Assembly: GCF_019429335.1 (NCBI RefSeq) | Contig: NZ_JAHYJB010000009.1 | Span: 1-64,000, forward strand | DNA: 64,000 bases | Source of the DNA: Sulfurimonas sp. | GTDB lineage: Bacteria; Campylobacterota; Campylobacteria; Campylobacterales; Sulfurimonadaceae | Direction of reading: 5' to 3' | Made by a program: the position numbers and the translations under genes | Part shown: in pieces, positions 1 through 64,000 of the stretch | How the letters are laid out: every line of letters begins with the position of its first letter | Numbering within the stretch: the stretch's first letter is position 1 | Notes under the pieces: model-generated | Told to the model about the DNA's origin: nothing | Database searches by the model: none | Seen by the model: only the letters and a program-made list of their open reading frames with translations

Positions 1-11
1 CTCTATTTGTC

Positions 12-17
12 TATAAT
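12..17 (+). promoter_or_regulatory. -10 box of the tRNA-Lys/tRNA-Glu transcript
   Basis: A perfect TATAAT lies 30 bases before the first tRNA. No -35 hexamer is visible because the window starts here, and epsilonproteobacterial sigma-70 promoters often lack one. It would serve both tRNA genes. Confidence 0.6.
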
Positions 18-46
18 TCGCGTCCACAAACACTATGTTTGTAAAT

Positions 47-122
47 GTCTTGTTAGCTCAGCTGGTAGAGCATCTCACTTTTAATGAGGTGGCCGATGGT
101 TCGAATCCATCACAGGACACCA
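47..122 (+). tRNA. tRNA-Lys (TTT)
   Basis: A full cloverleaf can be drawn: a 7-bp acceptor stem (GTCTTGT with ACAGGAC, one G-U), anticodon loop CTTTTAA giving anticodon TTT, the T-loop GGTTCGAATCC and an encoded CCA end. It is followed 13 bases later by tRNA-Glu and is probably co-transcribed with it. Confidence 0.95.
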
Positions 123-135
123 TTTTTTATTTTGT

Positions 136-210
136 GGCCCCGTCGTCTAGCGGTAAGGATCCATGGTTTTCATCCATGTTACAGGAGTTCGATTCTCCTC
201 GGGGTCACCA
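136..210 (+). tRNA. tRNA-Glu (TTC)
   Basis: The acceptor stem GGCCCCG pairs with CGGGGTC. The anticodon stem CATGG/CCATG encloses the loop TTTTCAT, giving anticodon TTC. The T-arm AGGAGTTCGATTCTCCT and an encoded CCA are present. It is the second gene of a tRNA pair. Confidence 0.95.
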
Positions 211-226
211 TTTAATAACACTCTAT

Positions 227-2215
227 CTAAATAACAACCACTCTGTTTCTTCCCTCATCTTTTGCTCTGTACAACGCACTATCCAAACGCTTTATAAAAC
301 TCTCTTCGCTCTCTTTTTTAACATACGATGCCACGCCGAAACTACATGTAATATTTCCAACCTTCTCAAGCGTGGTTTCTTCTATTGAACCTCTTAGCTT
401 CTCTGCTAATAGTGCAGCACTTAAAGAGTCTGTCTCAGGACAAAGGATGATAAACTCCTCACCGCCCCATCTTACAAATATATCTATATTTCTGATATTT
501 TTCTTTACAATTTCCACCATACTTTTTAAGACGTAGTCGCCAACGTCATGCCCGTAAGTATCGTTAACCTTCTTGAAATAATCAATATCAACCATTATCA
601 TAGAGAGCGGGCTCTTATATCTCAAAACACGTTCAACCTCTGCTTTGTATATATCTTCAAATTTGTGCCTGTTGTAAATCCCCGTAAGACTGTCGGTATT
701 TGCCATCCTTTTTAGATTTTCATTCATCGCTTTTAGTATACTTATATCGCGGGCAATGCTTATAAGATAGCTTTTGCCCTCGTCTTGTATAAACCTGCAT
801 GTAATCTCTATCGGGATTATTTTGCCCTCTTTTGTTTTATGAGAAACCTCGATAACCGCCTTCTCTTTTCTGCTTAGCTGCTCTTTGGTGTTTGCTAAGT
901 TATCTTCATACACCTCATCACCGCTTTTTTCATCATGATATTCAAGGTCTTGCACTTTCATCTGCAGAAGTTCCTCTTTTGTGTATCCCCTAGTTGCATA
1001 TGCCGCCTCATTGACGTATATAAAATTTCCATCCAAGTCATGAACAAATATCGAATCCGTTACGGAATTAAGAAGTCTTGATTGAAACTCCAGCTCTTTG
1101 TTTATCTTGTACCTCTCGGTTATATCATGAACCGTTCCGAGCATGCGCAGAGGATTATGCATCTCATCATACTTCATCCTTCCCTTTTCATAAACCACCT
1201 TTTGAGTTCCATCTTGGAGTACTATCCTATGGTGCACGGCATAATCTTTCCCGCTGCGGAGTGCTTTCTCAATAGCATCTTTTAGAAACTCTCTGTCATC
1301 TGGATGAACAAAATTCATAAAAGCGTCATAAGTTGGTGTAAACTCCTGCGGCTTATGCCCAAAAATAGTAAATACCTCATCCGACCAAACTATCATATTG
1401 CTACCTATGTTCCACTCCCAATTGCCTATGCGTGTAAGCTTTTGAGCCTCTTTAAAGAGCTCATTTGTTTTTGAGAGCATTTTGGTTCTTTGGGCAACTT
1501 TCTCTTCAAGGGTTTTGTTTAGATGCGCAATCTCATTATATTTTTCTACAATGTTTCTATAGATAGAAGAGTGCTCTTTTATGATAAAGTCAGAAGGTTT
1601 GCACTCATGATTCAGTATGCATCTGTTTAGTTTTATAAGTGGATAGATATTTAAAAAATACAATAAGATAAGAAAAATCACTATTATCAAAATAAAGTAG
1701 AGCATAAATGTTACAACAAGATTTTGAACGTCATGTTCGGCGCTTAAGAGATGTTCATCATTTAAATCTACTATCAAGTTAAATGTAGCCTCTTTGCCGT
1801 TTTTAAAGTAGCTAAAATCAGAATAAAATACGACATCTTCTCTTACTGAGCAGCCGCTTATATCATCTGCATGCAAACCCTCCTCATAAACGCCTCCGAC
1901 CATTTTGTTGTCGGTTGAGACGACTATCTTGTTCTCTAGTGCGATAGAGAGAGTCTCATACTCTTTGTGGGTAGTCATTCTTTTGTTCATAATACGTAAC
2001 GCACTATCAACGTCAGCTCTCTGCATCGATGATGCTAGAGTCTGCCCAAGTTCGAGCACATCACCCTTTATCCGCTCGATGTCCTGCGTTTTAAAGTAAT
2101 TTTTAGCAACCGTGTATGTGTAAAAAAGCGTAATTGAGAGAATTACCGCAACCAAAACCGTGACTAAAAGATTGACTTTTTTTAATGAGAAAAAATCTCT
2201 GCATGCACTTGTCAT
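227..2215 (-). CDS. Membrane-bound PAS-PAS diguanylate cyclase
   Basis: This protein is predicted to make the second messenger cyclic di-GMP from two GTP. Membrane segments at about residues 13-35 and 166-190 enclose a periplasmic sensor stretch. A coiled region and two PAS/PAC modules (about 255-370 and 375-495) follow, then a C-terminal GGDEF domain. The active-site loop reads RWGGEEF (about 582-588). RNID stands five residues before GGEEF, which fits the RxxD product-inhibition site, so an active and feedback-inhibited enzyme is expected. The ATG start has a GGA-type ribosome site about 9 bases upstream. What the periplasmic part senses cannot be told from the sequence. The gene stands alone, converging on the tRNA pair. 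Confidence 0.92.
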   Translation of the reverse strand: MTSACRDFFSLKKVNLLVTVLVAVILSITLFYTYTVAKNYFKTQDIERIKGDVLELGQTLASSMQRADVDSALRIMNKRMTTHKEYETLSIALENKIVVSTDNKMVGGVYEEGLHADDISGCSVREDVVFYSDFSYFKNGKEATFNLIVDLNDEHLLSAEHDVQNLVVTFMLYFILIIVIFLILLYFLNIYPLIKLNRCILNHECKPSDFIIKEHSSIYRNIVEKYNEIAHLNKTLEEKVAQRTKMLSKTNELFKEAQKLTRIGNWEWNIGSNMIVWSDEVFTIFGHKPQEFTPTYDAFMNFVHPDDREFLKDAIEKALRSGKDYAVHHRIVLQDGTQKVVYEKGRMKYDEMHNPLRMLGTVHDITERYKINKELEFQSRLLNSVTDSIFVHDLDGNFIYVNEAAYATRGYTKEELLQMKVQDLEYHDEKSGDEVYEDNLANTKEQLSRKEKAVIEVSHKTKEGKIIPIEITCRFIQDEGKSYLISIARDISILKAMNENLKRMANTDSLTGIYNRHKFEDIYKAEVERVLRYKSPLSMIMVDIDYFKKVNDTYGHDVGDYVLKSMVEIVKKNIRNIDIFVRWGGEEFIILCPETDSLSAALLAEKLRGSIEETTLEKVGNITCSFGVASYVKKESEESFIKRLDSALYRAKDEGRNRVVVI

Positions 2216-2315
2216 TTTTTTACATCCTACGTTATGTTAAATTGTATTTCCGTTATTACAAGATTTTAGCATGTAATTATTAAAAGACATTTGACTAACA
2301 TCATAAATTACAAAT

Positions 2316-3050
2316 TTAGTTTAGATTGTAGTTGATAGGAACGCTAAGAGTAAGCTCTTTAGTTGGTTTTGGGAATTTAGTGGAGAGGTCTTGGATGGTT
2401 TTAATCGCCGCGCGACTTAGTATATCACTCTGCGAATCAAGAATTTTTACATTATTTACTTTTGCATCGATGCCTAATGTAAAACTTACTTTCACCAAGC
2501 CTGTAATATTTCTTTTTCTAGCACTCATCGGATAGTAGAGGTTCTCCTCTAAAAGCTGGGCAATTTTTTGCATATTTATCTCAATATACTCCTCTTGCAC
2601 CACTTTTTGAGTCAATGCGGCATCATCCGCTTTTTGCTCTTTTAATGCGCTCTGCGCAACCTCTGGCTCAACTGAGGATTTTTCTCTTTCCTCTGCTTTA
2701 GGCTCTGCATCCGCTAAAATATTATCTTCTGTTTGATCGACTAAAGAGGGTTTGATATCAGCTACTTTATCTGTTATCTCTATCTTTTTTTCTGCAATCT
2801 CTTTTGGCATTTGGGCTTTTTTTACTTTTTTTGGCTCTATCTGCTTCTCTTGCACAACTGTTTTTGCCTTTTGCGTCTCTTTTTTCTCTGCTGTCTCTTT
2901 GCTTAATTTAATATTGCAAAGTTTTAAACAGTGCATCTCCTCTTCTGTTTTTTTAATGTCAAAATAGCTTTTATACACAATAAAAAACATTAACATAATA
3001 ACAGCGTGAACAAATAGCGAGATAAGAAGGGAATTGCCATATTTAACCAT
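2316..3050 (-). CDS. TonB-family energy transducer
   Basis: The protein has an N-terminal membrane anchor (about residues 8-27), a long Lys/Glu-rich periplasmic linker instead of the usual Pro-rich one, and a C-terminal TonB fold. Within that fold, YYPMSARKRNITGLVKVSF and a terminal VPINY strand match the family. TonB proteins carry proton-motive-force energy from ExbB/ExbD in the inner membrane to outer-membrane receptors. A separate exbB/exbD-like pair lies at 33151-33998, so the three are not one operon here. A TolA-like or dedicated TonB role cannot be separated from the sequence. The ATG start lies directly before the membrane anchor. Confidence 0.85.
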   Translation of the reverse strand: MVKYGNSLLISLFVHAVIMLMFFIVYKSYFDIKKTEEEMHCLKLCNIKLSKETAEKKETQKAKTVVQEKQIEPKKVKKAQMPKEIAEKKIEITDKVADIKPSLVDQTEDNILADAEPKAEEREKSSVEPEVAQSALKEQKADDAALTQKVVQEEYIEINMQKIAQLLEENLYYPMSARKRNITGLVKVSFTLGIDAKVNNVKILDSQSDILSRAAIKTIQDLSTKFPKPTKELTLSVPINYNLN

Positions 3051-3173
3051 GACACAAATTGTAACATACGAATTGTTACTATTCTATTAACTGATGTTAC
3101 GCACTAAAACGAACGCGTTCCTTTTTCTAAAGAAGCTTCGTTTTTCGAGAATTTCAAGAGACCTTTTTGATAG

Positions 3174-3533
<360 letters not shown>

Positions 3534-3569
3534 TTAAAATTGTAACCGTTTTTATGGTTTTAATCAACA

Positions 3570-4822
3570 CTATAGATTTATTGCTTTTTCTCCATGCACA
3601 GTCTCATCAAGTCCTCTGCTTTCACTCTCATCATCTACTCTTCCTCCGCCTGTAAGCATAGAAGCTATAAAGAAGACAACTGCGGTTGCAATAGCACTAT
3701 ATACGATAGTCAGACCGATTGCTTGAAATTGGCTGACAAGCTGGGAAAACATATCATAATCATCCGCCATCGCATAAGAAGATATAAATATCGCTGTTGC
3801 GATTGAACCCCAGATTCCGACTAAACCGTGAATCCAAAAGCATCCAGTGCATCATCCACTCTGAACATATTTTTGAGTTTTGAAACAGCAATAAATCCTA
3901 GGATACCTCCGACTAAACCGATGATAAGAGCGCCCTCAACTCCTGCGCTTCCGGCAGCCGGAGTGATAGCCACCAAACCTGCAACCGCACCCGAAGCTCC
4001 GCCTACGATTGTAGCCTTTTTATAAACAAACCACTCTGCCGTAATCCATCCGATTACACCAAGTGCCGCAGCAACGTTAGTTACCAAGAATGCAGATGCT
4101 GCAACACCATCGGCAGCTAACTGAGAACCCGCATTAAAACCGAACCATCCAAACCATAGCAGAGCTGCACCGAGTGCTACCAAAACAGGCGAGAATGGTT
4201 TTATAGCAGCTTTGCCGTAATCTTTTCTTCTGCCTAGTATCAGAGCCACAACCAGACCTGCAACACCTGCGCTTAGGTGAACAACAGTTCCTCCTGCAAA
4301 ATCCATCTCTCCAAAGTTAAGCGTCTCTCCACCGCCCCAAGCCCAGTGTGTAACCGGCGCATAAACTACGGCTATCCAAAGAGCCGCAAAGAGTATATAT
4401 GTAGAGAATTTTACACGCTCTATCATAGAACCGCTTGCAATCGCAACCGCAATAGCCGCAAATGTTCCCTGAAATGCAACAAAAAGAAGCTCAGGAATAG
4501 TTCCGCTTAGAGTCTCAGATGTAATTCCCGATAAAAGCAACTTGCCGCTTCCTATAATATCTCCCTCGCCAAAAGCAATAGAGTAACCGACCAAAACCCA
4601 TATCAAAGTACCGACCGCATAAGCACCTAAGCTCATGCCTATTGTGTTGAGCACATTTTTAGAGCGAGTCAAACCGCCATAAAAAAGCGCTAAACCGGCA
4701 GGCGTCATAAGCATAACCAAAGCCGTAGCAACCAACATCCACGCTGTGTCACCGCTGTTTAAAAGATCCTCTGCAAACACAAAGGAGGGTATAGCCAACA
4801 TACCAAACAAAAACCTCTTCAT
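3570..4822 (-). pseudogene. amt: Ammonium channel gene amt, frameshifted at the second pore histidine
   Basis: The protein is an Amt/MEP/Rh ammonium channel with a signal-like start, then many membrane helices. The frame opened at 4822 runs 333 residues and ends DDALDAFGFTV-stop. The missing C-terminal part (AIGLTIVYSAIATAVVFF onward) continues in another frame to 3570. Restoring one C near 3830 turns TTC-ACG into TTC-CAC, giving DAFGFHGLVGIWG, the conserved second twin-histidine motif. The repaired gene would have about 417 residues, normal for the family. With the frameshift, the last helices and the cytoplasmic tail contacted by GlnK are lost. Either this is a real inactivation or a single-base sequence error. 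The gene lies upstream of glnK on the same strand. Confidence 0.88.
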
Positions 4823-5033
4823 CTTTCGATCCTTTTTTTAATCTGTCAAATTATACAGTAGCTAAAAAATAAAATAGTCAGTTAATTGATTATTTTTTAA
4901 TCACATGACATATTTCTGCTAATGTTACCAAAAAATGAGTATTTAAGCATCTTTTAATATGGGAATTATTATAGTTCTGTCTTATGGACATTGATGGTGC
5001 TTCCATAATATTTTTTTATACAAAGGTTTTTTC

Positions 5034-6329
5034 ATGATGAAAAAAAGATTCTCGACAAAAAAAATCATCTCATTGGTTGGTTTGTCATTAATGTGTGCAA
5101 CTGCGGCAGAAGCAACGCCTGCATTTGCTAGACAGATGGATATGGACTGTATGTCTTGCCACTTTCAAAATATGCCAAAGCTAAATGCTTTCGGTAGAGA
5201 CTTTAAGATGTCAGGTTTCACGATGAGTAGCGGCAAAGAGATGACTTCTGAGCAAAACGGCGGTCTACAAATGCCTAGTAACCTAAATATGGCTTTTGTT
5301 ATCAAAGCTCGTATACTTGAAGATAAAAGTAACGATGTAGAGACTAAAACAGAGATTTTTGACGAATCTGCTTTCCTTTTCGGCGGTAAAATAGCTGATA
5401 ACGTAGGTGCTTCTATGGAGTTTGCTGAGGGCTTAGCTGGTGGTAAGATAATGTTTTCTACTGAAGCTCTTGGAGGAAGAGTGGGTGCAACTTACCACAT
5501 GACTGATGCGCTTGGTGCATTCGCAGGAACAGAGATGTATACTACGGGACTATACAGACCGGTTCGCCAGTTTGAAAACCGTGGAAAAACAAACATCTTC
5601 CAAAACTTAGGTATTGGTGCAGGAGAAGCTACGGGTGTTCAAGTTTACTATAGAGCAAATGGTCTTTACGCAACAGTAGGCGCATATGTTCCTATGTTTG
5701 CTCAAAGTGCTGAAGCGGGAACAGACTCTTTCAAAACTTTGGCAAGAGCTGCATATGAGTTTAGCGCAGGCGACACAACGGTCGCTCTAGGCGGATACTA
5801 CATCGGTGGTAAATCTGGAAAGAAAATCATAGACAGACTGTTCGACGATGCGAATGGTGATTTGACTATATCTATGGACGAAGTTGTAGACAAAGTACAC
5901 AGTGTTGATGTCGATGCTTTGGATAGAAAATCATATGGTCTAGACCTTCAGATCGAGAGCGCTATAGGTGATATGACAGTTATGGCAACAGCAGGTTACG
6001 TAATGAAGAATGACTATACCGGTTATCTTGACAAAGTAAATGATGAAATTTATGCTACTCCTAAAGCACAGGACAAAACAGGTTACCATGCAGATATACA
6101 GGTAAATCCGGTAGAGAGATTTGGCGTTAAGGCAGCTATATTGGGCGTAACTGACGATGCAACAGCAAACAGAGACTTCAATGTCTACTCTCTTGGTTTA
6201 GAGTACAACATGAGACAAAACGTTCGTTTTGCTCTTGAGTACTCTTACACTTCAAGCGACAGAGATGATGTCGGTGATAAAAAATACTCAGGAAGCGACA
6301 TTCTATTTATGTCTATGGTGTCATTCTAA
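5034..6329 (+). CDS. Outer-membrane beta-barrel protein with one c-type heme site
   Basis: A signal peptide (about residues 1-28) is followed at once by a single CMSCH heme-binding motif (Cys39, Cys42, His43). The rest is a long run of amphipathic strands rich in Gly, Tyr and Asp that ends in Phe, as outer-membrane barrels do. A porin-like barrel with a periplasmic heme plug is therefore expected, possibly for electron transfer through the outer membrane; that role is inferred. DANGDLTISMDEV near residue 280 resembles an EF-hand calcium loop. Ribosome site AAAGG precedes two adjacent ATGs (5034 and 5037). I do not recognise a named gene. Confidence 0.75.
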   Translation: MMKKRFSTKKIISLVGLSLMCATAAEATPAFARQMDMDCMSCHFQNMPKLNAFGRDFKMSGFTMSSGKEMTSEQNGGLQMPSNLNMAFVIKARILEDKSNDVETKTEIFDESAFLFGGKIADNVGASMEFAEGLAGGKIMFSTEALGGRVGATYHMTDALGAFAGTEMYTTGLYRPVRQFENRGKTNIFQNLGIGAGEATGVQVYYRANGLYATVGAYVPMFAQSAEAGTDSFKTLARAAYEFSAGDTTVALGGYYIGGKSGKKIIDRLFDDANGDLTISMDEVVDKVHSVDVDALDRKSYGLDLQIESAIGDMTVMATAGYVMKNDYTGYLDKVNDEIYATPKAQDKTGYHADIQVNPVERFGVKAAILGVTDDATANRDFNVYSLGLEYNMRQNVRFALEYSYTSSDRDDVGDKKYSGSDILFMSMVSF

Positions 6330-6355
6330 TCTTATTAGAAACATCAACTTCTATC

Positions 6356-6383
6356 TCACTGCAAAGTTAACTCTTTGCGGTGA
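6356..6383. terminator. Hairpin between convergent genes
   Basis: TCACTGCAAAG pairs with CTTTGCGGTGA (11 bp, one G-U) across a 6-base loop. It lies 27 bases after the barrel gene and before the end of the EAL relic. There is no strong T-run, so a factor-independent terminator is plausible but not certain. Confidence 0.45.
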
Positions 6384-6395
6384 CACACCTCACTT

Positions 6396-6630
6396 TTAAA
6401 ACTCCATCTCTTTAGGCTCTGCAAAGTAGAAACCTTGACAATACTCAATATTTAGTTCCTTAATCTTTTCATAAATTGCCTCAGAACTTACAAACTCTGC
6501 TACAACTTCCAAACCTTTGATTTTTGCAAAGTTCACGATTGTTTTTACAATATCATAGTGGTCTTGATTTTTATCTATCTCTTTGACTAGCGAGCCGCCT
6601 ATCTTGATGATATCGGCGTTTAGTTTTACC
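6396..6630 (-). pseudogene. EAL-domain phosphodiesterase, C-terminal relic
   Basis: Read on the minus strand from about 6630 to the TAA at 6396, the frame gives LNADIIKIGGSLVKEID, then VKTIVNFAKIKGLEVVAEFV and YCQGFYFAEP. This is the last third of a cyclic-di-GMP phosphodiesterase EAL domain. No start codon, EAL motif or upstream part exists, because unrelated AT-rich sequence begins at about 6640. It is a decayed fragment, not a functional enzyme. Confidence 0.75.
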
Positions 6631-6641
6631 CGTGTAAATGC

Positions 6642-6662
6642 CTATTTTACGGAGTAAAATAG
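6642..6662. repeat. 9-bp perfect inverted repeat at a relic boundary
   Basis: CTATTTTAC and GTAAAATAG flank the loop GGA. It marks the point where the EAL relic stops and a different relic begins. It may be an insertion scar or an orphan terminator; function is unknown. Confidence 0.4.
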
Positions 6663-6729
6663 ATAATTAAGATAATTTTTATCTTTTTTTTGAGCAAAAT
6701 AAAAGATAAAAAAATAGTTACAATTTTGA

Positions 6730-6972
6730 AATTTTCGTACATACAAAGATGAAAATCTTTATGAAAAAGCCAGAGCATTTAGTTTTTTAGAAAACAAATC
6801 TATCTCGCAAATGATTCGTGAAAGTCTAATTGAATATCTTGATAAAAGTAAAGAAAAAAAAGCTCAGGTAGAACTTCTGTTGGAAGCTACTGATGAAAAA
6901 GAGATTTTATCCATTTTAAAAAATGATACTTTTTCATCTCAAGATGAGTTTGCTAAAAAATTTAACTTATGA
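6730..6972 (+). pseudogene. RHH-type antitoxin relic
   Basis: The open frame ending at the TGA at 6970-6972 contains SISQMIRESLIEYLDKS, the typical helix of ribbon-helix-helix antitoxins. An acidic C-terminal region follows, of the kind that wraps a toxin. There is no in-frame start codon: a TGA stands upstream at about 6727-6729. The ATGA overlap with the next gene keeps the usual antitoxin-toxin coupling, so this was once a working pair. Confidence 0.6.
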
Positions 6973-7137
6973 AAATTTCATATTCAAAAACATTTGAAAA
7001 AAGTTTGCAACTTATCAAAAGAAGCTACAAGTCAAAATTTTTGAAGCTATAAATAATATCCCGAATGGGGATATTAAAAAAATGACTGGAAATGACATAC
7101 CTCCAATCTATAGACTTAGAATAAGTGATAAGTGCTC
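6969..7137 (+). pseudogene. RelE/ParE-type toxin relic, frameshifted and truncated
   Basis: ATG at 6969 overlaps the antitoxin stop. MKISYSKTFEKSLQLIK runs into a stop at 7050-7052. After a one-base shift at the AAAA run near 7018 the frame continues KKLQVKIFEAINNIPNGDIKK and PPIYRLRISD, which fit the middle of RelE/ParE toxins. The C-terminal catalytic part is missing; the frame passes straight into transposase-like sequence at about 7138. Confidence 0.6.
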
Positions 7138-7416
7138 CGTTGAAACATCTTTTTATATATCCAGTAAAAGATGCCCGCTAAAGAATATAATCACGGAATA
7201 AGAGCTCATTGGGCAATTGAAAGTATGCATTATGTAAAAGATGTAACATTTGGTGAAGATGCATCTTTAATCCGTACCGGCAATGCCCCGACTAATTTTT
7301 CGATTGTTAGAAATATTGCAATGAATGTGCTTAGAAGAGAAAACTTTATTAATTTTACTCAAGCTATTCGTATGATTAGCGGAAATATTCAGAAGTTATG
7401 TAATATTCTAGTATGA
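7138..7416 (+). pseudogene. ISAs1-family transposase, C-terminal relic
   Basis: VETSFYISSKR in one frame, then after a shift IRAHWAIESMHYVKDVTF, EDASLIRTGNAP and NVLRRE. These are the conserved C-terminal blocks of ISAs1-type DDE transposases (the RxHWxIEN region holding the last catalytic Glu). Only about a fifth of a transposase remains and no terminal inverted repeats were found. It probably records the insertion that destroyed the toxin gene just upstream. Confidence 0.75.
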
Positions 7417-7832
7417 AACAGCCGTGATTGTATTAAACACCTTAAACAAGCGGATAAATATATAAAGATGGTAGATGAAGGAATGGATAGTTCATATAAA
7501 AATCTTGAATTTCTTGCAAGATATACTGAATTCGCAAACATGCACATGACAAGGTATACTATTTGTATTAAAAGTAATGATAAATAGTCGTTGTTTTTAC
7601 TGATTCATTCTTTGAGCAAATTTGACATTACACCTCTACGGGTGAATCTCCACTTTTGTGATGCAGAATTCTCCCTCCTCAAAAAAAAGAAAGATTATAA
7701 GACACAGGTCAGCTTATTCTCAGACTGATATAATCTTACGGTAGTATAGTTAAAATAAGTCGTTACTATCCCTTGACAAAATAATCATTTATGCACTACA
7801 ATTGTATACACGAAATGCAAATGAGGTAGATT
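7417..7832. other. Gene-poor stretch with an orphan reading frame
   Basis: About 415 bases without a confident gene. A 57-codon open stretch (to the TAG at 7585-7587) reads CIKHLKQADKYIKMVDEG and LEFLARYTEFANMHM. It looks protein-like but has no ribosome site and no recognised family, and it follows the transposase stop in the same frame. It is probably a further relic. The rest is AT-rich, up to the promoter of the intact toxin-antitoxin pair. Confidence 0.45.
7773..7802 (+). promoter_or_regulatory. Promoter of the toxin-antitoxin operon
   Basis: TTGACA and TACAAT are separated by 18 bases, about 30 bases before the antitoxin ATG. The -10 box lies within the palindrome TACAATTGTA, a likely operator for autoregulation by the ribbon-helix-helix antitoxin. 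The operator role is inferred from its position and symmetry. Confidence 0.65.
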
Positions 7833-8063
7833 ATGAAACAAGCCATAAACATTAGACTTGAAAAAGATGTTGTTAAAACATTGGATGAATATGCACTAGA
7901 GCTAGACAAGACTAGAACAAGCTTAGTTGAAAAAGCCATTGAGTTATACTTTGATAAGTTAGATGAGATGATTGCCGACAAAAGAATAGACGATTTAAAA
8001 GCAGGAAAGACCACAGTTGTGCCTCTTGCAGAAGTATTTAAAAAAGCCGGCATTGATGTATAG
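7833..8063 (+). CDS. Ribbon-helix-helix (CopG-like) antitoxin
   Basis: This is a 76-residue protein. The N-terminal strand and helices (INIRLEKDVVKTLDEYALEL, then TSLVEKAIELYF) match the MetJ/Arc/CopG fold that binds DNA as a dimer. The C-terminal half is charged and should mask the toxin. The gene overlaps the toxin start by 8 bases, the usual antitoxin-first order, and has a TTGACA/TACAAT promoter with a palindrome. A GAGG ribosome site precedes the ATG. Confidence 0.85.
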   Translation: MKQAINIRLEKDVVKTLDEYALELDKTRTSLVEKAIELYFDKLDEMIADKRIDDLKAGKTTVVPLAEVFKKAGIDV

Positions 8064-8307
8064 CGTCGCTTTTGACAAAGATGCCGAGCGGGAGTTTTTG
8101 AAACTTGAGAAGCAAGCTCAACTACTCGTTTCATCCAAAATTTTAGATTTACAAAGCGGAAACTTTGCTAATGATAAACAGTTGAAGGGCAAGCATAAAG
8201 GCAAGTTTAGAAAGCGGGCAGGTAATTACCGCATTATCTATTTAAAAGAAAACAATCTTCTAGTTATCTCTGTAATTAGAATTGCCCACAGAAAAGAAGT
8301 CTACTAA
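8056..8307 (+). CDS. RelE/ParE-superfamily toxin
   Basis: The ATG at 8056 lies inside the antitoxin end and gives an 83-residue protein, normal for the family. MYSVAFDKDAEREFLKL, then LKGKHKGKFRKRAGNYRIIYL and a final VIRIAHRKEVY are the conserved blocks of RelE/ParE toxins. RelE-type members cut mRNA on the ribosome and ParE-type members block gyrase; the sequence alone does not decide. The conserved basic strand (KFRKRAGNYRI) and the terminal HRKxVY are intact, so it looks functional. It converges on the sigma-54-like gene with 2 bases between. Confidence 0.85.
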   Translation: MYSVAFDKDAEREFLKLEKQAQLLVSSKILDLQSGNFANDKQLKGKHKGKFRKRAGNYRIIYLKENNLLVISVIRIAHRKEVY

Positions 8308-8309
8308 CT

Positions 8310-8921
8310 CTAGTCCCTAACTTTATAAATCTTTTTTCTCTCTTTGGATGATGGCACATTTAAGAGTTTTCTATGCTTCGTAATCGTTCTTCTTACCATC
8401 TCCATATCGTATCTTTTCATGACCAAATCTACTAAGTCCTGATCGGTGAGAGGCTCATCGTGGTTCTCGTTTTCTATGAGATTTTGGATGTAGTTTTTTA
8501 TCTCAGACGAAGAGAGATTGCTTGAGAGCGCATTTGTAAAAAATGATTTGAGCGAAAAATAGAGTGTCGATTTTCTCAAATCAAGCAGATTTACCAAGTC
8601 TCTCGCCTCTTTTAGTTTATGTCTGAGCTCGTCATTTTTACTCTTAAAAGGGTCGCTAATAATAAGGTCCGGATAGTAACTGTGATTCATTATCACCGAG
8701 ATGTCATCATCCACTTTTACAAAAAAATCAGGAACGATATACTCGTTATCTTCCTGAAAATCAATTGCAGGAGGTGATTTAAATTTCTTTATAATCTCAG
8801 TCGCCTCTTCAAAGCGGTGGTGCTTATTATACTTGTCTATATTTTTGTCGCCTTCAAAATAGCCGTCGGTATTAATGTACATCAATATCTCTTTGGCAAC
8901 TTTTTGTGAGTTTGCAATCAA
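8310..8921 (-). CDS. Shrunken sigma-54 (RpoN)-like protein
   Basis: A 203-residue protein built from pieces of RpoN: a core-binding snippet (VAKEILMYINTDGYFEGD), the conserved KKFKSPPAIDF and VPDFFVKVDDD blocks, LRKSTLY, and a C-terminal RpoN-box-like VRRTITKHRK. Full RpoN has about 400-450 residues. The Gln-rich region I, part of the core-binding domain and the helix-turn-helix that normally follows RK(S/A)TLY are all absent, yet the frame is open. The start is a TTG with no clear ribosome site, and the frame extends only about 12 codons further upstream. It may be a decaying paralogue or a reduced regulator; a full rpoN is expected elsewhere. Confidence 0.7.
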   Translation of the reverse strand: MIANSQKVAKEILMYINTDGYFEGDKNIDKYNKHHRFEEATEIIKKFKSPPAIDFQEDNEYIVPDFFVKVDDDISVIMNHSYYPDLIISDPFKSKNDELRHKLKEARDLVNLLDLRKSTLYFSLKSFFTNALSSNLSSSEIKNYIQNLIENENHDEPLTDQDLVDLVMKRYDMEMVRRTITKHRKLLNVPSSKERKKIYKVRD

Positions 8922-8934
8922 AAGGGCTTTTTGT

Positions 8935-9162
8935 CTATTTATCTTCTTTAGGCTCTACAAGCTGTTCTATAACTGCCTCGATTGACTTTGCAAAACCGCT
9001 CTCCAATCCGCCCTCAAAATCAGGAGTCTGTACATATGCCATAAGTTGCGTATCTTTTAATAAATATGCGGCATCCTTGATGTCATCACCCTTTGTCTCA
9101 ATCATTCCCGTAGTAATCGGCTGTGAAAGTTTAATCGGATTTAATTGTAAACGTTTGTTCAT
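8935..9162 (-). CDS. Small acidic protein of unknown function
   Basis: This 75-residue protein starts MNKRLQLNPIKLSQPITTGM and ends VIEQLVEPKEDK. There is no signal peptide, membrane segment or cysteine. A longer start at 9267 is possible, but the extra 35 residues look non-coding. No strong Shine-Dalgarno is visible, so the start is tentative. It is followed after 13 bases by the sigma-54-like gene and could be co-transcribed with it. I do not recognise the family. Confidence 0.55.
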   Translation of the reverse strand: MNKRLQLNPIKLSQPITTGMIETKGDDIKDAAYLLKDTQLMAYVQTPDFEGGLESGFAKSIEAVIEQLVEPKEDK

Positions 9163-9377
9163 ATTTTTGCTATTATGGAGTATATATACATTTTTTATTC
9201 CATAGAAATATGAAGAAAAAAGTGGGTTTCTACATGTATAAACTACTATTTTGCAACGCATTTTCACACTATCACAAAGTTATATAAAAAAATAATACTT
9301 TTAGATAACTCTTAAGCGACATTAAGATATCATCTATCGAATTAATTTTTGAATTTTATAAAGATTAGGTGTTATAT

Positions 9378-11861
9378 ATGGGCAACTTGTTAAACAACGA
9401 TAATATACAGAGCATAAACATTGAAGAGACTCTTCAAAGCAGCTATCTAGATTACTCCATGAGCGTAATCGTCGGTCGTGCACTTCCTGATGTTCGTGAC
9501 GGACTTAAACCTGTTCACAGAAGAATCCTTTATGCAATGGATAAATTAAGTCTCTCTCATGGCTCAAAGTTTAAAAAGTCGGCACGTATCGTCGGTGACG
9601 TTATCGGTCAGTACCACCCGCACGGCGACACTGCTGTTTATGATGCGCTTGTTCGTATGGCTCAAGACTTCTCTATGAGAATGGAGCTGGTTGACGGTCA
9701 AGGTAACTTCGGTTCGGTTGATGGCGACAGCGCAGCGGCTATGCGTTATACCGAAGCCAGAATGACAAAATATGCAGGCGAACTTCTAAAAGATTTAGAA
9801 AAAAACACGGTAAATATGATTGACAACTACGACGGCACTACAAAAGAGCCCGACGTTATGCCTACACGTGTTCCCAACCTCCTTATAAACGGCTCTTCAG
9901 GTATTGCAGTCGGTATGGCTACAAATATTCCTCCGCACAATCCTCAAGAGGTTATGATGGGTTTAAAAGCTCTTCTTGCAAATCCGGATATTGAACTTTA
10001 TGAAATTATGGAACACATAAAAGCTCCTGACTTTCCAACAGGCGGTATCATCTTCGGTAAAAAAGGTATCACTGACGCTTATGCGACAGGCCGCGGACGT
10101 ATCAAAGTTCGTGCAAAAACCCATATTGAACAAAAAGCGAAAAAAGAGGTTATCGTAATTGATGAGCTTCCTTATCAGGTTAACAAAGCTCGTTTGATTG
10201 AAAATATTGCTGATTTGGTAAAAGAGAAGCTTATCGATGGCGTATCTGAAATTCGCGACGAGTCTGACCGTGACGGTATGAGAGTTGTAATTGAGCTGAA
10301 AAAAGATGCAATGAGCGAAATCGTTCTAAACAACCTTTTCAAGCAGACAAGCATGCAGACTACGTTTGGTATTATCATGCTCTCTATCTTAAATCAAGAG
10401 CCGAGAGTATTCGGTATTATCGAGATTTTAAAACACTTTATAAATCACCGTAAAACTATCATCATCCGACGTACTATCTTTGACCTTGAAAAAGCAAAAG
10501 CAAGAGCACACATCTTAGAAGGTCTTAAAAAAGCTCTTGATATTATTGATGAGATTATCAGAGTTATCAAATCAAGTACAAATATAGAAGATGCGAGAGA
10601 CAACCTAGTTTCAGAGTTTGACTTCAGCGTACTTCAGGCGCAAAGCATCGTTGATATGCGTCTTGGAAGATTAACAGGATTAGAGCGCGAGAAGATAGAG
10701 AATGAACTTTTTGAGCTTATCAAACTAATAGAATACCTAGAGTCAATCCTAAAGAGCGAAGAGGTTCTTCACGGTATCATAGGTCAAGAGTTTGATGAAA
10801 TTCTTGCTACATATACAGACGTTAGACGAACTGAAATCGAAGATGACTATGACGATATCGATATTGAAGACCTTATCCCCAACGAGCCGATGGTTGTAAC
10901 CATAACGCACAGAGGCTACATCAAGAGAGTTCCTCTTGCACAGTATGAGAAGCAAAAAAGAGGCGGAAAAGGTAAGATTGCGCTTACTACATACGAGGAT
11001 GACTTTATAGAGAGATTCTTTACATGTAACACACATGACACACTTCTTTTTGTAACAGACCGCGGACAGCTTCACTGGTTAAAAGTTTACAAAATACCTG
11101 AAGGAAGCAGAGTTGCAAAAGGTAAAGCGGTAGTCAATCTTCTTAACCTTGTAGCAGATGAGCAGATTCAGTCAATCAATCCTACAACAGACTTCAGCGA
11201 CGACAAATCTCTAGTATTCTTCACTAAAAAAGGTGTTGTAAAGAGAACAAACCTAAGCGAATTCTCAAATATAAGAAGCAACGGCGTAAAAGCTATTCTT
11301 CTTGACAAAAATGACTCAATTATCACTGCAAAAATTGCGGACAAGAGCATTAAATACCTATTTATTATGACTAAACTTGCTCAGTGTATTAAATTTGAGA
11401 TAGAAAAAACGCGCGACCAAGGTAGAAATACAAGAGGTGTAAGAGGTATCAAGTTCAAGCATGATTCTGATGAAGTGGTTGATGCTAACATTATCGCAAA
11501 TGACGAAGAAGAGATTTTGGTTGTCAGCGAAAAAGGTATCGGCAAACGCACCAATGCCGCAGAATATCGTTTAACAAATCGCGGCGGAAGCGGCGTAATC
11601 GCTATGAAGATGACTGCTAAAACAGGAAAATATGTTGTCGGTTGTCTAATGGTAGATGAAGAGATGGATATGATGGCTCTTACAAAAGAGGGTAAAATGA
11701 TACGCGTTGATATGCAGACAATATCTAAATCAAGCAGAAATACAAGCGGTGTTTTCATAGTAAAAGGCGATGATGTAATAAGTGTTTCTCGCTGTCCAAA
11801 ACAGCCCATGGAAGACGAAGAGGAAGATGACTCTCTTACTGGCTTAAGTGAATTGGAATAG
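9378..11861 (+). CDS. gyrA: DNA gyrase subunit A
   Basis: This is the DNA-cleaving subunit of gyrase, which with GyrB introduces negative supercoils. The start shows [28 protein letters not shown]. The quinolone-resistance region reads [17 protein letters not shown] (Thr in the usual Ser position, as in Campylobacter), and the catalytic Tyr lies in AMRYTEARM. The C-terminal beta-pinwheel carries the GyrA box KQKRGGKG, which separates it from ParC. The ATG at 9378 has AGGT about 9 bases upstream and is preferred to the GTG at 9369. The length of about 827 residues is normal. Confidence 0.98.
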
Positions 11862-11908
11862 TAGTTGCTTAAGTACAACAATTATAAAACCATGCTAAGG
11901 GACTAACA

Positions 11909-12484
11909 ATGAGATACTCCATACTACTTGCACTGCTTTTAAGCGCTTCGTCGCTCTTTGGTGCAGACAAAGTTCAACCGCTAGACACAACTGTTATAGA
12001 GCAGACAAACGCAGAACTCTCAGCGGTCAGAGAGGAGGTTGCTAAAGCTAAAGCGGAGGCAACTCAGGCAAAAGAAGATAGCCAAAGAGCTATCGAGGAG
12101 CTTGCTCAAGTAAAAGCTCAAAAAGAAGAGGAGCTTGCGACTATGGCTGCTAAAGAGGAGATGCTTCAGAAGAACAAATCTCTTCGCATTTCAGTTGTAG
12201 GTCAAGGCGTTGCTCCAATGAACACATCTTCTCCTGCTCAAGCTTATGCACTTGCAAAAAGAGCGGCAATAGCAGATGCGTACAGAGCAATCGCAGAAAA
12301 AGTAAAAGGAGTGCGTGTTGATGGTCATGATACAATCAAGAATATGATGATTCAAAGATCAACAATAAATACTTATGTTCAAGCAATGGTTAAAAATGCT
12401 GATGTCGTTGAAACAACTTTTAAAGAGGGATTATGCGAAGTAGAGATGGAAATCTTAATTTCTTACTCAGACTTTGCTCAATAG
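11909..12484 (+). CDS. LPP20-like exported protein with coiled-coil
   Basis: A signal peptide (about residues 1-18, ending SLFGA) precedes an Ala/Glu-rich coiled-coil (about 35-90). A C-terminal LPP20-like domain follows (SVVGQGVAPMNTSSPAQAYA, then AAIADAYRAIAEKVKGVRV). LPP20-type proteins are envelope proteins known from Helicobacter and relatives and linked to the cell surface and flagella. There is no lipobox Cys here, so it is probably periplasmic and not a lipoprotein. Ribosome site AAGGGA precedes the ATG. It overlaps the next gene by 52 bases and lies upstream of flgR. Confidence 0.8.
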   Translation: MRYSILLALLLSASSLFGADKVQPLDTTVIEQTNAELSAVREEVAKAKAEATQAKEDSQRAIEELAQVKAQKEEELATMAAKEEMLQKNKSLRISVVGQGVAPMNTSSPAQAYALAKRAAIADAYRAIAEKVKGVRVDGHDTIKNMMIQRSTINTYVQAMVKNADVVETTFKEGLCEVEMEILISYSDFAQ

Positions 12485-12846
12485 TAACAATCTTTAGCTC
12501 ACTTACACTAATCGCAAGTGAGCACCTTATCTCCTACAAATACATAGTCAAAGACGCCATTCTTTACAATGAGACTCTGCTTATCTCAAATGCCATGACA
12601 AAATGCAGCGGAGAGCCGCAATCAGAACTTATTTTAATAAATACCTCAGGCGATGATTTAAAAAAACTTATATCTCAAAATTCTGTGGAGTTTATAGAGT
12701 ATATACACAAACTCGGTCTACATGTGGAACATAAGGGAACTACCTCCAATCTTAAAAACAGTTTCACCACAACACTCACGCTCAAAACCACTTGTTTCAA
12801 AGTCGATTTTAATGATAATTTCGCTAGAATTGCCCCTTTAAAATGA
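12433..12846 (+). CDS. Exported protein of unknown function
   Basis: This 137-residue protein begins inside the end of the LPP20-like gene. Residues 10-29 are hydrophobic and read as a signal peptide. The remainder has LILINTSGDDLKKLIS and two cysteines, one near each end of the mature part, but no family I can name. Position between an LPP20-like protein and flgR suggests a flagellum- or envelope-related role, which is only an inference. The unusually long 52-base overlap suggests translational coupling. Confidence 0.65.
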   Translation: MRSRDGNLNFLLRLCSIVTIFSSLTLIASEHLISYKYIVKDAILYNETLLISNAMTKCSGEPQSELILINTSGDDLKKLISQNSVEFIEYIHKLGLHVEHKGTTSNLKNSFTTTLTLKTTCFKVDFNDNFARIAPLK

Positions 12847-12879
12847 GAGTTAGAAAATACCAAAACTCCAAGGTTTTTA

Positions 12880-14031
12880 GTGAAAATTGCAATAGTTGAA
12901 GATGATATAAATATGAGAAAATCTCTTGAAATCGCTATGAGCGACTACAAAGAGTTTGAAATCAAGACATTTAAAAATGCAAAAGACGCACTAAAGGGAA
13001 TCGATGAGAGTTTTGATCTGATAATTACGGATATCAATATGCCCGGTATGGACGGCATAGAGTTCGTAAAAATGCTTGATGGCAGGTTTGAGGTTATTAT
13101 TATGACCGGAAATGCGACGCTTCAAAGAGCAATCGAATCAATCCACTTGGGCGTAAAAGATTTTTTGTTAAAACCGTTTGATGTGGATACGCTCATATCT
13201 GCAATCAAACGAGAAGATAAGATACAAAAAGTTAAAAAAGCGGCACCGCCCAGCAGTGACAACGGCTCTGCAAGCGGATTTTTTGGTACATCAAAAGCTC
13301 TCGAAGCTGCTCTTAATATGGCAAACAAAGCTGCTAAAACGGATGCGAGTATTTTACTTCTGGGAGAGAGTGGTGTCGGCAAAGAGGTTTTTGCCTCTTA
13401 TATACACGAAAACTCGCCTAGAGCGAAAAAACCTTTTGTTGCAATCAATATGGCTGCAATTCCTGACAACCTTATAGAGAGCGAACTATTCGGGTTTGAA
13501 AAAGGCGCTTTTACGGATGCAAGCGAATCAAAAGCGGGACAATTTGAGCTTGCAAACGGCGGAACACTATTTTTAGATGAAATAGGCGAGATGCCATACG
13601 GCGTTCAAGCAAAACTTCTGCGAGCATTGCAGGAGAAAGAAGTCAGAAGACTAGGCTCCTCAAGGAGCGTAAAAATAGATATCAGAGTCATCTCTGCTAC
13701 AAATGCAAATCTCTCTGATAAGATAAAAGATGGTGAGTTTAGAAACGACCTCTATTTTAGACTAAATACAATTCCGATACATATTCCGCCTCTTTGTGAG
13801 AGAAAAGATGAAATATTGCAGATTGCCCAAAGAGTTTTAGAGCAAAATTGTATAAAATACGGTTTTGAATTGAAAAAATTTTCAGACGAGGCAAAAGAGC
13901 ATCTTCTCTCTTACGGCTGGCCGGGAAATATTAGAGAGCTGATTTCAGTAGTTGAGAGAGCGGTTATCTTAAGCGAGAGTGATGATATAACGCCGCATGA
14001 GCTCTTTTTAGAATCCCGTGGATTTAATTAA
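12880..14031 (+). CDS. flgR: Sigma-54 response regulator FlgR (no DNA-binding domain)
   Basis: An NtrC-type activator that opens sigma-54 promoters, in this phylum those of middle flagellar genes. An N-terminal receiver domain has phospho-acceptor Asp51 (IITDINMPG). The AAA+ domain has Walker A GESGVGKE (about 162-169) and a sigma-54 contact loop GAFTDA (about 209-214) in place of the usual GAFTGA. The protein ends right after the AAA+ lid ([10 protein letters not shown]), so the Fis-like DNA-binding domain is absent, as known for Helicobacter FlgR. The start is GTG at 12880 with AAGG upstream. The partner kinase FlgS is not in the window. Confidence 0.85.
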
Positions 14032-14049
14032 AATTATTAAGGAACAATA

Positions 14050-15084
14050 ATGTCGAAAAAATATAATGTAGCTGTTGTCGGAGCAAACGGAGCAGTAGGT
14101 GAAGAGATATTAGCAATTTTGGAAGAGGTTAACTTTCCTATAAACAAACTTGTTCCTCTGGCTAGTTCAAGAAGCCTGGGTAAAAGTGTGGAGTTTAGAA
14201 ACAAAGAGATAGCTATCAAAGAGCTTACAGACACTGTTTTTGAAGAAGAAGATATTGAAATCGCCCTATTTTCAGCTGGCGGAAGCGTGAGCGCACAGTT
14301 TGCGCAATTTGCTGTTAAAGCGGGTGCGGTAGTAATCGACAACACTTCACACTTTAGAATGGATGAGCACACTCCGCTTGTAGTGCCTGAAGTAAATCCT
14401 GAAGATATCGCTAAGTGGAAAAAAACCGGCATTATCGCAAATCCAAACTGCTCTACAATTCAAATGATTCAAGCGCTTAAACCACTTGATGATGCTTATG
14501 GTATTACAAGAGTTGACGTTAGCACATATCAAGCAACTTCCGGCGCAGGAAAAAGCGCCATGGAAGAGCTTGTCAATCAGATGAAAGACTTTTTCAGCTT
14601 TAAACTAAGCGAGAGCGTGCATAAGGCATTTAAACACCAGATTGCTCTAAACGTAATCCCTCAGATAGATCTGTTTGTAGATAACGGATACACAAAAGAG
14701 GAGATGAAGATGGTGAATGAAACTGCAAAAATTATGCACAGAGAAATCCCGCTTAGCGCTACATGTGTTCGTGTTCCTACTCTTCGCGGTCATGCTGAAA
14801 CAATTACTCTTACCTTTAAGAAAGATGTAGATGCTGATGAAGCAAGAGAGATACTAAGAAAAGCTCCCAACATCGTTATACTTGACACTCCATCAGAGTC
14901 AATATATCCGATGCCTGCAATATCGATGGAGAAAAACGAGACGTTTGTAGGACGTATCAGAAATGACAACTTCTCTAAAAATATGCTTCACATGTTTATA
15001 GTTGCAGATAATTTAAGAGTAGGCGCTGCTACAAATGCAGTTAGAATCGCCCAAAAATGGGTAGAAATGGATGAGGAGAAATAA
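14050..15084 (+). CDS. asd: Aspartate-semialdehyde dehydrogenase
   Basis: This enzyme reduces aspartyl phosphate to aspartate semialdehyde, the branch point to lysine/diaminopimelate, threonine and methionine. An N-terminal NADP-binding motif GANGAVGEE is present, with catalytic Cys134 in NPNCSTIQM and the conserved RVPTLRGHAETI histidine block. The length of 344 residues is normal. AAGGAA stands before the ATG. It is 18 bases after flgR and 2 bases before the next gene, so an operon is likely. Confidence 0.97.
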   Translation: MSKKYNVAVVGANGAVGEEILAILEEVNFPINKLVPLASSRSLGKSVEFRNKEIAIKELTDTVFEEEDIEIALFSAGGSVSAQFAQFAVKAGAVVIDNTSHFRMDEHTPLVVPEVNPEDIAKWKKTGIIANPNCSTIQMIQALKPLDDAYGITRVDVSTYQATSGAGKSAMEELVNQMKDFFSFKLSESVHKAFKHQIALNVIPQIDLFVDNGYTKEEMKMVNETAKIMHREIPLSATCVRVPTLRGHAETITLTFKKDVDADEAREILRKAPNIVILDTPSESIYPMPAISMEKNETFVGRIRNDNFSKNMLHMFIVADNLRVGAATNAVRIAQKWVEMDEEK

Positions 15085-15086
15085 AA

Positions 15087-15605
15087 ATGTTAGAGAGAAT
15101 ATTTGAAAACGCATTATGGAATTCAAGGTTTATAGTAATCCTTGCGGTATTTTTTGGTCTTATAGGGGCAGTTTCACTATTTATTGTTGCGAGCTTTGAT
15201 ATATACGACACTGCGAAGTATGTTATTACAACCTACATAAATCAAGCGCATCCAGACCATTTTCATGAAAATATAATAAGCGGAATTATAGGAGCGGTCG
15301 ACCTCTATCTTATCGGCGTAGTTATGCTTCTTTTCTCTTTTGGTCTATATGAGCTTTTTATATCAGAAATCGACCCTGCAAAAGAGTCTGGACATGACGA
15401 AACTCAACTTTTAGCTATCCACTCGCTAGACCACCTGAAAGACAAAATATCAAAAGTTATCGTAATGGTTCTTGTGGTAGGATTTTTTCAAAAAGTTGGG
15501 CATACGCAGTACAACGGTGCACTTGATATGCTATACTTAGCGCTATCAATTACTGCCGTGGCAGTAGGGCTTTACTTCCTTGGAAAAGTTGGAAAAAACC
15601 ACTAA
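15087..15605 (+). CDS. UPF0114 (YqhA-like) membrane protein
   Basis: This 172-residue protein has about four hydrophobic segments. The start ERIFENALWNSRF and the later IIGAVDLYLIGVVMLLFSFGLYELFIS are the signature of UPF0114/YqhA, an inner-membrane family of unknown function. It follows asd by 2 bases and is closed by a hairpin terminator, so it is the last gene of that transcript. Confidence 0.85.
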   Translation: MLERIFENALWNSRFIVILAVFFGLIGAVSLFIVASFDIYDTAKYVITTYINQAHPDHFHENIISGIIGAVDLYLIGVVMLLFSFGLYELFISEIDPAKESGHDETQLLAIHSLDHLKDKISKVIVMVLVVGFFQKVGHTQYNGALDMLYLALSITAVAVGLYFLGKVGKNH

Positions 15606-15617
15606 CCGTTGAACGCT

Positions 15618-15647
15618 AAAGAGACGAGAATTGCCTTCTCTCTTTTT
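15618..15647 (+). terminator. Rho-independent terminator after the UPF0114 gene
   Basis: AAAGAGA and GAGAA pair with TTCTC and TCTTTTT around the loop TTGCC, with one bulged C, leading into the T-run. It lies 12 bases after the stop codon and separates asd-UPF0114 from hemE. Confidence 0.6.
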
Positions 15648-15691
15648 GAGTGCCGTATTCACTAAAAAAATTGATTAAATAAGGGTAACTT

Positions 15692-16723
15692 ATGAGTAAA
15701 ATATTTGTAGACGCATGCTTTGGTAAAGATACGCAATATACACCGGTTTGGATGATGAGACAAGCCGGAAGATACCTTCCCGAGTATATGGAAGTAAGAA
15801 AAGAGGCGGGAAATTTCTTAAATCTTTGCCACAATCCAAAACTTGCAGCGGAAGTCACACTTCAGCCGGTAAATATTGTAGGTGTCGATGCGGCTATTCT
15901 ATTTAGTGATATTTTAGTTGTTCCAAATGAGATGGGTATGAAGCTTGACTTTCTTGTTGGAGAGGGACCTGTTTTCGAGAAACCGATAAAAAATGAGGTT
16001 GACTTAGATGCTCTTTTAGGCGGCGAAGAGGCGGCATTAAAGCTAACTTATGTTTATAAGACCATAAAAATTATAAAAGAGCAGTTGGCAGACGACAAGG
16101 CTCTTATAGGCTTTACCGGAGCACCTTGGACGCTTGCTACTTACATGATAGAGGGAGAAGGTACAAAAACTTACAATATCTGCAAAAAAATGATGTACTC
16201 AAACCCTGAACTTCTGCATAAAATTCTTGCAAAAGTAACAGAGGTCGTAAAATTATATATGGAAAAACAGATTGAAGCCGGAATAGACGTAGTTCAAATA
16301 TTTGACTCATGGGCTGCGGCGATTGAGCCTGCAAAGTATAATGAGTTCTCATGGAAATATATGGTTGAAATAGCCGACTATCTAAAAGCAAAATATCCTC
16401 ATGTTCCGATTATAATGTTTCCAAAAGGAATTCCTGGATTTTTAGATGAAGTTTACGGCAATTTTGACGTATTTGGTGTTGACTGGTCAACCCCTATGGG
16501 TTATGCAAAAGAGAAACTAGGAGATAGATATGTTCTTCAAGGAAATATGGAGCCGTGCAGATTGTACTCAAAAGAGGCAACAACGGAGTGTGTAGAAGCG
16601 CTTCAAAAAATCATGGGCGGAAAAAGACATATATTTAACCTCGGTCACGGAATCCTTCCTGATGTGCCTGTAGAAAATGCAAAACATTTTATTCGTGAAT
16701 GTCATAGAGTTAGTAAAAAGTAA
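15692..16723 (+). CDS. hemE: Uroporphyrinogen decarboxylase
   Basis: Heme synthesis enzyme that removes four carboxyl groups from uroporphyrinogen III to give coproporphyrinogen [19 protein letters not shown] is the invariant N-terminal substrate-binding signature. [15 protein letters not shown] and [15 protein letters not shown] are further hallmarks. The length of 343 residues is normal. AAGGGTAACTT precedes the ATG. The next gene starts directly after its stop codon. hemN, a later step of the pathway, lies separately at 56451-57818. Confidence 0.97.
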
Positions 16724-17656
16724 GTGAAAACTATTTTTGGCCCTGTAAACTCAAGAAGATTTGGTTCTTCTTTGGGCATAGACCTCTCCCCTGCTCTAAA
16801 ACAGTGCAACTTTGACTGTCTTTACTGCGAACTAGCACCAAGTGCGACTACAAACGTACAAAAAGAAGCAGTAGAAGTCTCTACGATAATTGCCGAACTC
16901 AAAGAGCATCTAAGCGAAAAAATAGATGTCATAACCATAACTGCAAACGGAGAACCTACGCTCTATCCCTATCTTGATGAGCTAATCGATGCGATAAACA
17001 GAATCAAAAACTCCACCGAGACACTCATTTTATCAAACAGCGCAACGCTAGTTGATGAAAAAGTTTTTAACTCTCTCTTAAAGCTTGACCAAGTTAAACT
17101 CTCTCTTGACGCCGTTACCGACAACGTATTTAAAAGAGTAGACAGACCACATGTCGGCATAAAGATAGAAGAGATAGTAAAAAAAGTTATTGAATTTAGC
17201 CATATTTACAAAGGCAAACTCTTTATCGAGATTCTTTTTGTCAAAGGGTTAAACGACACAAAAGAGGAGATAGCAAAGCTAAACGAGACTCTTTTAAGGC
17301 TGCATGTAACAAGAATTGATTTGGGCAGCATTGACAGACCGCCTGCTTATCCTGTGAGTGGTCTTAGTTATAAAGAGCTTCATGATGCTTCGCTTCTGTT
17401 TGAGAGTTCTCTGCCTATACATATTGCGTCAAGAGTCCATGCTGAGCCAAACAATAGACACTATGACGATGAAGAGATTTTAAACACTCTTGACAAAAGA
17501 CCACAAACCATAGAGGATATAAACCTGCTCTTTGACGAAGATAGCAAAAAACGATTTCAAAATCTAATCTCTGAGTCAAAAATAGTTACCAAAAAAGTCG
17601 GGAATTTGGAATTTTTCATCCTGCATGAAAACGAGAAAAGAAAACGCGCAAAGTAG
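16724..17656 (+). CDS. Radical SAM protein (COG0731-like)
   Basis: The cluster motif CNFDCLYCE (Cys-x3-Cys-x2-Cys) follows the opening IFGPVNSRRFGSSLGID. TITANGEPTLYP provides the GGE-like SAM-binding motif. This matches the short radical SAM oxidoreductases of COG0731 whose substrates are mostly unknown. The C-terminal part looks like a small helical domain (QTIEDINLLFDED). The GTG start abuts the hemE stop with no spacer, so translation is probably coupled. I cannot assign a reaction. Confidence 0.8.
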   Translation: MKTIFGPVNSRRFGSSLGIDLSPALKQCNFDCLYCELAPSATTNVQKEAVEVSTIIAELKEHLSEKIDVITITANGEPTLYPYLDELIDAINRIKNSTETLILSNSATLVDEKVFNSLLKLDQVKLSLDAVTDNVFKRVDRPHVGIKIEEIVKKVIEFSHIYKGKLFIEILFVKGLNDTKEEIAKLNETLLRLHVTRIDLGSIDRPPAYPVSGLSYKELHDASLLFESSLPIHIASRVHAEPNNRHYDDEEILNTLDKRPQTIEDINLLFDEDSKKRFQNLISESKIVTKKVGNLEFFILHENEKRKRAK

Positions 17657-17665
17657 CGCAAAATT

Positions 17666-17694
17666 CTTGACTTTTTAAGCCTCATAAAGTATAA
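17666..17694 (+). promoter_or_regulatory. Promoter of tRNA-Asn
   Basis: TTGACT and TATAAT are separated by exactly 17 bases, 18 bases before the tRNA. This is a near-consensus sigma-70 promoter and a useful host reference for the unusual promoters of the element at 39.7-48.9 kb. Confidence 0.75.
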
Positions 17695-17712
17695 TTCGGA
17701 CCTATCAAATAT

Positions 17713-17787
17713 TCCGAATTAGCTCAGCGGTAGAGTAGGTGACTGTTAATCACTTGGCCACTGGTTCGAATCCAGTATTCGGAGCCA
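17713..17787 (+). tRNA. tRNA-Asn (GTT), copy 1
   Basis: The acceptor stem TCCGAAT pairs with ATTCGGA. The anticodon loop CTGTTAA gives GTT, the T-arm is CTGGTTCGAATCCAG, and CCA is encoded. It is identical to the copy at 48900-48974 except for paired, compensating changes in the acceptor stem. Confidence 0.95.
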
Positions 17788-18162
17788 CACTTTTTAATCC
17801 CACAAAAAATATGACATTTCAAGACTTTAAAATCAATAATAGCTATATGGCAGCTAAAATATTTTCTAAGTATTACTTTTTATAATACTACCATTACTAA
17901 AATAATCCGATTTATTTATTAATTTTTCTGCCCCACTATGGTCATTCCATAGATATTTTTTTTGAAAATATAGGCACCTTTTATAGATACGCTCAAAGTT
18001 TAAAGATTAAAAATAGTGCTTTGGTGTAATATTGTAACAAAACAGTGATAAAAATATTTCAATTATCACATTCTTGATTTATAATAATAAAAACTTATAT
18101 ATTTGTGATACTATTACAAAATAATATCACAAAATAATTATTAATGAACATTTGGGCTAAAT
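17788..18162. other. AT-rich intergenic region
   Basis: About 375 bases with no gene found on either strand. Just before the response regulator, short repeats of ATCACAAAATAAT and TTACAAAATAAT occur close together (about 18108-18140). They could be regulator-binding sites or the promoter region; this is a guess. No terminator hairpin follows the tRNA. Confidence 0.4.
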
Positions 18163-18912
18163 ATGGAAAAACACAAAATCATCATCGTCGAAGATGACGA
18201 AATAACCGCGCTGAACTTAAACCTCTCTCTTCGAAAACATGGCTATGAGATTATTGCTATGTGCGACAATGCGCCTCAGGCAAGAGAAAAAATTGACGAA
18301 TACAAACCTGACGTAATTATCATCGATATCTCTCTTCAAGAGGGAAATGACGGAATAGAGCTGGCAAAAACCATCAGACAACACTACTCAATCCCATTCA
18401 TCTACTTAACGTCATATAGCGATGACGATATCATAGCCGAGGCGATAAAAACAGAGCCATACGGCTACATTGTAAAACCTTTTGACCCATCTTCGCTACA
18501 CGCTACGATACAGATGGCTATTTTTAAATTTGAGATGGAAAACAAGAGATATGAGGAGATAAATGCCTCAAAAATTGATGACCAAAACGTAGAGAAACTC
18601 CTCTACGCAAAAAGAGAGTCTGATCGACCGACAGTCCTCTTTGGAGAGGGGTACTGCCTTGATATCTCCAAAGATGAGATTTTTTACAATAGCCAAAAAG
18701 TCAAACTTACAAAAAAAGAGAGTGCGATACTGCGCCTTTTGGTAGCGAAGCTTGGTCATGTAATCAGCTTTGAGCAGGCGATAGAGTATGTCTGGAGAGA
18801 GAACGGAGCGACGGAAAACAGCATAAGAACGCTTGTCTGGAGACTAAGGAGCAAACTTCCGACGGACATAATAAAAAACGCCTCCGGAATTGGCTACTAT
18901 ATAGAGGAGTAG
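18163..18912 (+). CDS. Response regulator, OmpR-type winged helix
   Basis: The receiver domain has the acidic pocket Glu10/Asp11/Asp12 and phospho-acceptor Asp55 (VIIIDISLQEG), and the conserved Lys in YIVKPFDP. A linker of about 50 residues leads to a C-terminal winged helix (KKESAILRLLVAKLG, TENSIRTLVWRLRSKL, ASGIGYYIEE). It should bind DNA when phosphorylated. It is convergent with, and abuts, the hybrid kinase on the other strand; that kinase is a natural but unproven partner. Confidence 0.9.
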   Translation: MEKHKIIIVEDDEITALNLNLSLRKHGYEIIAMCDNAPQAREKIDEYKPDVIIIDISLQEGNDGIELAKTIRQHYSIPFIYLTSYSDDDIIAEAIKTEPYGYIVKPFDPSSLHATIQMAIFKFEMENKRYEEINASKIDDQNVEKLLYAKRESDRPTVLFGEGYCLDISKDEIFYNSQKVKLTKKESAILRLLVAKLGHVISFEQAIEYVWRENGATENSIRTLVWRLRSKLPTDIIKNASGIGYYIEE

Positions 18913-21567
18913 TTAAAGAACCCTTATTTTAGAGAGTCTGTTTTTTATCTTCTCAAACATCGCCTCGTAATTGTAGGTGATATCTTTGTTTTTAGCCATC
19001 TTCTCTATTTTTGAACTATCCTCCTGCACCTCTTCAAGTCTGAAATTGCCACTTGAGCCCTTTATACTGTGTGCAATAAGCGCAATTTTTTTATAATCAC
19101 GAGCCTTTATGGCATCTTCAAGTTCTGGTATCTGTTTTGCCATCTTCTTTATAAAAAGCTCTATAAGCATTATAAGCTCATCCCCGCTTAGCATAAGCTC
19201 CTGATTTAGTTTTTCGCAGTTTAGACCTTCAACTCCGTTATGGAGCAGAGCCGGTTTTGCTTCAGGCAAATCCTCTTTGGTAACTTTTAGATAGTTGGAA
19301 AAAACCCTCTCAAGCTCTTTGATAACGATTGGCTTTCCTAAAAAAGAGTCAAAACCGCTCATCAGACCTCTCTCCTTTGCACCCTTTATTACATTTGCGG
19401 TAAGCGCTGAGATTGGCGTGTGTCTTAGCTCTTTCTCTTTCTCATATTTTATTATTTCCGCAACAGCCTCGTTTCCGTCCATTATAGGCATCTGCTCGTC
19501 CATCAATATAAGGTCGTAGTTGTTCGCCTTGTAAAGATTTAGTGCTTCAAGTCCGTTTGCGGCCAAATCATATGTGAGTCCGTACTTTGTAAGAATAATT
19601 TTTATAAGCTCCCGATTTGCCTCATTATCCTCAGCAACAAGTATATGACCTTGAAACTTCATACTGCACTCGTGTTTATGGGGAGAAAAAGAGTCAGGAT
19701 GCAAAAGCTCGTCAAAAGCGGTTCTTATCTTTGAGCAGTAGAGCGGAAAGCATATGTTTGCAATATGCGAATATTTCTCATAGTTTGAGCTTGGTTTGCT
19801 CGTAAGCGCTATATACCTTTTCTCAGAATTTAAAATCATCTCTTTAAACTCATCGTCAACGTACTCATCCAAAAATATAACTACATCATGCTCTTTTTCT
19901 AGTCTGTCAACCATGTTTATATTCATATTGAACATGTTTGAGTATTTCAAGAATGAGTCTGACTTATAGCCTCTTGCCATATCCTTTGAGTAAAACACGG
20001 TTTTTAGTTTTACCAGCTCATCCATATCACTAAAAATCTGGCACTCGCTGTTATGTATCTCAACCGGTATCTCAACCCAGAAGGTACTCCCCTCTCCGAC
20101 CTCTGAGTATGCATGAACGCTTCCGCCCATATGTTCTGAGAGCTGATGACAGATGGAGAGCCCAAGCCCCGTACCGTCAAGATGCTCTATCTCTCCGCGT
20201 CCTGCCTGAGTAAATGCCGTGAATATATTTTTTATCTCCTCTTTCGCTATTCCTATTCCGTTGTCATTGACGCTTACTTTTAAAATATTATTTTGACATG
20301 TAGCCTCTACGTGTATATGTCCTTTTACCCTTGTAAACTTTATGGCGTTGCTAAGAAAGTTTGAGAGTATCTGCTTGATTCTTAGAGAATCAGCATAGAG
20401 CTCTTTTGGGATTGTCGGGTCAATAAATGAAGTAATCGTTATATCTTTTGCGTTTGCTGAGGCGACAAATAGCTCTAAAGTGTGACTGATTTCGTTGTGT
20501 ATTGAGAAAATTCTAGGCTCGATTGTAAACTCGCCGCTTCTTAGTTTTGAGAAGTCAAGTATGTCATTGATGATGCTTAGTAGGTTCTCTCCGCTGTTTA
20601 AAATTATCTCAAGATATCTTCTGTGCTGTTTTGAGAGGTCCTGCTCGATAAGAAGATTTACAAAGCCCAAAATTGCATTTAAAGGGGTGCGGATTTCATG
20701 TGACATGTTGGATAAAAAATACTCTTTTGCCTGCGATGCTTTTTGTGCTTCAAGTCTTGCATCTATCAATGTTGTTACGTCGTTTCCTATTGACATGTAC
20801 TCTACCGAATCATCATGCGGGTCTGTGATTTTAACGATAGTAACATCTATGTAGAAGTAGTCGCCGTTCTTTTTGTTATTCTTGATGGTTCCTCTGAAAA
20901 TACCTCTGTGCTCTAGCTGAAACCACAAATCGTTAAAATAGTCCTGAGGCATATCCTCATGTTTTGCTATGCTGTGACTGCTGCCGATAAGCTCATCAAC
21001 GGTGTATCCGCTAAGCCTTGCATACTTGTCGTTTACATAGGTTATCTTGCCGTGCATGTCGGTTTTAGAGATAATAGTGCTCTCATCAAGCGCTTTTTGA
21101 TACTCTCGCAAAAGGCTTACATGTCTGTCTATCTCCTGCTCTTTTTGAAAAATCGTATCGGTGTAGTATTTTAAAATGCCTTTTAGATTTTTGTCAAAAA
21201 TATATGACATCTCGCCAAAAAGCTCTTTGGAGTTTAACTTTTTATCGTAGGTAAAATTAATCATAGTTTTTCTAAAGTGCGTACATATTTCGAAAACCTC
21301 GTCTGCACTTATGTTTCTATCCTTTAGATACTCCAAGAGGCTCTGCATTACAGGGCACTCCCCTATCTCCAACTTGTCGGAAATCACTCCCATAAAGTAG
21401 TCAAAAATGCCATCCGCATATTCATTTAAAAAATTCTGTACATCAATATTGTGAAGAGCCATTATCTCTCTTGGAGAGTCATATGACATCCATGCTGTGA
21501 GTATCTGCTTTTTTGCATCAATAAAAATATGCTGATTTTCTTGAAGATTTGGCAGTTTTTTTTTCAT
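18913..21567 (-). CDS. Hybrid histidine kinase (PAS-HisKA-HATPase-REC-Hpt)
   Basis: This soluble 884-residue sensor kinase has no membrane segment. An N-terminal helical region (1-145) of unknown fold precedes a PAS domain (about 155-270). His290 lies in SNMSHEIRTPLN. The ATPase boxes NDNGIGI and GTGLGLSI are intact. A receiver domain follows (VAEDNEANRE, Asp690 in LILMDEQMP), then a C-terminal Hpt domain with His833 in IAHSIKGSS. All phosphorelay residues are present. The internal His-Asp-His relay would pass phosphate to a separate regulator, plausibly the one encoded convergently at 18163. It also ends 15 bases after the deformylase-like gene begins its own reading on the same strand. Confidence 0.92.
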   Translation of the reverse strand: MKKKLPNLQENQHIFIDAKKQILTAWMSYDSPREIMALHNIDVQNFLNEYADGIFDYFMGVISDKLEIGECPVMQSLLEYLKDRNISADEVFEICTHFRKTMINFTYDKKLNSKELFGEMSYIFDKNLKGILKYYTDTIFQKEQEIDRHVSLLREYQKALDESTIISKTDMHGKITYVNDKYARLSGYTVDELIGSSHSIAKHEDMPQDYFNDLWFQLEHRGIFRGTIKNNKKNGDYFYIDVTIVKITDPHDDSVEYMSIGNDVTTLIDARLEAQKASQAKEYFLSNMSHEIRTPLNAILGFVNLLIEQDLSKQHRRYLEIILNSGENLLSIINDILDFSKLRSGEFTIEPRIFSIHNEISHTLELFVASANAKDITITSFIDPTIPKELYADSLRIKQILSNFLSNAIKFTRVKGHIHVEATCQNNILKVSVNDNGIGIAKEEIKNIFTAFTQAGRGEIEHLDGTGLGLSICHQLSEHMGGSVHAYSEVGEGSTFWVEIPVEIHNSECQIFSDMDELVKLKTVFYSKDMARGYKSDSFLKYSNMFNMNINMVDRLEKEHDVVIFLDEYVDDEFKEMILNSEKRYIALTSKPSSNYEKYSHIANICFPLYCSKIRTAFDELLHPDSFSPHKHECSMKFQGHILVAEDNEANRELIKIILTKYGLTYDLAANGLEALNLYKANNYDLILMDEQMPIMDGNEAVAEIIKYEKEKELRHTPISALTANVIKGAKERGLMSGFDSFLGKPIVIKELERVFSNYLKVTKEDLPEAKPALLHNGVEGLNCEKLNQELMLSGDELIMLIELFIKKMAKQIPELEDAIKARDYKKIALIAHSIKGSSGNFRLEEVQEDSSKIEKMAKNKDITYNYEAMFEKIKNRLSKIRVL

Positions 21568-21582
21568 GAGCTTTTACTTTTC

Positions 21583-22392
21583 CTATATAATGAAATATGA
21601 TAACAACATTATCACGGAGAGCTTAATGAGAGATATCACTGACGTGCCGATGATATTTCCTATCTGACAACTTGTGCATGATATAAAACGCTTTCCCTCA
21701 TACTGCGCATAGAAAAAATAGATAACATTCAATACAAGCACACCATAAAAAAGATATGTTTGATATTGCCAAAATTGTGTTAATGTCTCATCGCTGACAA
21801 AAAGTGAGCCTATAAGTAAAATTATCATTGCCAGCATTAGTGCATTGATAGCTTTAATTATATAATCTCTTTTAAAAACTGTTGGACAGCTCTCAGAAAT
21901 TGCAACATCGCTTCCAAACTCTAATTTTTTAGTAAAAATCTTTTTCTCTTCTTTGCTTAACTTATTTAAAAAACTTGACCCAAATGTATAATCAATTTTT
22001 CTTTGAAGTAAAATACTAAAATCTCCGTCGGCTTTGAGTGAGTGTTGGTTGCCGAATCTATCTTGATAAACTAGGCTAATTGTTTCATATCTCGTTATTT
22101 TTGCGCTTAACCCTGGGAAGTAAGCCGTTTTTTCAACGGTTGTCACTTTGCCTCTTTGACTTATGATTCTTGGATTTATCAACTCTAAAAAATCTCCGCC
22201 CTGCTCTTTTTTAACAACTACGACATTATAGTAACTGCCTATCTGAAAAGCCGCCAAAGCATTCAAAGAGTTAGCCCCAATCGTATCTTTCATATCCTCT
22301 ATCAAAGAAAATATCTCTTCATTGAAAACTCTCACATCCGTTGCATACTCTACGCTTGGCGGAGTCGGATATGTAACTATCTCTCTAATCAT
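21583..22392 (-). CDS. Peptide-deformylase-like membrane pseudoenzyme
   Basis: Residues 1-150 follow the peptide deformylase fold motif by motif, but each catalytic block is altered. Motif 1 (GxGLAAxQ) is NALAAFQIG (44-52). Motif 2 (EGCLS) is FPGLS (92-96), so the metal-binding Cys is Gly. Motif 3 (HExDH) is RKIDY (131-135), so both metal His and the catalytic Glu are gone. After it come three predicted membrane helices (about 181-199, 212-230, 245-268) and a CTSC pair near 239-242. It cannot be a normal deformylase and may bind something else at the membrane. A true def gene is expected elsewhere. It follows a terminator and stands alone upstream of the hybrid kinase. Confidence 0.75.
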   Translation of the reverse strand: MIREIVTYPTPPSVEYATDVRVFNEEIFSLIEDMKDTIGANSLNALAAFQIGSYYNVVVVKKEQGGDFLELINPRIISQRGKVTTVEKTAYFPGLSAKITRYETISLVYQDRFGNQHSLKADGDFSILLQRKIDYTFGSSFLNKLSKEEKKIFTKKLEFGSDVAISESCPTVFKRDYIIKAINALMLAMIILLIGSLFVSDETLTQFWQYQTYLFYGVLVLNVIYFFYAQYEGKRFISCTSCQIGNIIGTSVISLIKLSVIMLLSYFII

Positions 22393-22449
22393 GGTGTGCC
22401 TTGTTAAACTACTTTCTTGTTGAGGATTTTAATGCTTTTTATGAATAAA

Positions 22450-22478
22450 GACCTTAGATTATTCTCTAAGGTCTTTTT
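22450..22478 (-). terminator. Rho-independent terminator
   Basis: GACCTTAG and CTAAGGTC form a perfect 8-bp stem with an 8-base loop. There are T-runs on both sides, so it can act in both directions. It lies 10 bases after the small gene that follows the SQR-family gene and closes that transcript. Confidence 0.75.
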
Positions 22479-22487
22479 GGATGAACA

Positions 22488-22655
22488 TTAGTGGCTTTTT
22501 CTTACTACAACCAACATTTTAATATTAATAATGATAAATCTGATAAATTGCCAAATTTTACATGTTCTTAATTTTATAGCAAATGAACCAGGTGTCATTG
22601 TTGTAAAATTTTTGCCGTATGCCTTAATGTTATGTTCTGCTTTTTTACTCATCAT
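22488..22655 (-). CDS. 55-residue basic membrane-associated small protein
   Basis: ATGATG at 22655/22652 is preceded by a strong AAAGGAGAT ribosome site. The frame runs MMSKKAEHNIKAYG, then FAIKLRTCKIWQF and a hydrophobic stretch IRFIIINIKMLVVV before the stop. It begins 23 bases after the SQR-family gene and is closed by a perfect terminator hairpin, so it is the second gene of that transcript. A short hydrophobic, Lys-rich protein with one Cys might be a membrane partner or lipid-associated peptide. I know no family for it. Confidence 0.65.
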   Translation of the reverse strand: MMSKKAEHNIKAYGKNFTTMTPGSFAIKLRTCKIWQFIRFIIINIKMLVVVRKSH

Positions 22656-22678
22656 ATCTCCTTTGATATCTTTTATTT

Positions 22679-24148
22679 TTATTCAGGGATCATTGTCCAG
22701 CCAGCTTTTAGCTTAGCCTTCCAAATAAATAGGTGATGAAGGATATGTTTAATCCAGTGACCCGCAAGACCAATCTCGCCAAATGTATACTCTGTATCAC
22801 GTCCCGTTCCAGGGTACTTCTCAAAGTCAGGAACAACAGGATAGATAGTCATGGCAGCTGCAGTTCCGTCAAATATGCCTTTTCCTGCCGAAGCAACACA
22901 AGCAGCACCCATATGAGCCATAGAAGCTTCATGCAGAGGAGCGTTTTCACCCTGAAGGATACGATCACAAATACTACGAGCAACCGCTTTTCCAATAATG
23001 CCCGATGGCATACCCGTTCTTGGAGGAGTCGGTCCAATCGGTGTTCCGTTTGGAGAACTCATAGGTTTAGAAATTGGATGTGGAGGAGCAAACGCTATCC
23101 CGCAAGCAAACATGTTTGGGTAAGTAGGGTTTTGATAAGTTTTTGGCCAGTCACTTGCTTTCCAGTTCTCATAAGTACCTGCTGAGTAGTTAGCATCAAC
23201 TTTCATAAATCCGTTTGGAGCAAAAACAGTAGCGGTTATATCACTTCCGTCTTTTGCGAAAGCTTTTAAGCCAACTCCTGCAAAAGGAGGAATCAGCATT
23301 GAGAAGTCAAACTCCTCTTCACCCATGGAACCATCAAGCAGTTCATAACTAACTTTTCCTTTTTCTACTTTGTTTACATGCGCACCTATTATCCAGTCAA
23401 CATTTCTCTCGGTAAAAAGTGATTCAGCAAAGATTTTTGAACTAACCGCAAACCCCATACTTTTCATGTGCAATCCGCCAACGCCGAAATCACCCAAGAA
23501 AGATTCGTTTGAAATCCATTTCATGTCAGCCATATCGCGAACACCGGCTTTGTTTAACTCATGCTCGATGTTAAATATATACTCAAATGCAGCACCTTGA
23601 CATGTACATAGACCATGTCCCGTTCCTATTAAAAACTTTTGACGCTCGCCTTTTTTCATCTTTTGGATGCACTTTTGAAACTCTTCGTTTGCATGAACAG
23701 CGTGATCCGCAGTACAAACTGAAACAGTAAACTCGCCAAGACCGTTAGCATCACCAAGTCCAGGGGTTGCTCCAAAATTAAGTTTTGGTCCCGTAGCGTT
23801 GATGAGATAATCATACTCTATATTTTCAGTCATACCCTCGCGACCTGCAAGCGTATACTCAATAGTAACGAAAGGCTTGTTGACCAATTCACTACCTTCT
23901 GGGTTAATCGAAACAGCTTTTGCCTGCTTATAATTAATACCCGCTTTCGCGTAAACAGGAGCTAAATCAAAAGTAACTTCCTCTTTACTCATCTCTCCGA
24001 CACCAACCCAAATATTTGATGGAATCCAGTTCCATTTTGAGTTTGGAGTTACAACAACAACTTCATGCGTCGAGCCTAACCATTTTGCTGCGAAAGTAGC
24101 AGCAGTATGACCTGAAACACCTCCGCCAAGAACAACTAATCTTGCCAT
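22679..24148 (-). CDS. SQR-family FAD-dependent oxidoreductase
   Basis: An N-terminal FAD motif VVLGGGVSGHTAA is followed by KWNWIPSNIWVGVG and a second nucleotide-fold segment. Cysteines lie at 145 (VSVCTADHA), 160, and 181/183 (GHGLCTCQGAAFEY). FACGIAFAPPHP precedes the C-terminal part, which has amphipathic helices near the end suited to monotopic membrane binding. This fits sulfide:quinone oxidoreductases and their relatives, which oxidise sulfide and pass electrons to quinone. That would suit a sulfur-oxidising epsilonproteobacterium. The SQR type is uncertain, and a flavocytochrome-like or other disulfide oxidoreductase role is not excluded. It heads a transcript with the small gene at 22488. 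Confidence 0.8.
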   Translation of the reverse strand: MARLVVLGGGVSGHTAATFAAKWLGSTHEVVVVTPNSKWNWIPSNIWVGVGEMSKEEVTFDLAPVYAKAGINYKQAKAVSINPEGSELVNKPFVTIEYTLAGREGMTENIEYDYLINATGPKLNFGATPGLGDANGLGEFTVSVCTADHAVHANEEFQKCIQKMKKGERQKFLIGTGHGLCTCQGAAFEYIFNIEHELNKAGVRDMADMKWISNESFLGDFGVGGLHMKSMGFAVSSKIFAESLFTERNVDWIIGAHVNKVEKGKVSYELLDGSMGEEEFDFSMLIPPFAGVGLKAFAKDGSDITATVFAPNGFMKVDANYSAGTYENWKASDWPKTYQNPTYPNMFACGIAFAPPHPISKPMSSPNGTPIGPTPPRTGMPSGIIGKAVARSICDRILQGENAPLHEASMAHMGAACVASAGKGIFDGTAAAMTIYPVVPDFEKYPGTGRDTEYTFGEIGLAGHWIKHILHHLFIWKAKLKAGWTMIPE

Positions 24149-24242
24149 AAAAATATCCTTTATAAGTCTAAAAACTTCGCTTCAATGATATCTTAAATAT
24201 AGTAAAAAGCGTGACATTTTTAACACATTTTATACTATTGGA

Positions 24243-26804
24243 CTAAAAGTTTAATATTTTACTCACAATTTCATATACATTTTTTGAGATAGACGGCTCA
24301 GCAATTACTCTCTCAAGTTCTGTTCTCATTAATTTTTTGTTTGCGCTGTTTAATTTTTTAAATATCTTAAATGCACCTGCAAGACCTGATGCAATCTGCG
24401 GATTTATCTTGTCGATGTCTATTATTTTATCAACCACAAACTTATAGCCGTGACCGTCTTTTGCGTGAAAGTGTTTGTAGTTTCTTGCAAATACTCCGAT
24501 AAGCGAGCGGACAAGGTTTGGAACCAGCTCATTGTATGCCTCGTCATGCTCAAGCGCCATAACTCTCTCAAGCGTTCCGCTTCTGTGTGAAGCCGCCAAA
24601 ATTGAGAAGTACTTATTCATAACAAGCGTGTCATTTTTATACTTTTTGTAAAAATGCTCCAGTGCAACAGTCGAGAACTCTGGCGATGTGTTTTCTAAAA
24701 CATCAAGAGCGGCTATCCTGTCGGTCATAGTTACAGAGCTATTGTACTGAGTGTTTGCTATTGCAATTATCTCTTCACTCTCTAAAGCAGAGAGAAGTTT
24801 AAGAGAGCGGTTTTTGAGGCTTCTCTCACCCATGCTTTTTGCGTCAAGATTTTTACATGTAGGTTTGTGATTTTTGTTATAAACATCTAAAAGCTTATCT
24901 TTAAAAGTGAGTGCAAGATGTTTTTGCAGCTTCTCTTTTGCCTCATATATCGGCTCAAAATCAACCACCTCTTGCCTTTGCATAACTGCCGTTACACTTG
25001 GCAACTCCATCAGAAGCGCTTTAAACGAGAGGTCAAGTTTTTTATCATCCAAAACGTGCCCGAAAGCTTTTACAAACTCCTCATCGATTGCCTCGCCTCT
25101 CATAATGCTCTCTATCGCCACAAGCCCAAAGGATTGCGCCGATTCGTATCTTACGTAGCTGTTGCTGTCATGCTTCATTAAAAAAGCGTAATTACCCTCT
25201 TTTAGCTCAACGATAATAGGTGCCGAAAAATCTCTGTTTATTGATAAAATAGGCTTTTTGTCAGTTTTGAGAACAAACTCCTCGCTCTCTTTGCTCACTA
25301 TTAGCGTTTTTGCCTCTATCTCCCTGCCGTTCTCATCCAAAAGAGCCATTTTCAGAGGAAAAAAGTATGGCTTCTGCTCGCTGCCGTCAACCGCATTTGG
25401 AACTCTCTGGGTAAGAGTAAGCATGTATTTGCTGTCCTCAAATTTCTCTTCAACATGTAGCTTCGGAGTACCTGATTGATGGTACCATCTCTCAAACTGC
25501 TTCAAATCAATTCCGCCCGCTTTACTCATCGCCCATAAAAAGTCATCTGTTCTCACCGCTTGACCATCAAACGTATCAAAGTACAAATCAGTTGCCTTGC
25601 GGTACTTCTCTTCGCCCAAAAGAGTGTGCAGCATGCGGATAACCTCAGCACCCTTCTCATAAACCGTAGCCGTGTAGAAGTTGTTTATAGCCATGTAGGA
25701 GTCGGGCTGAATAGGGTGCGCCGTCGGCGAAGCATCCTCTACAAACTGTCTCTCTCTCAGAGAGTTGACATCATCGATACGCTGTACATCTTTTGAGTTT
25801 AAATCCGCAGAGAAACACTGGTCGCGAAAGACCGTCAAACCCTCTTTTAAAGTAAGCTGGAACCAATCTCTGCATGTGATGCGATTTCCCGTCCAGTTGT
25901 GAAAATACTCATGTGCAATAACGCTCTGAATCCCCATGAAGTTGGCATCAGTTGCACTGTCTTCATCTGCAAGAACATAAGCTGAGTTAAAGATATTTAG
26001 ACCCTTGTTCTCCATCGCCCCCATGTTAAAACTATCAACCGCAACAATGTTATAAAGCTCCAAATCATACTCACGTCCGTAAACCTCTTCATCCCATTTC
26101 ATAGCATCTTTTAGCGACTTCATGGCATGTTTGCACTTGGACTCGTTCCCTTTGTCGGTGTAGATATATAGCCTTGCGTATTTACCGCTTGCTGTCACAA
26201 ACTTATCCTGAACTACTCCCAAATCTCCTGCAACAAGTGCGAAAAGGTAGGACGGTTTTGGATGCGGGTCAAACCATGTAGCACCGTGTCTGCCGTCGTC
26301 GAGCTTAAAGTTTGACTCTCTATTTCCGTTACTCAGCAAAACAGGGTAACGCTCTTTATCTGCCACAAGAGTCGTTTTAAAGATCGCCATAACGTCAGGA
26401 CGGTCTATATATGGAGTAATGCGTCTAAACCCCTCAGGCTCGTTTTGCGTACAGAAGATATTTCCAGACTTGTAAAGCCCCTCAAGTTCGCTGTTTAACT
26501 GCGGATAGATTTTGTTGATGATTATAAGCTTAAACGCATCTCCAACATCTAAAACTCTCAAATGCTCATCCTCTATGACATATCTCTTTTCGGAGAGCTT
26601 TTCATCATCAAGGTAGATCTCTAAGAGTTCAAGATCTATGCTGTCAAGCACTAAATCCTTAGCCCTCGCATCCACTCTCTCAATGCTCATAAGATTTGTA
26701 ACCTGCGTATGCTCTTCGTAAAGTTCAAATACAAGATCGCAGGTTTTAACGGTGAATTTGGGTGCTTTATAATCTTTTAGGTAAATAGTCTCTGCTTTGC
26801 TCAT
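24243..26804 (-). CDS. pepN: Aminopeptidase N
   Basis: This zinc aminopeptidase of family M1 trims N-terminal residues from peptides in the cytoplasm. The substrate-anchoring GAMEN lies in NMGAMENKGLNIFNS. The zinc site HEYFHNWTGNR (HExxH) is followed by the distal Glu in LKEGLTVFRDQ. At 853 residues it matches the bacterial PepN subfamily with its long C-terminal helical domain. It is a single gene with the ATG at 26804. Confidence 0.97.
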   Translation of the reverse strand: MSKAETIYLKDYKAPKFTVKTCDLVFELYEEHTQVTNLMSIERVDARAKDLVLDSIDLELLEIYLDDEKLSEKRYVIEDEHLRVLDVGDAFKLIIINKIYPQLNSELEGLYKSGNIFCTQNEPEGFRRITPYIDRPDVMAIFKTTLVADKERYPVLLSNGNRESNFKLDDGRHGATWFDPHPKPSYLFALVAGDLGVVQDKFVTASGKYARLYIYTDKGNESKCKHAMKSLKDAMKWDEEVYGREYDLELYNIVAVDSFNMGAMENKGLNIFNSAYVLADEDSATDANFMGIQSVIAHEYFHNWTGNRITCRDWFQLTLKEGLTVFRDQCFSADLNSKDVQRIDDVNSLRERQFVEDASPTAHPIQPDSYMAINNFYTATVYEKGAEVIRMLHTLLGEEKYRKATDLYFDTFDGQAVRTDDFLWAMSKAGGIDLKQFERWYHQSGTPKLHVEEKFEDSKYMLTLTQRVPNAVDGSEQKPYFFPLKMALLDENGREIEAKTLIVSKESEEFVLKTDKKPILSINRDFSAPIIVELKEGNYAFLMKHDSNSYVRYESAQSFGLVAIESIMRGEAIDEEFVKAFGHVLDDKKLDLSFKALLMELPSVTAVMQRQEVVDFEPIYEAKEKLQKHLALTFKDKLLDVYNKNHKPTCKNLDAKSMGERSLKNRSLKLLSALESEEIIAIANTQYNSSVTMTDRIAALDVLENTSPEFSTVALEHFYKKYKNDTLVMNKYFSILAASHRSGTLERVMALEHDEAYNELVPNLVRSLIGVFARNYKHFHAKDGHGYKFVVDKIIDIDKINPQIASGLAGAFKIFKKLNSANKKLMRTELERVIAEPSISKNVYEIVSKILNF

Positions 26805-26894
26805 AACTTCTCTTTAATTTTTTTATAATAATAGCATAAGAGAGTTATTTGAGGCTTATAGAGTGCTCTTTGGTTTATAATGAAAAAAGTTTGA

Positions 26895-26900
26895 TATAAT
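26895..26900 (+). promoter_or_regulatory. -10 box upstream of the PIN-module antitoxin
   Basis: A perfect TATAAT lies 30 bases before the antitoxin ATG. No clear -35 hexamer is seen. An AAAGGA ribosome site follows. Confidence 0.5.
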
Positions 26901-26930
26901 TTTAAACATTACAAAGCAAAGGATTTTCAG

Positions 26931-27152
26931 ATGCAAATAACCATAGATGTCAAAGACTCTGCACTCGATAAAATTATGTACTTTTTAAATCATTTGAAGT
27001 CTGATGTGAAAATTATTGAGAAAAAAGAGGTCTCACAGACTCTTTCAACTAAAAAAGCAGTTCAAGAACTTTTTGAAAATAAAAATGTTGAACCTTTTAA
27101 ATCTATAAACGACCCAATGAAGTGGCAAGAGCAGCAAAGAGAAGAGTGGTAA
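26931..27152 (+). CDS. Antitoxin-like protein of a VapBC-type module
   Basis: This 73-residue protein has a short N-terminal strand-helix (ITIDVKDSALDKIMYFLNHL) and an acidic/basic C-terminal tail with MKWQEQQREEW. It is followed after one base by a PIN-like frame, the order of antitoxin and toxin in VapBC modules. AAAGGA precedes the ATG. The DNA-binding fold is not obvious, so assignment leans on context. Confidence 0.6.
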   Translation: MQITIDVKDSALDKIMYFLNHLKSDVKIIEKKEVSQTLSTKKAVQELFENKNVEPFKSINDPMKWQEQQREEW

Positions 27153-27153
27153 T

Positions 27154-27357
27154 ATGACTCTTCTTGATTCAAATGCCATAATATATTTATCCAAAGAAGT
27201 TATAACTAAGGTCATCATGTTAAGAAAAATTCATAAAATAAAACTGCCAGATGCAATTATTTGCGCTAGTTGCTTAGTAAACAGCGCTCTTTTGATTACA
27301 AACGATATACGATTAAAAAATATACCTGATTTAAAAATACGCCAAATTCACGCTTAA
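27154..27357 (+). CDS. Internally deleted PIN-domain toxin
   Basis: The start MTLLDSNAIIYL carries the first acidic residue of a PIN domain. KIKLPDAIICASCLV and LLITNDIRL carry the last two acidic positions. The middle of the domain, about 55-60 residues including another metal-binding Glu, is missing: only 67 residues remain where VapC toxins have about 130. The deletion is in frame. It is probably an inactive remnant whose antitoxin is still open. Confidence 0.65.
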   Translation: MTLLDSNAIIYLSKEVITKVIMLRKIHKIKLPDAIICASCLVNSALLITNDIRLKNIPDLKIRQIHA

Positions 27358-27476
27358 ACTTCTACACGCTTTACATAAAATTTACACTTCCTACCTTCTG
27401 TAAATATCCACACTAAAACCGTGAAAATAAAAAATATATTGTTGTTTAAGCATTTCTTAATAAGGGGGGGTAAAGT

Positions 27477-27499
27477 CTTTGTTTCATTTCAAAACAAAG
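27477..27499 (+). promoter_or_regulatory. Hairpin covering the ribosome site of the next gene
   Basis: CTTTGTTT pairs with AAACAAAG around a 7-base loop. The right arm runs into the AAAGG ribosome site 9 bases before the ATG at 27507, so the RNA fold could limit translation. A run of seven Gs lies just upstream (27464-27470). Regulation is an inference from the overlap. Confidence 0.4.
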
Positions 27500-27506
27500 G
27501 TAGTAA

Positions 27507-28094
27507 ATGGGTTTGTCAGAGGGATATATTAAAATTGAAAACGATACACAATTAGCGTATTATGAACATGTACTGGAAAATCTTGCTGCAAGAGAGGTTT
27601 CAGCGTTATTTATATTGGACAATATATTGAGAATTATGACATTGCTATTATTAATTGGTGCAATGATGGCATCATTTGCACAAAGTAAAAATATGCATGA
27701 TTCATATGTACAATCTTTTGTAATTGTTATTTTACTAGGTGTTGCAGCTTATGCAGTATATGCACAAATTACTCTTCATAAAAACAAAAAAAAGCTTCCA
27801 AAAATGGTAGCAATTGTGCAAAATGCAATAGAGTGTTATAAAAAAAACAAAGGAAAACAAATGAAAATTCAAATGCAAATTAACTGTGAGTTTGATTTAT
27901 GTGAAATTAAATTAAACTTAGAAAATAAGAAACAGTTCCTAAACAATGAAATTGTTCTTGACTATGTTAAAAAACACTTATTAGAAGATTCGATAAATTC
28001 AGCAGAATTTATAAAAACATCTACCGGAGAAAAGGGAGACAAAGGTTTTTTAAATCAACAAATATCAGAATTTGAGAAGGAGTTCTCAATATGA
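27507..28094 (+). CDS. Two-helix membrane protein of unknown function
   Basis: This 195-residue protein has membrane helices at about residues 42-60 and 70-88. A basic cytoplasmic segment and a soluble C-terminal domain (MKIQMQINCEFDLCEIKLNL) follow. Its stop overlaps the start of the Sel1 protein as ATGA, so the two are translationally coupled and probably work together. I recognise no family. Confidence 0.7.
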   Translation: MGLSEGYIKIENDTQLAYYEHVLENLAAREVSALFILDNILRIMTLLLLIGAMMASFAQSKNMHDSYVQSFVIVILLGVAAYAVYAQITLHKNKKKLPKMVAIVQNAIECYKKNKGKQMKIQMQINCEFDLCEIKLNLENKKQFLNNEIVLDYVKKHLLEDSINSAEFIKTSTGEKGDKGFLNQQISEFEKEFSI

Positions 28095-28653
28095 AAAAGC
28101 TACTAATATTTTTTTATTTATCAATAGCTTATTGGCTTATGAAAATGACGATGCATATAAATCTGGGATAAACTATTATTTTGCAAAAGATTATGAGAAA
28201 TCAAAACTTGCTTTTGAACAGTCAATTTCTAACTGTCCAAAATGCGATATTAACTCATATCCTTTACTTGCAGTGCAATATACAGATGGTTATGGAACAG
28301 AAAAAAATCTTCAAAAAGCATTTGAACTTAATTTAAAAGGTGCAGAACTTGGGTCTGCTTTAGCTCAATTTGGACTAGCAGAACATTACAGATGGGGTGA
28401 AGGCACCGCACAAGATAAACAAAAAGCAGTATATTGGTTTAAAAAAGCTATTGAACAAAAATCTGTGGGATCAATGTATAATCTTGGCATTGTTTATTAT
28501 AGAGGAGAGGGAAATGTTGATGTGAATAAAAAACTTGCGTATAAATATTGGATGAAATGTGTAGATTCTGACGTGTCTAATCCTAAAGCACAAGAGGGTT
28601 GTCAAAAAAATCTTGATATTTTATGCAACCAAAGCCCTTGGGCGTGTAAGTAA
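28072..28653 (+). CDS. Sel1-repeat protein with an interrupted signal peptide
   Basis: Tandem Sel1-like (TPR-related) repeats are visible: ALAQFGLAEHYRWGEGTAQD and SVGSMYNLGIVYYRGEGNVD. Cysteines occur in pairs near both ends of the repeat block, as in secreted Helicobacter-type Hcp proteins. The start given is simply the first ATG in this frame. The true start is probably ATG 28091, with AAGGAG 9 bases upstream and an ATGA overlap with the previous stop. From there MKKLLIFF is in frame only up to a run of seven Ts. With eight Ts the product would be MKKLLIFFLFINSLLAYEN, a perfect signal peptide joined to this frame. So one T is missing, by mutation, phase variation or sequence error. Confidence 0.72.
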   Translation: MRRSSQYEKATNIFLFINSLLAYENDDAYKSGINYYFAKDYEKSKLAFEQSISNCPKCDINSYPLLAVQYTDGYGTEKNLQKAFELNLKGAELGSALAQFGLAEHYRWGEGTAQDKQKAVYWFKKAIEQKSVGSMYNLGIVYYRGEGNVDVNKKLAYKYWMKCVDSDVSNPKAQEGCQKNLDILCNQSPWACK

Positions 28654-28740
28654 AGTTTAGCTAATATCTTCCTCGTTCCCGCTTTTCAAGTGAGAATGCA
28701 TACTTAATCTACATCTTTAAAATTACAAAGAAGGTTCTAC

Positions 28741-29131
28741 ATGTTAAAAAAATCTGCACTCTTTGTCTCTTGGCTTTCTCTATCGCGTCAAGCCTTATGG
28801 CAGAGAATTATGTCTATGTCGGTGCATCAAAAGCAGATATGATGGATGAGCAGTCAACAACCACTTTTAGCATCGGTTACGGTTTTAGTAAAGTCTTTAG
28901 CAACTGCGTTATGGCTGGGTTTAGCACATCGTATCATCAGGGTATCAGATGCAAGCCATCAGCTCAAGCACGTCGGCAGACGGTTTTGGTTATGGAGCTG
29001 GAGTTTCTTACAAAGTGCTTGAACATGTAGCACTCGCGCTAGAGTACAGAACATACGATATGGGAGTTTCAAGCTTAAACTTTGAGTATGATTATGACAC
29101 AGTAGATGCGCTTATCCGTTTTGTGTGGTAG
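28741..29131 (+). pseudogene. Small outer-membrane barrel protein, broken
   Basis: Three frames must be joined: MLKKSALFV, then after a shift AFSIASSLMAENYVYVGAS and IGYGFSKVFSNCVMAGFSTSYH, then after another shift GFGYGAGVSYKVLEHVALALEY and a terminal ALIRFVW. Signal peptide, amphipathic strands and an aromatic C-terminus are those of a small OmpW/OmpA-like barrel. At about 125 residues it is also shorter than such barrels usually are, so an internal deletion is likely in addition to the two frameshifts. Confidence 0.7.
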
Positions 29132-29172
29132 GAAAATCCTAAAATTATGACAACTACAATCTTTTTATCTCG

Positions 29173-29194
29173 CTCCCATGCTCCTGCGTGGGAG
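29173..29194. repeat. REP-like hairpin unit
   Basis: CTCCCATGC pairs with GCGTGGGAG (one G-U) around TCCT, followed by TGTATACC. Related but imperfect units lie at about 28672-28702 (CGTTCCCGC, GAATGCATAC) and 29230-29250 (GCGTTCCCACGG). Such CGTTCCC/GGGAATGCATAC units are scattered through many proteobacterial genomes. Here they flank the broken barrel gene. Confidence 0.5.
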
Positions 29195-29322
29195 TGTATA
29201 CCTTCTGTCTGCTTTTACTTCATCTGCGTTCCCACGGAGAATAACTCTCCTCTCTTCTCCATTATCTGATTATAAGTCATTTATAGTAAAATTACATCCA
29301 TAAACTACAAAAGGCAAACATA

Positions 29323-30681
29323 GTGAGCATCTACAGAGAGTATGACATCAGAGGGATTTACGAGAAAGAGTTAAACGAGCAGAGCGTTGTGCGTATAGGT
29401 TACGCGCTTGCTTCAAAGATCCAAGGCGAGTATGTGGCTGTCGGGTATGACGCTAGAAGCCACTCTCCCGTTCTCTTTGAGTACCTTGTTCATGGACTAA
29501 ATGCCGGCGGCAAAAAAGTTCTTGACATGGGAATGGTTCCGACACCCGTAAACTACTTCTGCAACTACAACGAATTTAACGGCGTACTTGCAAGCGCTTC
29601 AGTTATGATTACAGGCTCTCACAATCCAAGCGAATACAACGGATTTAAAATCACTATAGACAAAGCGCCGTTCTTTGGCGAGGACATCTATGCTCTTGGT
29701 CGTGAGTGTGAGACGATGGAGTTTCCACATGTACCACAAAGAGATGTAACGGAGATAGATGCGGTTACAAGGTATGTTGACTTTCTTATCAGCGAATTTT
29801 CCCACCTCAAAGATATGCCGACGCGCATCGTCTATGACTGCGGAAACGGTGTTGCCGGAATTGTTACCGAAAGAATTTTTAACACTTTAAGACTTAACAC
29901 GAAAGGTCTCTATATTGAGCCTGACGGAACTTTTCCAAACCATCATCCCGACCCATCAGATGAACACAATCTAGAGGATGTAAAAAAGCTTCTAGAAGCT
30001 GAGGGCGACATAGCTTTTGCTTACGACGGGGATGCGGACAGAATCGCCGTGCTTACACATAAAAACAACATCAAAGGCGACATGATGGCACTTCTCTTTG
30101 CCATGAAGATGGACAGACCGACCGTCGTGGGCGAGGTAAAGTGTTCACAAGTCATGTATGATGAGCTTGAGAAGCGCGGTGCAAAAGCCGTGATGTATAA
30201 AACAGGTCACTCAAATATAAAGGTAAAGATGCAGGAGATTGGTGCAGACCTTGCATGTGAAGTGAGCGGGCATATATTTTTCAAAAACCGCTATTTCGGT
30301 TACGATGACGCCATCTATGCAACGCTTAGAATGCTGGAGCTTATCCATGACGGAGTTGATTTGGACGCAGAGCTTGCAAAACTTCCAAAGGTTTTCTCAA
30401 CCGAGGAGATAAAAGTTCACACTACCGAGAGCGAGAAGTTTAAAATCATAGACAAAGTTAAAGATCTTCTCAAAAATCCTCCCAAGTCATTTCCTGTCAT
30501 CAAAAATATCATTGATGTTGATGGGGTACGCATAAACTTTGAACATGGGTGGGGGCTTGTACGTGCTAGCAACACGACTCCGGTTCTTGTTACCCGCTTT
30601 GAATCGACCTCAGAGGAAGAGGCAAAACTCTACGAAAAAGAGATGAACAATCTTATACAAAGTGCAAAGGATGCCCTATGA
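29323..30681 (+). CDS. Phosphomannomutase/phosphoglucomutase
   Basis: An alpha-D-phosphohexomutase that interconverts hexose 6- and 1-phosphates for cell-surface sugars. The N-terminal REYDIRGIYEKEL leads to the phosphoserine loop ITGSHNPSEYNGFK, the metal loop DGDADRI, the sugar-binding GEVKCSQ and SGHIFF, and the phosphate-binding RASNTTPVLVTRFES. All active-site loops are present; the length of 452 residues fits PMM/PGM (AlgC/ManB type). Start is GTG at 29323. It overlaps pyrC by 4 bases. Confidence 0.93.
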   Translation: MSIYREYDIRGIYEKELNEQSVVRIGYALASKIQGEYVAVGYDARSHSPVLFEYLVHGLNAGGKKVLDMGMVPTPVNYFCNYNEFNGVLASASVMITGSHNPSEYNGFKITIDKAPFFGEDIYALGRECETMEFPHVPQRDVTEIDAVTRYVDFLISEFSHLKDMPTRIVYDCGNGVAGIVTERIFNTLRLNTKGLYIEPDGTFPNHHPDPSDEHNLEDVKKLLEAEGDIAFAYDGDADRIAVLTHKNNIKGDMMALLFAMKMDRPTVVGEVKCSQVMYDELEKRGAKAVMYKTGHSNIKVKMQEIGADLACEVSGHIFFKNRYFGYDDAIYATLRMLELIHDGVDLDAELAKLPKVFSTEEIKVHTTESEKFKIIDKVKDLLKNPPKSFPVIKNIIDVDGVRINFEHGWGLVRASNTTPVLVTRFESTSEEEAKLYEKEMNNLIQSAKDAL

Positions 30682-31685
30682 AAACCCACACACTTTTAAT
30701 GCCGCTTGACATGCACCTCCATCTTCGCGACGGAGTAATGCTTGAAAATGTTGCGCCTCTTAGTGCCTACAGTTTCAGCGGCGCTCTAATCATGCCAAAC
30801 CTTGTTCCGCCCGCTACTACGCTTGAAGATGTAAAAGCTTATAAAGAGCGCATCATTGCAGCGGTTCCAAACGACTACTTTGAGCCTTACATGACGCTTT
30901 TTTATAAAAACTACGGCAAAAAATTTCTAGCCGATGCAAAAGAGCATATTACGGCGATTAAGCTCTACCCTGCGGGCATTACGACAAACTCCGAGGGCGG
31001 CGTTTCATCATTTGACATAGAGGAGATGCGTGAGACGCTTGAGGCTATGAGCATTCTTGGAATTCCTCTTTGTGTGCATGGTGAGACTGACGGTTTTGTT
31101 ATGGACAGAGAAGCGGAGTTTATGAGTATCTACGAGCTTCTTGCGACCAATTTTCCTGATTTAAAAATCATTATGGAGCATATTACGACAAAAGAAGCGG
31201 TTGCGATGCTTGATAAACACAAAAATCTCTATGCGACCATAACCGTGCATCACCTCCTCTTAACGCTTGATGATGTTGTCGGCGGGATGATGATGCCGCA
31301 TAACTTCTGCAAGCCGATTGCAAAAAGACCGGAGGATTTGGACGCACTTTTGAGCGTTGCTCTTGAAGCGCACCCAAAGGTTATGTTCGGTTCAGATTCG
31401 GCACCTCACTCAAAAGAGAAAAAAGAGTGTTCCGGCTGTGCGGCAGGAGTTTTTAGTGCACCGATAGCGATTCAGCTTCTATGTGAAATATTTGAGCAGT
31501 ACGATAAACTTGACAATCTTCAAGCTTTTGTAAGCGACAATGCGCAAAATATCTATGGAATTTGTCCTGAGTTTAAAGAGGTTGTTTTAGAAAAGCGCCC
31601 TTTTGTTGTGCCTGAGACCTACAACGGTGTTGTGCCTATGTATGCGGGAAAAATTATAAACTGGGCGATTGAGAGCATTGAGTAA
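30678..31685 (+). CDS. pyrC: Dihydroorotase
   Basis: Pyrimidine synthesis enzyme that closes the ring of carbamoyl aspartate. The zinc ligands MHLHLRDG lie near the start and the carboxylated Lys in KLYPAGITTNS. Metal-binding histidines lie in CVHGETDG and ITVHHLLLT, and the catalytic Asp in FGSDSAPHSKEKK. At 335 residues it is a class II (PyrC, E. coli-like) enzyme. It overlaps the mutase by 4 bases and the response regulator by 17 bases, giving a tightly packed transcript. Confidence 0.95.
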   Translation: MKTHTLLMPLDMHLHLRDGVMLENVAPLSAYSFSGALIMPNLVPPATTLEDVKAYKERIIAAVPNDYFEPYMTLFYKNYGKKFLADAKEHITAIKLYPAGITTNSEGGVSSFDIEEMRETLEAMSILGIPLCVHGETDGFVMDREAEFMSIYELLATNFPDLKIIMEHITTKEAVAMLDKHKNLYATITVHHLLLTLDDVVGGMMMPHNFCKPIAKRPEDLDALLSVALEAHPKVMFGSDSAPHSKEKKECSGCAAGVFSAPIAIQLLCEIFEQYDKLDNLQAFVSDNAQNIYGICPEFKEVVLEKRPFVVPETYNGVVPMYAGKIINWAIESIE

Positions 31686-32331
31686 AATACTATTGCTTGA
31701 GGATGATCCTCTTTTTGCGGATACACTCGTAGATTTGCTAGAAGAGAGCGGTTTTGAAGTCGAACATGTACCAAACGGACAGAGCGCTTTGGACAAGACA
31801 TTTACGCAAAAATTTGACCTTTATCTTCTTGATATAAACGTGCCACTTATTGACGGCTTAACGCTCCTAAAGGAGTTGCGAGAATCAAACGACAACACCC
31901 CTGCCATTTTTTTAACTTCGCACAAAGACAAAGAGGTGCTCAAAAAAAGTTTTAAAAGCGGCGGAGATGACTTTTTAACAAAACCCTTTGACAGTGACGA
32001 ACTGCTTTTGCGCATGTCAGCTCTCTTAAAAAGAGCCAAATGCGATATTTCCCTCTCTGTCGGTCTGCTTAGCAACGACAATGTTCACAAGCGCATCTCA
32101 TACAACAACGAAGAGCTTGACCTCTCAAAAAAAGAGTATGAGCTTCTTCTTCTTTTGATGAGACACGCAAATAACACGGTGCCAAAAGAGATGATTCAGA
32201 GCGAATTATGGAGCAGCAGTGAAGGCGGAAGCGACGGTGCGCTCAGGGTTTACATAAACCGCATAAAACAGCTTATCCCCCAGATAAGCATAGAGAACGT
32301 CCGCGGTATAGGGTACAAACTTGTTTCGTAA
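31669..32331 (+). CDS. OmpR-family response regulator
   Basis: Receiver domain with phospho-acceptor Asp55 (LYLLDINVP) and Lys in FLTKPFDSDEL, then a winged helix (KKEYELLLLLMRHA, RVYINRIKQLIP, VRGIGYKL). The start is a TTG inside the end of pyrC. It overlaps the sensor kinase by 11 bases, so regulator and kinase form a pair. The signal sensed is unknown. Confidence 0.9.
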   Translation: MRALSKILLLEDDPLFADTLVDLLEESGFEVEHVPNGQSALDKTFTQKFDLYLLDINVPLIDGLTLLKELRESNDNTPAIFLTSHKDKEVLKKSFKSGGDDFLTKPFDSDELLLRMSALLKRAKCDISLSVGLLSNDNVHKRISYNNEELDLSKKEYELLLLLMRHANNTVPKEMIQSELWSSSEGGSDGALRVYINRIKQLIPQISIENVRGIGYKLVS

Positions 32332-33151
32332 TCTGCGCATAAATATTTTTATATATTACGCGCTTACCGTCATCTCACTTATGGCTGTTTTGTACTATTT
32401 TGTGGCGGTTATAGAGATAGAAAATATCTTTTTGTTGCTGCTTACACTGCTTATTTTAACTGCTTTTACAGGCTTTGTCATCACAAGACTCTCAATCGAC
32501 CCATTGTTTGAACATGTAAGAAATCTGCAAAATCTCTCAACTGAGACGCTTCACGAGCTGAATCTTCCCATAAGCACAATCAAAACAAATATCCACATGT
32601 TAAAAAAGAATATTACAAGCGATAAAGATTTAAAGAGGATTTCAAGGATTGAGAGCGCTTGCGATATGTTAGAGCAGCGCTATAATGAGCTGGACTATAT
32701 GATAAAATTGCAAAGCTCAAATATTAAGTATGAAGAATTTAATCTTGATGAACTTCTGCGAAGCAGAGTTGAGTTTTTAAGCCGTATATATCCGCATATA
32801 GAGTTCGACGTTGAGATGACTCCTGCACGAATAAGCAATGATAAAGTGGGCTTATCTAAAGTAATTGACAATCTTATAGACAATGCTGTAAAATACTCAC
32901 AAAATATTCACAAAATAAGTATAAAATTGCAAGACTGCACGCTCCTTATCCAAGATTACGGCTGCGGTATGGACGAAGTGGAGCTTTTAAAAATTTTTGA
33001 CAGATATTACCAAAGTAATGAGAATATGCAGGGCTTTGGTATCGGGCTCAATATGGTTAAGCGGTTTTGTGATGCAAACGAGATTTTGTTAAATTTCAAA
33101 TCAAAGCCAAATTTTGGCACAACGGTTATTTTAAAATTCAAGGAAAATTAG
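32321..33151 (+). CDS. Sensor histidine kinase
   Basis: A short 276-residue kinase. Two membrane helices (about 8-30 and 36-57) are joined by almost no periplasmic loop, so it may sense membrane state or work through a partner. His78 lies in ETLHELNLPIST. ATPase boxes include DNLIDNAVKYS, DYGCGMD and GFGIGLNMVKR. Start is TTG at 32321 inside the regulator gene. Its last base is the first base of the exbB-like gene's start codon. Confidence 0.88.
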   Translation: MFRNLRINIFIYYALTVISLMAVLYYFVAVIEIENIFLLLLTLLILTAFTGFVITRLSIDPLFEHVRNLQNLSTETLHELNLPISTIKTNIHMLKKNITSDKDLKRISRIESACDMLEQRYNELDYMIKLQSSNIKYEEFNLDELLRSRVEFLSRIYPHIEFDVEMTPARISNDKVGLSKVIDNLIDNAVKYSQNIHKISIKLQDCTLLIQDYGCGMDEVELLKIFDRYYQSNENMQGFGIGLNMVKRFCDANEILLNFKSKPNFGTTVILKFKEN

Positions 33152-33603
33152 TGGAAAACAGTATTTTGGCTTATGCGGAAGTGACACTAGACTATGGAGT
33201 TATGGGACTTCTTATACTTATGAGCGTTCTTACTCTGTGGTTATTTATAGAGAGAATGATGTTTTACAGCGCTGTTCGCGTGAGTGACTATGAGAGTAGA
33301 GACAAGCTTGAGATGGATCTGACAGATAACATAAGCGTTATAAGCGTTATCGGCTCAAATGCACCTTATGTAGGGCTTTTGGGAACAGTTATCGGTATTA
33401 TGCTCACATTCTACACTATGGGCGAAGTCGGAACAATAGATGCAAAGAAGATAATGGTAGGACTGGCCCTCGCACTTAAAGCTACCGCCATGGGACTTAT
33501 CGTTGCAATGCCGGCTATTATTTTTTATACCATACTTCTTAGAAAAGTTGAAAAAATTTTGACGATTTTTGACATCGCCCAAGACAAAAAAACAAGCAAC
33601 TAA
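33151..33603 (+). CDS. exbB: ExbB/TolQ-family proton channel
   Basis: This 150-residue MotA/TolQ/ExbB protein has three membrane helices. The conserved region APYVGLLGTVIGIMLTF and GLALALKATAMGLIVAMPAI lines the proton path. With the adjacent ExbD-like protein it forms the motor that energises TonB. Being short, it fits ExbB better than TolQ. It is the first gene of a two-gene motor unit within the larger transcript; a TonB-family gene lies at 2316-3050. Confidence 0.9.
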   Translation: MENSILAYAEVTLDYGVMGLLILMSVLTLWLFIERMMFYSAVRVSDYESRDKLEMDLTDNISVISVIGSNAPYVGLLGTVIGIMLTFYTMGEVGTIDAKKIMVGLALALKATAMGLIVAMPAIIFYTILLRKVEKILTIFDIAQDKKTSN

Positions 33604-33605
33604 AT

Positions 33606-33998
33606 ATGGCTAAGTATAAAAAACAGCGAAAAAGGTTCGATGAGATAAACGTCATCCCTTTTATCGACATCATGCTTGTTCTTCTTGTTATGGTTTTAAC
33701 GACTGCAACGTTTGTAAATCAGGGGATTATTCCTATTGAGCTTCCAGAGGCAAAAGCTTCTAAAAAAGAGGATGCAAAAAAAGAGGTCTCAATCTATGTA
33801 AAAGCTAATGGTGAGCTTTTCTTTGACAAAGAGAATGTTGATTTAAAGACGCTTGAGACGAGACTATCTGCAATCTCAAAAGAGCAGACTGTGGTTCTTA
33901 GAAGCGATAAAGATTCAAAGTTTCAGGATTTTGTAAGTGTTATGGATGTCTTAAAACGCCTAAACCACGAGCAGCTCTACATAGTCACAAAAGAGTAG
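33606..33998 (+). CDS. exbD: ExbD/TolR-family proton-channel subunit
   Basis: This 130-residue protein has a single N-terminal membrane helix carrying the essential Asp (INVIPFIDIMLVLLVMVL) and a periplasmic domain with VSIYVKANGELFFD. Together with the ExbB-like protein 2 bases upstream it forms the motor complex. The ExbD assignment over TolR rests on the short length of the pair. Confidence 0.9.
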   Translation: MAKYKKQRKRFDEINVIPFIDIMLVLLVMVLTTATFVNQGIIPIELPEAKASKKEDAKKEVSIYVKANGELFFDKENVDLKTLETRLSAISKEQTVVLRSDKDSKFQDFVSVMDVLKRLNHEQLYIVTKE

Positions 33999-34238
33999 TC
34001 AGTAGCTTCTTTGAAGCAACTTAAACCTCTTGGTTTGATTGCTCTCATCTTGGGAGACTTTCTCCCTCTTCTCAACCAACTCCAAACTGTTCATATCACT
34101 GCTAAACACCCTTGTCTCAATGCTCTTTGCATCGTGAAAAAGTGTAGTCGCTATAAAAAAAAGTATCATAATAATCACTACGCTGGCATATAAAAGTATA
34201 TAGTTTTTGATATGTCCTGTTTCAAAAGGGTTTTGCAT
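33999..34238 (-). CDS. Small single-helix membrane protein
   Basis: This 79-residue protein has one membrane helix (about 12-33, YILLYASVVIIMILFFIATTL) and a polar C-terminal tail. CGGAGAT lies just before the ATG at 34238. It converges on exbD with no gap between the stop codons. No family recognised; the good ribosome site supports it being real. Confidence 0.6.
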   Translation of the reverse strand: MQNPFETGHIKNYILLYASVVIIMILFFIATTLFHDAKSIETRVFSSDMNSLELVEKREKVSQDESNQTKRFKLLQRSY

Positions 34239-34342
34239 TAAATCTCCGGAAGTTTTTGTGACATTAAAATGACAAATTTTATTTATCTTAAAGAAGCTTA
34301 TTATATCATACGTAGGATTTTTAATTAAAAAGAAGCACTCAG

Positions 34343-36682
34343 ATGCAAAAAATTTTCTGCATGTTAATATTTTTCTTTATAACGTTTGCCACTGCCTCTT
34401 CAACCCTGCCCGTACTAGATTTATCCAAAAAAAACAAAAACATCGGAAAAAGCATCCTCTACATTGAAGACAAAAGCGCAAAGATGGATTTTAGCCAAAT
34501 CAAAAATCTACCAAACGATGCGTTTAAACCACTAAACAAAGATGTTGACAGCTAGCTTTTTACCACATCTGCATTTTGGTACAAGTTTGATGTCTACAAC
34601 AAAGAGCCCTCCCCTCTAAAGAGATTGATTGTCATAGGCGTCCCATGGATAGACAGCGTGAAAATACATGTAGAAAATGAGAATGAGCAACTCTCAATAT
34701 ATGAGGGCGGAGATACTTTTGCTTATAACAACAGAACAATAGACCATGTCAATACCAATTTTGAGCATGAGTTTAGGAGCGGACACTCAAGCGTTTATGT
34801 GCAGGTAAAGACACTTGATCCCTTTATTGTCCCAATATCAGTTATGGATAGCTCCGAGTTTTTACAAGATGAGATCAATCACTCAAACTACACGGGTTTT
34901 GTATATGGGATTATAATGGCGATGCTGCTTTACAACCTGATTCTATTTTTTAGGATAAAAATAGCATATTACGGCTTCTACGTGCTCTATCTTGGCCTCT
35001 TTTTAGTTATGAACGCATCCTACAACTGCTACACTTTCAAGTGGTTTTTTTATGACTATCCATCCCTTCAAAACTGGTTTGAGTCGACATTTATATATCT
35101 ATTTTCGATAGGAGGCATACTCTTTGCACAATCATTTCTAAATCTTAAACACTCATTTGCCAGACTCAATTTAGTCACAAACTATCTTCTCCTCTTTTAT
35201 GTCGCCATTATGATAGTCACTTTCTTTATCGGCTACAGATACCATGTCGCGTTTGCCATAAGTCTGACCGTACTCTTTAGCCTCTATGTATTTGGAATAA
35301 CCATCTACTCCATCTTAAGGGGAAATCACTACGCAAGACTATTCTTGCTTGCGATAACTGCAGGACTACTTGGAATTTTAGTTACAGCATTAACCGTAAT
35401 GGCGCTGATACCTTACACGGATGCAGGACTTCATGCGGTCGATTATGGTATGATAATCGATACGATTTTGCTCTCCTTTGCTTTAGCCGACAGGTTTAAG
35501 GAAACTCAAGAAGAGAAGCTCATTGCAGAAAACGAGACTAAAAAAGCGTTGGAAGCAAAAAAAGCTAAAGAGGAGTTCCTCTCAAATATGAGCCATGAAA
35601 TTCGTACACCGATGAATGCCATTATAGGCTTTGTAAATATTTTAAAAAACAGTGTAAGGGGAGAGAAAAATTTATCCTATGTCAATATTATTCAATCAAG
35701 CTCGAAAACTATGCTGCATCTTATAGACGATATTTTAGATTTTTCAAAAATAGAAAATGGGAAGCTCTCGATAAACAGACACCCTTTCAATCCCCATAAC
35801 GAGCTAATTCACTGCATTGAACTATTTGAAGCTTCTGCAGCTGAAAATTCTATCGAGCTATCTACAAATCTAGACAAAACCATTCCGGAGTGTCTGGAGG
35901 GCGACCTGATAAGAATAAAACAGATAATCTTCAATTTACTAAGCAATGCCATTAAATTTTCCTCCGAGGGCAAAAAAATTTTTATAGATATCAGATATGA
36001 AAACTCTATCCTGAGCATCTCCGTACAAGATGAGGGCATCGGCATATCAGAGGAGGCTCAAAAGAAGATTTTTGACCCGTTTGAACAGGCAGACGGAACA
36101 ACTGCCAAAAAATACGGCGGTACAGGCCTTGGGCTCTCAATATCTTTAAAACTGGCAAAACTTATGGAGGGAGAGATGGCACTCTCAAGCACTCTTGGAG
36201 CAGGAAGCAACTTTACTCTCTCGCTGCCTGCAAAAATTTGCGATACTGCCTCAAGCAAAGAGGTTCAATACTCGGCAGAAGATTTTGACTACAGCAAGCT
36301 CTCTGGGCACGTCTTGGTTGCAGAGGACAATAAGATGAATCAGACGCTAATGAAGATACTGCTTGAGGAGTATAACCTTGGGTGTACTATAGCTTCAGAC
36401 GGCTTGGAGGCTCTAGATATGTTTAAGTCATCAAAATTTGAGCTTATTTTAATGGATGACAGCATGCCAAATATGACCGGCATCGAGGCTCTCAAAAAGA
36501 TACGTGACCATGAAAAAGAAAACTCTTTAGCAGCAACACCGATAGTCGCGCTTACGGCAAATGTCATGGAAGAGGATAAAATGAAGTTTTTTGAAGCGGG
36601 GGCAGATGATTTTATCGCAAAGCCGATAGATATTTTGGAGTTCAACAAAGTTTTAGAGCGTTTTTTATCAAAAAAATATTAA
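34343..36682 (+). pseudogene. 7TM hybrid histidine kinase interrupted by an in-frame TAG
   Basis: One frame runs from ATG 34343 (signal peptide MQKIFCMLIFFFITFATA) to 36682, broken only by TAG at 34553-34555. The pieces join as FKPLNKDVDS-stop-LFTTSAFWYKFDVYN, a continuous 7TMR-DISM extracellular domain. Then come seven membrane helices, HisKA (SNMSHEIRTPMNA), ATPase boxes (QDEGIGI, GTGLGLSI) and a receiver domain (VAEDNKMN, LILMDDSMP). All kinase residues are intact. A downstream start at 34625 could still express a 685-residue product without a signal peptide or most of its sensor domain. A point nonsense mutation, read-through or sequence error are the options. Confidence 0.85.
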
Positions 36683-36778
36683 GGGAACGTTTGTGCAATC
36701 AACTATGTTCAACGGGACAAAAGTTTACTTTAATCGGGGATACCATAGGGGTTGGAGACACCACTCCCGTTGTTAGTG

Positions 36779-37363
36779 CTATCGGAACTGATTTAAACGA
36801 GGTAGAGATTTGCTAAAGATGATTTTAGCATTTGAAATACGCTCATAAAGAGATACTTTATTTTTATACGGCGTCCATCTTATAAGAAACGTAGCCAGTG
36901 ACTCCCACAAAGAAACCCATGCGGCAACAGTTAATCCCTCTGCAATAACTGCAAAAGCGATACTGCTCTGCATCAATTGGCTCTTATTCATAAATACAGA
37001 TATCGTGGCAATAACTGCGCCAACTGTAAAGAGAATCAGCGATTTTCTAAGCATCTCTTTCATGTTTCTGCGTTCATGCTCTTGCATGTAGGTAAAAAAT
37101 TTATTTACACTGTTTGAAATTCTTGAAGTTGCTTCGCTATCAACGTCAGACTCAAGATTAAACCTGATAATAAACTTCTCCTGCTCTATCTCCGTCGCAC
37201 TCTCTATCATATACTCGACTAAATCTTGGTTTAAATCTTTTTTCAAGAAGTGTGATTTTTTGTCAAAATTGCTATATAAATCTTCTACTCTTTTTGCAGA
37301 AATATCTATAATAACCTCTCCGTTTAGCGTATGTTCATAACGTTCTAAAATCTCTTTTTTCAT
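36779..37363 (-). CDS. Two-helix membrane protein of unknown function
   Basis: This 194-residue protein has a soluble N-terminal half (EVIIDISAKRVEDLYSNFD, repeated acidic helices) and two membrane helices at about 107-125 and 131-152. The C-terminus is basic. ATG at 37363. No recognised domain. It lies alone between the broken 7TM kinase and groESL. Confidence 0.65.
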   Translation of the reverse strand: MKKEILERYEHTLNGEVIIDISAKRVEDLYSNFDKKSHFLKKDLNQDLVEYMIESATEIEQEKFIIRFNLESDVDSEATSRISNSVNKFFTYMQEHERRNMKEMLRKSLILFTVGAVIATISVFMNKSQLMQSSIAFAVIAEGLTVAAWVSLWESLATFLIRWTPYKNKVSLYERISNAKIIFSKSLPRLNQFR

Positions 37364-37450
37364 GCTCTTGCCAAAATTATTTTTATGGCTTAATTATACT
37401 GATAATTATGACTATTTGATTTATATTTTTAACATGTAGGTTTGGGGAAA

Positions 37451-37490
37451 TTAAAAAAGAAGTTCAAACCCCGTCTGTCAGGGGCTTGAA
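37451..37490 (-). terminator. Terminator after groESL
   Basis: On the minus strand TTCAAGCCCC pairs with GGGGTTTGAA (one G-U) around an 8-base loop, followed by CTTCTTTTTT. It lies 15 bases after the groEL stop codon. Confidence 0.75.
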
Positions 37491-37504
37491 AAATAAAAAT
37501 GTGA

Positions 37505-39142
37505 TTACATCATTCCTGGCATACCGCCCATGCCGCCCATGCCACTCATATCAGGCATAGAAGGTTTTTCTTCAGGAAGTTCATATATTGCCGCTTCAGT
37601 TGTTAAAAGCAGGCTTGAGATAGAAGTAGCATTTGTAAGAGCTACGCGTCCGACTTTAAACGGGTCGATGATTCCGGCTTCAAACATATCGACATATTCG
37701 CCTGTTGCAGCATTAAAGCCTATATTCTCATTGCTAGCATTCTCAACTTCATTTACTACAACGCCTGCATCATAACCTGCATTTGTTGCTATCTGCTTCA
37801 GAGGAGCCTTTATAGCGCGTAAAATTATCTCTGCACCGATTTTTTGGTCACCGCTCAAATCTAGTTTTACTTTAGCAGCCGCACGAACAAGAGCAGCTCC
37901 TCCGCCTATCACGATACCCTCTTCAACTGCTGCTTTTGTAGCAGAGAGTGCATCATCAACGCGGTCTTTTTTCTCTTTCATCTCGGTCTCGCTTGACGCA
38001 CCGACTTTGATAACAGCAACGCCGCCTGAGAGTTTTGCCAAACGCTCTTGGAGTTTCTCTTTATCATACTCGCTTGTAGTCGAGCCGATTTGAACTTTAA
38101 TCTCAGCAATTCTAGCTTTAACAGCCTCAGCTTTACCTGCGCCGTTTACAATTACACTGTTGTCCTTGTCGATTACAACACGAGATGCTTGACCAAGATG
38201 CTGCAGAGTTGCAGCGCTCAATGTGTGTCCTGTCTCCTCAGCTATTACAGTACCGGCAGTTAAAACCGCTATATCTTGAAGCATAGCTTTTCTTCTGTCG
38301 CCAAAACCTGGAGCCTTAACGGCAGAGATATTTAAAACACCGCGAAGTTTGTTTACAACCAGAGTCGATAGCGCTTCTCCCTCTACATCTTCAGCGATGA
38401 TAAGAAGCGGACGAGAAGTTTTTTGAACCTGCTCTAAAACAGGAAGAAGGTCTTTTAGAGATGCTATCTTGCTGTCAACCAGTAAAATCCAAGGATTTTC
38501 TATCTCAGCCGTCATCTTCTCAGTATTTGTAATAAAGTACGGACTTAAATAACCGCGGTCAAACTGCATACCCTCAACAACGTCAAGCTCATCAACTATA
38601 CCTTTTGCCTCTTCAACAGTTATAACACCGTCCTGACCTACTCTCTCCATAGCTTCGGCTATCAAATTTCCGATTTGTTCATCAGAGTTTGCAGAGATAG
38701 TCGCAACTTGAGCTATATCTTTCTTGCCGTTGATTGTTTTGCTTGATGCTTTTAAGTGTGTCAAAATCGCTTCACAAGCCTTGTCCATACCGCGTTTAAC
38801 TTCGATAGGATTTGCACCAGCTGTTATGTTTCTAAGACCCTCACTAAAAATAGCATTTGCCAAAACTGTAGCCGTAGTCGTACCGTCTCCCGCCTCATCA
38901 GCAGTTTTTGAAGCTACATCTTTTACAAGAGTTGCACCCATATTTTCGAGTCTGTCTTTTAACTCAATTTCACGAGCAACAGAAACACCGTCTTTTGTTA
39001 TTACAGGATTACCATAACTTTTTTGAATCAAAACATTACGACCTCTCGGCCCCATTGTTACTTTTACTGCATCTGTTAGTTTTGCAACGCCGCGAGCAAT
39101 CGCATTACGTGCATTGTCTGAAAAAATTATCTCTTTTGCCAT
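37505..39142 (-). CDS. groEL: Chaperonin GroEL
   Basis: The 60-kDa folding chamber subunit, active with GroES and [29 protein letters not shown] (ATP site, with the catalytic Asp in GDGTTT) and the C-terminal [10 protein letters not shown] tail are intact. The length of 545 residues is normal. It follows groES by 16 bases and is closed by a strong terminator. Confidence 0.99.
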
Positions 39143-39158
39143 TAAAAATCCTTTAAAT

Positions 39159-39419
39159 TTATTTTACAATTCCAAAAATATCTTTTGTTTCTAAAACTAG
39201 AAACTTTCCGCCCTCAAGTGAAACTTCACTACCGGAATATTTGCCAAAAACCACAACGTCACCACACGCAAGTTCGCTAACTTCTTTGCTTACTGCTACG
39301 ACTTCGCCACGTGATGGCTTCTCTTGCGCATTATCAGGAATAATAATACCACTGCTTGTAGTATTTGCCTCTTCTACTCTTTTTACTAAGACTCTTTCGC
39401 CTAACGGTTGAAAATTCAT
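39159..39419 (-). CDS. groES: Co-chaperonin GroES
   Basis: An 86-residue cap protein. [14 protein letters not shown], the mobile loop [21 protein letters not shown] and [11 protein letters not shown] are typical. AAGGAGTC is an optimal ribosome site before the ATG. It is the first gene of groESL. Confidence 0.98.
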
Positions 39420-39453
39420 TTTGACTCCTTAAATAATATAATTTGCAACGCGA

Positions 39454-39482
39454 ATTTTATACAAATAAGGTAACAAAGTCAA
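39454..39482 (-). promoter_or_regulatory. groESL promoter
   Basis: On the minus strand TTGACT (39482-39477) and TAAAAT (39459-39454) are 17 bases apart, about 35 bases before the groES ATG. I looked for a CIRCE inverted repeat (HrcA) and a HAIR site (HspR) and saw neither here, so any heat-shock control would act through other sites. Confidence 0.6.
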
Positions 39483-39619
39483 TGTCTTAGCCAATATGAC
39501 TAAAGTTAGTTTATAGGATATTATAAACTTTGTTGAGGGTAAATGTACATATCTATTAACTCTAAAATATCTTTTTTGCTGGCTTTTCGTATCTTAGGTT
39601 ATTTAAAGTTTAATATGTA

Positions 39620-39625
39620 TATAAT
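39620..39625 (+). promoter_or_regulatory. -10 box of tRNA-Met
   Basis: TATAAT lies 17 bases before the tRNA. In the integrated state this is the nearest visible promoter upstream of the integrase body, so read-through from the tRNA could supply low integrase transcription. Confidence 0.6.
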
Positions 39626-39642
39626 TCTGCCTCTTAAAAGAT

Positions 39643-39719
39643 GTCAGGGTAGCTCAGCTGGTTAGAGCACTGGTCTCATAAGCCGGGGGTCGGGGGTTCA
39701 AGTCCCCCCTCTGACACCA
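39643..39719 (+). tRNA. tRNA-Met (CAT), integration target
   Basis: The acceptor stem GTCAGGG pairs with CTCTGAC (one G-U). The anticodon loop CTCATAA gives CAT, the D-arm is AGCTCAGCTGGTTAGAGC, the T-arm GGGGGTTCAAGTCCCCC, and CCA is encoded. The normal first acceptor pair speaks against initiator tRNA; elongator Met is likely and Ile(CAT) is not excluded. Its last 12 bases are repeated at 48877-48888, marking it as the attachment site of the following element, which leaves the tRNA intact. Confidence 0.93.
39708..39719 (+). repeat. attL core (12 bp)
   Basis: CCTCTGACACCA, the 3' acceptor strand and CCA of tRNA-Met. It is identical to 48877-48888. Confidence 0.85.
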
Positions 39720-39766
39720 AGAGAAACTGTCTACAAACTCCGATTTCATTGGACTTAAACACAATC

Positions 39767-39790
39767 ATGACAACTTTAAAACAACTTAAA
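39767..39790 (+). repeat. 24-bp direct repeat, left copy (possible integrase arm site)
   Basis: It is identical to 48790-48813 and begins ATGACAACTTTAAAAC. It is itself two imperfect ACAACTT(T)AAA units. In the integrase frame it encodes MTTLKQLK. In the circle the two copies would lie on either side of the attP core, 48 bases to its right and about 63 to its left, as recombinase arm sites do. Confidence 0.6.
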
Positions 39791-41233
39791 CGAATAGAAC
39801 AACTTTTAGAAGATAACAGACTTCTAAATAACAAATATTTAACTTTTAAGAATAATGTTTATTACTTTGTTATAAAGATAAACGATTACACTTTTAAGAA
39901 ATCACTTAAAACAGATAATTTCACTTATTCTAATCTACTAAAATATAAAATCTTAGAAGTGATTAGAAAGATTAAAAATGATGATAATGAATTAGATGTA
40001 TTAAAAGACACTAAAAATTCTTATTACACTATTAATAATCTCGGAGGAAATGGTTTAATCTTAACACCTGAAAATGAAGAAGAAAGATTACTTTTAAGTG
40101 AGATAGAGAAGACTATTATTAAGAAGATTAAACTTATAAGTAAAGATAAGAAAGTAAGTGTAAGTCAAGAAGAAACAAGAGATATACAGACTTTAAAGAA
40201 GTCTTGTGATAAGTATATAGATTTCAAATCTCTTCTTGTAGATAATAGAGTTATGATGAAATATAGACAATCAATAGAGTATTTATTTATTTTTTTTGGA
40301 GAAAAAAAACTAATTAAAGATATTACAATTCAAGAGTGTAATGATTTTAGAACTTTTTTAATGAAAGTTCCAGTAAGATGGAAATCTAAGATAGATTTAA
40401 AAGATAAAAATTTAAAACTTATGATTGATAAAAAAATGAAAATTTTAGATAAATATGAAAAAGTTAATATTAAAACAGTAGATGAAATTATAGTAAAAAC
40501 AAAAAGTATTTTTGAATATTTTTTAGATAATACTTTAATATATAAAAATCCCTTTAGTAAAATGTCAAAATTAAACACTAAATTTACAAAAAAAAGAGAT
40601 TTTAGTGAATTAGAAAGTAGTTTAATTCTAAAATACATGAAAAATAAAAAACTAAATCAAGAATTCAACTTTTTTAAATTTGGTTTAATGAGTGGTTTAA
40701 GAAGAGGAGAAATTTTAAGTATTAGATTAAAAGATATTGATTTTAAAAATAAAACTATATATATCAATGGAACTAAAACAGAAAATTCTAAAAGATTGAT
40801 GTTTATTCACGAAGATTTAATATCTACTATTAAAGAACAAATTATAGATAAAAATAGAGAAGATTTACTTTTTTATAATGAAAAAGAATGGACTAAACTT
40901 ACAGAAAAATATAGAGAAGAAAAAGTAGGAGGAATAATAAACGAAATTATAAAAATCGTTGTTGGAGAAAATGTTAAAAAATTCTTAGATATTCATAGTT
41001 TAAGAAAAAGTTTTACTCAAATTATACATTTAAGTAATGAATTTACACATTTAGAAGTTCAAACTATTTTAGGACATTCTACTAAAAACGATGTTACAGA
41101 CACACATTATATCTTAGGTAAAAGAGATTATAAATCAATGTTAGAAAAAATAAATAATATTGATTTTACTAATTTTCTCGAAGTTCAAAAAATACAAGAT
41201 AAATTTGATGAAGAAGTATTAGAATTCTGTTAA
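39767..41233 (+). CDS. int: Tyrosine recombinase (integrase), 5' end displaced by integration
   Basis: It has an N-terminal arm-binding-like region (YLTFKNNVYYFVIKINDYTF) and a SAM-like core-binding domain. The catalytic domain holds R (GLRRGE), HSLR (H-x-x-R), LGH and the nucleophile Tyr in DTHYILG. All catalytic positions are present. No ribosome site precedes ATG 39767 or TTG 39749, yet the frame is open right through the att core into the tRNA. Joined across the 12-bp core to 48828-48888, the frame is continuous and gains a start with AAGGA upstream: 525 codons including the stop. So this is the body of a gene whose start lies at the other end of the element. It ends convergently with the translocase gene, overlapping by 4 bases. 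Confidence 0.9.
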   Translation: MTTLKQLKRIEQLLEDNRLLNNKYLTFKNNVYYFVIKINDYTFKKSLKTDNFTYSNLLKYKILEVIRKIKNDDNELDVLKDTKNSYYTINNLGGNGLILTPENEEERLLLSEIEKTIIKKIKLISKDKKVSVSQEETRDIQTLKKSCDKYIDFKSLLVDNRVMMKYRQSIEYLFIFFGEKKLIKDITIQECNDFRTFLMKVPVRWKSKIDLKDKNLKLMIDKKMKILDKYEKVNIKTVDEIIVKTKSIFEYFLDNTLIYKNPFSKMSKLNTKFTKKRDFSELESSLILKYMKNKKLNQEFNFFKFGLMSGLRRGEILSIRLKDIDFKNKTIYINGTKTENSKRLMFIHEDLISTIKEQIIDKNREDLLFYNEKEWTKLTEKYREEKVGGIINEIIKIVVGENVKKFLDIHSLRKSFTQIIHLSNEFTHLEVQTILGHSTKNDVTDTHYILGKRDYKSMLEKINNIDFTNFLEVQKIQDKFDEEVLEFC

Positions 41234-43380
41234 ATATACTTCTTTACTTCATTATGAAGTTCTTTTAATAATTCTAATATTATGTCTTCTTTTGTATCAC
41301 TTTTAAATAATCTTGTAATTTTATCAGTCTCTTTATAAAACTTTTTTCTTATTTTTTCATCTTTGATTTTAGAAATTAAATCTCTAAACATTTTAATTTT
41401 TTCTTTAATGTCTTTATCAAGTTCTTTATTTTCATTTTTTAACTCTTCTTCTATAATTTTAATTTCGTCTTCAATATCGACTACTTCTTCTTCGTCCATT
41501 TCTTCGATTTTTTCTAAAATTAGATTTGTAAGTTCTGTATTCGTTTCGTCAAACTTCATTTTATTATCTTCTATAAATTTTTTAATATCGTCTTTTTTAC
41601 TTTTAAATACTTTACCTTTTTCAAAGTTTTCTAATTCTTCTTTTATCTTATTTTGTAAATCTAATAATAATTGAAATTCTTTATCGTCTCTTACAACAAC
41701 TTCATTTATTATAACTTTTTCGTAAACTTCATTAATAAGATTATTTGTTCTACATTTATTGTATATTTCTTTAAAACTCTCTATTTGATTATTTACTTTT
41801 ACTTGTATATCGTTTATAACACCTTGTTTTACTAAATTACTTAACATTAAATTTTTATCTATGTATTTATGTAGTTCTTCATTTTTAAATAGTTCTATTA
41901 ACTCTTCATATCTATCTTTTACTTTCATATTATGAATGTATGATTGAGTAATTATCATTTTTTCTAATTGTGTTCGTAATTGAGTTACAACTTTAATTTT
42001 ATCTTCTTCAGTAAGAATATCTATAACATCTTTTTGAGAAGTAAATACACCTCTTAAAACTTTATATACGACACCTTTTTGATTAGATTCTGTTTCATCT
42101 CTTAACACTTTAACACCAATTGGAAAATACTCAGGATTACATTTCAATTCTTCAAGTTTTTCATTTGAAATAGACTTATTTATACTTGGTTTATCGTCAG
42201 TTTTTAGAATACATCTCGTTATACACATCGCCAAAGTCGAAGATGATACATGTTCAGTAGTTGATATCTGAGAATAGAAATTCATATACATATTCATACT
42301 TCTACCAACTGTCATTATTTTGTCAAGTTTATTTAAAGTATCATCATATTTATCTCTCATTACTTTATCTGTAAATTTAGTTAGTGATAATTGTCCAAAT
42401 TCATCTACAATACTTAAAATTAAAGGTTCATCACTGAATTCTAAACCATTTTCAACACATTTTTTATTTCTTTCCATCATAATATTATAAAATTCTGTTA
42501 TAAAATTCATAAATTCTTCAACATTAGTATTTACTTTAACTTTATTGTTAAACATACTATCATATTTTTTTAACTCCATACCTCCTTTTAAATCCGTCAA
42601 ATATAACTTTTCTATGTATTTAATACCAGTTTCATTTTCTAATTTCAAATGATATAAAATACTTATTAATTTTAGTCTTATATCTGTAGATTTCCCTGAA
42701 CCAGTGGTTCCTGTTGAATATATATGTGTTTGTTTAAAAATAGAAGTATAATAAGGAATTCCTTGTTTATCGAAACCTTCTAAAATTTGTCCTTTCTTCA
42801 AAAAATCAATTGAAAATTTATAATCTTTAAACGGACTTTTTAACCTAATTCCCATCATATTTTTTGAAATTACATAAGGTTCAAAATAGTCTTTTTCTGT
42901 ATTTATACTTAAAAATTGTTGAATATTTTGTATCTTTTTACTATCAGTGTAATTTTTACTTTCTATAAAACCAAAATTATTTTTATATATTATTTCACCT
43001 TTTTCTTTATCATAACTATGAAATTTATCATATATCTTTTCATTACTATTATTATTGTCATTTTGATAAAAACCTAATTTTTGAGGTAATTCTTTATATT
43101 TCTTAATATCTCCAATTGAAAAAATTGTATCACTACTTGAAAACTTTATAAAATATAATATTGTAATTGTTATAAATGTATAAAAAATTATATTTAATTC
43201 GTGATGTTGATTTTGTCTTATGTTAAAAACATAATGATATAAATTAGTGTTTATTCTATGATTTTGATAATATTCATATAATAAAAAATATATTGATACT
43301 AAGAAAATAGTAGTAATAAAACTTAAAAATACACTTGTAAATAATATATTATTAAAATCTTTTTGATTCTTCTTAGACAT
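41230..43380 (-). CDS. FtsK/HerA-type DNA translocase, membrane-anchored
   Basis: This 716-residue protein has two N-terminal membrane helices (about 13-36 and 61-80). The ATPase has Walker A STGTTGSGKST (about 222-232), the FtsK-like LTDLKGGMEL block, MMERN, and Walker B LILSIVDEFG (about 320-329). A long, highly charged coiled-coil tail (about 530-716) follows. FtsK-like pumps on small mobile elements act as coupling proteins or conjugative translocases (TraB, TcpA, ConQ types). It lacks the FtsK gamma domain. Start overlaps the preceding gene by 8 bases, suggesting joint function. Whether it moves DNA through a helper secretion channel or by itself is unknown. Confidence 0.85.
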   Translation of the reverse strand: MSKKNQKDFNNILFTSVFLSFITTIFLVSIYFLLYEYYQNHRINTNLYHYVFNIRQNQHHELNIIFYTFITITILYFIKFSSSDTIFSIGDIKKYKELPQKLGFYQNDNNNSNEKIYDKFHSYDKEKGEIIYKNNFGFIESKNYTDSKKIQNIQQFLSINTEKDYFEPYVISKNMMGIRLKSPFKDYKFSIDFLKKGQILEGFDKQGIPYYTSIFKQTHIYSTGTTGSGKSTDIRLKLISILYHLKLENETGIKYIEKLYLTDLKGGMELKKYDSMFNNKVKVNTNVEEFMNFITEFYNIMMERNKKCVENGLEFSDEPLILSIVDEFGQLSLTKFTDKVMRDKYDDTLNKLDKIMTVGRSMNMYMNFYSQISTTEHVSSSTLAMCITRCILKTDDKPSINKSISNEKLEELKCNPEYFPIGVKVLRDETESNQKGVVYKVLRGVFTSQKDVIDILTEEDKIKVVTQLRTQLEKMIITQSYIHNMKVKDRYEELIELFKNEELHKYIDKNLMLSNLVKQGVINDIQVKVNNQIESFKEIYNKCRTNNLINEVYEKVIINEVVVRDDKEFQLLLDLQNKIKEELENFEKGKVFKSKKDDIKKFIEDNKMKFDETNTELTNLILEKIEEMDEEEVVDIEDEIKIIEEELKNENKELDKDIKEKIKMFRDLISKIKDEKIRKKFYKETDKITRLFKSDTKEDIILELLKELHNEVKKYI

Positions 43381-43738
43381 AATATTTTCCTACATTATAA
43401 GTTTTTTCTAGAATAATATCTTGTTCTATTTTTATTAATTTCATTGTTTTAGATTTTATATCATTGAAGTTATAATCTAATGTTTGAAAGTCTTTTCTTG
43501 TTTTTTTCTCATTTTCAAAATCATAAAATTCAAAGACTTCAACACTTCTTGTGTTTGTATTTACTAATAATAAAACTTTATAGTTTCTATCTATTCTTGT
43601 TTTTTTTAAACCACCGAGTCCACTTTTGACATAAGATAACATACAATCAACATTTACTTTTCCTACGTAACCTTTATTAAATCCGTTTGGTTTAATTTCA
43701 CTATATCTTTTTTGAAATATTTCAACATGAAAATCCAT
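43373..43738 (-). CDS. Element protein of unknown function, coupled to the translocase
   Basis: This 121-residue, beta-rich protein (YVGKVNVDCMLSYVKSG, VLLLVNTNTRSVEVFEFYDF) has no signal peptide or membrane helix. Its end overlaps the translocase start by 8 bases. It has a strong AAGGAG ribosome site and its own promoter module at 43771-43798. It may be a DNA-binding or accessory factor for the translocase, which is an inference from coupling alone. Confidence 0.65.
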   Translation of the reverse strand: MDFHVEIFQKRYSEIKPNGFNKGYVGKVNVDCMLSYVKSGLGGLKKTRIDRNYKVLLLVNTNTRSVEVFEFYDFENEKKTRKDFQTLDYNFNDIKSKTMKLIKIEQDIILEKTYNVGKYYV

Positions 43739-43770
43739 TTTTTATTCTCCTTTTTTTGTTCTATTAAACT

Positions 43771-43798
43771 ATTATAAAAACTTTTTAGTTTTTTCCAA
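43771..43798 (-). promoter_or_regulatory. Element promoter module a
   Basis: On the minus strand TTGGAA (43798-43793) and TATAAT (43776-43771) are 16 bases apart, followed by AGTTTAATA. It matches the modules at 44022, 45077-45204 and 46584 and lies 33 bases before the 121-residue gene. It overlaps the end of the 46-residue gene. Confidence 0.65.
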
Positions 43799-43912
43799 AT
43801 TTTTCGTTAATTTCTTTTTTTTCGTTTTTAATAGTAATTTTCTTAATTTATTTATATCAATTTCTAAGAAATCTATTTCTACTTCATTTTTTATTTTATA
43901 GTCATTTTTCAT
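43772..43912 (-). CDS. 46-residue Lys-rich small protein
   Basis: Reads MKNDYKIKNEVEIDFLEIDI, then a strongly basic helix (NKLRKLLLKTKKKKLTKNLE). GAGGA lies 8 bases before the ATG, within the end of the 25-residue gene, and only one base separates the two. The acidic-then-basic make-up suggests a nucleic-acid-binding or partner-binding peptide. Too short for standard gene finders; no family known. Confidence 0.55.
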   Translation of the reverse strand: MKNDYKIKNEVEIDFLEIDINKLRKLLLKTKKKKLTKNLEKTKKFL

Positions 43913-43913
43913 T

Positions 43914-43991
43914 TTAAAGTCCTCTTATTTCGATTATTTTTACTATTTGACTTAATATTATAAGTCCTACTATTAAAATTATTTCTAACAT
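43914..43991 (-). CDS. 25-residue single-helix membrane peptide
   Basis: MLEIILIVGLIILSQIVKII then EIRGL and a stop, almost entirely a membrane helix. AAGGA lies 9 bases before the ATG, and the element promoter module at 44022-44049 stands directly upstream, so it is the first gene of that transcript. Such tiny membrane peptides occur as phage structural proteins, holin-like or toxin peptides, or translocase regulators. Which applies cannot be told. Confidence 0.55.
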   Translation of the reverse strand: MLEIILIVGLIILSQIVKIIEIRGL

Positions 43992-44021
43992 TTTTTAATC
44001 CTTTTTTATGTATATATAACT

Positions 44022-44103
44022 ATTATAATAAAAAAATAGTATTTTCCAAGAAATTTTCCAAAGAATTTTAAAATTTGTAAATTAGTACGATTTTTAGGAG
44101 TTT
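44022..44103 (-). promoter_or_regulatory. Duplicated 82-bp promoter/operator module b
   Basis: On the minus strand: a 12-base block (44103-44092), 7 variable bases, a 25-base block (44084-44060), 10 bases, TTGGAA (44049-44044), 16 bases, TATAAT (44027-44022), then AGTTATATA. Every element recurs at 46584-46665 with identical spacing (a constant offset of 2562) and both long blocks are identical in sequence. It drives the 25- and 46-residue genes. The 25-base block contains the palindrome AATTTTAAAATT, a possible operator. Confidence 0.75.
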
Positions 44104-44164
44104 ATTTAAAGTGTGTTTTTTAGTATTTTTTGTTATCTTCTAATATTTTTATATTATTATTGAA

Positions 44165-44263
44165 TTATTTATGTATTTCTAAATATCTATCACAAACATA
44201 AAAGTGAAAACCTTTTAAACCTTTTATAATTATTACTTTTTTACATTCAACACATTTAAACAT
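44165..44263 (-). CDS. 32-residue CxxC small protein
   Basis: MFKCVECKKVIIIKGLKGFH then FYVCDRYLEIHK. A CxxC pair plus a later Cys and two His suggest a small zinc-binding knuckle. AAGGAG lies 8 bases before the ATG and is one of the best ribosome sites in the element. It starts 15 bases after the 52-residue gene. No family known. Confidence 0.55.
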   Translation of the reverse strand: MFKCVECKKVIIIKGLKGFHFYVCDRYLEIHK

Positions 44264-44277
44264 TTTATTCTCCTTTT

Positions 44278-44436
44278 TTATATATTATTTTTATATTTTT
44301 CTCTCTTTTGTTTTCTTTCTTCTCTTTCTTCTATCTCTATCATTAAAATCATTTTTATATAATGTTTTATCATTTCGTTACATTCATTTATTTTGATTTC
44401 ATAATTTTTTATATCTCTAAATTTTAAATCATTCAT
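44278..44436 (-). CDS. 52-residue charged helical small protein
   Basis: Starts MNDLKFRDIKNYEIKINEC and continues as a long Glu/Lys/Arg-rich helix (IEIEERE, KQKREKY) to TAA. AAGGAT precedes the ATG. It lies 19 bases after the barrel-like gene in the same transcript. It is probably a coiled-coil; function unknown. Confidence 0.55.
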   Translation of the reverse strand: MNDLKFRDIKNYEIKINECNEMIKHYIKMILMIEIEEREERKQKREKYKNNI

Positions 44437-44455
44437 TTTATTATCCTTTCGTAAG

Positions 44456-44902
44456 TTAAAAACTATAACTTACTGTTAAGATAAAATCGTCTTCTCGTTT
44501 TTTAATATCTAACATAAGATTTCTATTATAAATAAATGACACTTTTGGAGTTATATAATTAACATAATCGTATAATAAATCCCATCCAACACGTCCAACT
44601 TCTACACCTAAACCACAATTATATTTCGATGTCAAAATATCGTTTTTATAAACAATTCCATGTAGAGAAATAGCCCTATCTTCGTCATTTGTCAAAATTT
44701 CGAAGTTCATTCCAACTAAAAAATTATCTTTTATTCCATCTAAACCTACATTGACAATAGTTCCTACCATGTCGATTTTTTCACCATTTTCTTCAATTTC
44801 ATTAATTTTTACAAAACTAACTCCAACTTTTGGACTTATTTCAATTTCATTTCCAAATAAACTTACACTTATAAACACTATTCCTAATAATATTTTTTTC
44901 AC
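44456..44902 (-). CDS. Exported outer-membrane-barrel-like protein of the element
   Basis: Signal peptide MKKILLGIVFISVSLFGNE is followed by alternating amphipathic strands (VGVSFVKIN, FLVGMNFEIL, CGLGVEVGRVGWDLLYDY) and a terminal VSYSF ending in Phe. This matches an 8-strand outer-membrane barrel (148 residues). An outer-membrane protein on a mobile element may be a receptor-blocking, immunity or surface-exclusion factor; this is inference. It follows the preceding exported-protein gene by 1 base. Confidence 0.65.
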   Translation of the reverse strand: MKKILLGIVFISVSLFGNEIEISPKVGVSFVKINEIEENGEKIDMVGTIVNVGLDGIKDNFLVGMNFEILTNDEDRAISLHGIVYKNDILTSKYNCGLGVEVGRVGWDLLYDYVNYITPKVSFIYNRNLMLDIKKREDDFILTVSYSF

Positions 44903-44903
44903 T

Positions 44904-45113
44904 TTATTCTCCTTTATTTTTTAAATAATCTTGAAGAATAATAAAACATTTTTCTTCTTCTTCTTTGTTAGATACATAATTTTCGTTATAATCAAAATCT
45001 TGTGACAATTTTAAACATTTATCAATTTCTTCTTTATTTTGTTCGATTTTCCAATCTCCGAATAAACTACTATACCCCATCAACATTACTAATATTAAAC
45101 TTGTTTTTTTCAT
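44904..45113 (-). CDS. Small exported protein with two cysteines
   Basis: A 69-residue product with signal peptide MKKTSLILVMLMGYSSLFGD. The mature part is charged, with two Cys (DKCLKLSQDF and EEKCFIIL) that could form one disulfide, giving a small helical hairpin. It is paired with the barrel-like gene 1 base downstream and driven by promoter module c. Unknown family. Confidence 0.6.
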   Translation of the reverse strand: MKKTSLILVMLMGYSSLFGDWKIEQNKEEIDKCLKLSQDFDYNENYVSNKEEEEKCFIILQDYLKNKGE

Positions 45114-45204
45114 TTTTTTTTCCTTTTTTGTATTATTGTTTATAAAGAGATTTAAAATTTTTCTCTCTATATAACTATTGTAATAAATAAATATTTTTTT
45201 CCAA
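45077..45204 (-). promoter_or_regulatory. Element promoter module c with leader hairpin
   Basis: TTGGAA (45204-45199) and TACAAT (45082 is a coding position; the box itself is 45182-45177) are 16 bases apart, followed by AGTTATATA. The leader then holds GAGA/TCTC arms followed by TTTAT, resembling the leader of module e (AAAGAG/CTCTTTAT). A weaker copy with 18-base spacing stands further upstream (45275-45270 and 45251-45246), inside the end of the 113-residue gene. Confidence 0.6.
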
Positions 45205-45243
45205 ATTTTTTAATTAAAAATTGTGAAATTCTTTTTTATATAA

Positions 45244-45585
45244 CTATTGTAATAAGAGATAATTGAATATTCCAAGTTCTAACTCTTTGTCTATTCCAAA
45301 TAAAATAAAAAAAATAGTAGAAATTATTGTTAGTATTAAATTCAATATTTGATTGTTTTTATTTTCCATATTTAACCATTTTCCTAATACCACATTTAAC
45401 ATTTTGTAAACCATTGTTAAAAAAACAGAAATTAATAAAAAGTGTATAATTCGAAATGGAGTTTGTAAAATTTTATTTTCAGTCCACTCAACCATTATTT
45501 CTCTTGTTTTTTCATCAAAATTCTCTATTAAACCTTTTCCTTTAGACATATTGTCTATATTGTTCTGAATACCCATTTTAAACAT
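45244..45585 (-). CDS. Element membrane protein, 2-3 helices
   Basis: This 113-residue protein has a soluble start (NNIDNMSKGKGLIENFDEK) and hydrophobic segments at about 41-66 (FRIIHFLLISVFLTMVYKM), 78-96 and perhaps the end. Its start overlaps the previous gene by 8 bases. No homology recognised. With the exported proteins downstream it forms an envelope-directed group. Confidence 0.6.
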   Translation of the reverse strand: MFKMGIQNNIDNMSKGKGLIENFDEKTREIMVEWTENKILQTPFRIIHFLLISVFLTMVYKMLNVVLGKWLNMENKNNQILNLILTIISTIFFILFGIDKELELGIFNYLLLQ

Positions 45586-45799
45586 CCTTGTAGTAAAATC
45601 TATTTACTGTTTTTAATTTTTCTTTTTTATCTATAATTTTTTCTATTTCTAATATTGTTTCTTCTATATATGTACTATAAATATCAGAGAGATTTAAACT
45701 CATATCTTTAATTTTTTTTGATACTCTGTCGTAATCTTCTCTATTTACTAAAATCTTTATCTCTTTATATTTTTCTTTATCAAATAATCTTTTTCTCAT
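45578..45799 (-). CDS. Small charged protein, possible RHH regulator
   Basis: This 73-residue protein has a strand-like EIKILVNREDYDRVSKKI then helices (LNLSDIYSTYIEETILEIE). The pattern of one strand and two helices resembles ribbon-helix-helix regulators or relaxosome accessory proteins, though no signature is strong enough to be sure. It could bind the repeated promoter modules. It overlaps the membrane-protein gene by 8 bases. Confidence 0.5.
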   Translation of the reverse strand: MRKRLFDKEKYKEIKILVNREDYDRVSKKIKDMSLNLSDIYSTYIEETILEIEKIIDKKEKLKTVNRFYYKDV

Positions 45800-45831
45800 T
45801 TTTTACCCTTTTTAAACTAATTCATTAAGAA

Positions 45832-46521
45832 TTAGTTTGTTTTTTGTGGTTCTTGAACTCTTGAATTTTCCCCTAAAATTTTTGGTAAAATATCAGTATG
45901 ATATTTTGTATAATTCCCTGTTCCAGTTGAGTAAATATCATTTACTAAAACTTTTTTACCTTTAAGATTTTCTAAACCACTTTTTAATTTCATATCAACA
46001 AAATAAACTCTTTTTGTTACTTTTCCGTCAACTCTTTGTTTAGTAGTAAAAGTTAATTGTTTAACTTTATTAGGTTTTTTATCTACCCATTCAGTAACTT
46101 CGACTACTTCAATATTTGTAATAGGTAAAGGTTCTTTACTATCAAAGTAAATTTCAAATAATCCGTCTTCTGTTGAATCTTTGTCGTATTTAGACACTTC
46201 TTTTAAGTTCTCTTTATTAAGAATTCCAAAATAAGAATCTTGTCCTTTTAGTTGAACTTTTTTATCATTATCCCAACCATTTTGAACCATTACATTGTCA
46301 ATATAATAAACTTTATCTAACATAGTTTCTAATTGTTCTTTTTTAATTCCAATTTCATTGTGTAATGTAATTTGATACCTTTTATCTTTTTTCCAAGTTT
46401 GTAAAGTAACATTCCCTAATTCACTTATACTATAACCACCAACAGAGATTTTTACTTTTTTGTAAAACATACTATCTTGTGATAATACGATTTCTTTAAT
46501 ACTTTTTTTAACTTCCGACAT
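45832..46521 (-). CDS. Element protein following rep, unknown (single-strand binding role possible)
   Basis: This soluble, beta-rich 229-residue protein (KKVKISVGGYSISELGNVTL; VKQLTFTTKQRVDGKVTKRV) has no signal peptide. Its place directly after the rolling-circle initiator is where single-strand DNA-binding or replication accessory proteins sit in rolling-circle elements, but I see no OB-fold signature. The C-terminus is polar (NSRVQEPQKTN). It is driven by promoter module e. Confidence 0.5.
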   Translation of the reverse strand: MSEVKKSIKEIVLSQDSMFYKKVKISVGGYSISELGNVTLQTWKKDKRYQITLHNEIGIKKEQLETMLDKVYYIDNVMVQNGWDNDKKVQLKGQDSYFGILNKENLKEVSKYDKDSTEDGLFEIYFDSKEPLPITNIEVVEVTEWVDKKPNKVKQLTFTTKQRVDGKVTKRVYFVDMKLKSGLENLKGKKVLVNDIYSTGTGNYTKYHTDILPKILGENSRVQEPQKTN

Positions 46522-46583
46522 TTTTTTATCCTTTTATATAATTATTTTTGATAAAGAGTTGTCTTTTTTCTCTTTACATAACT

Positions 46584-46665
46584 ATTATAAGAAAAAAATG
46601 TTTTTTTCCAAGAAAATTGTAAAAGAATTTTAAAATTTGTAAATTACCCCATATTTTAGGAGTTT
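46584..46665 (-). promoter_or_regulatory. Duplicated 82-bp promoter/operator module e
   Basis: This is the second copy of the block at 44022-44103: 12-base block, 7 variable bases, 25-base block (46646-46622), 10 bases, TTGGAA (46611-46606), 16 bases, TATAAT (46589-46584), AGTTATGTA. It begins at the very stop codon of rep and drives the 229-residue gene. The leader carries the hairpin TAAAGAG/CTCTTTA. Confidence 0.75.
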
Positions 46666-48263
46666 TAAGTTTTGATATTTTCTAAATTATTTTGATTTAT
46701 TTTCATTTCATACCAATTTTTATTATAAATTTCTTCTTTTTTATTGTTAAAAACTGATAATTTATTGATTTTATAAGTTAAAGTTAAATCATTTTCATTA
46801 TTAAATTCTTCTAAGTCGTATATTTTAAATTGTAATTCGTATATTTCTTTGTTTTTATTAAATATTCGATTTATTTCTAATTCGTCTATTAAGTCTTTGT
46901 GTAACTTGTTTAAAGTTAATTCTTTATCTATTTTAAATTTATTTCTTCTTTCTATATCTTTTTTAAACATATTTTTATATTTGTCTTTATCTATGTATTT
47001 GTAAAACTTTCTATTATCAATAATTTCTTTTTCTTTTCTAACTACTTCTTTTTCTATGTAAACTTGAAACATACATTTAGTTTTAATTTCTTCATTAAAT
47101 GTTTTTATTTTAATTTTATCTTCGTCTTTAATATGTGTCTCTTTATATGTTACTTTTTCAATTTCATAGAGTAAACAAGTGTTATTATCTTTACTTCGTT
47201 TTAGTAATATTTTTTTATCTTCTTCACTCATTGAATGATAGATTTTTTTATAATTTCCTATACCTATTTTAGAATTAGAAGATTTATGTATTCTTGAATG
47301 TTTCCCTAGAACAGTTCTCCAACCGTTATACATTTCGATATAATTTTTTCTGTCTTGTTCTTCTACTATATCTTCTTTATCTTGTTCTATTTCTACACCA
47401 TTAACAACGATATTTTTTTGATTTACAAATAAAGTTTTTGTTATATATTTCATTATATAATTTACTCCAAAATCGATTTTTTTGAAGTCTTGTTTTATAT
47501 CATTACTTTTTTCATTCATTTCATATTTTTTTAGAATATTTCTATATTCTTCATGTATAAAATCATTTAATTTCTTATCGTGATATAATAAAATATGTAA
47601 ATGATTAGAGAATTGTTTTGTAAATTCACTCACTACATCATATTTCATATTTTCCATTTTTTCTTTATGTTCTTCATTTAATTTTATAGATAAATATAAA
47701 TTTCTCCACACATCAGATAAAAATTTATAACCCTCTTCTATACTCTCTTCTATACTATTAAAACCAAATTTTTTATTTAATTTCCAATTTTCAAATTTTA
47801 ATTTTTTAGATACATATTTTTTTCTTTTTTTATCATAAACTTTTTCAGTTGTTATGTATTTGTGAAATCTCGAAGGTAATGTTAAAGTTATAAAACTTAC
47901 ATTTAAACCCAAATCTTTTGATACTGATTTATTGTATAAAAGTTTTTGTAAAGATAATTGTCCTTGTTTAATATACCATTTTTCTAAATCAAAATTCATT
48001 TTATAATATTCTGTTTTTTTTGAATTTTTTATATATTTATGTTTAAAGAAATCATTTTGTTTTTTTTCTTTTTCTTTAACAATCTCTATAAATCGTTCTT
48101 GTATCTCATAATGTTCGTTTAAATGATTTATTTTTATAGTTTTAGATTTATTTTTTTCTTCTTCTTCTAATTGTTTTTTATAAATATCTTCAAACATTTT
48201 ATTATTATAATCTTTAGACAATTGTTTTATATCTGTATTAAAATTTTCAAATAACTCAAACAT
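46665..48263 (-). CDS. rep: HUH-endonuclease replication initiator (phage GPA-like)
   Basis: This 532-residue protein has the three motifs of rolling-circle initiators in order. Motif 1 is VSFITLTLP (about 122-130). Motif 2 is the HUH metal site NHLHILLYHD (His221, His223). Motif 3 is NYIMKYITKT with two tyrosines four apart (about 269 and 273), the arrangement of the phiX174 gpA/P2 A group. The C-terminal half is a long charged tail without helicase motifs, so a host helicase is needed. It nicks one strand and starts rolling-circle copying of the excised circle; it could also act as a relaxase for transfer. A consensus promoter lies just upstream. Confidence 0.82.
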   Translation of the reverse strand: MFELFENFNTDIKQLSKDYNNKMFEDIYKKQLEEEEKNKSKTIKINHLNEHYEIQERFIEIVKEKEKKQNDFFKHKYIKNSKKTEYYKMNFDLEKWYIKQGQLSLQKLLYNKSVSKDLGLNVSFITLTLPSRFHKYITTEKVYDKKRKKYVSKKLKFENWKLNKKFGFNSIEESIEEGYKFLSDVWRNLYLSIKLNEEHKEKMENMKYDVVSEFTKQFSNHLHILLYHDKKLNDFIHEEYRNILKKYEMNEKSNDIKQDFKKIDFGVNYIMKYITKTLFVNQKNIVVNGVEIEQDKEDIVEEQDRKNYIEMYNGWRTVLGKHSRIHKSSNSKIGIGNYKKIYHSMSEEDKKILLKRSKDNNTCLLYEIEKVTYKETHIKDEDKIKIKTFNEEIKTKCMFQVYIEKEVVRKEKEIIDNRKFYKYIDKDKYKNMFKKDIERRNKFKIDKELTLNKLHKDLIDELEINRIFNKNKEIYELQFKIYDLEEFNNENDLTLTYKINKLSVFNNKKEEIYNKNWYEMKINQNNLENIKT

Positions 48264-48292
48264 TTTTAAACCTTTATTTTAATCTTTTATAG

Positions 48293-48320
48293 ATTTTAAT
48301 AAATTTCTTTTTCTTGTCAA
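48293..48320 (-). promoter_or_regulatory. rep promoter
   Basis: On the minus strand TTGACA (48320-48315) and TAAAAT (48298-48293) are 16 bases apart, 30 bases before the rep ATG. Its -35 is consensus, unlike the TTGGAA of the other element promoters, so rep is likely under separate control. Confidence 0.65.
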
Positions 48321-48388
48321 GTTTTTTTTATTTTAATAAATTGTAATTTTTTAATAATTTCCTACACTTTGTATAAAGTATCTTCAAG

Positions 48389-48410
48389 AGAAAACACTAT
48401 CGTGTTTTCT
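48389..48410. repeat. 9-bp hairpin
   Basis: AGAAAACAC and GTGTTTTCT are perfect arms around TATC. It shares the GAAAACAC motif with the larger hairpin 35 bases away. Candidate origin structure or rep leader element. Confidence 0.55.
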
Positions 48411-48424
48411 TTATTTCTTTTAGT

Positions 48425-48468
48425 TCTTGAAAACACCTCTATCACTTCGTTTCGAGGAGTTTTCAAGA
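48425..48468. repeat. 15-bp inverted repeat (candidate origin stem-loop)
   Basis: TCTTGAAAACACCTC pairs with GAGGAGTTTTCAAGA with a single mismatch around a 14-base loop. It is the strongest fold in the element, located upstream of rep, as expected of a rolling-circle origin. Confidence 0.6.
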
Positions 48469-48686
48469 CAAGAGGATAAACCTACTAAAAGAAATTTAAA
48501 TCAAAATTAAAAATTGATAATGGTTATCATAAAATAAAAAAATAGGTAAAAATTTAGGAAATTGTTTTTTCATGAATAGATTTATAAGTTTCATTTGATT
48601 TATAACTCAAAATCAACACATAATGTTTTGTACAAGAATAGTTTTTATAATAAAAGTTAATGTTTTTTAAGAATGATGGTTTTTTT

Positions 48687-48707
48687 TCAATTCGTTTCAC
48701 GAATTGA
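48687..48707. repeat. 8-bp hairpin near the int promoter
   Basis: TCAATTCG and CGAATTGA are perfect arms around TTTCA, 60 bases before the probable int -10 box. It might be an operator or a terminator-like fold. Confidence 0.45.
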
Positions 48708-48768
48708 TTATTTTCTTTATTCTTATCCACTTATGAGAGGTTTTAAGACTTAATGAAGTAAAAAAAAG

Positions 48769-48774
48769 TATAAT
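48769..48774 (+). promoter_or_regulatory. -10 box for the circular-form integrase transcript
   Basis: A perfect TATAAT lies after an A-run. A nine-codon open frame (MMTTLKQLK, ATG 48787 to TAA 48816) follows, then AAGGA and the ATG at 48828. In the integrated state this transcript runs out of the element into tRNA-Asn. In the circle it would run into int. Confidence 0.55.
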
Positions 48775-48789
48775 TACACTTCTTAAATG

Positions 48790-48813
48790 ATGACAACTTT
48801 AAAACAACTTAAA
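48790..48813 (+). repeat. 24-bp direct repeat, right copy
   Basis: Identical to 39767-39790. Here the same codons MTTLKQLK end in a stop codon, whose bases form part of the ribosome site for the next ATG. Confidence 0.65.
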
Positions 48814-48827
48814 TAAGGATTTTTAAA

Positions 48828-48896
48828 ATGACTACTTTAACCGTATTAACGGGGTTTGAGAGTTTTTTAAATAGTTCCTCTGACACCATTTTTTAA
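48828..48896 (+). CDS. Detached 5' end of the integrase gene
   Basis: ATG 48828 with AAGGA 8-9 bases upstream opens a 22-codon frame (MTTLTVLTGFESFLNSSSDT, then IF and TAA). Its SSDT codons are the attR core, and the stop lies just outside the element in host sequence. Replacing the host side by the left end of the element gives SSDTKRNCLQTPISLDLNT and runs on in frame into the integrase body. As it stands it would make a 22-residue peptide at most. Confidence 0.7.
   Translation: MTTLTVLTGFESFLNSSSDTIF
48877..48888 (+). repeat. attR core (12 bp)
   Basis: CCTCTGACACCA, identical to the tRNA-Met 3' end at 39708-39719. It is followed by a T-run and tRNA-Asn, the original downstream sequence of tRNA-Met. 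Confidence 0.85.
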
Positions 48897-48899
48897 GAT

Positions 48900-48974
48900 T
48901 CCGGATTAGCTCAGCGGTAGAGTAGGTGACTGTTAATCACTTGGCCACTGGTTCGAATCCAGTATCCGGAGCCA
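48900..48974 (+). tRNA. tRNA-Asn (GTT), copy 2
   Basis: The acceptor stem TCCGGAT pairs with ATCCGGA. The anticodon loop CTGTTAA gives GTT, the T-arm CTGGTTCGAATCCAG is identical to copy 1, and CCA is encoded. Without the element it would lie about 11 bases after tRNA-Met, forming a tRNA pair. Integration has separated it from the tRNA-Met promoter, so its transcription may now depend on the element's right-end promoter. Confidence 0.95.
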
Positions 48975-49140
48975 CACTTAAACAAACCCCTAATGAACAC
49001 TATATTTTAGAACTTCAAAAACAGGCAGTAGCTACATTGTAGCCATTTTATGTCCAAAATATCATCCATTCTATTCAACCATTAAATAGTTTTTAATCAT
49101 TCTAGTTGTACGATTAGCAACTTGTAACTAAAGGTTTTTT

Positions 49141-50157
49141 ATGAAAAAAGATTGGTCTGCCATAAGAATAACACTCCTACTCTACCTCATCGTCTTACTT
49201 ATTCCCATCAACTACTATTTTGTAAAAGGGTCGTTTAATGGCATTAAAAACGATGCCGCAACTATGCATAGTCTTGTTTTACTTAGTGGAGCTATTCAAG
49301 CTCTATCTGTTGAAGATGAGTTACATAAAAAAGAGATTCTTGCAAAGAGCATTGACTCATCACTGGGTGCGATTGAACAAAATTTTATAAACTTTTCTCC
49401 AAACAAAGAGTATGTAGAGCTGTTCCGTGCCAAGGAGATGTTTTCTTTACTAAAAAATGCCTATGAAAAGTTAGAAAATTCTACTCAAAACAGCACTAAA
49501 ATAAGAGATGCTGCAGATAAGGTTTCCATGGAGATTAATGCCTTTTCTAAACTTGTCGAGGAGATGACGTCGTATAAAATCGAAACGGCTCTGAACAAGC
49601 TCTATGTTTCTCTTGCTTTTACGACGCTTCTAGTAATTATCCTCATATTTTTTGTGCGCACTTATATAAAATTGCAGTTTTCCAAACATACGTTATACGA
49701 CCATGTAACAGGCTTGTACAACAAAAAATATTTTGAGAGCGTTTTGCAAAACTCCAAAGAGCTGGCAATACGCCATAACAAACCGCTCTCCCTTCTTCTT
49801 CTCTCGATAAACAACTATGATGAACAAAAGAGCTCATTAAATAGAACGGATTTTGAGAAGCACATAAAGGAAGTTGGCACTATTTTTAGTAATTTCTTCA
49901 GACGCAGCGACACTATATGCAGGATTGAGAATAATTGTTTTGCCTCAATAGTACCTAATGCGTCACCGTCAAACATAAAAAAGATTTCATTCATTCTGGA
50001 AAAAGATTTGGAGTCAAAACTATCGAAAAGTAAAATCAAACTCCAACTCTCAATAGGAATGGCTTCATGTGAAGAGGATAACCAATGTTCTATTTTAGAA
50101 GAAGCCATAAAAGATATGGAAAAATTTTCTATTATTAGAGTTGGATCTGCCTTATGA
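49141..50157 (+). CDS. Membrane protein with degenerate GGDEF domain
   Basis: Membrane helices at about 9-28 and 152-171 enclose a helical periplasmic region of about 120 residues. The C-terminal half follows the GGDEF fold (YDHVTGLYNKKYFE, LSLLLLSINNYD, RRSDTICRIENNCFASIVP, LQLSIGMAS). The catalytic GGDEF is replaced by ENNCF, so cyclic-di-GMP synthesis is not expected. It may act as a GTP or c-di-GMP sensor or a structural scaffold. The stop overlaps the pseudopilin start by 4 bases (ATGA), suggesting a role with that pilin-like system. Confidence 0.82.
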   Translation: MKKDWSAIRITLLLYLIVLLIPINYYFVKGSFNGIKNDAATMHSLVLLSGAIQALSVEDELHKKEILAKSIDSSLGAIEQNFINFSPNKEYVELFRAKEMFSLLKNAYEKLENSTQNSTKIRDAADKVSMEINAFSKLVEEMTSYKIETALNKLYVSLAFTTLLVIILIFFVRTYIKLQFSKHTLYDHVTGLYNKKYFESVLQNSKELAIRHNKPLSLLLLSINNYDEQKSSLNRTDFEKHIKEVGTIFSNFFRRSDTICRIENNCFASIVPNASPSNIKKISFILEKDLESKLSKSKIKLQLSIGMASCEEDNQCSILEEAIKDMEKFSIIRVGSAL

Positions 50158-50579
50158 AAAGAGCCGCTTTTAATCTTATTGAGCTAATCTTTGTCATCAT
50201 AATCTTGGGTATCTTATCTAGCGTAGTAATTGTGAAAATGACTAACATGGCAAAACAAGCAAAAGAGACTCAGCTAAAATCTTTTGTCGGAACGCTTAAC
50301 AGATCGGTAGGTCCTGCAATCTGGTTCAAATCAATAGATGATAACCGCGGCGGAAGCGTTGCTTTTGCAGATTATAATGCTGTTTTAGACAAATATATAG
50401 AAATGATTCCAAATTACACTTTAGCACCCGCCCTTATCAACTGCAACGCTGAGGGTAACGGTATTTTTGTCAGTTATACATTTGGTAAAATTTACGAAGT
50501 ACACTGCAGGGATGGGAATGCAACAACCAGCCCTGATTTTAGACTATACAATCAGACTGGTGACATCTATATGGAGTAA
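50154..50579 (+). CDS. Type IV pilin-like/pseudopilin protein
   Basis: The N-terminus MKRAAFNLIELIFVIIILGI is a class-III prepilin signal: a short basic leader, Phe+1, Glu+5 and a hydrophobic helix. The residue before the cleavage site is Ala instead of the usual Gly. The 141-residue length and one disulfide candidate (NCNAEGNG and VHCRDGN) fit a minor pilin or type II secretion pseudopilin. It is coupled to the degenerate GGDEF protein. Confidence 0.85.
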   Translation: MKRAAFNLIELIFVIIILGILSSVVIVKMTNMAKQAKETQLKSFVGTLNRSVGPAIWFKSIDDNRGGSVAFADYNAVLDKYIEMIPNYTLAPALINCNAEGNGIFVSYTFGKIYEVHCRDGNATTSPDFRLYNQTGDIYME

Positions 50580-50591
50580 AATTACGGACTT

Positions 50592-51206
50592 TTAAATAAG
50601 TTTCAAATGCTTTATAAATGCATCTGCCATAATCTCATAACCTTGCTTATTTGGATGGATATAGTCTATTTTGAGCCTATTGTCCGCCTCTACCAAAGAT
50701 AGAACATCCTCTTCAAAGAAGACTCCTGTCTCATTTGCAACTTCGCTATAAAGCGGATGTGTTTTAACCCCGAGCATGCCAAAATTCGGAACTCCGACAA
50801 GCAGAACCTTTGCACCGCTCTCTTTTATAAGATTAATCATCGCTACTAGATTGCTCTTTAACTGCTCTTGTGAACGTTTACGCAAGATGTCATTGCCGCC
50901 GTGGCAGAGGATGACTAAATCAGGCTTCCCTTTTAGCAGTTTTGGAAGACGCAACAACCCTTCTGAAGAGAGTTCGCCTGAGATGCCTGCATTAATTACA
51001 TGTAAACCAGTTTTTTTCTGAAGTTGCGAAGGGTAGCTATCTTTTTGCATTACACCGTAGCCGTAAGTTATGCTATCGCCAAAAGCGAGTATTGTTGCGT
51101 CTCTTTTAAGCTCAATAGTGGACAAATTACTTTTACTCTCTCTTGTAGCTACTAAAAATATTAGGGCGATGACCGCCAAAGCGGTTATAAGTTTGATTTT
51201 ATTCAT
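50592..51206 (-). CDS. SGNH/GDSL-type esterase (TesA-like)
   Basis: An N-terminal membrane anchor or signal (residues 5-21) precedes the SGNH blocks: block I AFGDSITYGYGV (nucleophile Ser), block II NAGISGELS (Gly), block III HGGNDILR (Asn), block V DYIHPNKQGY (Asp and His). All four catalytic residues are present. It resembles arylesterase/lysophospholipase TesA acting in the periplasm; the natural substrate is unknown. Confidence 0.9.
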   Translation of the reverse strand: MNKIKLITALAVIALIFLVATRESKSNLSTIELKRDATILAFGDSITYGYGVMQKDSYPSQLQKKTGLHVINAGISGELSSEGLLRLPKLLKGKPDLVILCHGGNDILRKRSQEQLKSNLVAMINLIKESGAKVLLVGVPNFGMLGVKTHPLYSEVANETGVFFEEDVLSLVEADNRLKIDYIHPNKQGYEIMADAFIKHLKLI

Positions 51207-51223
51207 CTAAGCATTTTAAGAAA

Positions 51224-51667
51224 TTATGCGCTGAACATCATTTTTGCCAGAACCACTATAAAAAAGCCTAAAACCAAAACTACTTTATGAAAATGTTCCT
51301 GCATAAAAATGGGCTTAGTGCGACCCGTAAATTTTATAAAAAGATTAAACAGCACGCCGGCAGCGATAATTAGCGCCAGAACTATTTTAATGACTAGAAG
51401 TTTTTGCAAATCAGTTTCAAAAAAACCTGCATTTGAGTTGATGTATCTTGACATCATCATGCCACCCGTTAAAACTATAATAAGCAGCGAGATAGGGAAA
51501 ATCTTGAAGCTTTTTGCCCCCAAAGTTCGGTTAATCTCTTTGTCGGTATCTTTGGCAAACTTCCCTTTAAGTGCCGATATCATAAATACGTCAGTAAAGA
51601 CATAACCTAAAAATATGATTGCCAAAATCAAGTGGATAATATGCGCGTATGGATATATTGCTTCCAT
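51224..51667 (-). CDS. Four-helix membrane protein, CopD-like
   Basis: This 147-residue protein has four hydrophobic helices (HIIHLILAIIFLGYVFTDVF; FPISLLIIVLTGGMMM; LLVIKIVLALIIAAGVLFNL; VVLVLGFFIVVLAKMMF). The helix-1 histidines and HFHKVV fit the CopD/DUF2269-like group of possible heme or copper membrane proteins. The assignment is loose. It lies 17 bases upstream of the esterase on the same strand. Confidence 0.65.
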   Translation of the reverse strand: MEAIYPYAHIIHLILAIIFLGYVFTDVFMISALKGKFAKDTDKEINRTLGAKSFKIFPISLLIIVLTGGMMMSRYINSNAGFFETDLQKLLVIKIVLALIIAAGVLFNLFIKFTGRTKPIFMQEHFHKVVLVLGFFIVVLAKMMFSA

Positions 51668-51698
51668 TGTAACTCCTGTTTAAATAAGTGTGATTATA

Positions 51699-52415
51699 TC
51701 AAAGATGCCAATTGAAAAACTTGCATATTGAGTTAAAAGTCTCATCTAAAGGTGCTTTAATAATTAACATCTCATTTGTTCGCGGATGTTTAATCTGAAG
51801 TTCATAAGCATGTAAAAGCATTCTATTGCAGCCGAATTCTTGGCGGATAAATTTGTTATGCTCGCCTCTTCCATGTTTTGTATCGCCTAAAATATGATGA
51901 GAGATGTGCTTCATGTGACGGCGAAGCTGATGTTTACGTCCCGTTAACGGAGTCAGCTTTACTAGCGAATAACGTGTTTTATCGTACTTTCCTACGGCAA
52001 ATGGAAGCTCAACCGTTGCAAGTCTCTCGTATAGAGTTGCTGCTTCTTGGGCTTCTTTGTCTTTAGCGCTATCTTTATCCGCTATTTTGTCAAGCTTTAT
52101 ACTCAGAGCATGTTCAATCATGCCGCTCTCATCGGTATAGCCTCGGACAACTGCGATGTAGCTCTTTTTTGTATCTCTTGACATAAACTGCTCGCCCATA
52201 ACTCTGGCACTTTCTTTATCAAGCGCGAAAAGTAAAACTCCCGAAGTAGGCTTGTCAAGGCGATGAGCTGGGTATACAAACTGCCCTATCTGATCGCGAA
52301 GAATCTGAAGTGCAAATTCCGTCTCATGCCTGTCAATGGGTGAGCGGTGAACTAAAAGTCCCGATGGCTTGTTTATAGCCACTAAAAATTCATCCCTATA
52401 TAAAATTTCTAGCAA
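51699..52415 (-). CDS. truC: RluA/TruC-family tRNA/rRNA pseudouridine synthase
   Basis: Converts uridine to pseudouridine in RNA. The catalytic motif HRLDKPTSGVLLFALDKESA contains the essential Asp. LVKLTPLTGRKHQLRRHMKHI is the conserved C-terminal RNA-binding block. At 238 residues, without an S4 domain, it matches TruC (tRNA U65) better than RluC/D; the target RNA is inferred. It follows the helicase gene by 6 bases. Confidence 0.85.
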   Translation of the reverse strand: MLEILYRDEFLVAINKPSGLLVHRSPIDRHETEFALQILRDQIGQFVYPAHRLDKPTSGVLLFALDKESARVMGEQFMSRDTKKSYIAVVRGYTDESGMIEHALSIKLDKIADKDSAKDKEAQEAATLYERLATVELPFAVGKYDKTRYSLVKLTPLTGRKHQLRRHMKHISHHILGDTKHGRGEHNKFIRQEFGCNRMLLHAYELQIKHPRTNEMLIIKAPLDETFNSICKFFNWHL

Positions 52416-52421
52416 TATCTG

Positions 52422-53717
52422 CTATCCGCGCTTTGTTGTTTTTCTTTTTTTGGTTGTTACAGGCTTTTTATAAGATGTCTCTTTTTTGTTTTTATCGGGC
52501 TTCACATACGCTTTTCTTATGCGTTTTACCTCTGCTTTTTTATGCTCGCTCTTTAGCTTTACCTCATCTTGGTCACGTCTTCGCACATTAGGGTCAGGCT
52601 CAAAGCCCTCTATGGTCTCTTGTGGTATTTTCATACCTATTAGTCTCTCAATGTCTCTGATATCATGCTTTTCGTAAACATCTATCAAGCTTATCGCCAT
52701 GCCTTCTCTGCCCGCACGACCCGTTCGCCCTACTCTATGAACATAATCTTCGGGAACCGAAGGGAGTTCATAGTTGATAACAAACGGCAGCTCCTCTATG
52801 TCAAGACCTCTTGAAGCGATATCAGTTGCAACAAGAACTTTGGTTTTGCCCTCTTTAAATTCATTAAGAGTTTTCAGGCGGTTTGCTTGAGTTTTGTCTC
52901 CATGAATTATCCCGCATTTTAAGCCATCTTTTTTGAGCTCCAACACCAACTCGTCAGCGCTCGCTTTTGTTCTAGTGAAAACCAAAACCTGTCTGAAGTT
53001 TCTTGAACCTATGATGTAAGCTAAAAGCGGCGCTTTCTTCTCAGTATCTACCATATAAGCAACTTGGTTAATTGCATCAACCGTGGAGTTCTTTTTAGAT
53101 GTCTCTATAAACTCAGGTTTTCTCAATATAAGTTTTGAGAGCTTTCTTACTTTGTCACTGTATGTTGCCGAGAAAAGAAGCGTCTGATGTCTTTTTGGCA
53201 AAAGCGGATGAATCTTTCTTATCTCTTTCATAAAGCCCATATCAAGCATTCTGTCTGCTTCATCAAGTACAAAAATTTCTATATTTGAGACGTTTAAACC
53301 CTTGTCTATATGCTCCATAATTCTGCCTGGGGTTGCTATGACGATATCAACTCCCTCTTTTAGAATTTTCTGCTGGCTCTCCAAATCTTTTCCGCCGACC
53401 AAAACCGCAATATTGAGAGTCATATTTTTTGCATAACCCCGTAAATCTTCGTATATCTGGATTGAAAGCTCGCGTGTAGGAGCGATAATAAGCCCTCTTA
53501 GGACTCTTGCTTGTGGTGTTACATTTCTAAGTCTCTGAAGCATCGGAAGTCCAAATGCGGCAGTTTTTCCGGTTCCAGTCTGAGCTGTTGCAAAAACATC
53601 GCTTTTTGCCAAAACTAGGGGAATTGCTCTTGATTGCACGGTTGTAGGTTTTTCATAGCCTAAATCTTTTATAGCGCTAAGAAGTTGTTTAATAACTCCT
53701 AATTTTTCAAATGACAT
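52422..53717 (-). CDS. rhlE: DEAD-box RNA helicase (RhlE-like)
   Basis: An ATP-dependent RNA unwinding protein. All motifs are present: Q motif, I (TAQTGTGKTAA), II (DEAD in VLDEADRMLDMGF), III (SATYS), Va and VI (HRVGRTGRAGR). The C-terminal tail is highly basic (KPDKNKKETSYKKP), as in RhlE proteins that bind ribosomal RNA. The likely role is ribosome assembly or RNA decay. It forms a unit with the pseudouridine synthase. Confidence 0.93.
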   Translation of the reverse strand: MSFEKLGVIKQLLSAIKDLGYEKPTTVQSRAIPLVLAKSDVFATAQTGTGKTAAFGLPMLQRLRNVTPQARVLRGLIIAPTRELSIQIYEDLRGYAKNMTLNIAVLVGGKDLESQQKILKEGVDIVIATPGRIMEHIDKGLNVSNIEIFVLDEADRMLDMGFMKEIRKIHPLLPKRHQTLLFSATYSDKVRKLSKLILRKPEFIETSKKNSTVDAINQVAYMVDTEKKAPLLAYIIGSRNFRQVLVFTRTKASADELVLELKKDGLKCGIIHGDKTQANRLKTLNEFKEGKTKVLVATDIASRGLDIEELPFVINYELPSVPEDYVHRVGRTGRAGREGMAISLIDVYEKHDIRDIERLIGMKIPQETIEGFEPDPNVRRRDQDEVKLKSEHKKAEVKRIRKAYVKPDKNKKETSYKKPVTTKKRKTTKRG

Positions 53718-53783
53718 TGTCTACCTACTTTCAATTAATATCGCAATTTTAACATATTATTAAAAAAATAAGTTTTTTGTGGA

Positions 53784-53789
53784 TATAAT
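53784..53789 (+). promoter_or_regulatory. -10 box of the DUF2062 gene
   Basis: A perfect TATAAT after TGTGGA lies 28 bases before ATG 53818. Its position supports that ATG over the upstream GTG at 53779, which would precede the transcription start. Confidence 0.55.
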
Positions 53790-53817
53790 CACAAACATTT
53801 CAAAATGGCATAACTTC

Positions 53818-54339
53818 ATGATAAGAAAAACTTTTAAAAATTTAAATGCAAGCGAGAAGTTAAAAGCTCTTACACAAAAATACAACATCCCTTTTGAATA
53901 TCTCTCAGCCAACAGAAAAATGATCTCTAAAGGTGTATTTATAGGTCTCTTTATTGCATTTATTCCTATGCCTATGCAGATGCTGGCAGTTGTTGCTGTA
54001 ATACCATTTACAAGATTTAATGTCCCTATTGCACTTGCTATGTGCTGGGTAAGCAACCCGCTGACAATGCCTGCAATGTACTACATAGAGTACTTAACGG
54101 GCAGTTTTATTTTAGGAATCCAGACAACACCGGTTGAGATGACTCTGGAGTGGTTTGGCGAAAATATAGGAAATATTTTTATCCCGCTCTATGTAGGAGC
54201 AGCTTTTTACTCGGTTATTGTCTCATCGACAGCATACTACCTTATAAATCACCTATGGAGAAACTCGGTTAAAAAAGATAATAATTTACGAAAAAACGAC
54301 AGAAACAAAGTAAAAGATAAAAAAGAGGGCGACGCTTAA
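53818..54339 (+). CDS. DUF2062 membrane protein
   Basis: This protein of about 173 residues has GVFIGLFIAFIPMPMQMLAV and IPIALAMCWVSNPLTMPAMYY-like segments (read VPIALAMCWVSNPLT), the hallmark of DUF2062, followed by a third helix and a Lys-rich tail. Members are small membrane proteins of unknown function, often near surface-glycan genes. It overlaps lgt convergently by 4 bases. Confidence 0.85.
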   Translation: MIRKTFKNLNASEKLKALTQKYNIPFEYLSANRKMISKGVFIGLFIAFIPMPMQMLAVVAVIPFTRFNVPIALAMCWVSNPLTMPAMYYIEYLTGSFILGIQTTPVEMTLEWFGENIGNIFIPLYVGAAFYSVIVSSTAYYLINHLWRNSVKKDNNLRKNDRNKVKDKKEGDA

Positions 54340-55157
54340 ACTTTTACGCCTCTATTTTTAAAATAGAACCACGCAACAACTCCGGCTAAACTCATAGCTA
54401 AACTCATAACTTGGCCTTGTGTTATCGCATCGCAGCAGACATAGCCTATCTGAACATCCGGTGCACGCCAAATCTCGGCAATTGCGCGAAAGAGTCCATA
54501 GCTTATGCCATATACCAAAATAAGCTCTCCGCTGAATTTTTGAAAATTTCTGTATATATAAACGACTATAAAAACACCAAAACCTTCTAAAATAGCCTCA
54601 TAAAGCTGTGACGGGTGTCTGAGGATTCCATCTACCAAAATTCCCCAGCTTACATCAGTTTCACGCCCTATAAGCTCTTTATTTAAAAAATTTCCTATGC
54701 GTCCAAAAACAAAAGCAAGAGGCACGCTTATTGCGACCAAATCCATAATCCTGCCGAAATCTATCTTGTGTTTTTTAGAGTACATGTAGGTTGCTATCAA
54801 AAAGCCCAAAACTGCGCCATGATAACTCATGCCTCTTATTCCGACAAACTCTCCGTTAACAAAGGGATTGAATATCTGCCAAGGATGTGAGAGATAATAG
54901 AGTGTCTGCGTATCATAAAATAGGATATATCCGAGCCTTGCACCTAAAATCACGCCTATCTCTACATAGATAAAGTAGATGTCAATCTCCTTGCCCTTAA
55001 AGTCGAGATTGTCTTTTTTAATAAAATATTTCCCTATGTAAAGAGCGCTTAAAAGTGCCAAAACGTACATGATGCCATACCAGTGGACAGGTATTGAAAA
55101 TAAGCTAAAAGCTATCGGGTCGAATCTTTCGTATATGTTATTCCATTGGCTGTACAT
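54336..55157 (-). CDS. lgt: Prolipoprotein diacylglyceryl transferase
   Basis: The first enzyme of lipoprotein maturation, moving diacylglycerol from phosphatidylglycerol to the lipobox Cys. It is a membrane protein with about seven helices. The signature GRIGNFLNKELIGRET contains the essential Arg, Asn and Glu, and MSYHGAVLGFL the essential His. HPSQLYEAI is also conserved. The length of 273 residues is normal. Confidence 0.96.
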   Translation of the reverse strand: MYSQWNNIYERFDPIAFSLFSIPVHWYGIMYVLALLSALYIGKYFIKKDNLDFKGKEIDIYFIYVEIGVILGARLGYILFYDTQTLYYLSHPWQIFNPFVNGEFVGIRGMSYHGAVLGFLIATYMYSKKHKIDFGRIMDLVAISVPLAFVFGRIGNFLNKELIGRETDVSWGILVDGILRHPSQLYEAILEGFGVFIVVYIYRNFQKFSGELILVYGISYGLFRAIAEIWRAPDVQIGYVCCDAITQGQVMSLAMSLAGVVAWFYFKNRGVKV

Positions 55158-55164
55158 CTAACGC

Positions 55165-56448
55165 TTAATCTCTCAGAGCTTGGGCAATAAGCTCAATAGG
55201 GTTTTTAAATATAACATTGCTCTGCGTGTAGCCGAGTGATGAGTTTATCTGCATCCTGCAAGCACTGCACTCAGCGCTGACTACGTCTGCTTTTGTCTTG
55301 TTTATCATGTCAGCCTTTGGAATGCCTGCCGCCTTTGCAAAGTGATACTTCTCGCTTTGCATAGTAACACCACCAAAACCGCAACATGTATTTGAATCGC
55401 TCATCTCAACGATTTTGTAATTTTTGCTTATAAGATTTCTAGGCTCCATATGTATTCCCTGCATCTTTTTTGCATGACATGGGTCATGGTAAGTTACTAT
55501 TTTTGGGTCTTTTTTCTTGGATGCGAGTATCTTACTAAGCTCGGTATGTTTTTCAAGCCATTCGGTCGCCATAAAGATTTTATCTCTAAGTGCCACTGCT
55601 CTTGCCTTCCACTCCGGCTGGTCATGGAAATAGTGCTCATAATCAATTTTTAGCATAGCCGAACATGTCGCTTCGGGAATTATAATAGCCTCGACATCTT
55701 TGCTAAAACTCTCAAAATACTCTATATTGAATTTCGCATTATAATCAACCGTGTAAAAATCACCGGTAAAATAGGCAGGTGCTCCGCAGCACTTTTGCTC
55801 TTTTGCTAAAAATGCGTCAATTTCTAAATGCTCCAAAATTTCTAAAAGCGAATTACCGACATTTACATAGTTGTAGTTGCCAAGACACCCTATAAACACC
55901 GCTACTTTTCTTTTGCCGCCGTTGTCTATGTTCTCTTTATGGGAGTTCAGAAACGACACTTTTTTAAGACTAGGAAGCACTCTGTCGGCTTTTAGCATAG
56001 GCAGATTAAAGCGCGAGGTCATAGAGTCCTTGTTTGCCTGAATCTTAAACGAACATGTCTGAAATACCCAACCCAGCTTAAATGCCAAGTCATTGAGCCA
56101 GCGGTGACGAAGAAGCAGAAAAAATGCTCTTTTATACCAAGCGATGCCAAATTTTTTTCCTATGTCAGAGCGAACCTGCTCTATGACCATATCCGTAGGA
56201 AGCGATTTTGGACACACCTCAACGCATGCGGTACATAAAAAACAGCTCTCAAAGATGGCTTTTGCATTTTCATCTAACTCTAGATTGCCTCTCTGGTACG
56301 CTCCCAAAAGGTCTAAAAATCCCCTTGGAGAGGTAACCTCATCTGCATTTACGTTGTGAATCGTGCAGACGGGGATACACTTTGCGCACTTAATGCACTC
56401 ATCCGTAGTTGCACCAAAATTAAAAATTTCTTGCGTGCTTTTGCTCAT
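55165..56448 (-). CDS. Fe-S oxidoreductase with two 4Fe-4S sites and CCG domains
   Basis: N-terminal clusters CIKCAKCIPVC and CFLCTACVEVC are followed by two cysteine-rich CCG domains (ECCGAP-type QKCCGAPAYF with HDPCHAKK; NTCCGFGGV). This is the GlpC/GlcF/LutA architecture, the electron-transfer subunit of membrane dehydrogenases for glycerol-3-phosphate, glycolate or lactate. No catalytic flavin subunit is adjacent, so the substrate is open. It is followed upstream on the same strand by hemN with a 2-base gap, suggesting co-transcription. Confidence 0.85.
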   Translation of the reverse strand: MSKSTQEIFNFGATTDECIKCAKCIPVCTIHNVNADEVTSPRGFLDLLGAYQRGNLELDENAKAIFESCFLCTACVEVCPKSLPTDMVIEQVRSDIGKKFGIAWYKRAFFLLLRHRWLNDLAFKLGWVFQTCSFKIQANKDSMTSRFNLPMLKADRVLPSLKKVSFLNSHKENIDNGGKRKVAVFIGCLGNYNYVNVGNSLLEILEHLEIDAFLAKEQKCCGAPAYFTGDFYTVDYNAKFNIEYFESFSKDVEAIIIPEATCSAMLKIDYEHYFHDQPEWKARAVALRDKIFMATEWLEKHTELSKILASKKKDPKIVTYHDPCHAKKMQGIHMEPRNLISKNYKIVEMSDSNTCCGFGGVTMQSEKYHFAKAAGIPKADMINKTKADVVSAECSACRMQINSSLGYTQSNVIFKNPIELIAQALRD

Positions 56449-56450
56449 TA

Positions 56451-57818
56451 TTAAACCGTTTTAGAGAATGTTTTAGAGCTTGCTGCGTGTTTTTTCATAT
56501 AAGCATCAAAAGGCATCGCTATATTTCTAATAAGCAGAGTTCCAGTCTGAGAGCACTCTATAAAATCATTGCTTATAGTCAAAAGCTCATCCTCTACAAA
56601 AGGCTTGAGCGCAATGAGAGCGTCTGCAAAATATGTTTTAAACTCAATGTTAAACAACTTTTCAAATCTTTTTATATCAAGCTTGAAATTACTCATAAGC
56701 TCCATGATTACATATTGACGGATAATATCATCTTCATTGAGAGATATGCCACGCTCAAACGGGAGTTTTCCAGCGTCAATAGCATCTTCATAATCCCTCA
56801 TCTCTTTAAAGTTTTGAGCATAGTGGGCAACTCCCTCGCCGATGGAAGTAAGACCAACGCCTATCAAATCAGCCCCGCCCTTTGTTGTATAGCCTTGGAA
56901 GTTTCTGTGAAGCTCGCCTTTTTCTATCGCCTTAAATAGCTCATCTTCAGGCTTTGCAAAGTGGTCCATTCCAATCATCTTATAACCGTGAGAGGTCAGA
57001 AAATTTATTGTATATTGCATAATTTGGAGCTTTTCATCAGGCAGCGGAAGAGTTGTCTCATCAATCTTACGCATTGTCTTTTTCATCCAAGGAACATGCG
57101 CATAGTTAAATACTGCAAATCTATCCGGATTTAATGTAAGCGACAAATCAAGAGTTTCCTTAAACGTCTCAAGTGTCTGGTAAGGCAGCCCGTAAATTAG
57201 GTCAACATTCACGGAGTGCATGTTGTATTTTCTAGCCAAATCCATAGCATATTTCGTGATATCATACGGCTGAACACGGTGCACGGCAATCTGAACTTTT
57301 TCATTAAAATCTTGAATACCAAAGCTTACACGGTTAAAACCGTTATCGCTCAAAACCTTCATCTGGTCTTCATCAATGTGGCGAGGGTCTATCTCACAGC
57401 TAACTTCTGCATCTTTAACGAAATTTGGAAAAAAAGACCTTATCTCTTTGATAACCTCTTCAAGCTGAGGCGCACTAAAAAATGTCGGAGTACCTCCGCC
57501 AAAGTGCATCTGAATTACAGAGCGGTTGCAGTCTACATGTGAAGATAGTATCTTTAGCTCTCTTTTTAGATAATCCAAATAACGCAGCATCTTATCCTCT
57601 TTGGAGGTGAAAACTACGTTACAGCCGCAAAAATAGCACGCATTTTTACAAAAAGGGAGGTGAAAATAGAGACTTATAGGACGAGAAGAATCTTGAGATT
57701 TTAACTTTTCTATATACTCATCGTAACCAAAAGAGTCGCTAAACTCCAACGCTGTAGGATAACTGGTGTAACGAGGCCCAGGTTTTGAGTACTTTGTAAA
57801 TTTTGCAAAATCTAGCAT
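56451..57818 (-). CDS. hemN: Oxygen-independent coproporphyrinogen III oxidase
   Basis: Radical SAM enzyme that turns coproporphyrinogen III into protoporphyrinogen IX without oxygen. The motif LYFHLPFCKNACYFCGCN has the Cys-x3-Cys-x2-Cys-x-Cys of true HemN. HFGGGTPTFF binds SAM and DLIYGLPYQT and GMDHFAKPEDEL are HemN hallmarks. At 455 residues it has the length of E. coli HemN, not HemW. It works downstream of HemE (15692-16723). Confidence 0.95.
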   Translation of the reverse strand: MLDFAKFTKYSKPGPRYTSYPTALEFSDSFGYDEYIEKLKSQDSSRPISLYFHLPFCKNACYFCGCNVVFTSKEDKMLRYLDYLKRELKILSSHVDCNRSVIQMHFGGGTPTFFSAPQLEEVIKEIRSFFPNFVKDAEVSCEIDPRHIDEDQMKVLSDNGFNRVSFGIQDFNEKVQIAVHRVQPYDITKYAMDLARKYNMHSVNVDLIYGLPYQTLETFKETLDLSLTLNPDRFAVFNYAHVPWMKKTMRKIDETTLPLPDEKLQIMQYTINFLTSHGYKMIGMDHFAKPEDELFKAIEKGELHRNFQGYTTKGGADLIGVGLTSIGEGVAHYAQNFKEMRDYEDAIDAGKLPFERGISLNEDDIIRQYVIMELMSNFKLDIKRFEKLFNIEFKTYFADALIALKPFVEDELLTISNDFIECSQTGTLLIRNIAMPFDAYMKKHAASSKTFSKTV

Positions 57819-57912
57819 ATTTGTCCTTATGTAGCTTGTTTATGTTTTTATAGTTTTTAGTGATTATCTCTAAAAAGTGTTGAAATAACGATAAATTTAT
57901 ATTATTAAAGTT

Positions 57913-58974
57913 CTAAATCTTCCATTTCCAATAACCGAGCTCTTTTCTTAGCCTAAAGTTTCTAAGCAGATTGAGCGGCTTTTTTTTCTTAGGAATGTTT
58001 TCGCCATCTAACATCTTCTCTACGGCTCTAAGCACTCTGTCACTTGATTTGCCGTCTATATATGGGTGAAACTGCATTACGCTTTTTTCTATATTTTCCT
58101 TGTTTATATCCAAATTATTCAAAACTGACAAAATTGTCTCTTCAAGCTTCTCAATATCTTCTACGTTTATCAATTCCGGAGCATCTTTTTCTGTTTGAAA
58201 GGTTATAACAGGTTTTAGCTGGGTTAAATATTCATATATAATTGAAGATGTGTCACACAGCATCAAGTCAGATTTCTTAAAACTTTCAATCAATTCAGTT
58301 GAGTCAACAAATTTCACATTTGTCAAATCTATCGATTTGTAGAGTTCTACTATACTTAACTCCATTTTTGGATGCAAAGTAATATACCAATTAAAATCAT
58401 ATTTTTTCATCATATCAAGAATAAGAGGATATAAAATTTTTGCTTTTGAAAATCTAGGACTAAATGTTGAAGCAAAAAAGATTGACTTTTGTTTTGAGTT
58501 CTCGTCTCTTTTTTCTAACGGAAACAGTGGGTCAAGCTTACACCAGCCAGTTTCCTCTACATTAAAAAACCCATGCTGTTTTGCAAGCTCTTGAAATTTC
58601 TGCGTCGAACTTGGACCTTGTGTGCAGTATAGGTCAAACATTCCCCTGATAATATAGTGATACAACTGCCCGTTCTTTTTTACTTTTGCACTCGGCAAAC
58701 CGTGAAAAACCTCAACTTTAAGCCCAGGAATAAATGATGGAACTACATTTCCGGGAACAAAAACTACATCTGGCTGATAGTCAATAACCTCTTCAACACT
58801 AAGCAACCTGACTTCATCTGTATGTAAATAATCTGTATTTATCTCATCCCCGTACATAAACCATTTTGCCTCATCACCTTGCATAAATATCTTCTGCTGA
58901 AGAGGTCTTAATACAGCAAAGCTGTAGTCTTGAGATACAAAAAACAGGTATCTTTTTTTCTGTGTTTTATTCAT
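57913..58974 (-). CDS. CDP-glycerol glycerophosphotransferase-like surface-polymer enzyme
   Basis: This 353-residue GT-B-fold protein has VFHGLPSAKVKKNGQLYHYIIRG-type positions (FHGLPSAKVKKNG), FASTFSPRFSKA, WYITLHPK and the C-terminal LMLCDTSSIIYEYLTQLKPVI, which match the TagB/TagF family that moves glycerol-phosphate-like units. In Gram-negative bacteria such enzymes modify lipooligosaccharide or capsule. It is the last gene of the minus-strand glycan operon, 5 bases after the previous gene. Confidence 0.8.
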   Translation of the reverse strand: MNKTQKKRYLFFVSQDYSFAVLRPLQQKIFMQGDEAKWFMYGDEINTDYLHTDEVRLLSVEEVIDYQPDVVFVPGNVVPSFIPGLKVEVFHGLPSAKVKKNGQLYHYIIRGMFDLYCTQGPSSTQKFQELAKQHGFFNVEETGWCKLDPLFPLEKRDENSKQKSIFFASTFSPRFSKAKILYPLILDMMKKYDFNWYITLHPKMELSIVELYKSIDLTNVKFVDSTELIESFKKSDLMLCDTSSIIYEYLTQLKPVITFQTEKDAPELINVEDIEKLEETILSVLNNLDINKENIEKSVMQFHPYIDGKSSDRVLRAVEKMLDGENIPKKKKPLNLLRNFRLRKELGYWKWKI

Positions 58975-58979
58975 TATAA

Positions 58980-59960
58980 TTACATACCCAAATCTTGAAG
59001 AGTTAAAATTTTATCACTACCAAAAACTTCATAATATTTCCTTAAATTTCTATCAAAGGCGGCTTTACTTTTGCTATTTTCAGGCACTTTAATATAGTTA
59101 ATAATGCAATCGTCATATATCATATCTAGAGTAGTCAATGCTGTTGAGTAGTAGGACATAACATGCGTTGGATATATATTATTATTTAAAAAGAATAGCT
59201 CAGCAGGCATGCCAATATCTTTAACAGAAAAATATGGATTATCAAGCTTAGATAAATAATCAATTTTCTCTTTTGTTTCTCCACGGTGCGGAATATAAAT
59301 CAGCTTTTTGTTATATTGTTTTGTTATATTTTCCAAACTATTACGATAAGTTGCGTCATCAATGATATTTGTTAGTGGCTGACCTAAAAAAAATATAGTA
59401 TCGTCATCTTTTTTTCCATTTTTAACATCATCTTTCAAATATGATAAATTATTTTTTACAACTTCTATCCCATTAACAGAAGGCAAATCAAAATATGTAA
59501 ATAAATTAATCTTATCTCTTATCTTTATTTTTAAACCAAAAAATAAAAATCTAATTTCTTTAAAATTATATTCATTTAACTTATTGGTTTTAATATTGTT
59601 TTCATAAATCATAATAGTCATTGTTCCATCGTCCAACAAAAAAACTTTTTCTTTTTTAACATTCGCTATAACTATTTTTGGTATAACTTCTAACTTGGGA
59701 AAAAAAATATATTTATATGCATACATCTTTAAGTGTTTAACTAAATCAATATATTTCAACAAGCTTGAATGCTTACTATACTCTATATCAATTATCTCTT
59801 CCCACTCATACAAATTTCTAATCTTGTCCAACTGGGTTCTATTCGCCTCTAATGATCTATGAACTATAACTAATATATTATTTTTTAATTTAAAATTATT
59901 TATTGCTTCAATGGCATTTATTAATTGAAGTGGCGTCCCAATAATAAATAAGTTTTTCAT
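58980..59960 (-). CDS. Glycosyltransferase-52-like (sialyl-/legionaminyl-transferase candidate)
   Basis: MKNLFIIGTPLQLINAIEAI, VFLLDDGTMTIM, KLIYIPHRGETKEK and the SYYSTALTTL block fit GT family 52 and related sialyltransferases. These use CMP-activated nonulosonic acids. The neighbouring NeuA- and NeuB-like genes make exactly such donors, so transfer of a sialic- or legionaminic-type sugar to the surface is likely. More AT-rich than its neighbours. It overlaps the nucleotidyltransferase gene by 4 bases. Confidence 0.7.
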   Translation of the reverse strand: MKNLFIIGTPLQLINAIEAINNFKLKNNILVIVHRSLEANRTQLDKIRNLYEWEEIIDIEYSKHSSLLKYIDLVKHLKMYAYKYIFFPKLEVIPKIVIANVKKEKVFLLDDGTMTIMIYENNIKTNKLNEYNFKEIRFLFFGLKIKIRDKINLFTYFDLPSVNGIEVVKNNLSYLKDDVKNGKKDDDTIFFLGQPLTNIIDDATYRNSLENITKQYNKKLIYIPHRGETKEKIDYLSKLDNPYFSVKDIGMPAELFFLNNNIYPTHVMSYYSTALTTLDMIYDDCIINYIKVPENSKSKAAFDRNLRKYYEVFGSDKILTLQDLGM

Positions 59961-60997
59961 ATCTTTTTGCCTTCTGCTTTAAAATCATTATTTATTTTTA
60001 CATAATCTTCTTTTTTACCCATATCTATCCAGTAATCCGTAATTTCAAAACCTTTTGTAGTTTTATTTTTATCTTTTAAAATATCAAACAAACTAGGCAG
60101 ATCAAAAAATTCATCTTTTGGAACAAAGTTTAGCACTTCTGGATTCAACACATATATCCCCGTATTGATAAAAAACCCTTTTATAGGTTTTTCTTTCATG
60201 GTTATTATGTTGTTTTCAATATCTGTTTCTATCACGCCATATGGTATTTGGTAACTATCTTTTCTTATACACATAGTAGCTGTTGCTTGTTGCTCTTTGT
60301 GATACTCCAAAAGTTTTTCATAGTCTAGCGAAGAAAGCACATCGCCATTTGTTACAAAAAACGGCGCATCAAGTTCTACGTCTATCAAACTCAAAGCCCC
60401 CCCCGTGCCCAATCTTTTTTTCTCTTCAAGATATTTTATCTCTATTCCAAACTTACTGCCATCTTCAAAATACTCTTTTACCACTTCTGCTTTATAGTTT
60501 ACGCTAAGCATAAACTTTGTAAATCCATGAGAGACAAACATGTCTATAATATGCTCTACCATTGGTTTAACCCCTACTTTCAGCATAGGCTTTGGGGTAT
60601 CTTTAGTGAGTTCTCCGAGTCTTGTGCCTAAACCCCCTGCCATTATCACTACCCAATTTGGCTTGAGATTAAAATCTATCTCATCGAGTGTAAATATTTT
60701 TATAAACTTATTTTCATTATCTACGAGCGGAACATGTCTTCTGTGAATTTTTTTTAAATAAGTAATTATTTGACTTTTTGATGTATCTATGCTCAGTTTG
60801 TATGGATTTTTATTAACAATATGCTCTAAATCTAGATTATTATTTAAGATTGCTTTTCTAATATCCCCATCGGTAATAAGACCAAGTAGTTTTTCATCTT
60901 CATCTACCACTGGCAATACCCCGTTACCATTCAAATCTAGTAAACGAATAGCGTCATTAAACTTGGTTTGGTTGTTGAGTACTAATCTATTTTTCAT
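59957..60997 (-). CDS. CBS-domain sugar nucleotidyltransferase (PtmE-like)
   Basis: Two CBS motifs (VLPVVDEDEKLLGLITDGDI and HVPLVDNENKFIKIFT) precede a nucleotidyltransferase domain (VVIMAGGLGTRLGELTKDTPK, RLGTGGALSL, FFVTNGDVLS). This order is that of Campylobacter PtmE, which makes GDP-glucosamine for legionaminic acid. The codons for GTGGA contain a run of eight Gs (minus strand; 60397-60404), long enough for slipped-strand switching in this phylum. In this sequence the gene is in the ON frame. It overlaps its neighbours by 4 and 11 bases. Confidence 0.83.
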   Translation of the reverse strand: MKNRLVLNNQTKFNDAIRLLDLNGNGVLPVVDEDEKLLGLITDGDIRKAILNNNLDLEHIVNKNPYKLSIDTSKSQIITYLKKIHRRHVPLVDNENKFIKIFTLDEIDFNLKPNWVVIMAGGLGTRLGELTKDTPKPMLKVGVKPMVEHIIDMFVSHGFTKFMLSVNYKAEVVKEYFEDGSKFGIEIKYLEEKKRLGTGGALSLIDVELDAPFFVTNGDVLSSLDYEKLLEYHKEQQATATMCIRKDSYQIPYGVIETDIENNIITMKEKPIKGFFINTGIYVLNPEVLNFVPKDEFFDLPSLFDILKDKNKTTKGFEITDYWIDMGKKEDYVKINNDFKAEGKKI

Positions 60998-61670
60998 TAT
61001 TTCCTCTCATCAAAAACTCTATATATTTGAAGTCTTCTATTGTATCCACATCCACAGAACGAAATCTTGGCATGATATAAGCGTAAGACTCATCACTGTA
61101 ATACTTTTTTTGCTTTATCAACTCATACTGAAAAACAAACACCGCTCCATTTGGATAATAACTTTTTTTTATCTCTTGACGATTTAAAAGTTTTTCTTCA
61201 AATATTTTTTCAAACTTCCCATCTTCTGTAATATATTTATGCCATTCTATAGGATGGTGTTCTTCCGTATAGCCAATAACGCTTTGTGCATCTTTTTGTC
61301 TAAAAAGCTCTATGGCCCCATCTATATCTTCTATGGTTCTAAGAGGCGAAGTGGGCTGTAAAACTACAAAATCCTCTATATCATAATTGAACTCGCTATT
61401 TAGTCTATCAATTGTATAGATGTAATTATCAATTGCTTTTGCGTTATCGCTAGCTAAATACTCAGGTCGCAAAAATGGGCTTTTAGCTCCATAGCTTATA
61501 GCCACTTCTTCAATCTCTTTACAATCAGTCGAGATAATGACTTCCGTAATGTATTTAGACTTCAATGCTTCTTCTATGGTATATACTATCATTGGTTTAC
61601 CAAGTAAATTTTTAATATTTTTACCTGGCAAACCTTTAGAACCGCCTCTTGCTGGAACTATTGCTATCAT
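60987..61670 (-). CDS. CMP-nonulosonic acid cytidylyltransferase (NeuA/LegF-like)
   Basis: Activates a sialic-acid-like sugar as its CMP form. IAIVPARGGSKGLPGKNIK is the CTP-binding signature. VVLQPTSPLRTIEDIDGAI and the C-terminal FRSVDVDTIEDFKYIE carry the metal and sugar sites. At 227 residues it is a compact single-domain enzyme. With the NeuB-like gene 2 bases upstream it forms the core of the pathway. Legionaminate versus N-acetylneuraminate cannot be told from sequence. Confidence 0.9.
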   Translation of the reverse strand: MIAIVPARGGSKGLPGKNIKNLLGKPMIVYTIEEALKSKYITEVIISTDCKEIEEVAISYGAKSPFLRPEYLASDNAKAIDNYIYTIDRLNSEFNYDIEDFVVLQPTSPLRTIEDIDGAIELFRQKDAQSVIGYTEEHHPIEWHKYITEDGKFEKIFEEKLLNRQEIKKSYYPNGAVFVFQYELIKQKKYYSDESYAYIMPRFRSVDVDTIEDFKYIEFLMRGNNEK

Positions 61671-61672
61671 AA

Positions 61673-62734
61673 TTAAACAATATCCTCTTTTGTCAAAATA
61701 TGGTCAAATTTCAAATCTTTATTAACAGTTCTTCCCACTACAAACTCTGTCATATCAGGGTCAAATGCTCCGCCGGGTCTTTTATAATCTATGTCTTCAT
61801 AGCTTATAACTTCACCTTTTTTCATCTCTCTCGTAAGCACTATACTTCTTCTAAATTCTCTTTTCTTTTCATCACTCTCTGTTGCTGCTATTCTAAATGA
61901 GCCTAGAGCTTCTGATATTCTTTTCGCATTTTCAACAATCTCTTGCATCTCATCTTTTGTCGCAGATACTTTATGATCCCATCCCTCCATGTTTTTATCA
62001 AATGTGAAATGCTTTTCTATCAAACAAGCACCTAGCGCCACAGAAGCCAATGGTATAGCTGTACCTAAAGTATGGTCAGAAAACCCTATAGGATACTCTG
62101 GGTAAGTTGTCATAAGTGTTTTGATATTGTTTAAATGCACATCGCTATCTACAGGCGGATAAGTAGATACACAGTGCAAAATCACTATTTGACCGTTCCC
62201 TGCGTTTTCTATTGTCTTGACAGCTTTGTCTATCTCGTACAGTTCACTAAGTCCCGTCGAAATAACAATAGGCTTGCTTTTTTTTGCAAGATATTCCAGA
62301 AATGGGTAGTTATTCAAATCCATTGAAGCCACTTTGATAAAAGGGCTTTCAAGCTTGTCTACCAAAAAATCAGCTTCTTCTTTACTGAAAGGTGTCGAAG
62401 TACAATCTATTTCTAATTCATCTGCAAATTTCTTCATCTCAAGCAGTTCATCTTCTGAAATAGAATAATCATCAACTATCTCTTCTAAAGTATAATCCGT
62501 TCTATCTCTATAGTCATCGGCTATAAAGTAATTATCTTCGTACTTTTTTCTTGCAAATATCGTGTTTTTACTCCAGCTTTGAAATTTTACACAGTCCGCA
62601 CCGGCTTCTTTAGCTTGCACTATAAGTTTTTTGGCTAGTTCCATGTCACCATTATGATTTGCGCCTAACTCAGCTATCACATACGGTTTACAGTAGTTAA
62701 AAACCTCTTTTTTACTTGTTAATTGTATTTTCAT
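61673..62734 (-). CDS. N-acetylneuraminate/legionaminate synthase (NeuB/LegI-like)
   Basis: Condenses a six-carbon sugar with phosphoenolpyruvate to a nine-carbon acid. An N-terminal TIM barrel (YVIAELGANHNGDMELAKKL, ADCVKFQSW, CTSTPFSKEEADFL, VILHCVSTYP-type HCVSTYP, FSDHTLG) and a C-terminal antifreeze-like SAF domain (SIVLTREMKKGEVI, KRPGGAFDP) are present. I chose ATG 62734, which has TAAGGA 8 bases before it, over the ATG at 62743 and the TTG at 62764. The stop of the glycosyltransferase gene forms part of the ribosome site. Confidence 0.9.
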   Translation of the reverse strand: MKIQLTSKKEVFNYCKPYVIAELGANHNGDMELAKKLIVQAKEAGADCVKFQSWSKNTIFARKKYEDNYFIADDYRDRTDYTLEEIVDDYSISEDELLEMKKFADELEIDCTSTPFSKEEADFLVDKLESPFIKVASMDLNNYPFLEYLAKKSKPIVISTGLSELYEIDKAVKTIENAGNGQIVILHCVSTYPPVDSDVHLNNIKTLMTTYPEYPIGFSDHTLGTAIPLASVALGACLIEKHFTFDKNMEGWDHKVSATKDEMQEIVENAKRISEALGSFRIAATESDEKKREFRRSIVLTREMKKGEVISYEDIDYKRPGGAFDPDMTEFVVGRTVNKDLKFDHILTKEDIV

Positions 62735-62745
62735 ATTTTCCATCC

Positions 62746-63546
62746 TTATATTAACTCCCACCAAAGAGGATTGTTTATACTTTTCATATCATCAAATTTA
62801 ATGTTAGATAATCTTTTTAGCTCTAGCGAAAATTGATTACTTTTATCATTCAAATCTTTATAGTGTTTTTGTTTGACTTCTACACCTTTTTCAAAAGATG
62901 CTTTATCAAGCTTTTTAAGTCCAACAGTATTTTGTTGATGTTGTCTATAATAACTTATCGTCTCATTTGTAAAAACTGCTTTTTTGCCTTCGATTAAGAG
63001 CATTGAAAAAAGATACCAATCAACCGCTATCAAATCATCTGGGATTGCTATTTTTCGCATACCTTTAAGCTTTATAGCTGTATTTGAAAGACCAAAAATA
63101 TTTTTATCTTTTATAAATTCAAAATCAACCACTTCTATATTCTCAAGCCTATGTGATAGATATTTCTCTTCATAAACACCTTTTTCATCAAAAAGACTTA
63201 AATCATTAACCACAATATCACACTCTTTCAAAAACTCAAGTGATTTTTCGACGCGATTTTTTTCAAAATAATCATCACTATCACCAAAAAACAAAATATC
63301 ATACCCATTATCTATGCAGTAGTTTATTCCATACTCTCTATTTTTAGCAGGAGTATTAGAATAGTGGAGTTCGATTATATTCAATGTTTGATTATAAGCT
63401 GTTTTGATTTTCTCAAAATCTTTATATCCATCGTTGACAACAATTACATCAAAGTATTTATATGTTTGATTCTCTAAAGAATTAAAAAAATTATATAAAT
63501 ACTGCTCATTCATTGGGAATATTGTTGTTAAAAAGGCTGTGTTCAT
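62746..63546 (-). CDS. Family 2 (GT-A) glycosyltransferase
   Basis: AFLTTIFPMNEQYLYNFF and DVIVVNDGYKDFE at the start and ILFFGDSDDYF (DxD metal site) are those of GT-A inverting transferases. The usual second Arg/Gln motif appears as YYRQHQQNT. At 266 residues it is a single catalytic domain, presumably cytoplasmic and acting on the lipid-linked or protein acceptor of the glycan. It overlaps the acetyltransferase gene by 4 bases. Confidence 0.85.
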   Translation of the reverse strand: MNTAFLTTIFPMNEQYLYNFFNSLENQTYKYFDVIVVNDGYKDFEKIKTAYNQTLNIIELHYSNTPAKNREYGINYCIDNGYDILFFGDSDDYFEKNRVEKSLEFLKECDIVVNDLSLFDEKGVYEEKYLSHRLENIEVVDFEFIKDKNIFGLSNTAIKLKGMRKIAIPDDLIAVDWYLFSMLLIEGKKAVFTNETISYYRQHQQNTVGLKKLDKASFEKGVEVKQKHYKDLNDKSNQFSLELKRLSNIKFDDMKSINNPLWWELI

Positions 63547-64000
63547 TTTGCCACACTCCCGGCTTTTATAAATCCGCTTACTTCAACATACTCTTTTGAA
63601 GTTGCGTTGCTTCCGTAGAAGGTATCTTTTTTGACAACAACACCGCCGTTTACAACAGCACCGGTTGAGATATGACAGTTATCCTCTACAACGGCGTCAT
63701 GTTCAATTAGGGCTTTTGTATTGATGATGCAGTTTTTGCCCACTTTTGCGGTAGCATTTACAAAAGCATGATGCATGATGACACTTCCCTCATCAACAAA
63801 AGCGTGTTTTGAGACATACGCAAGAGGAGAAACTATACTTGGCATGTGGAAGTCTAGTTCTTTTAAAAGATGAAATAGCTTTACTCTTAAAGCGTTTGAT
63901 TTAATATGCCCAATAGTCACTATGGCATGTGGAAACTCTACTCCTAAGTTTGCCAAATCATCATCGCAACCGATGATTTTATATCCTAAAACATCTTGCC
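63543..64000 (-). CDS. NeuD/PglD-like sugar acetyltransferase (5' end beyond window)
   Basis: Left-handed beta-helix hexapeptide repeats are clear (GSVIMHHAFVNATAKVGKNC, TGAVVNGGVVVKKDTF), with the catalytic His in IEHDAVVEDN. The frame stays open past a TTG at 63956 to the window edge (VLGYKIIGCDDDLANLG), so the N-terminal nucleotide-sugar-binding part lies outside. The family N-acetylates amino sugars such as those leading to legionaminic acid or bacillosamine. It heads the visible part of the operon. Confidence 0.85.
   Translation of the reverse strand, partial: QDVLGYKIIGCDDDLANLGVEFPHAIVTIGHIKSNALRVKLFHLLKELDFHMPSIVSPLAYVSKHAFVDEGSVIMHHAFVNATAKVGKNCIINTKALIEHDAVVEDNCHISTGAVVNGGVVVKKDTFYGSNATSKEYVEVSGFIKAGSVAK

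Follow-up and report, generated by a model that had tools for sequence, protein, structure and literature searches.

A candidate sigma70-type promoter cassette present in several copies within a small integrated element of Sulfurimonas

Does a duplicated upstream region in a mobile element mark the site of a shared regulator, or a promoter that the element has multiplied? This question is raised by two similar blocks in the window (the 64,000-nucleotide stretch of Sulfurimonas sp. DNA analysed here), which a preliminary description had presented as an 82-bp promoter/operator unit. The duplication is exactly as described there: positions 44022-44103 and 46584-46665 match at 68/82 positions, without indels and at a constant offset of 2562. 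Read on the minus strand, the shared parts are a 12-base block (AAACTCCTAAAA), 7 nucleotides, a 25-base run (TAATTTACAAATTTTAAAATTCTTT), 10 nucleotides, TTGGAA, 16 nucleotides, TATAAT and AGTTAT. The gapless similarity exceeds 82 bp and extends over 44001-44103 and 46563-46665 (85/103 matches), which we call blocks A and E. The best pair of 82-mer windows in the whole element matches at 70/82 positions, versus 51.2 +/- 0.65 (maximum 52) in 15 dinucleotide shuffles. Mismatches are clustered, mainly in the spacers: the 82-mer contains 8 match runs (P = 0.0014 for so few runs), the longest of 25 nucleotides (P = 0.04), with the block ends held as matches in these statistics. Because of this clustering, the shared parts of the two blocks are probably under constraint.

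Both blocks reside in an integrated element of 9.2 kb (39720-48888) with a GC content of 21%, versus 37% for the host. The insertion site is the 3' end of a tRNA-Met gene (39643-39719), and a 12-bp direct repeat is found at the left end (39708-39719, the tRNA-Met 3' end) and at the right end (CCTCTGACACCA, 48877-48888). A tyrosine integrase (39749-41233; Pfam PF00589) is on the plus strand, and the minus strand carries all other recognised element genes, which run in the order Rep, o229, o73, o113, o69, o148, o52, a 32-aa ORF, a 25-aa transmembrane (TM) peptide, o46, o121 and an FtsK-type ATPase. The HUH/G2P-like Rep (46665-48263) matches Pfam PF23343 below the cut-off (E 7.5e-5); a Rep homolog in a Sulfuricurvum contig (L065) passes this cut-off, and alignment of the window Rep with its homolog also supports the assignment. 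The ATPase (41230-43380) has an FtsK_SpoIIIE match (Pfam PF01580) and two N-terminal TM segments by hydropathy, and a pI-specific profile match is absent. PHROGs profiles gave no match for Rep and no convincing match for the ATPase. Inovirus-like elements with an "atypical" morphogenesis ATPase carrying an N-terminal TM segment have been described (PMC6813254). The window element resembles them in its N-terminal-TM FtsK-type ATPase, G2P-like Rep and integrase, as well as in its att repeat at a tRNA gene, small genes and 9-kb size, but differs from them in that no coat protein was identified. When short structural-type proteins (30-90 aa, one TM segment) were sought, the 25-aa TM peptide (43914-43991) was the sole candidate; o69 has the look of a secreted protein and lacks a second TM segment in its hydropathy profile. 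Putative homologs of o229 (45832-46521, minus strand), the gene that opens the block E operon, directly follow Rep in L065 and in another related locus (L101). Profile comparison did not support a kinship of o229 with the proteins of 84-95 aa encoded after Rep in related elements, and the structure model of o229 is unusable (pLDDT 35). The start of the integrase gene is duplicated at the right end of the element, as a 24-bp direct repeat (ATGACAACTTTAAAACAACTTAAA; 39767-39790 and 48790-48813).

The arrangement of the block gives good support to its reading as a promoter region: putative -35 and -10 hexamers are 16 nucleotides apart, and genes bearing ribosome-binding sites (RBSs) lie just downstream. 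Block A is a predicted promoter for the o25/o46 genes, with an RBS and the start of the 25-aa ORF (43991) just downstream, and could serve o121 and the FtsK gene by read-through. Block E lies between the rep stop codon and o229. These are the two longest copies but not the only ones: in total, five sites of the form TTGGAA-N16(18)-TAYAATAGTT occur, all on the minus strand of the element. TTGGAA-N16-TATAAT is found at 43771, 44022 (block A) and 46584 (block E), TTGGAA-N16-TACAAT at 45177 and TTGGAA-N18-TACAAT at 45246, each followed by AGTT. Promoter A1 (43771-43798) overlaps the end of o46 and is a candidate promoter for o121 and FtsK; promoter C (45177-45204) would serve o69 and o148, and promoter D (45246-45275) is in tandem with it, within the 3' end of o113. 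Each core points toward nearby RBS-bearing genes. Across the copies the hexamers are conserved, and spacer identity falls to 8-13/16. With 16-18 nucleotide spacing, A, E and A1 match the sigma70 consensus at 10/12 positions, and C and D at 9/12.

Such sites are rare elsewhere. The pattern TTGGAA-N15-18-TAYAATAGTT is absent from the plus strand of the element, and in 300 shuffles no strict match was found and a loose form occurred 0.05 times on average. A single loose match occurs in 455 kb of host DNA, in a comparison not matched for base composition, and the full pattern appears outside the element once, inside a long ORF, among 135 genomes of the genus. Generic sigma70 matches, by comparison, are no commoner in this AT-rich element than in shuffles (93 versus 82 +/- 11). 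A sigma54 interpretation of TTGGAA was rejected by eye, there being no GC at -12. This promoter class precedes every minus-strand gene group except rep, which has a promoter of a different class, TTGACA-16-TAAAAT (48293-48320, minus strand), the best sigma70 match in the element.

We therefore favour, with a probability of about 0.72, the explanation that the element has multiplied a sigma70-type promoter cassette to serve every minus-strand group except rep, blocks A and E being its two longest copies. Direct support comes from the position and direction of the sites, their number, the concentration of mismatches in spacers, and the sharing of the core with a second element. Host RNA polymerase would start about 7 nucleotides after TAYAAT. 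Because the minus strand of the element showed no terminator-like site, overlapping transcripts in one direction are likely, and the common core could keep the operons expressed together. Coordinated expression of two operons, as originally proposed, is thus plausible, but at least four gene groups have this class of promoter upstream. At A and E the promoter might be tuned further by an AT-rich box of 25 bp, which is conserved between them and spans roughly -46 to -70; it could act as an UP-like activating element or, slightly more likely in our view, as the operator of a putative protein. Promoter duplication inside mobile elements is of a known kind, and the copies seen here appear real and functional-looking; the arrangement represents ordinary gene-control anatomy, with the twist of a shared promoter, and not a new kind of system. 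It provides a concrete map of promoters for small integrative elements of a poorly described class in Campylobacterota.

The cores can be compared with sigma70 promoters of Campylobacter jejuni, in which dRNA-seq revealed no clear -35 box, a periodic A/T pattern and an extended TGxTATAAT (PMC3656092). Like these housekeeping promoters of the phylum, the element promoters have a TATAAT -10 box, A/T-rich upstream DNA and short leaders with an AAGGA RBS. Unlike them, they have a strict TTGGAA -35 box at 16 nucleotides and no TG before the -10 box. The window cores are therefore unlike the usual promoters of the phylum and, since the host also shows no -35 preference at 74 -10-like sites, their strict use of a -35 box marks them as element promoters.

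When the block was sought in related elements, as the preliminary description had suggested, the core was recovered but the 25-bp box was not. An element (L123) in another genome of the same genus (G009) encodes an integrase 58% identical to that of the window, and has no other recognisable protein in common with the window element. It carries a 75-nucleotide promoter block three times (second copy 97%, third 68%) with the core CTTATAATAGTTATATAA as in the window, and these copies precede a Rep3 gene, a small-gene operon and a relaxase-like operon. The two elements are alike in integrase and in placing the same core before operons, whereas L123 differs in its Rep3 replication protein, its relaxase-like gene, the lack of the box and a TTGACA -35 box in 2/3 promoter copies. 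The latter feature indicates that TTGGAA occupies a normal -35 position in the window. In a third locus (L121/L149), from another genus, TTGGAC-16-TATAATAGTTATATA precedes a similar small-protein/relaxase-like operon. The core was absent from an element (L148) whose integrase is 47% identical, and no core promoter was found in ten related loci scanned. It is present in 26 stretches of unrelated phage contigs, mostly phage promoters with TTGAC and an extended -10; a rough estimate judged the viral-contig matches to fit chance, and they indicate that the core can arise as an ordinary strong promoter. On the comparisons made here, the core is a predicted sigma70-type promoter cassette found with related integrases. 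Campylobacterota contain relatives of Rep and FtsK with about 25-35% identity, several of which are located at tRNA or tmRNA genes, and no close relative of either was found in genome, viral, phage and plasmid collections. Here an integrase and a promoter core are common to two elements whose replication and transfer genes are unrelated, which makes the idea that promoters are copied and shared in mobile DNA directly testable. The right end of the window element also resembles the end of the L123 element, and L123 itself contains a chemoreceptor gene (L123:10117-11208; MCPsignal and CZB domains).

The 25-bp box appears peculiar to the window element, where it has two exact copies on the minus strand (44060-44084, whose end is 10 nucleotides upstream of the -35 box, and 46622-46646) and a weaker inverted copy on the plus strand (45210-45234; 20/25), just upstream of promoter C. 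The latter is the only site in the element scoring between 18 and 25 box matches; on the score distribution it lacks significance by itself, but its location is suggestive. Promoters D and A1 do not have the box, and the box together with its -35 was found in no viral contig. The box may act either as an operator or as an UP-like element. An element-encoded DNA-binding protein that recognises it, possibly along with the 12-bp CTCCTAAAA also present in both blocks, might co-regulate the o229 and FtsK operons. This proposal overlaps our preferred explanation and makes a stronger claim on the box; we consider it a serious candidate at somewhat less than even odds. The box is identical in A and E (25/25) though the adjacent spacers have diverged, it contains the palindrome AATTTTAAAATT, and there is the inverted copy at promoter C. 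In addition, Sulfuricurvum L065 repeats a block of ~29 bp (L065:247-275 and 1935-1963; 79%) upstream of rep and the o229 homolog, although its sequence is different. The restriction of the box to this element, with no occurrence in L123 or, with its -35, in viral contigs, argues against such a protein, as does the lack of a recognisable gene for it. The charged 73-residue protein o73 (45578-45799, minus strand), which had been put forward as the regulator, gains no support: it has no match to ribbon-helix-helix (RHH) or other DNA-binding families and no meaningful PDB match, and its single-sequence structure model is one long helix. An RHH fold was considered for o73, and only its L051 counterpart gave a weak RHH match (E 0.02), below the cut-off. 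Profile searches yielded no candidate regulator in the element with a DNA-binding family match. The exact spacing, from which a regulator touching all parts had been deduced, is weak evidence because a copied segment keeps its spacing by descent; the clustering of mismatches does point to constraint, and a regulator is possible.

Descent only is the essence of another explanation, in which the 103-bp similarity reflects a recent segmental duplication or gene conversion and no shared regulator exists. The lack of indels over 103 bp is expected under this model, and the L123 copies are clearly recent (97% over 75 nucleotides), but the concentration of mismatches in spacers and the preservation of the core in more diverged copies make it rather unlikely. 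Somewhat more doubtful is the idea that the box is an UP-like element touched by the alpha subunit of RNA polymerase. Almost A/T-only tracts just upstream of the -35 box and the unstructured DNA are consistent with this role. Classical UP elements are centred nearer the -35 box, and base-by-base conservation over 25 bp also fits this role poorly. We regard as improbable a promoter code common to the integrase lineage, in which the core, with a palindromic -10/discriminator (TATAA-TAG-TTATA), stands before almost every operon; if it existed, one common factor might read or repress the core and elements with unrelated backbones would be switched together. It is very unlikely that the blocks are replication or transfer origins: block E abuts rep and the direct repeats flank 2.5 kb, but neither block surpasses shuffled sequence in folding (z about 0) or has stable hairpins of the kind sought at an origin, and nested hairpins elsewhere, upstream of rep (48360-48520; DNA fold z -7.7), are a likely replication origin. 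Least credible is an unrecognised coding sequence, the reading named at the outset as a refutation, since the one minus frame open across both blocks or most of them (about 30 codons) has no ATG, GTG or TTG in block A, where stops interrupt every frame, inside the block or at its edge, and 9/29 residues differ with zero synonymous codon changes.

With transcription taken to start 7 nucleotides after the -10 box, the computed leaders of the o229 operon (promoter E, 46520-46577) and the o69 operon (promoter C, 45111-45170) begin with a hairpin of 8-9 bp. Counterpart promoters in L101, L065 and a further locus (L056), which were chosen by eye, are also followed by a hairpin at the 5' end (P 0.0025-0.0125 each). 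These predicted hairpins may protect the messages or regulate translation. The space separating Rep from the o229 homolog in L101 (L101:1060-1233) holds a perfect TTGACA-17-TATAAT promoter, and upstream of this promoter lie the palindrome TGTTTCAAATTGAAACA and TTAAAG repeats spaced 11 bp apart. L056 has two similar TTGACTT promoters (L056:7112-7167 and 7790-7845), before a small G5P-like gene and an FtsK gene. Finally, L055 carries an element-linked gene pair (L055:3821-5769) that resembles a nucleotidyltransferase and a patatin-like phospholipase, and by eye is possibly a CBASS system.
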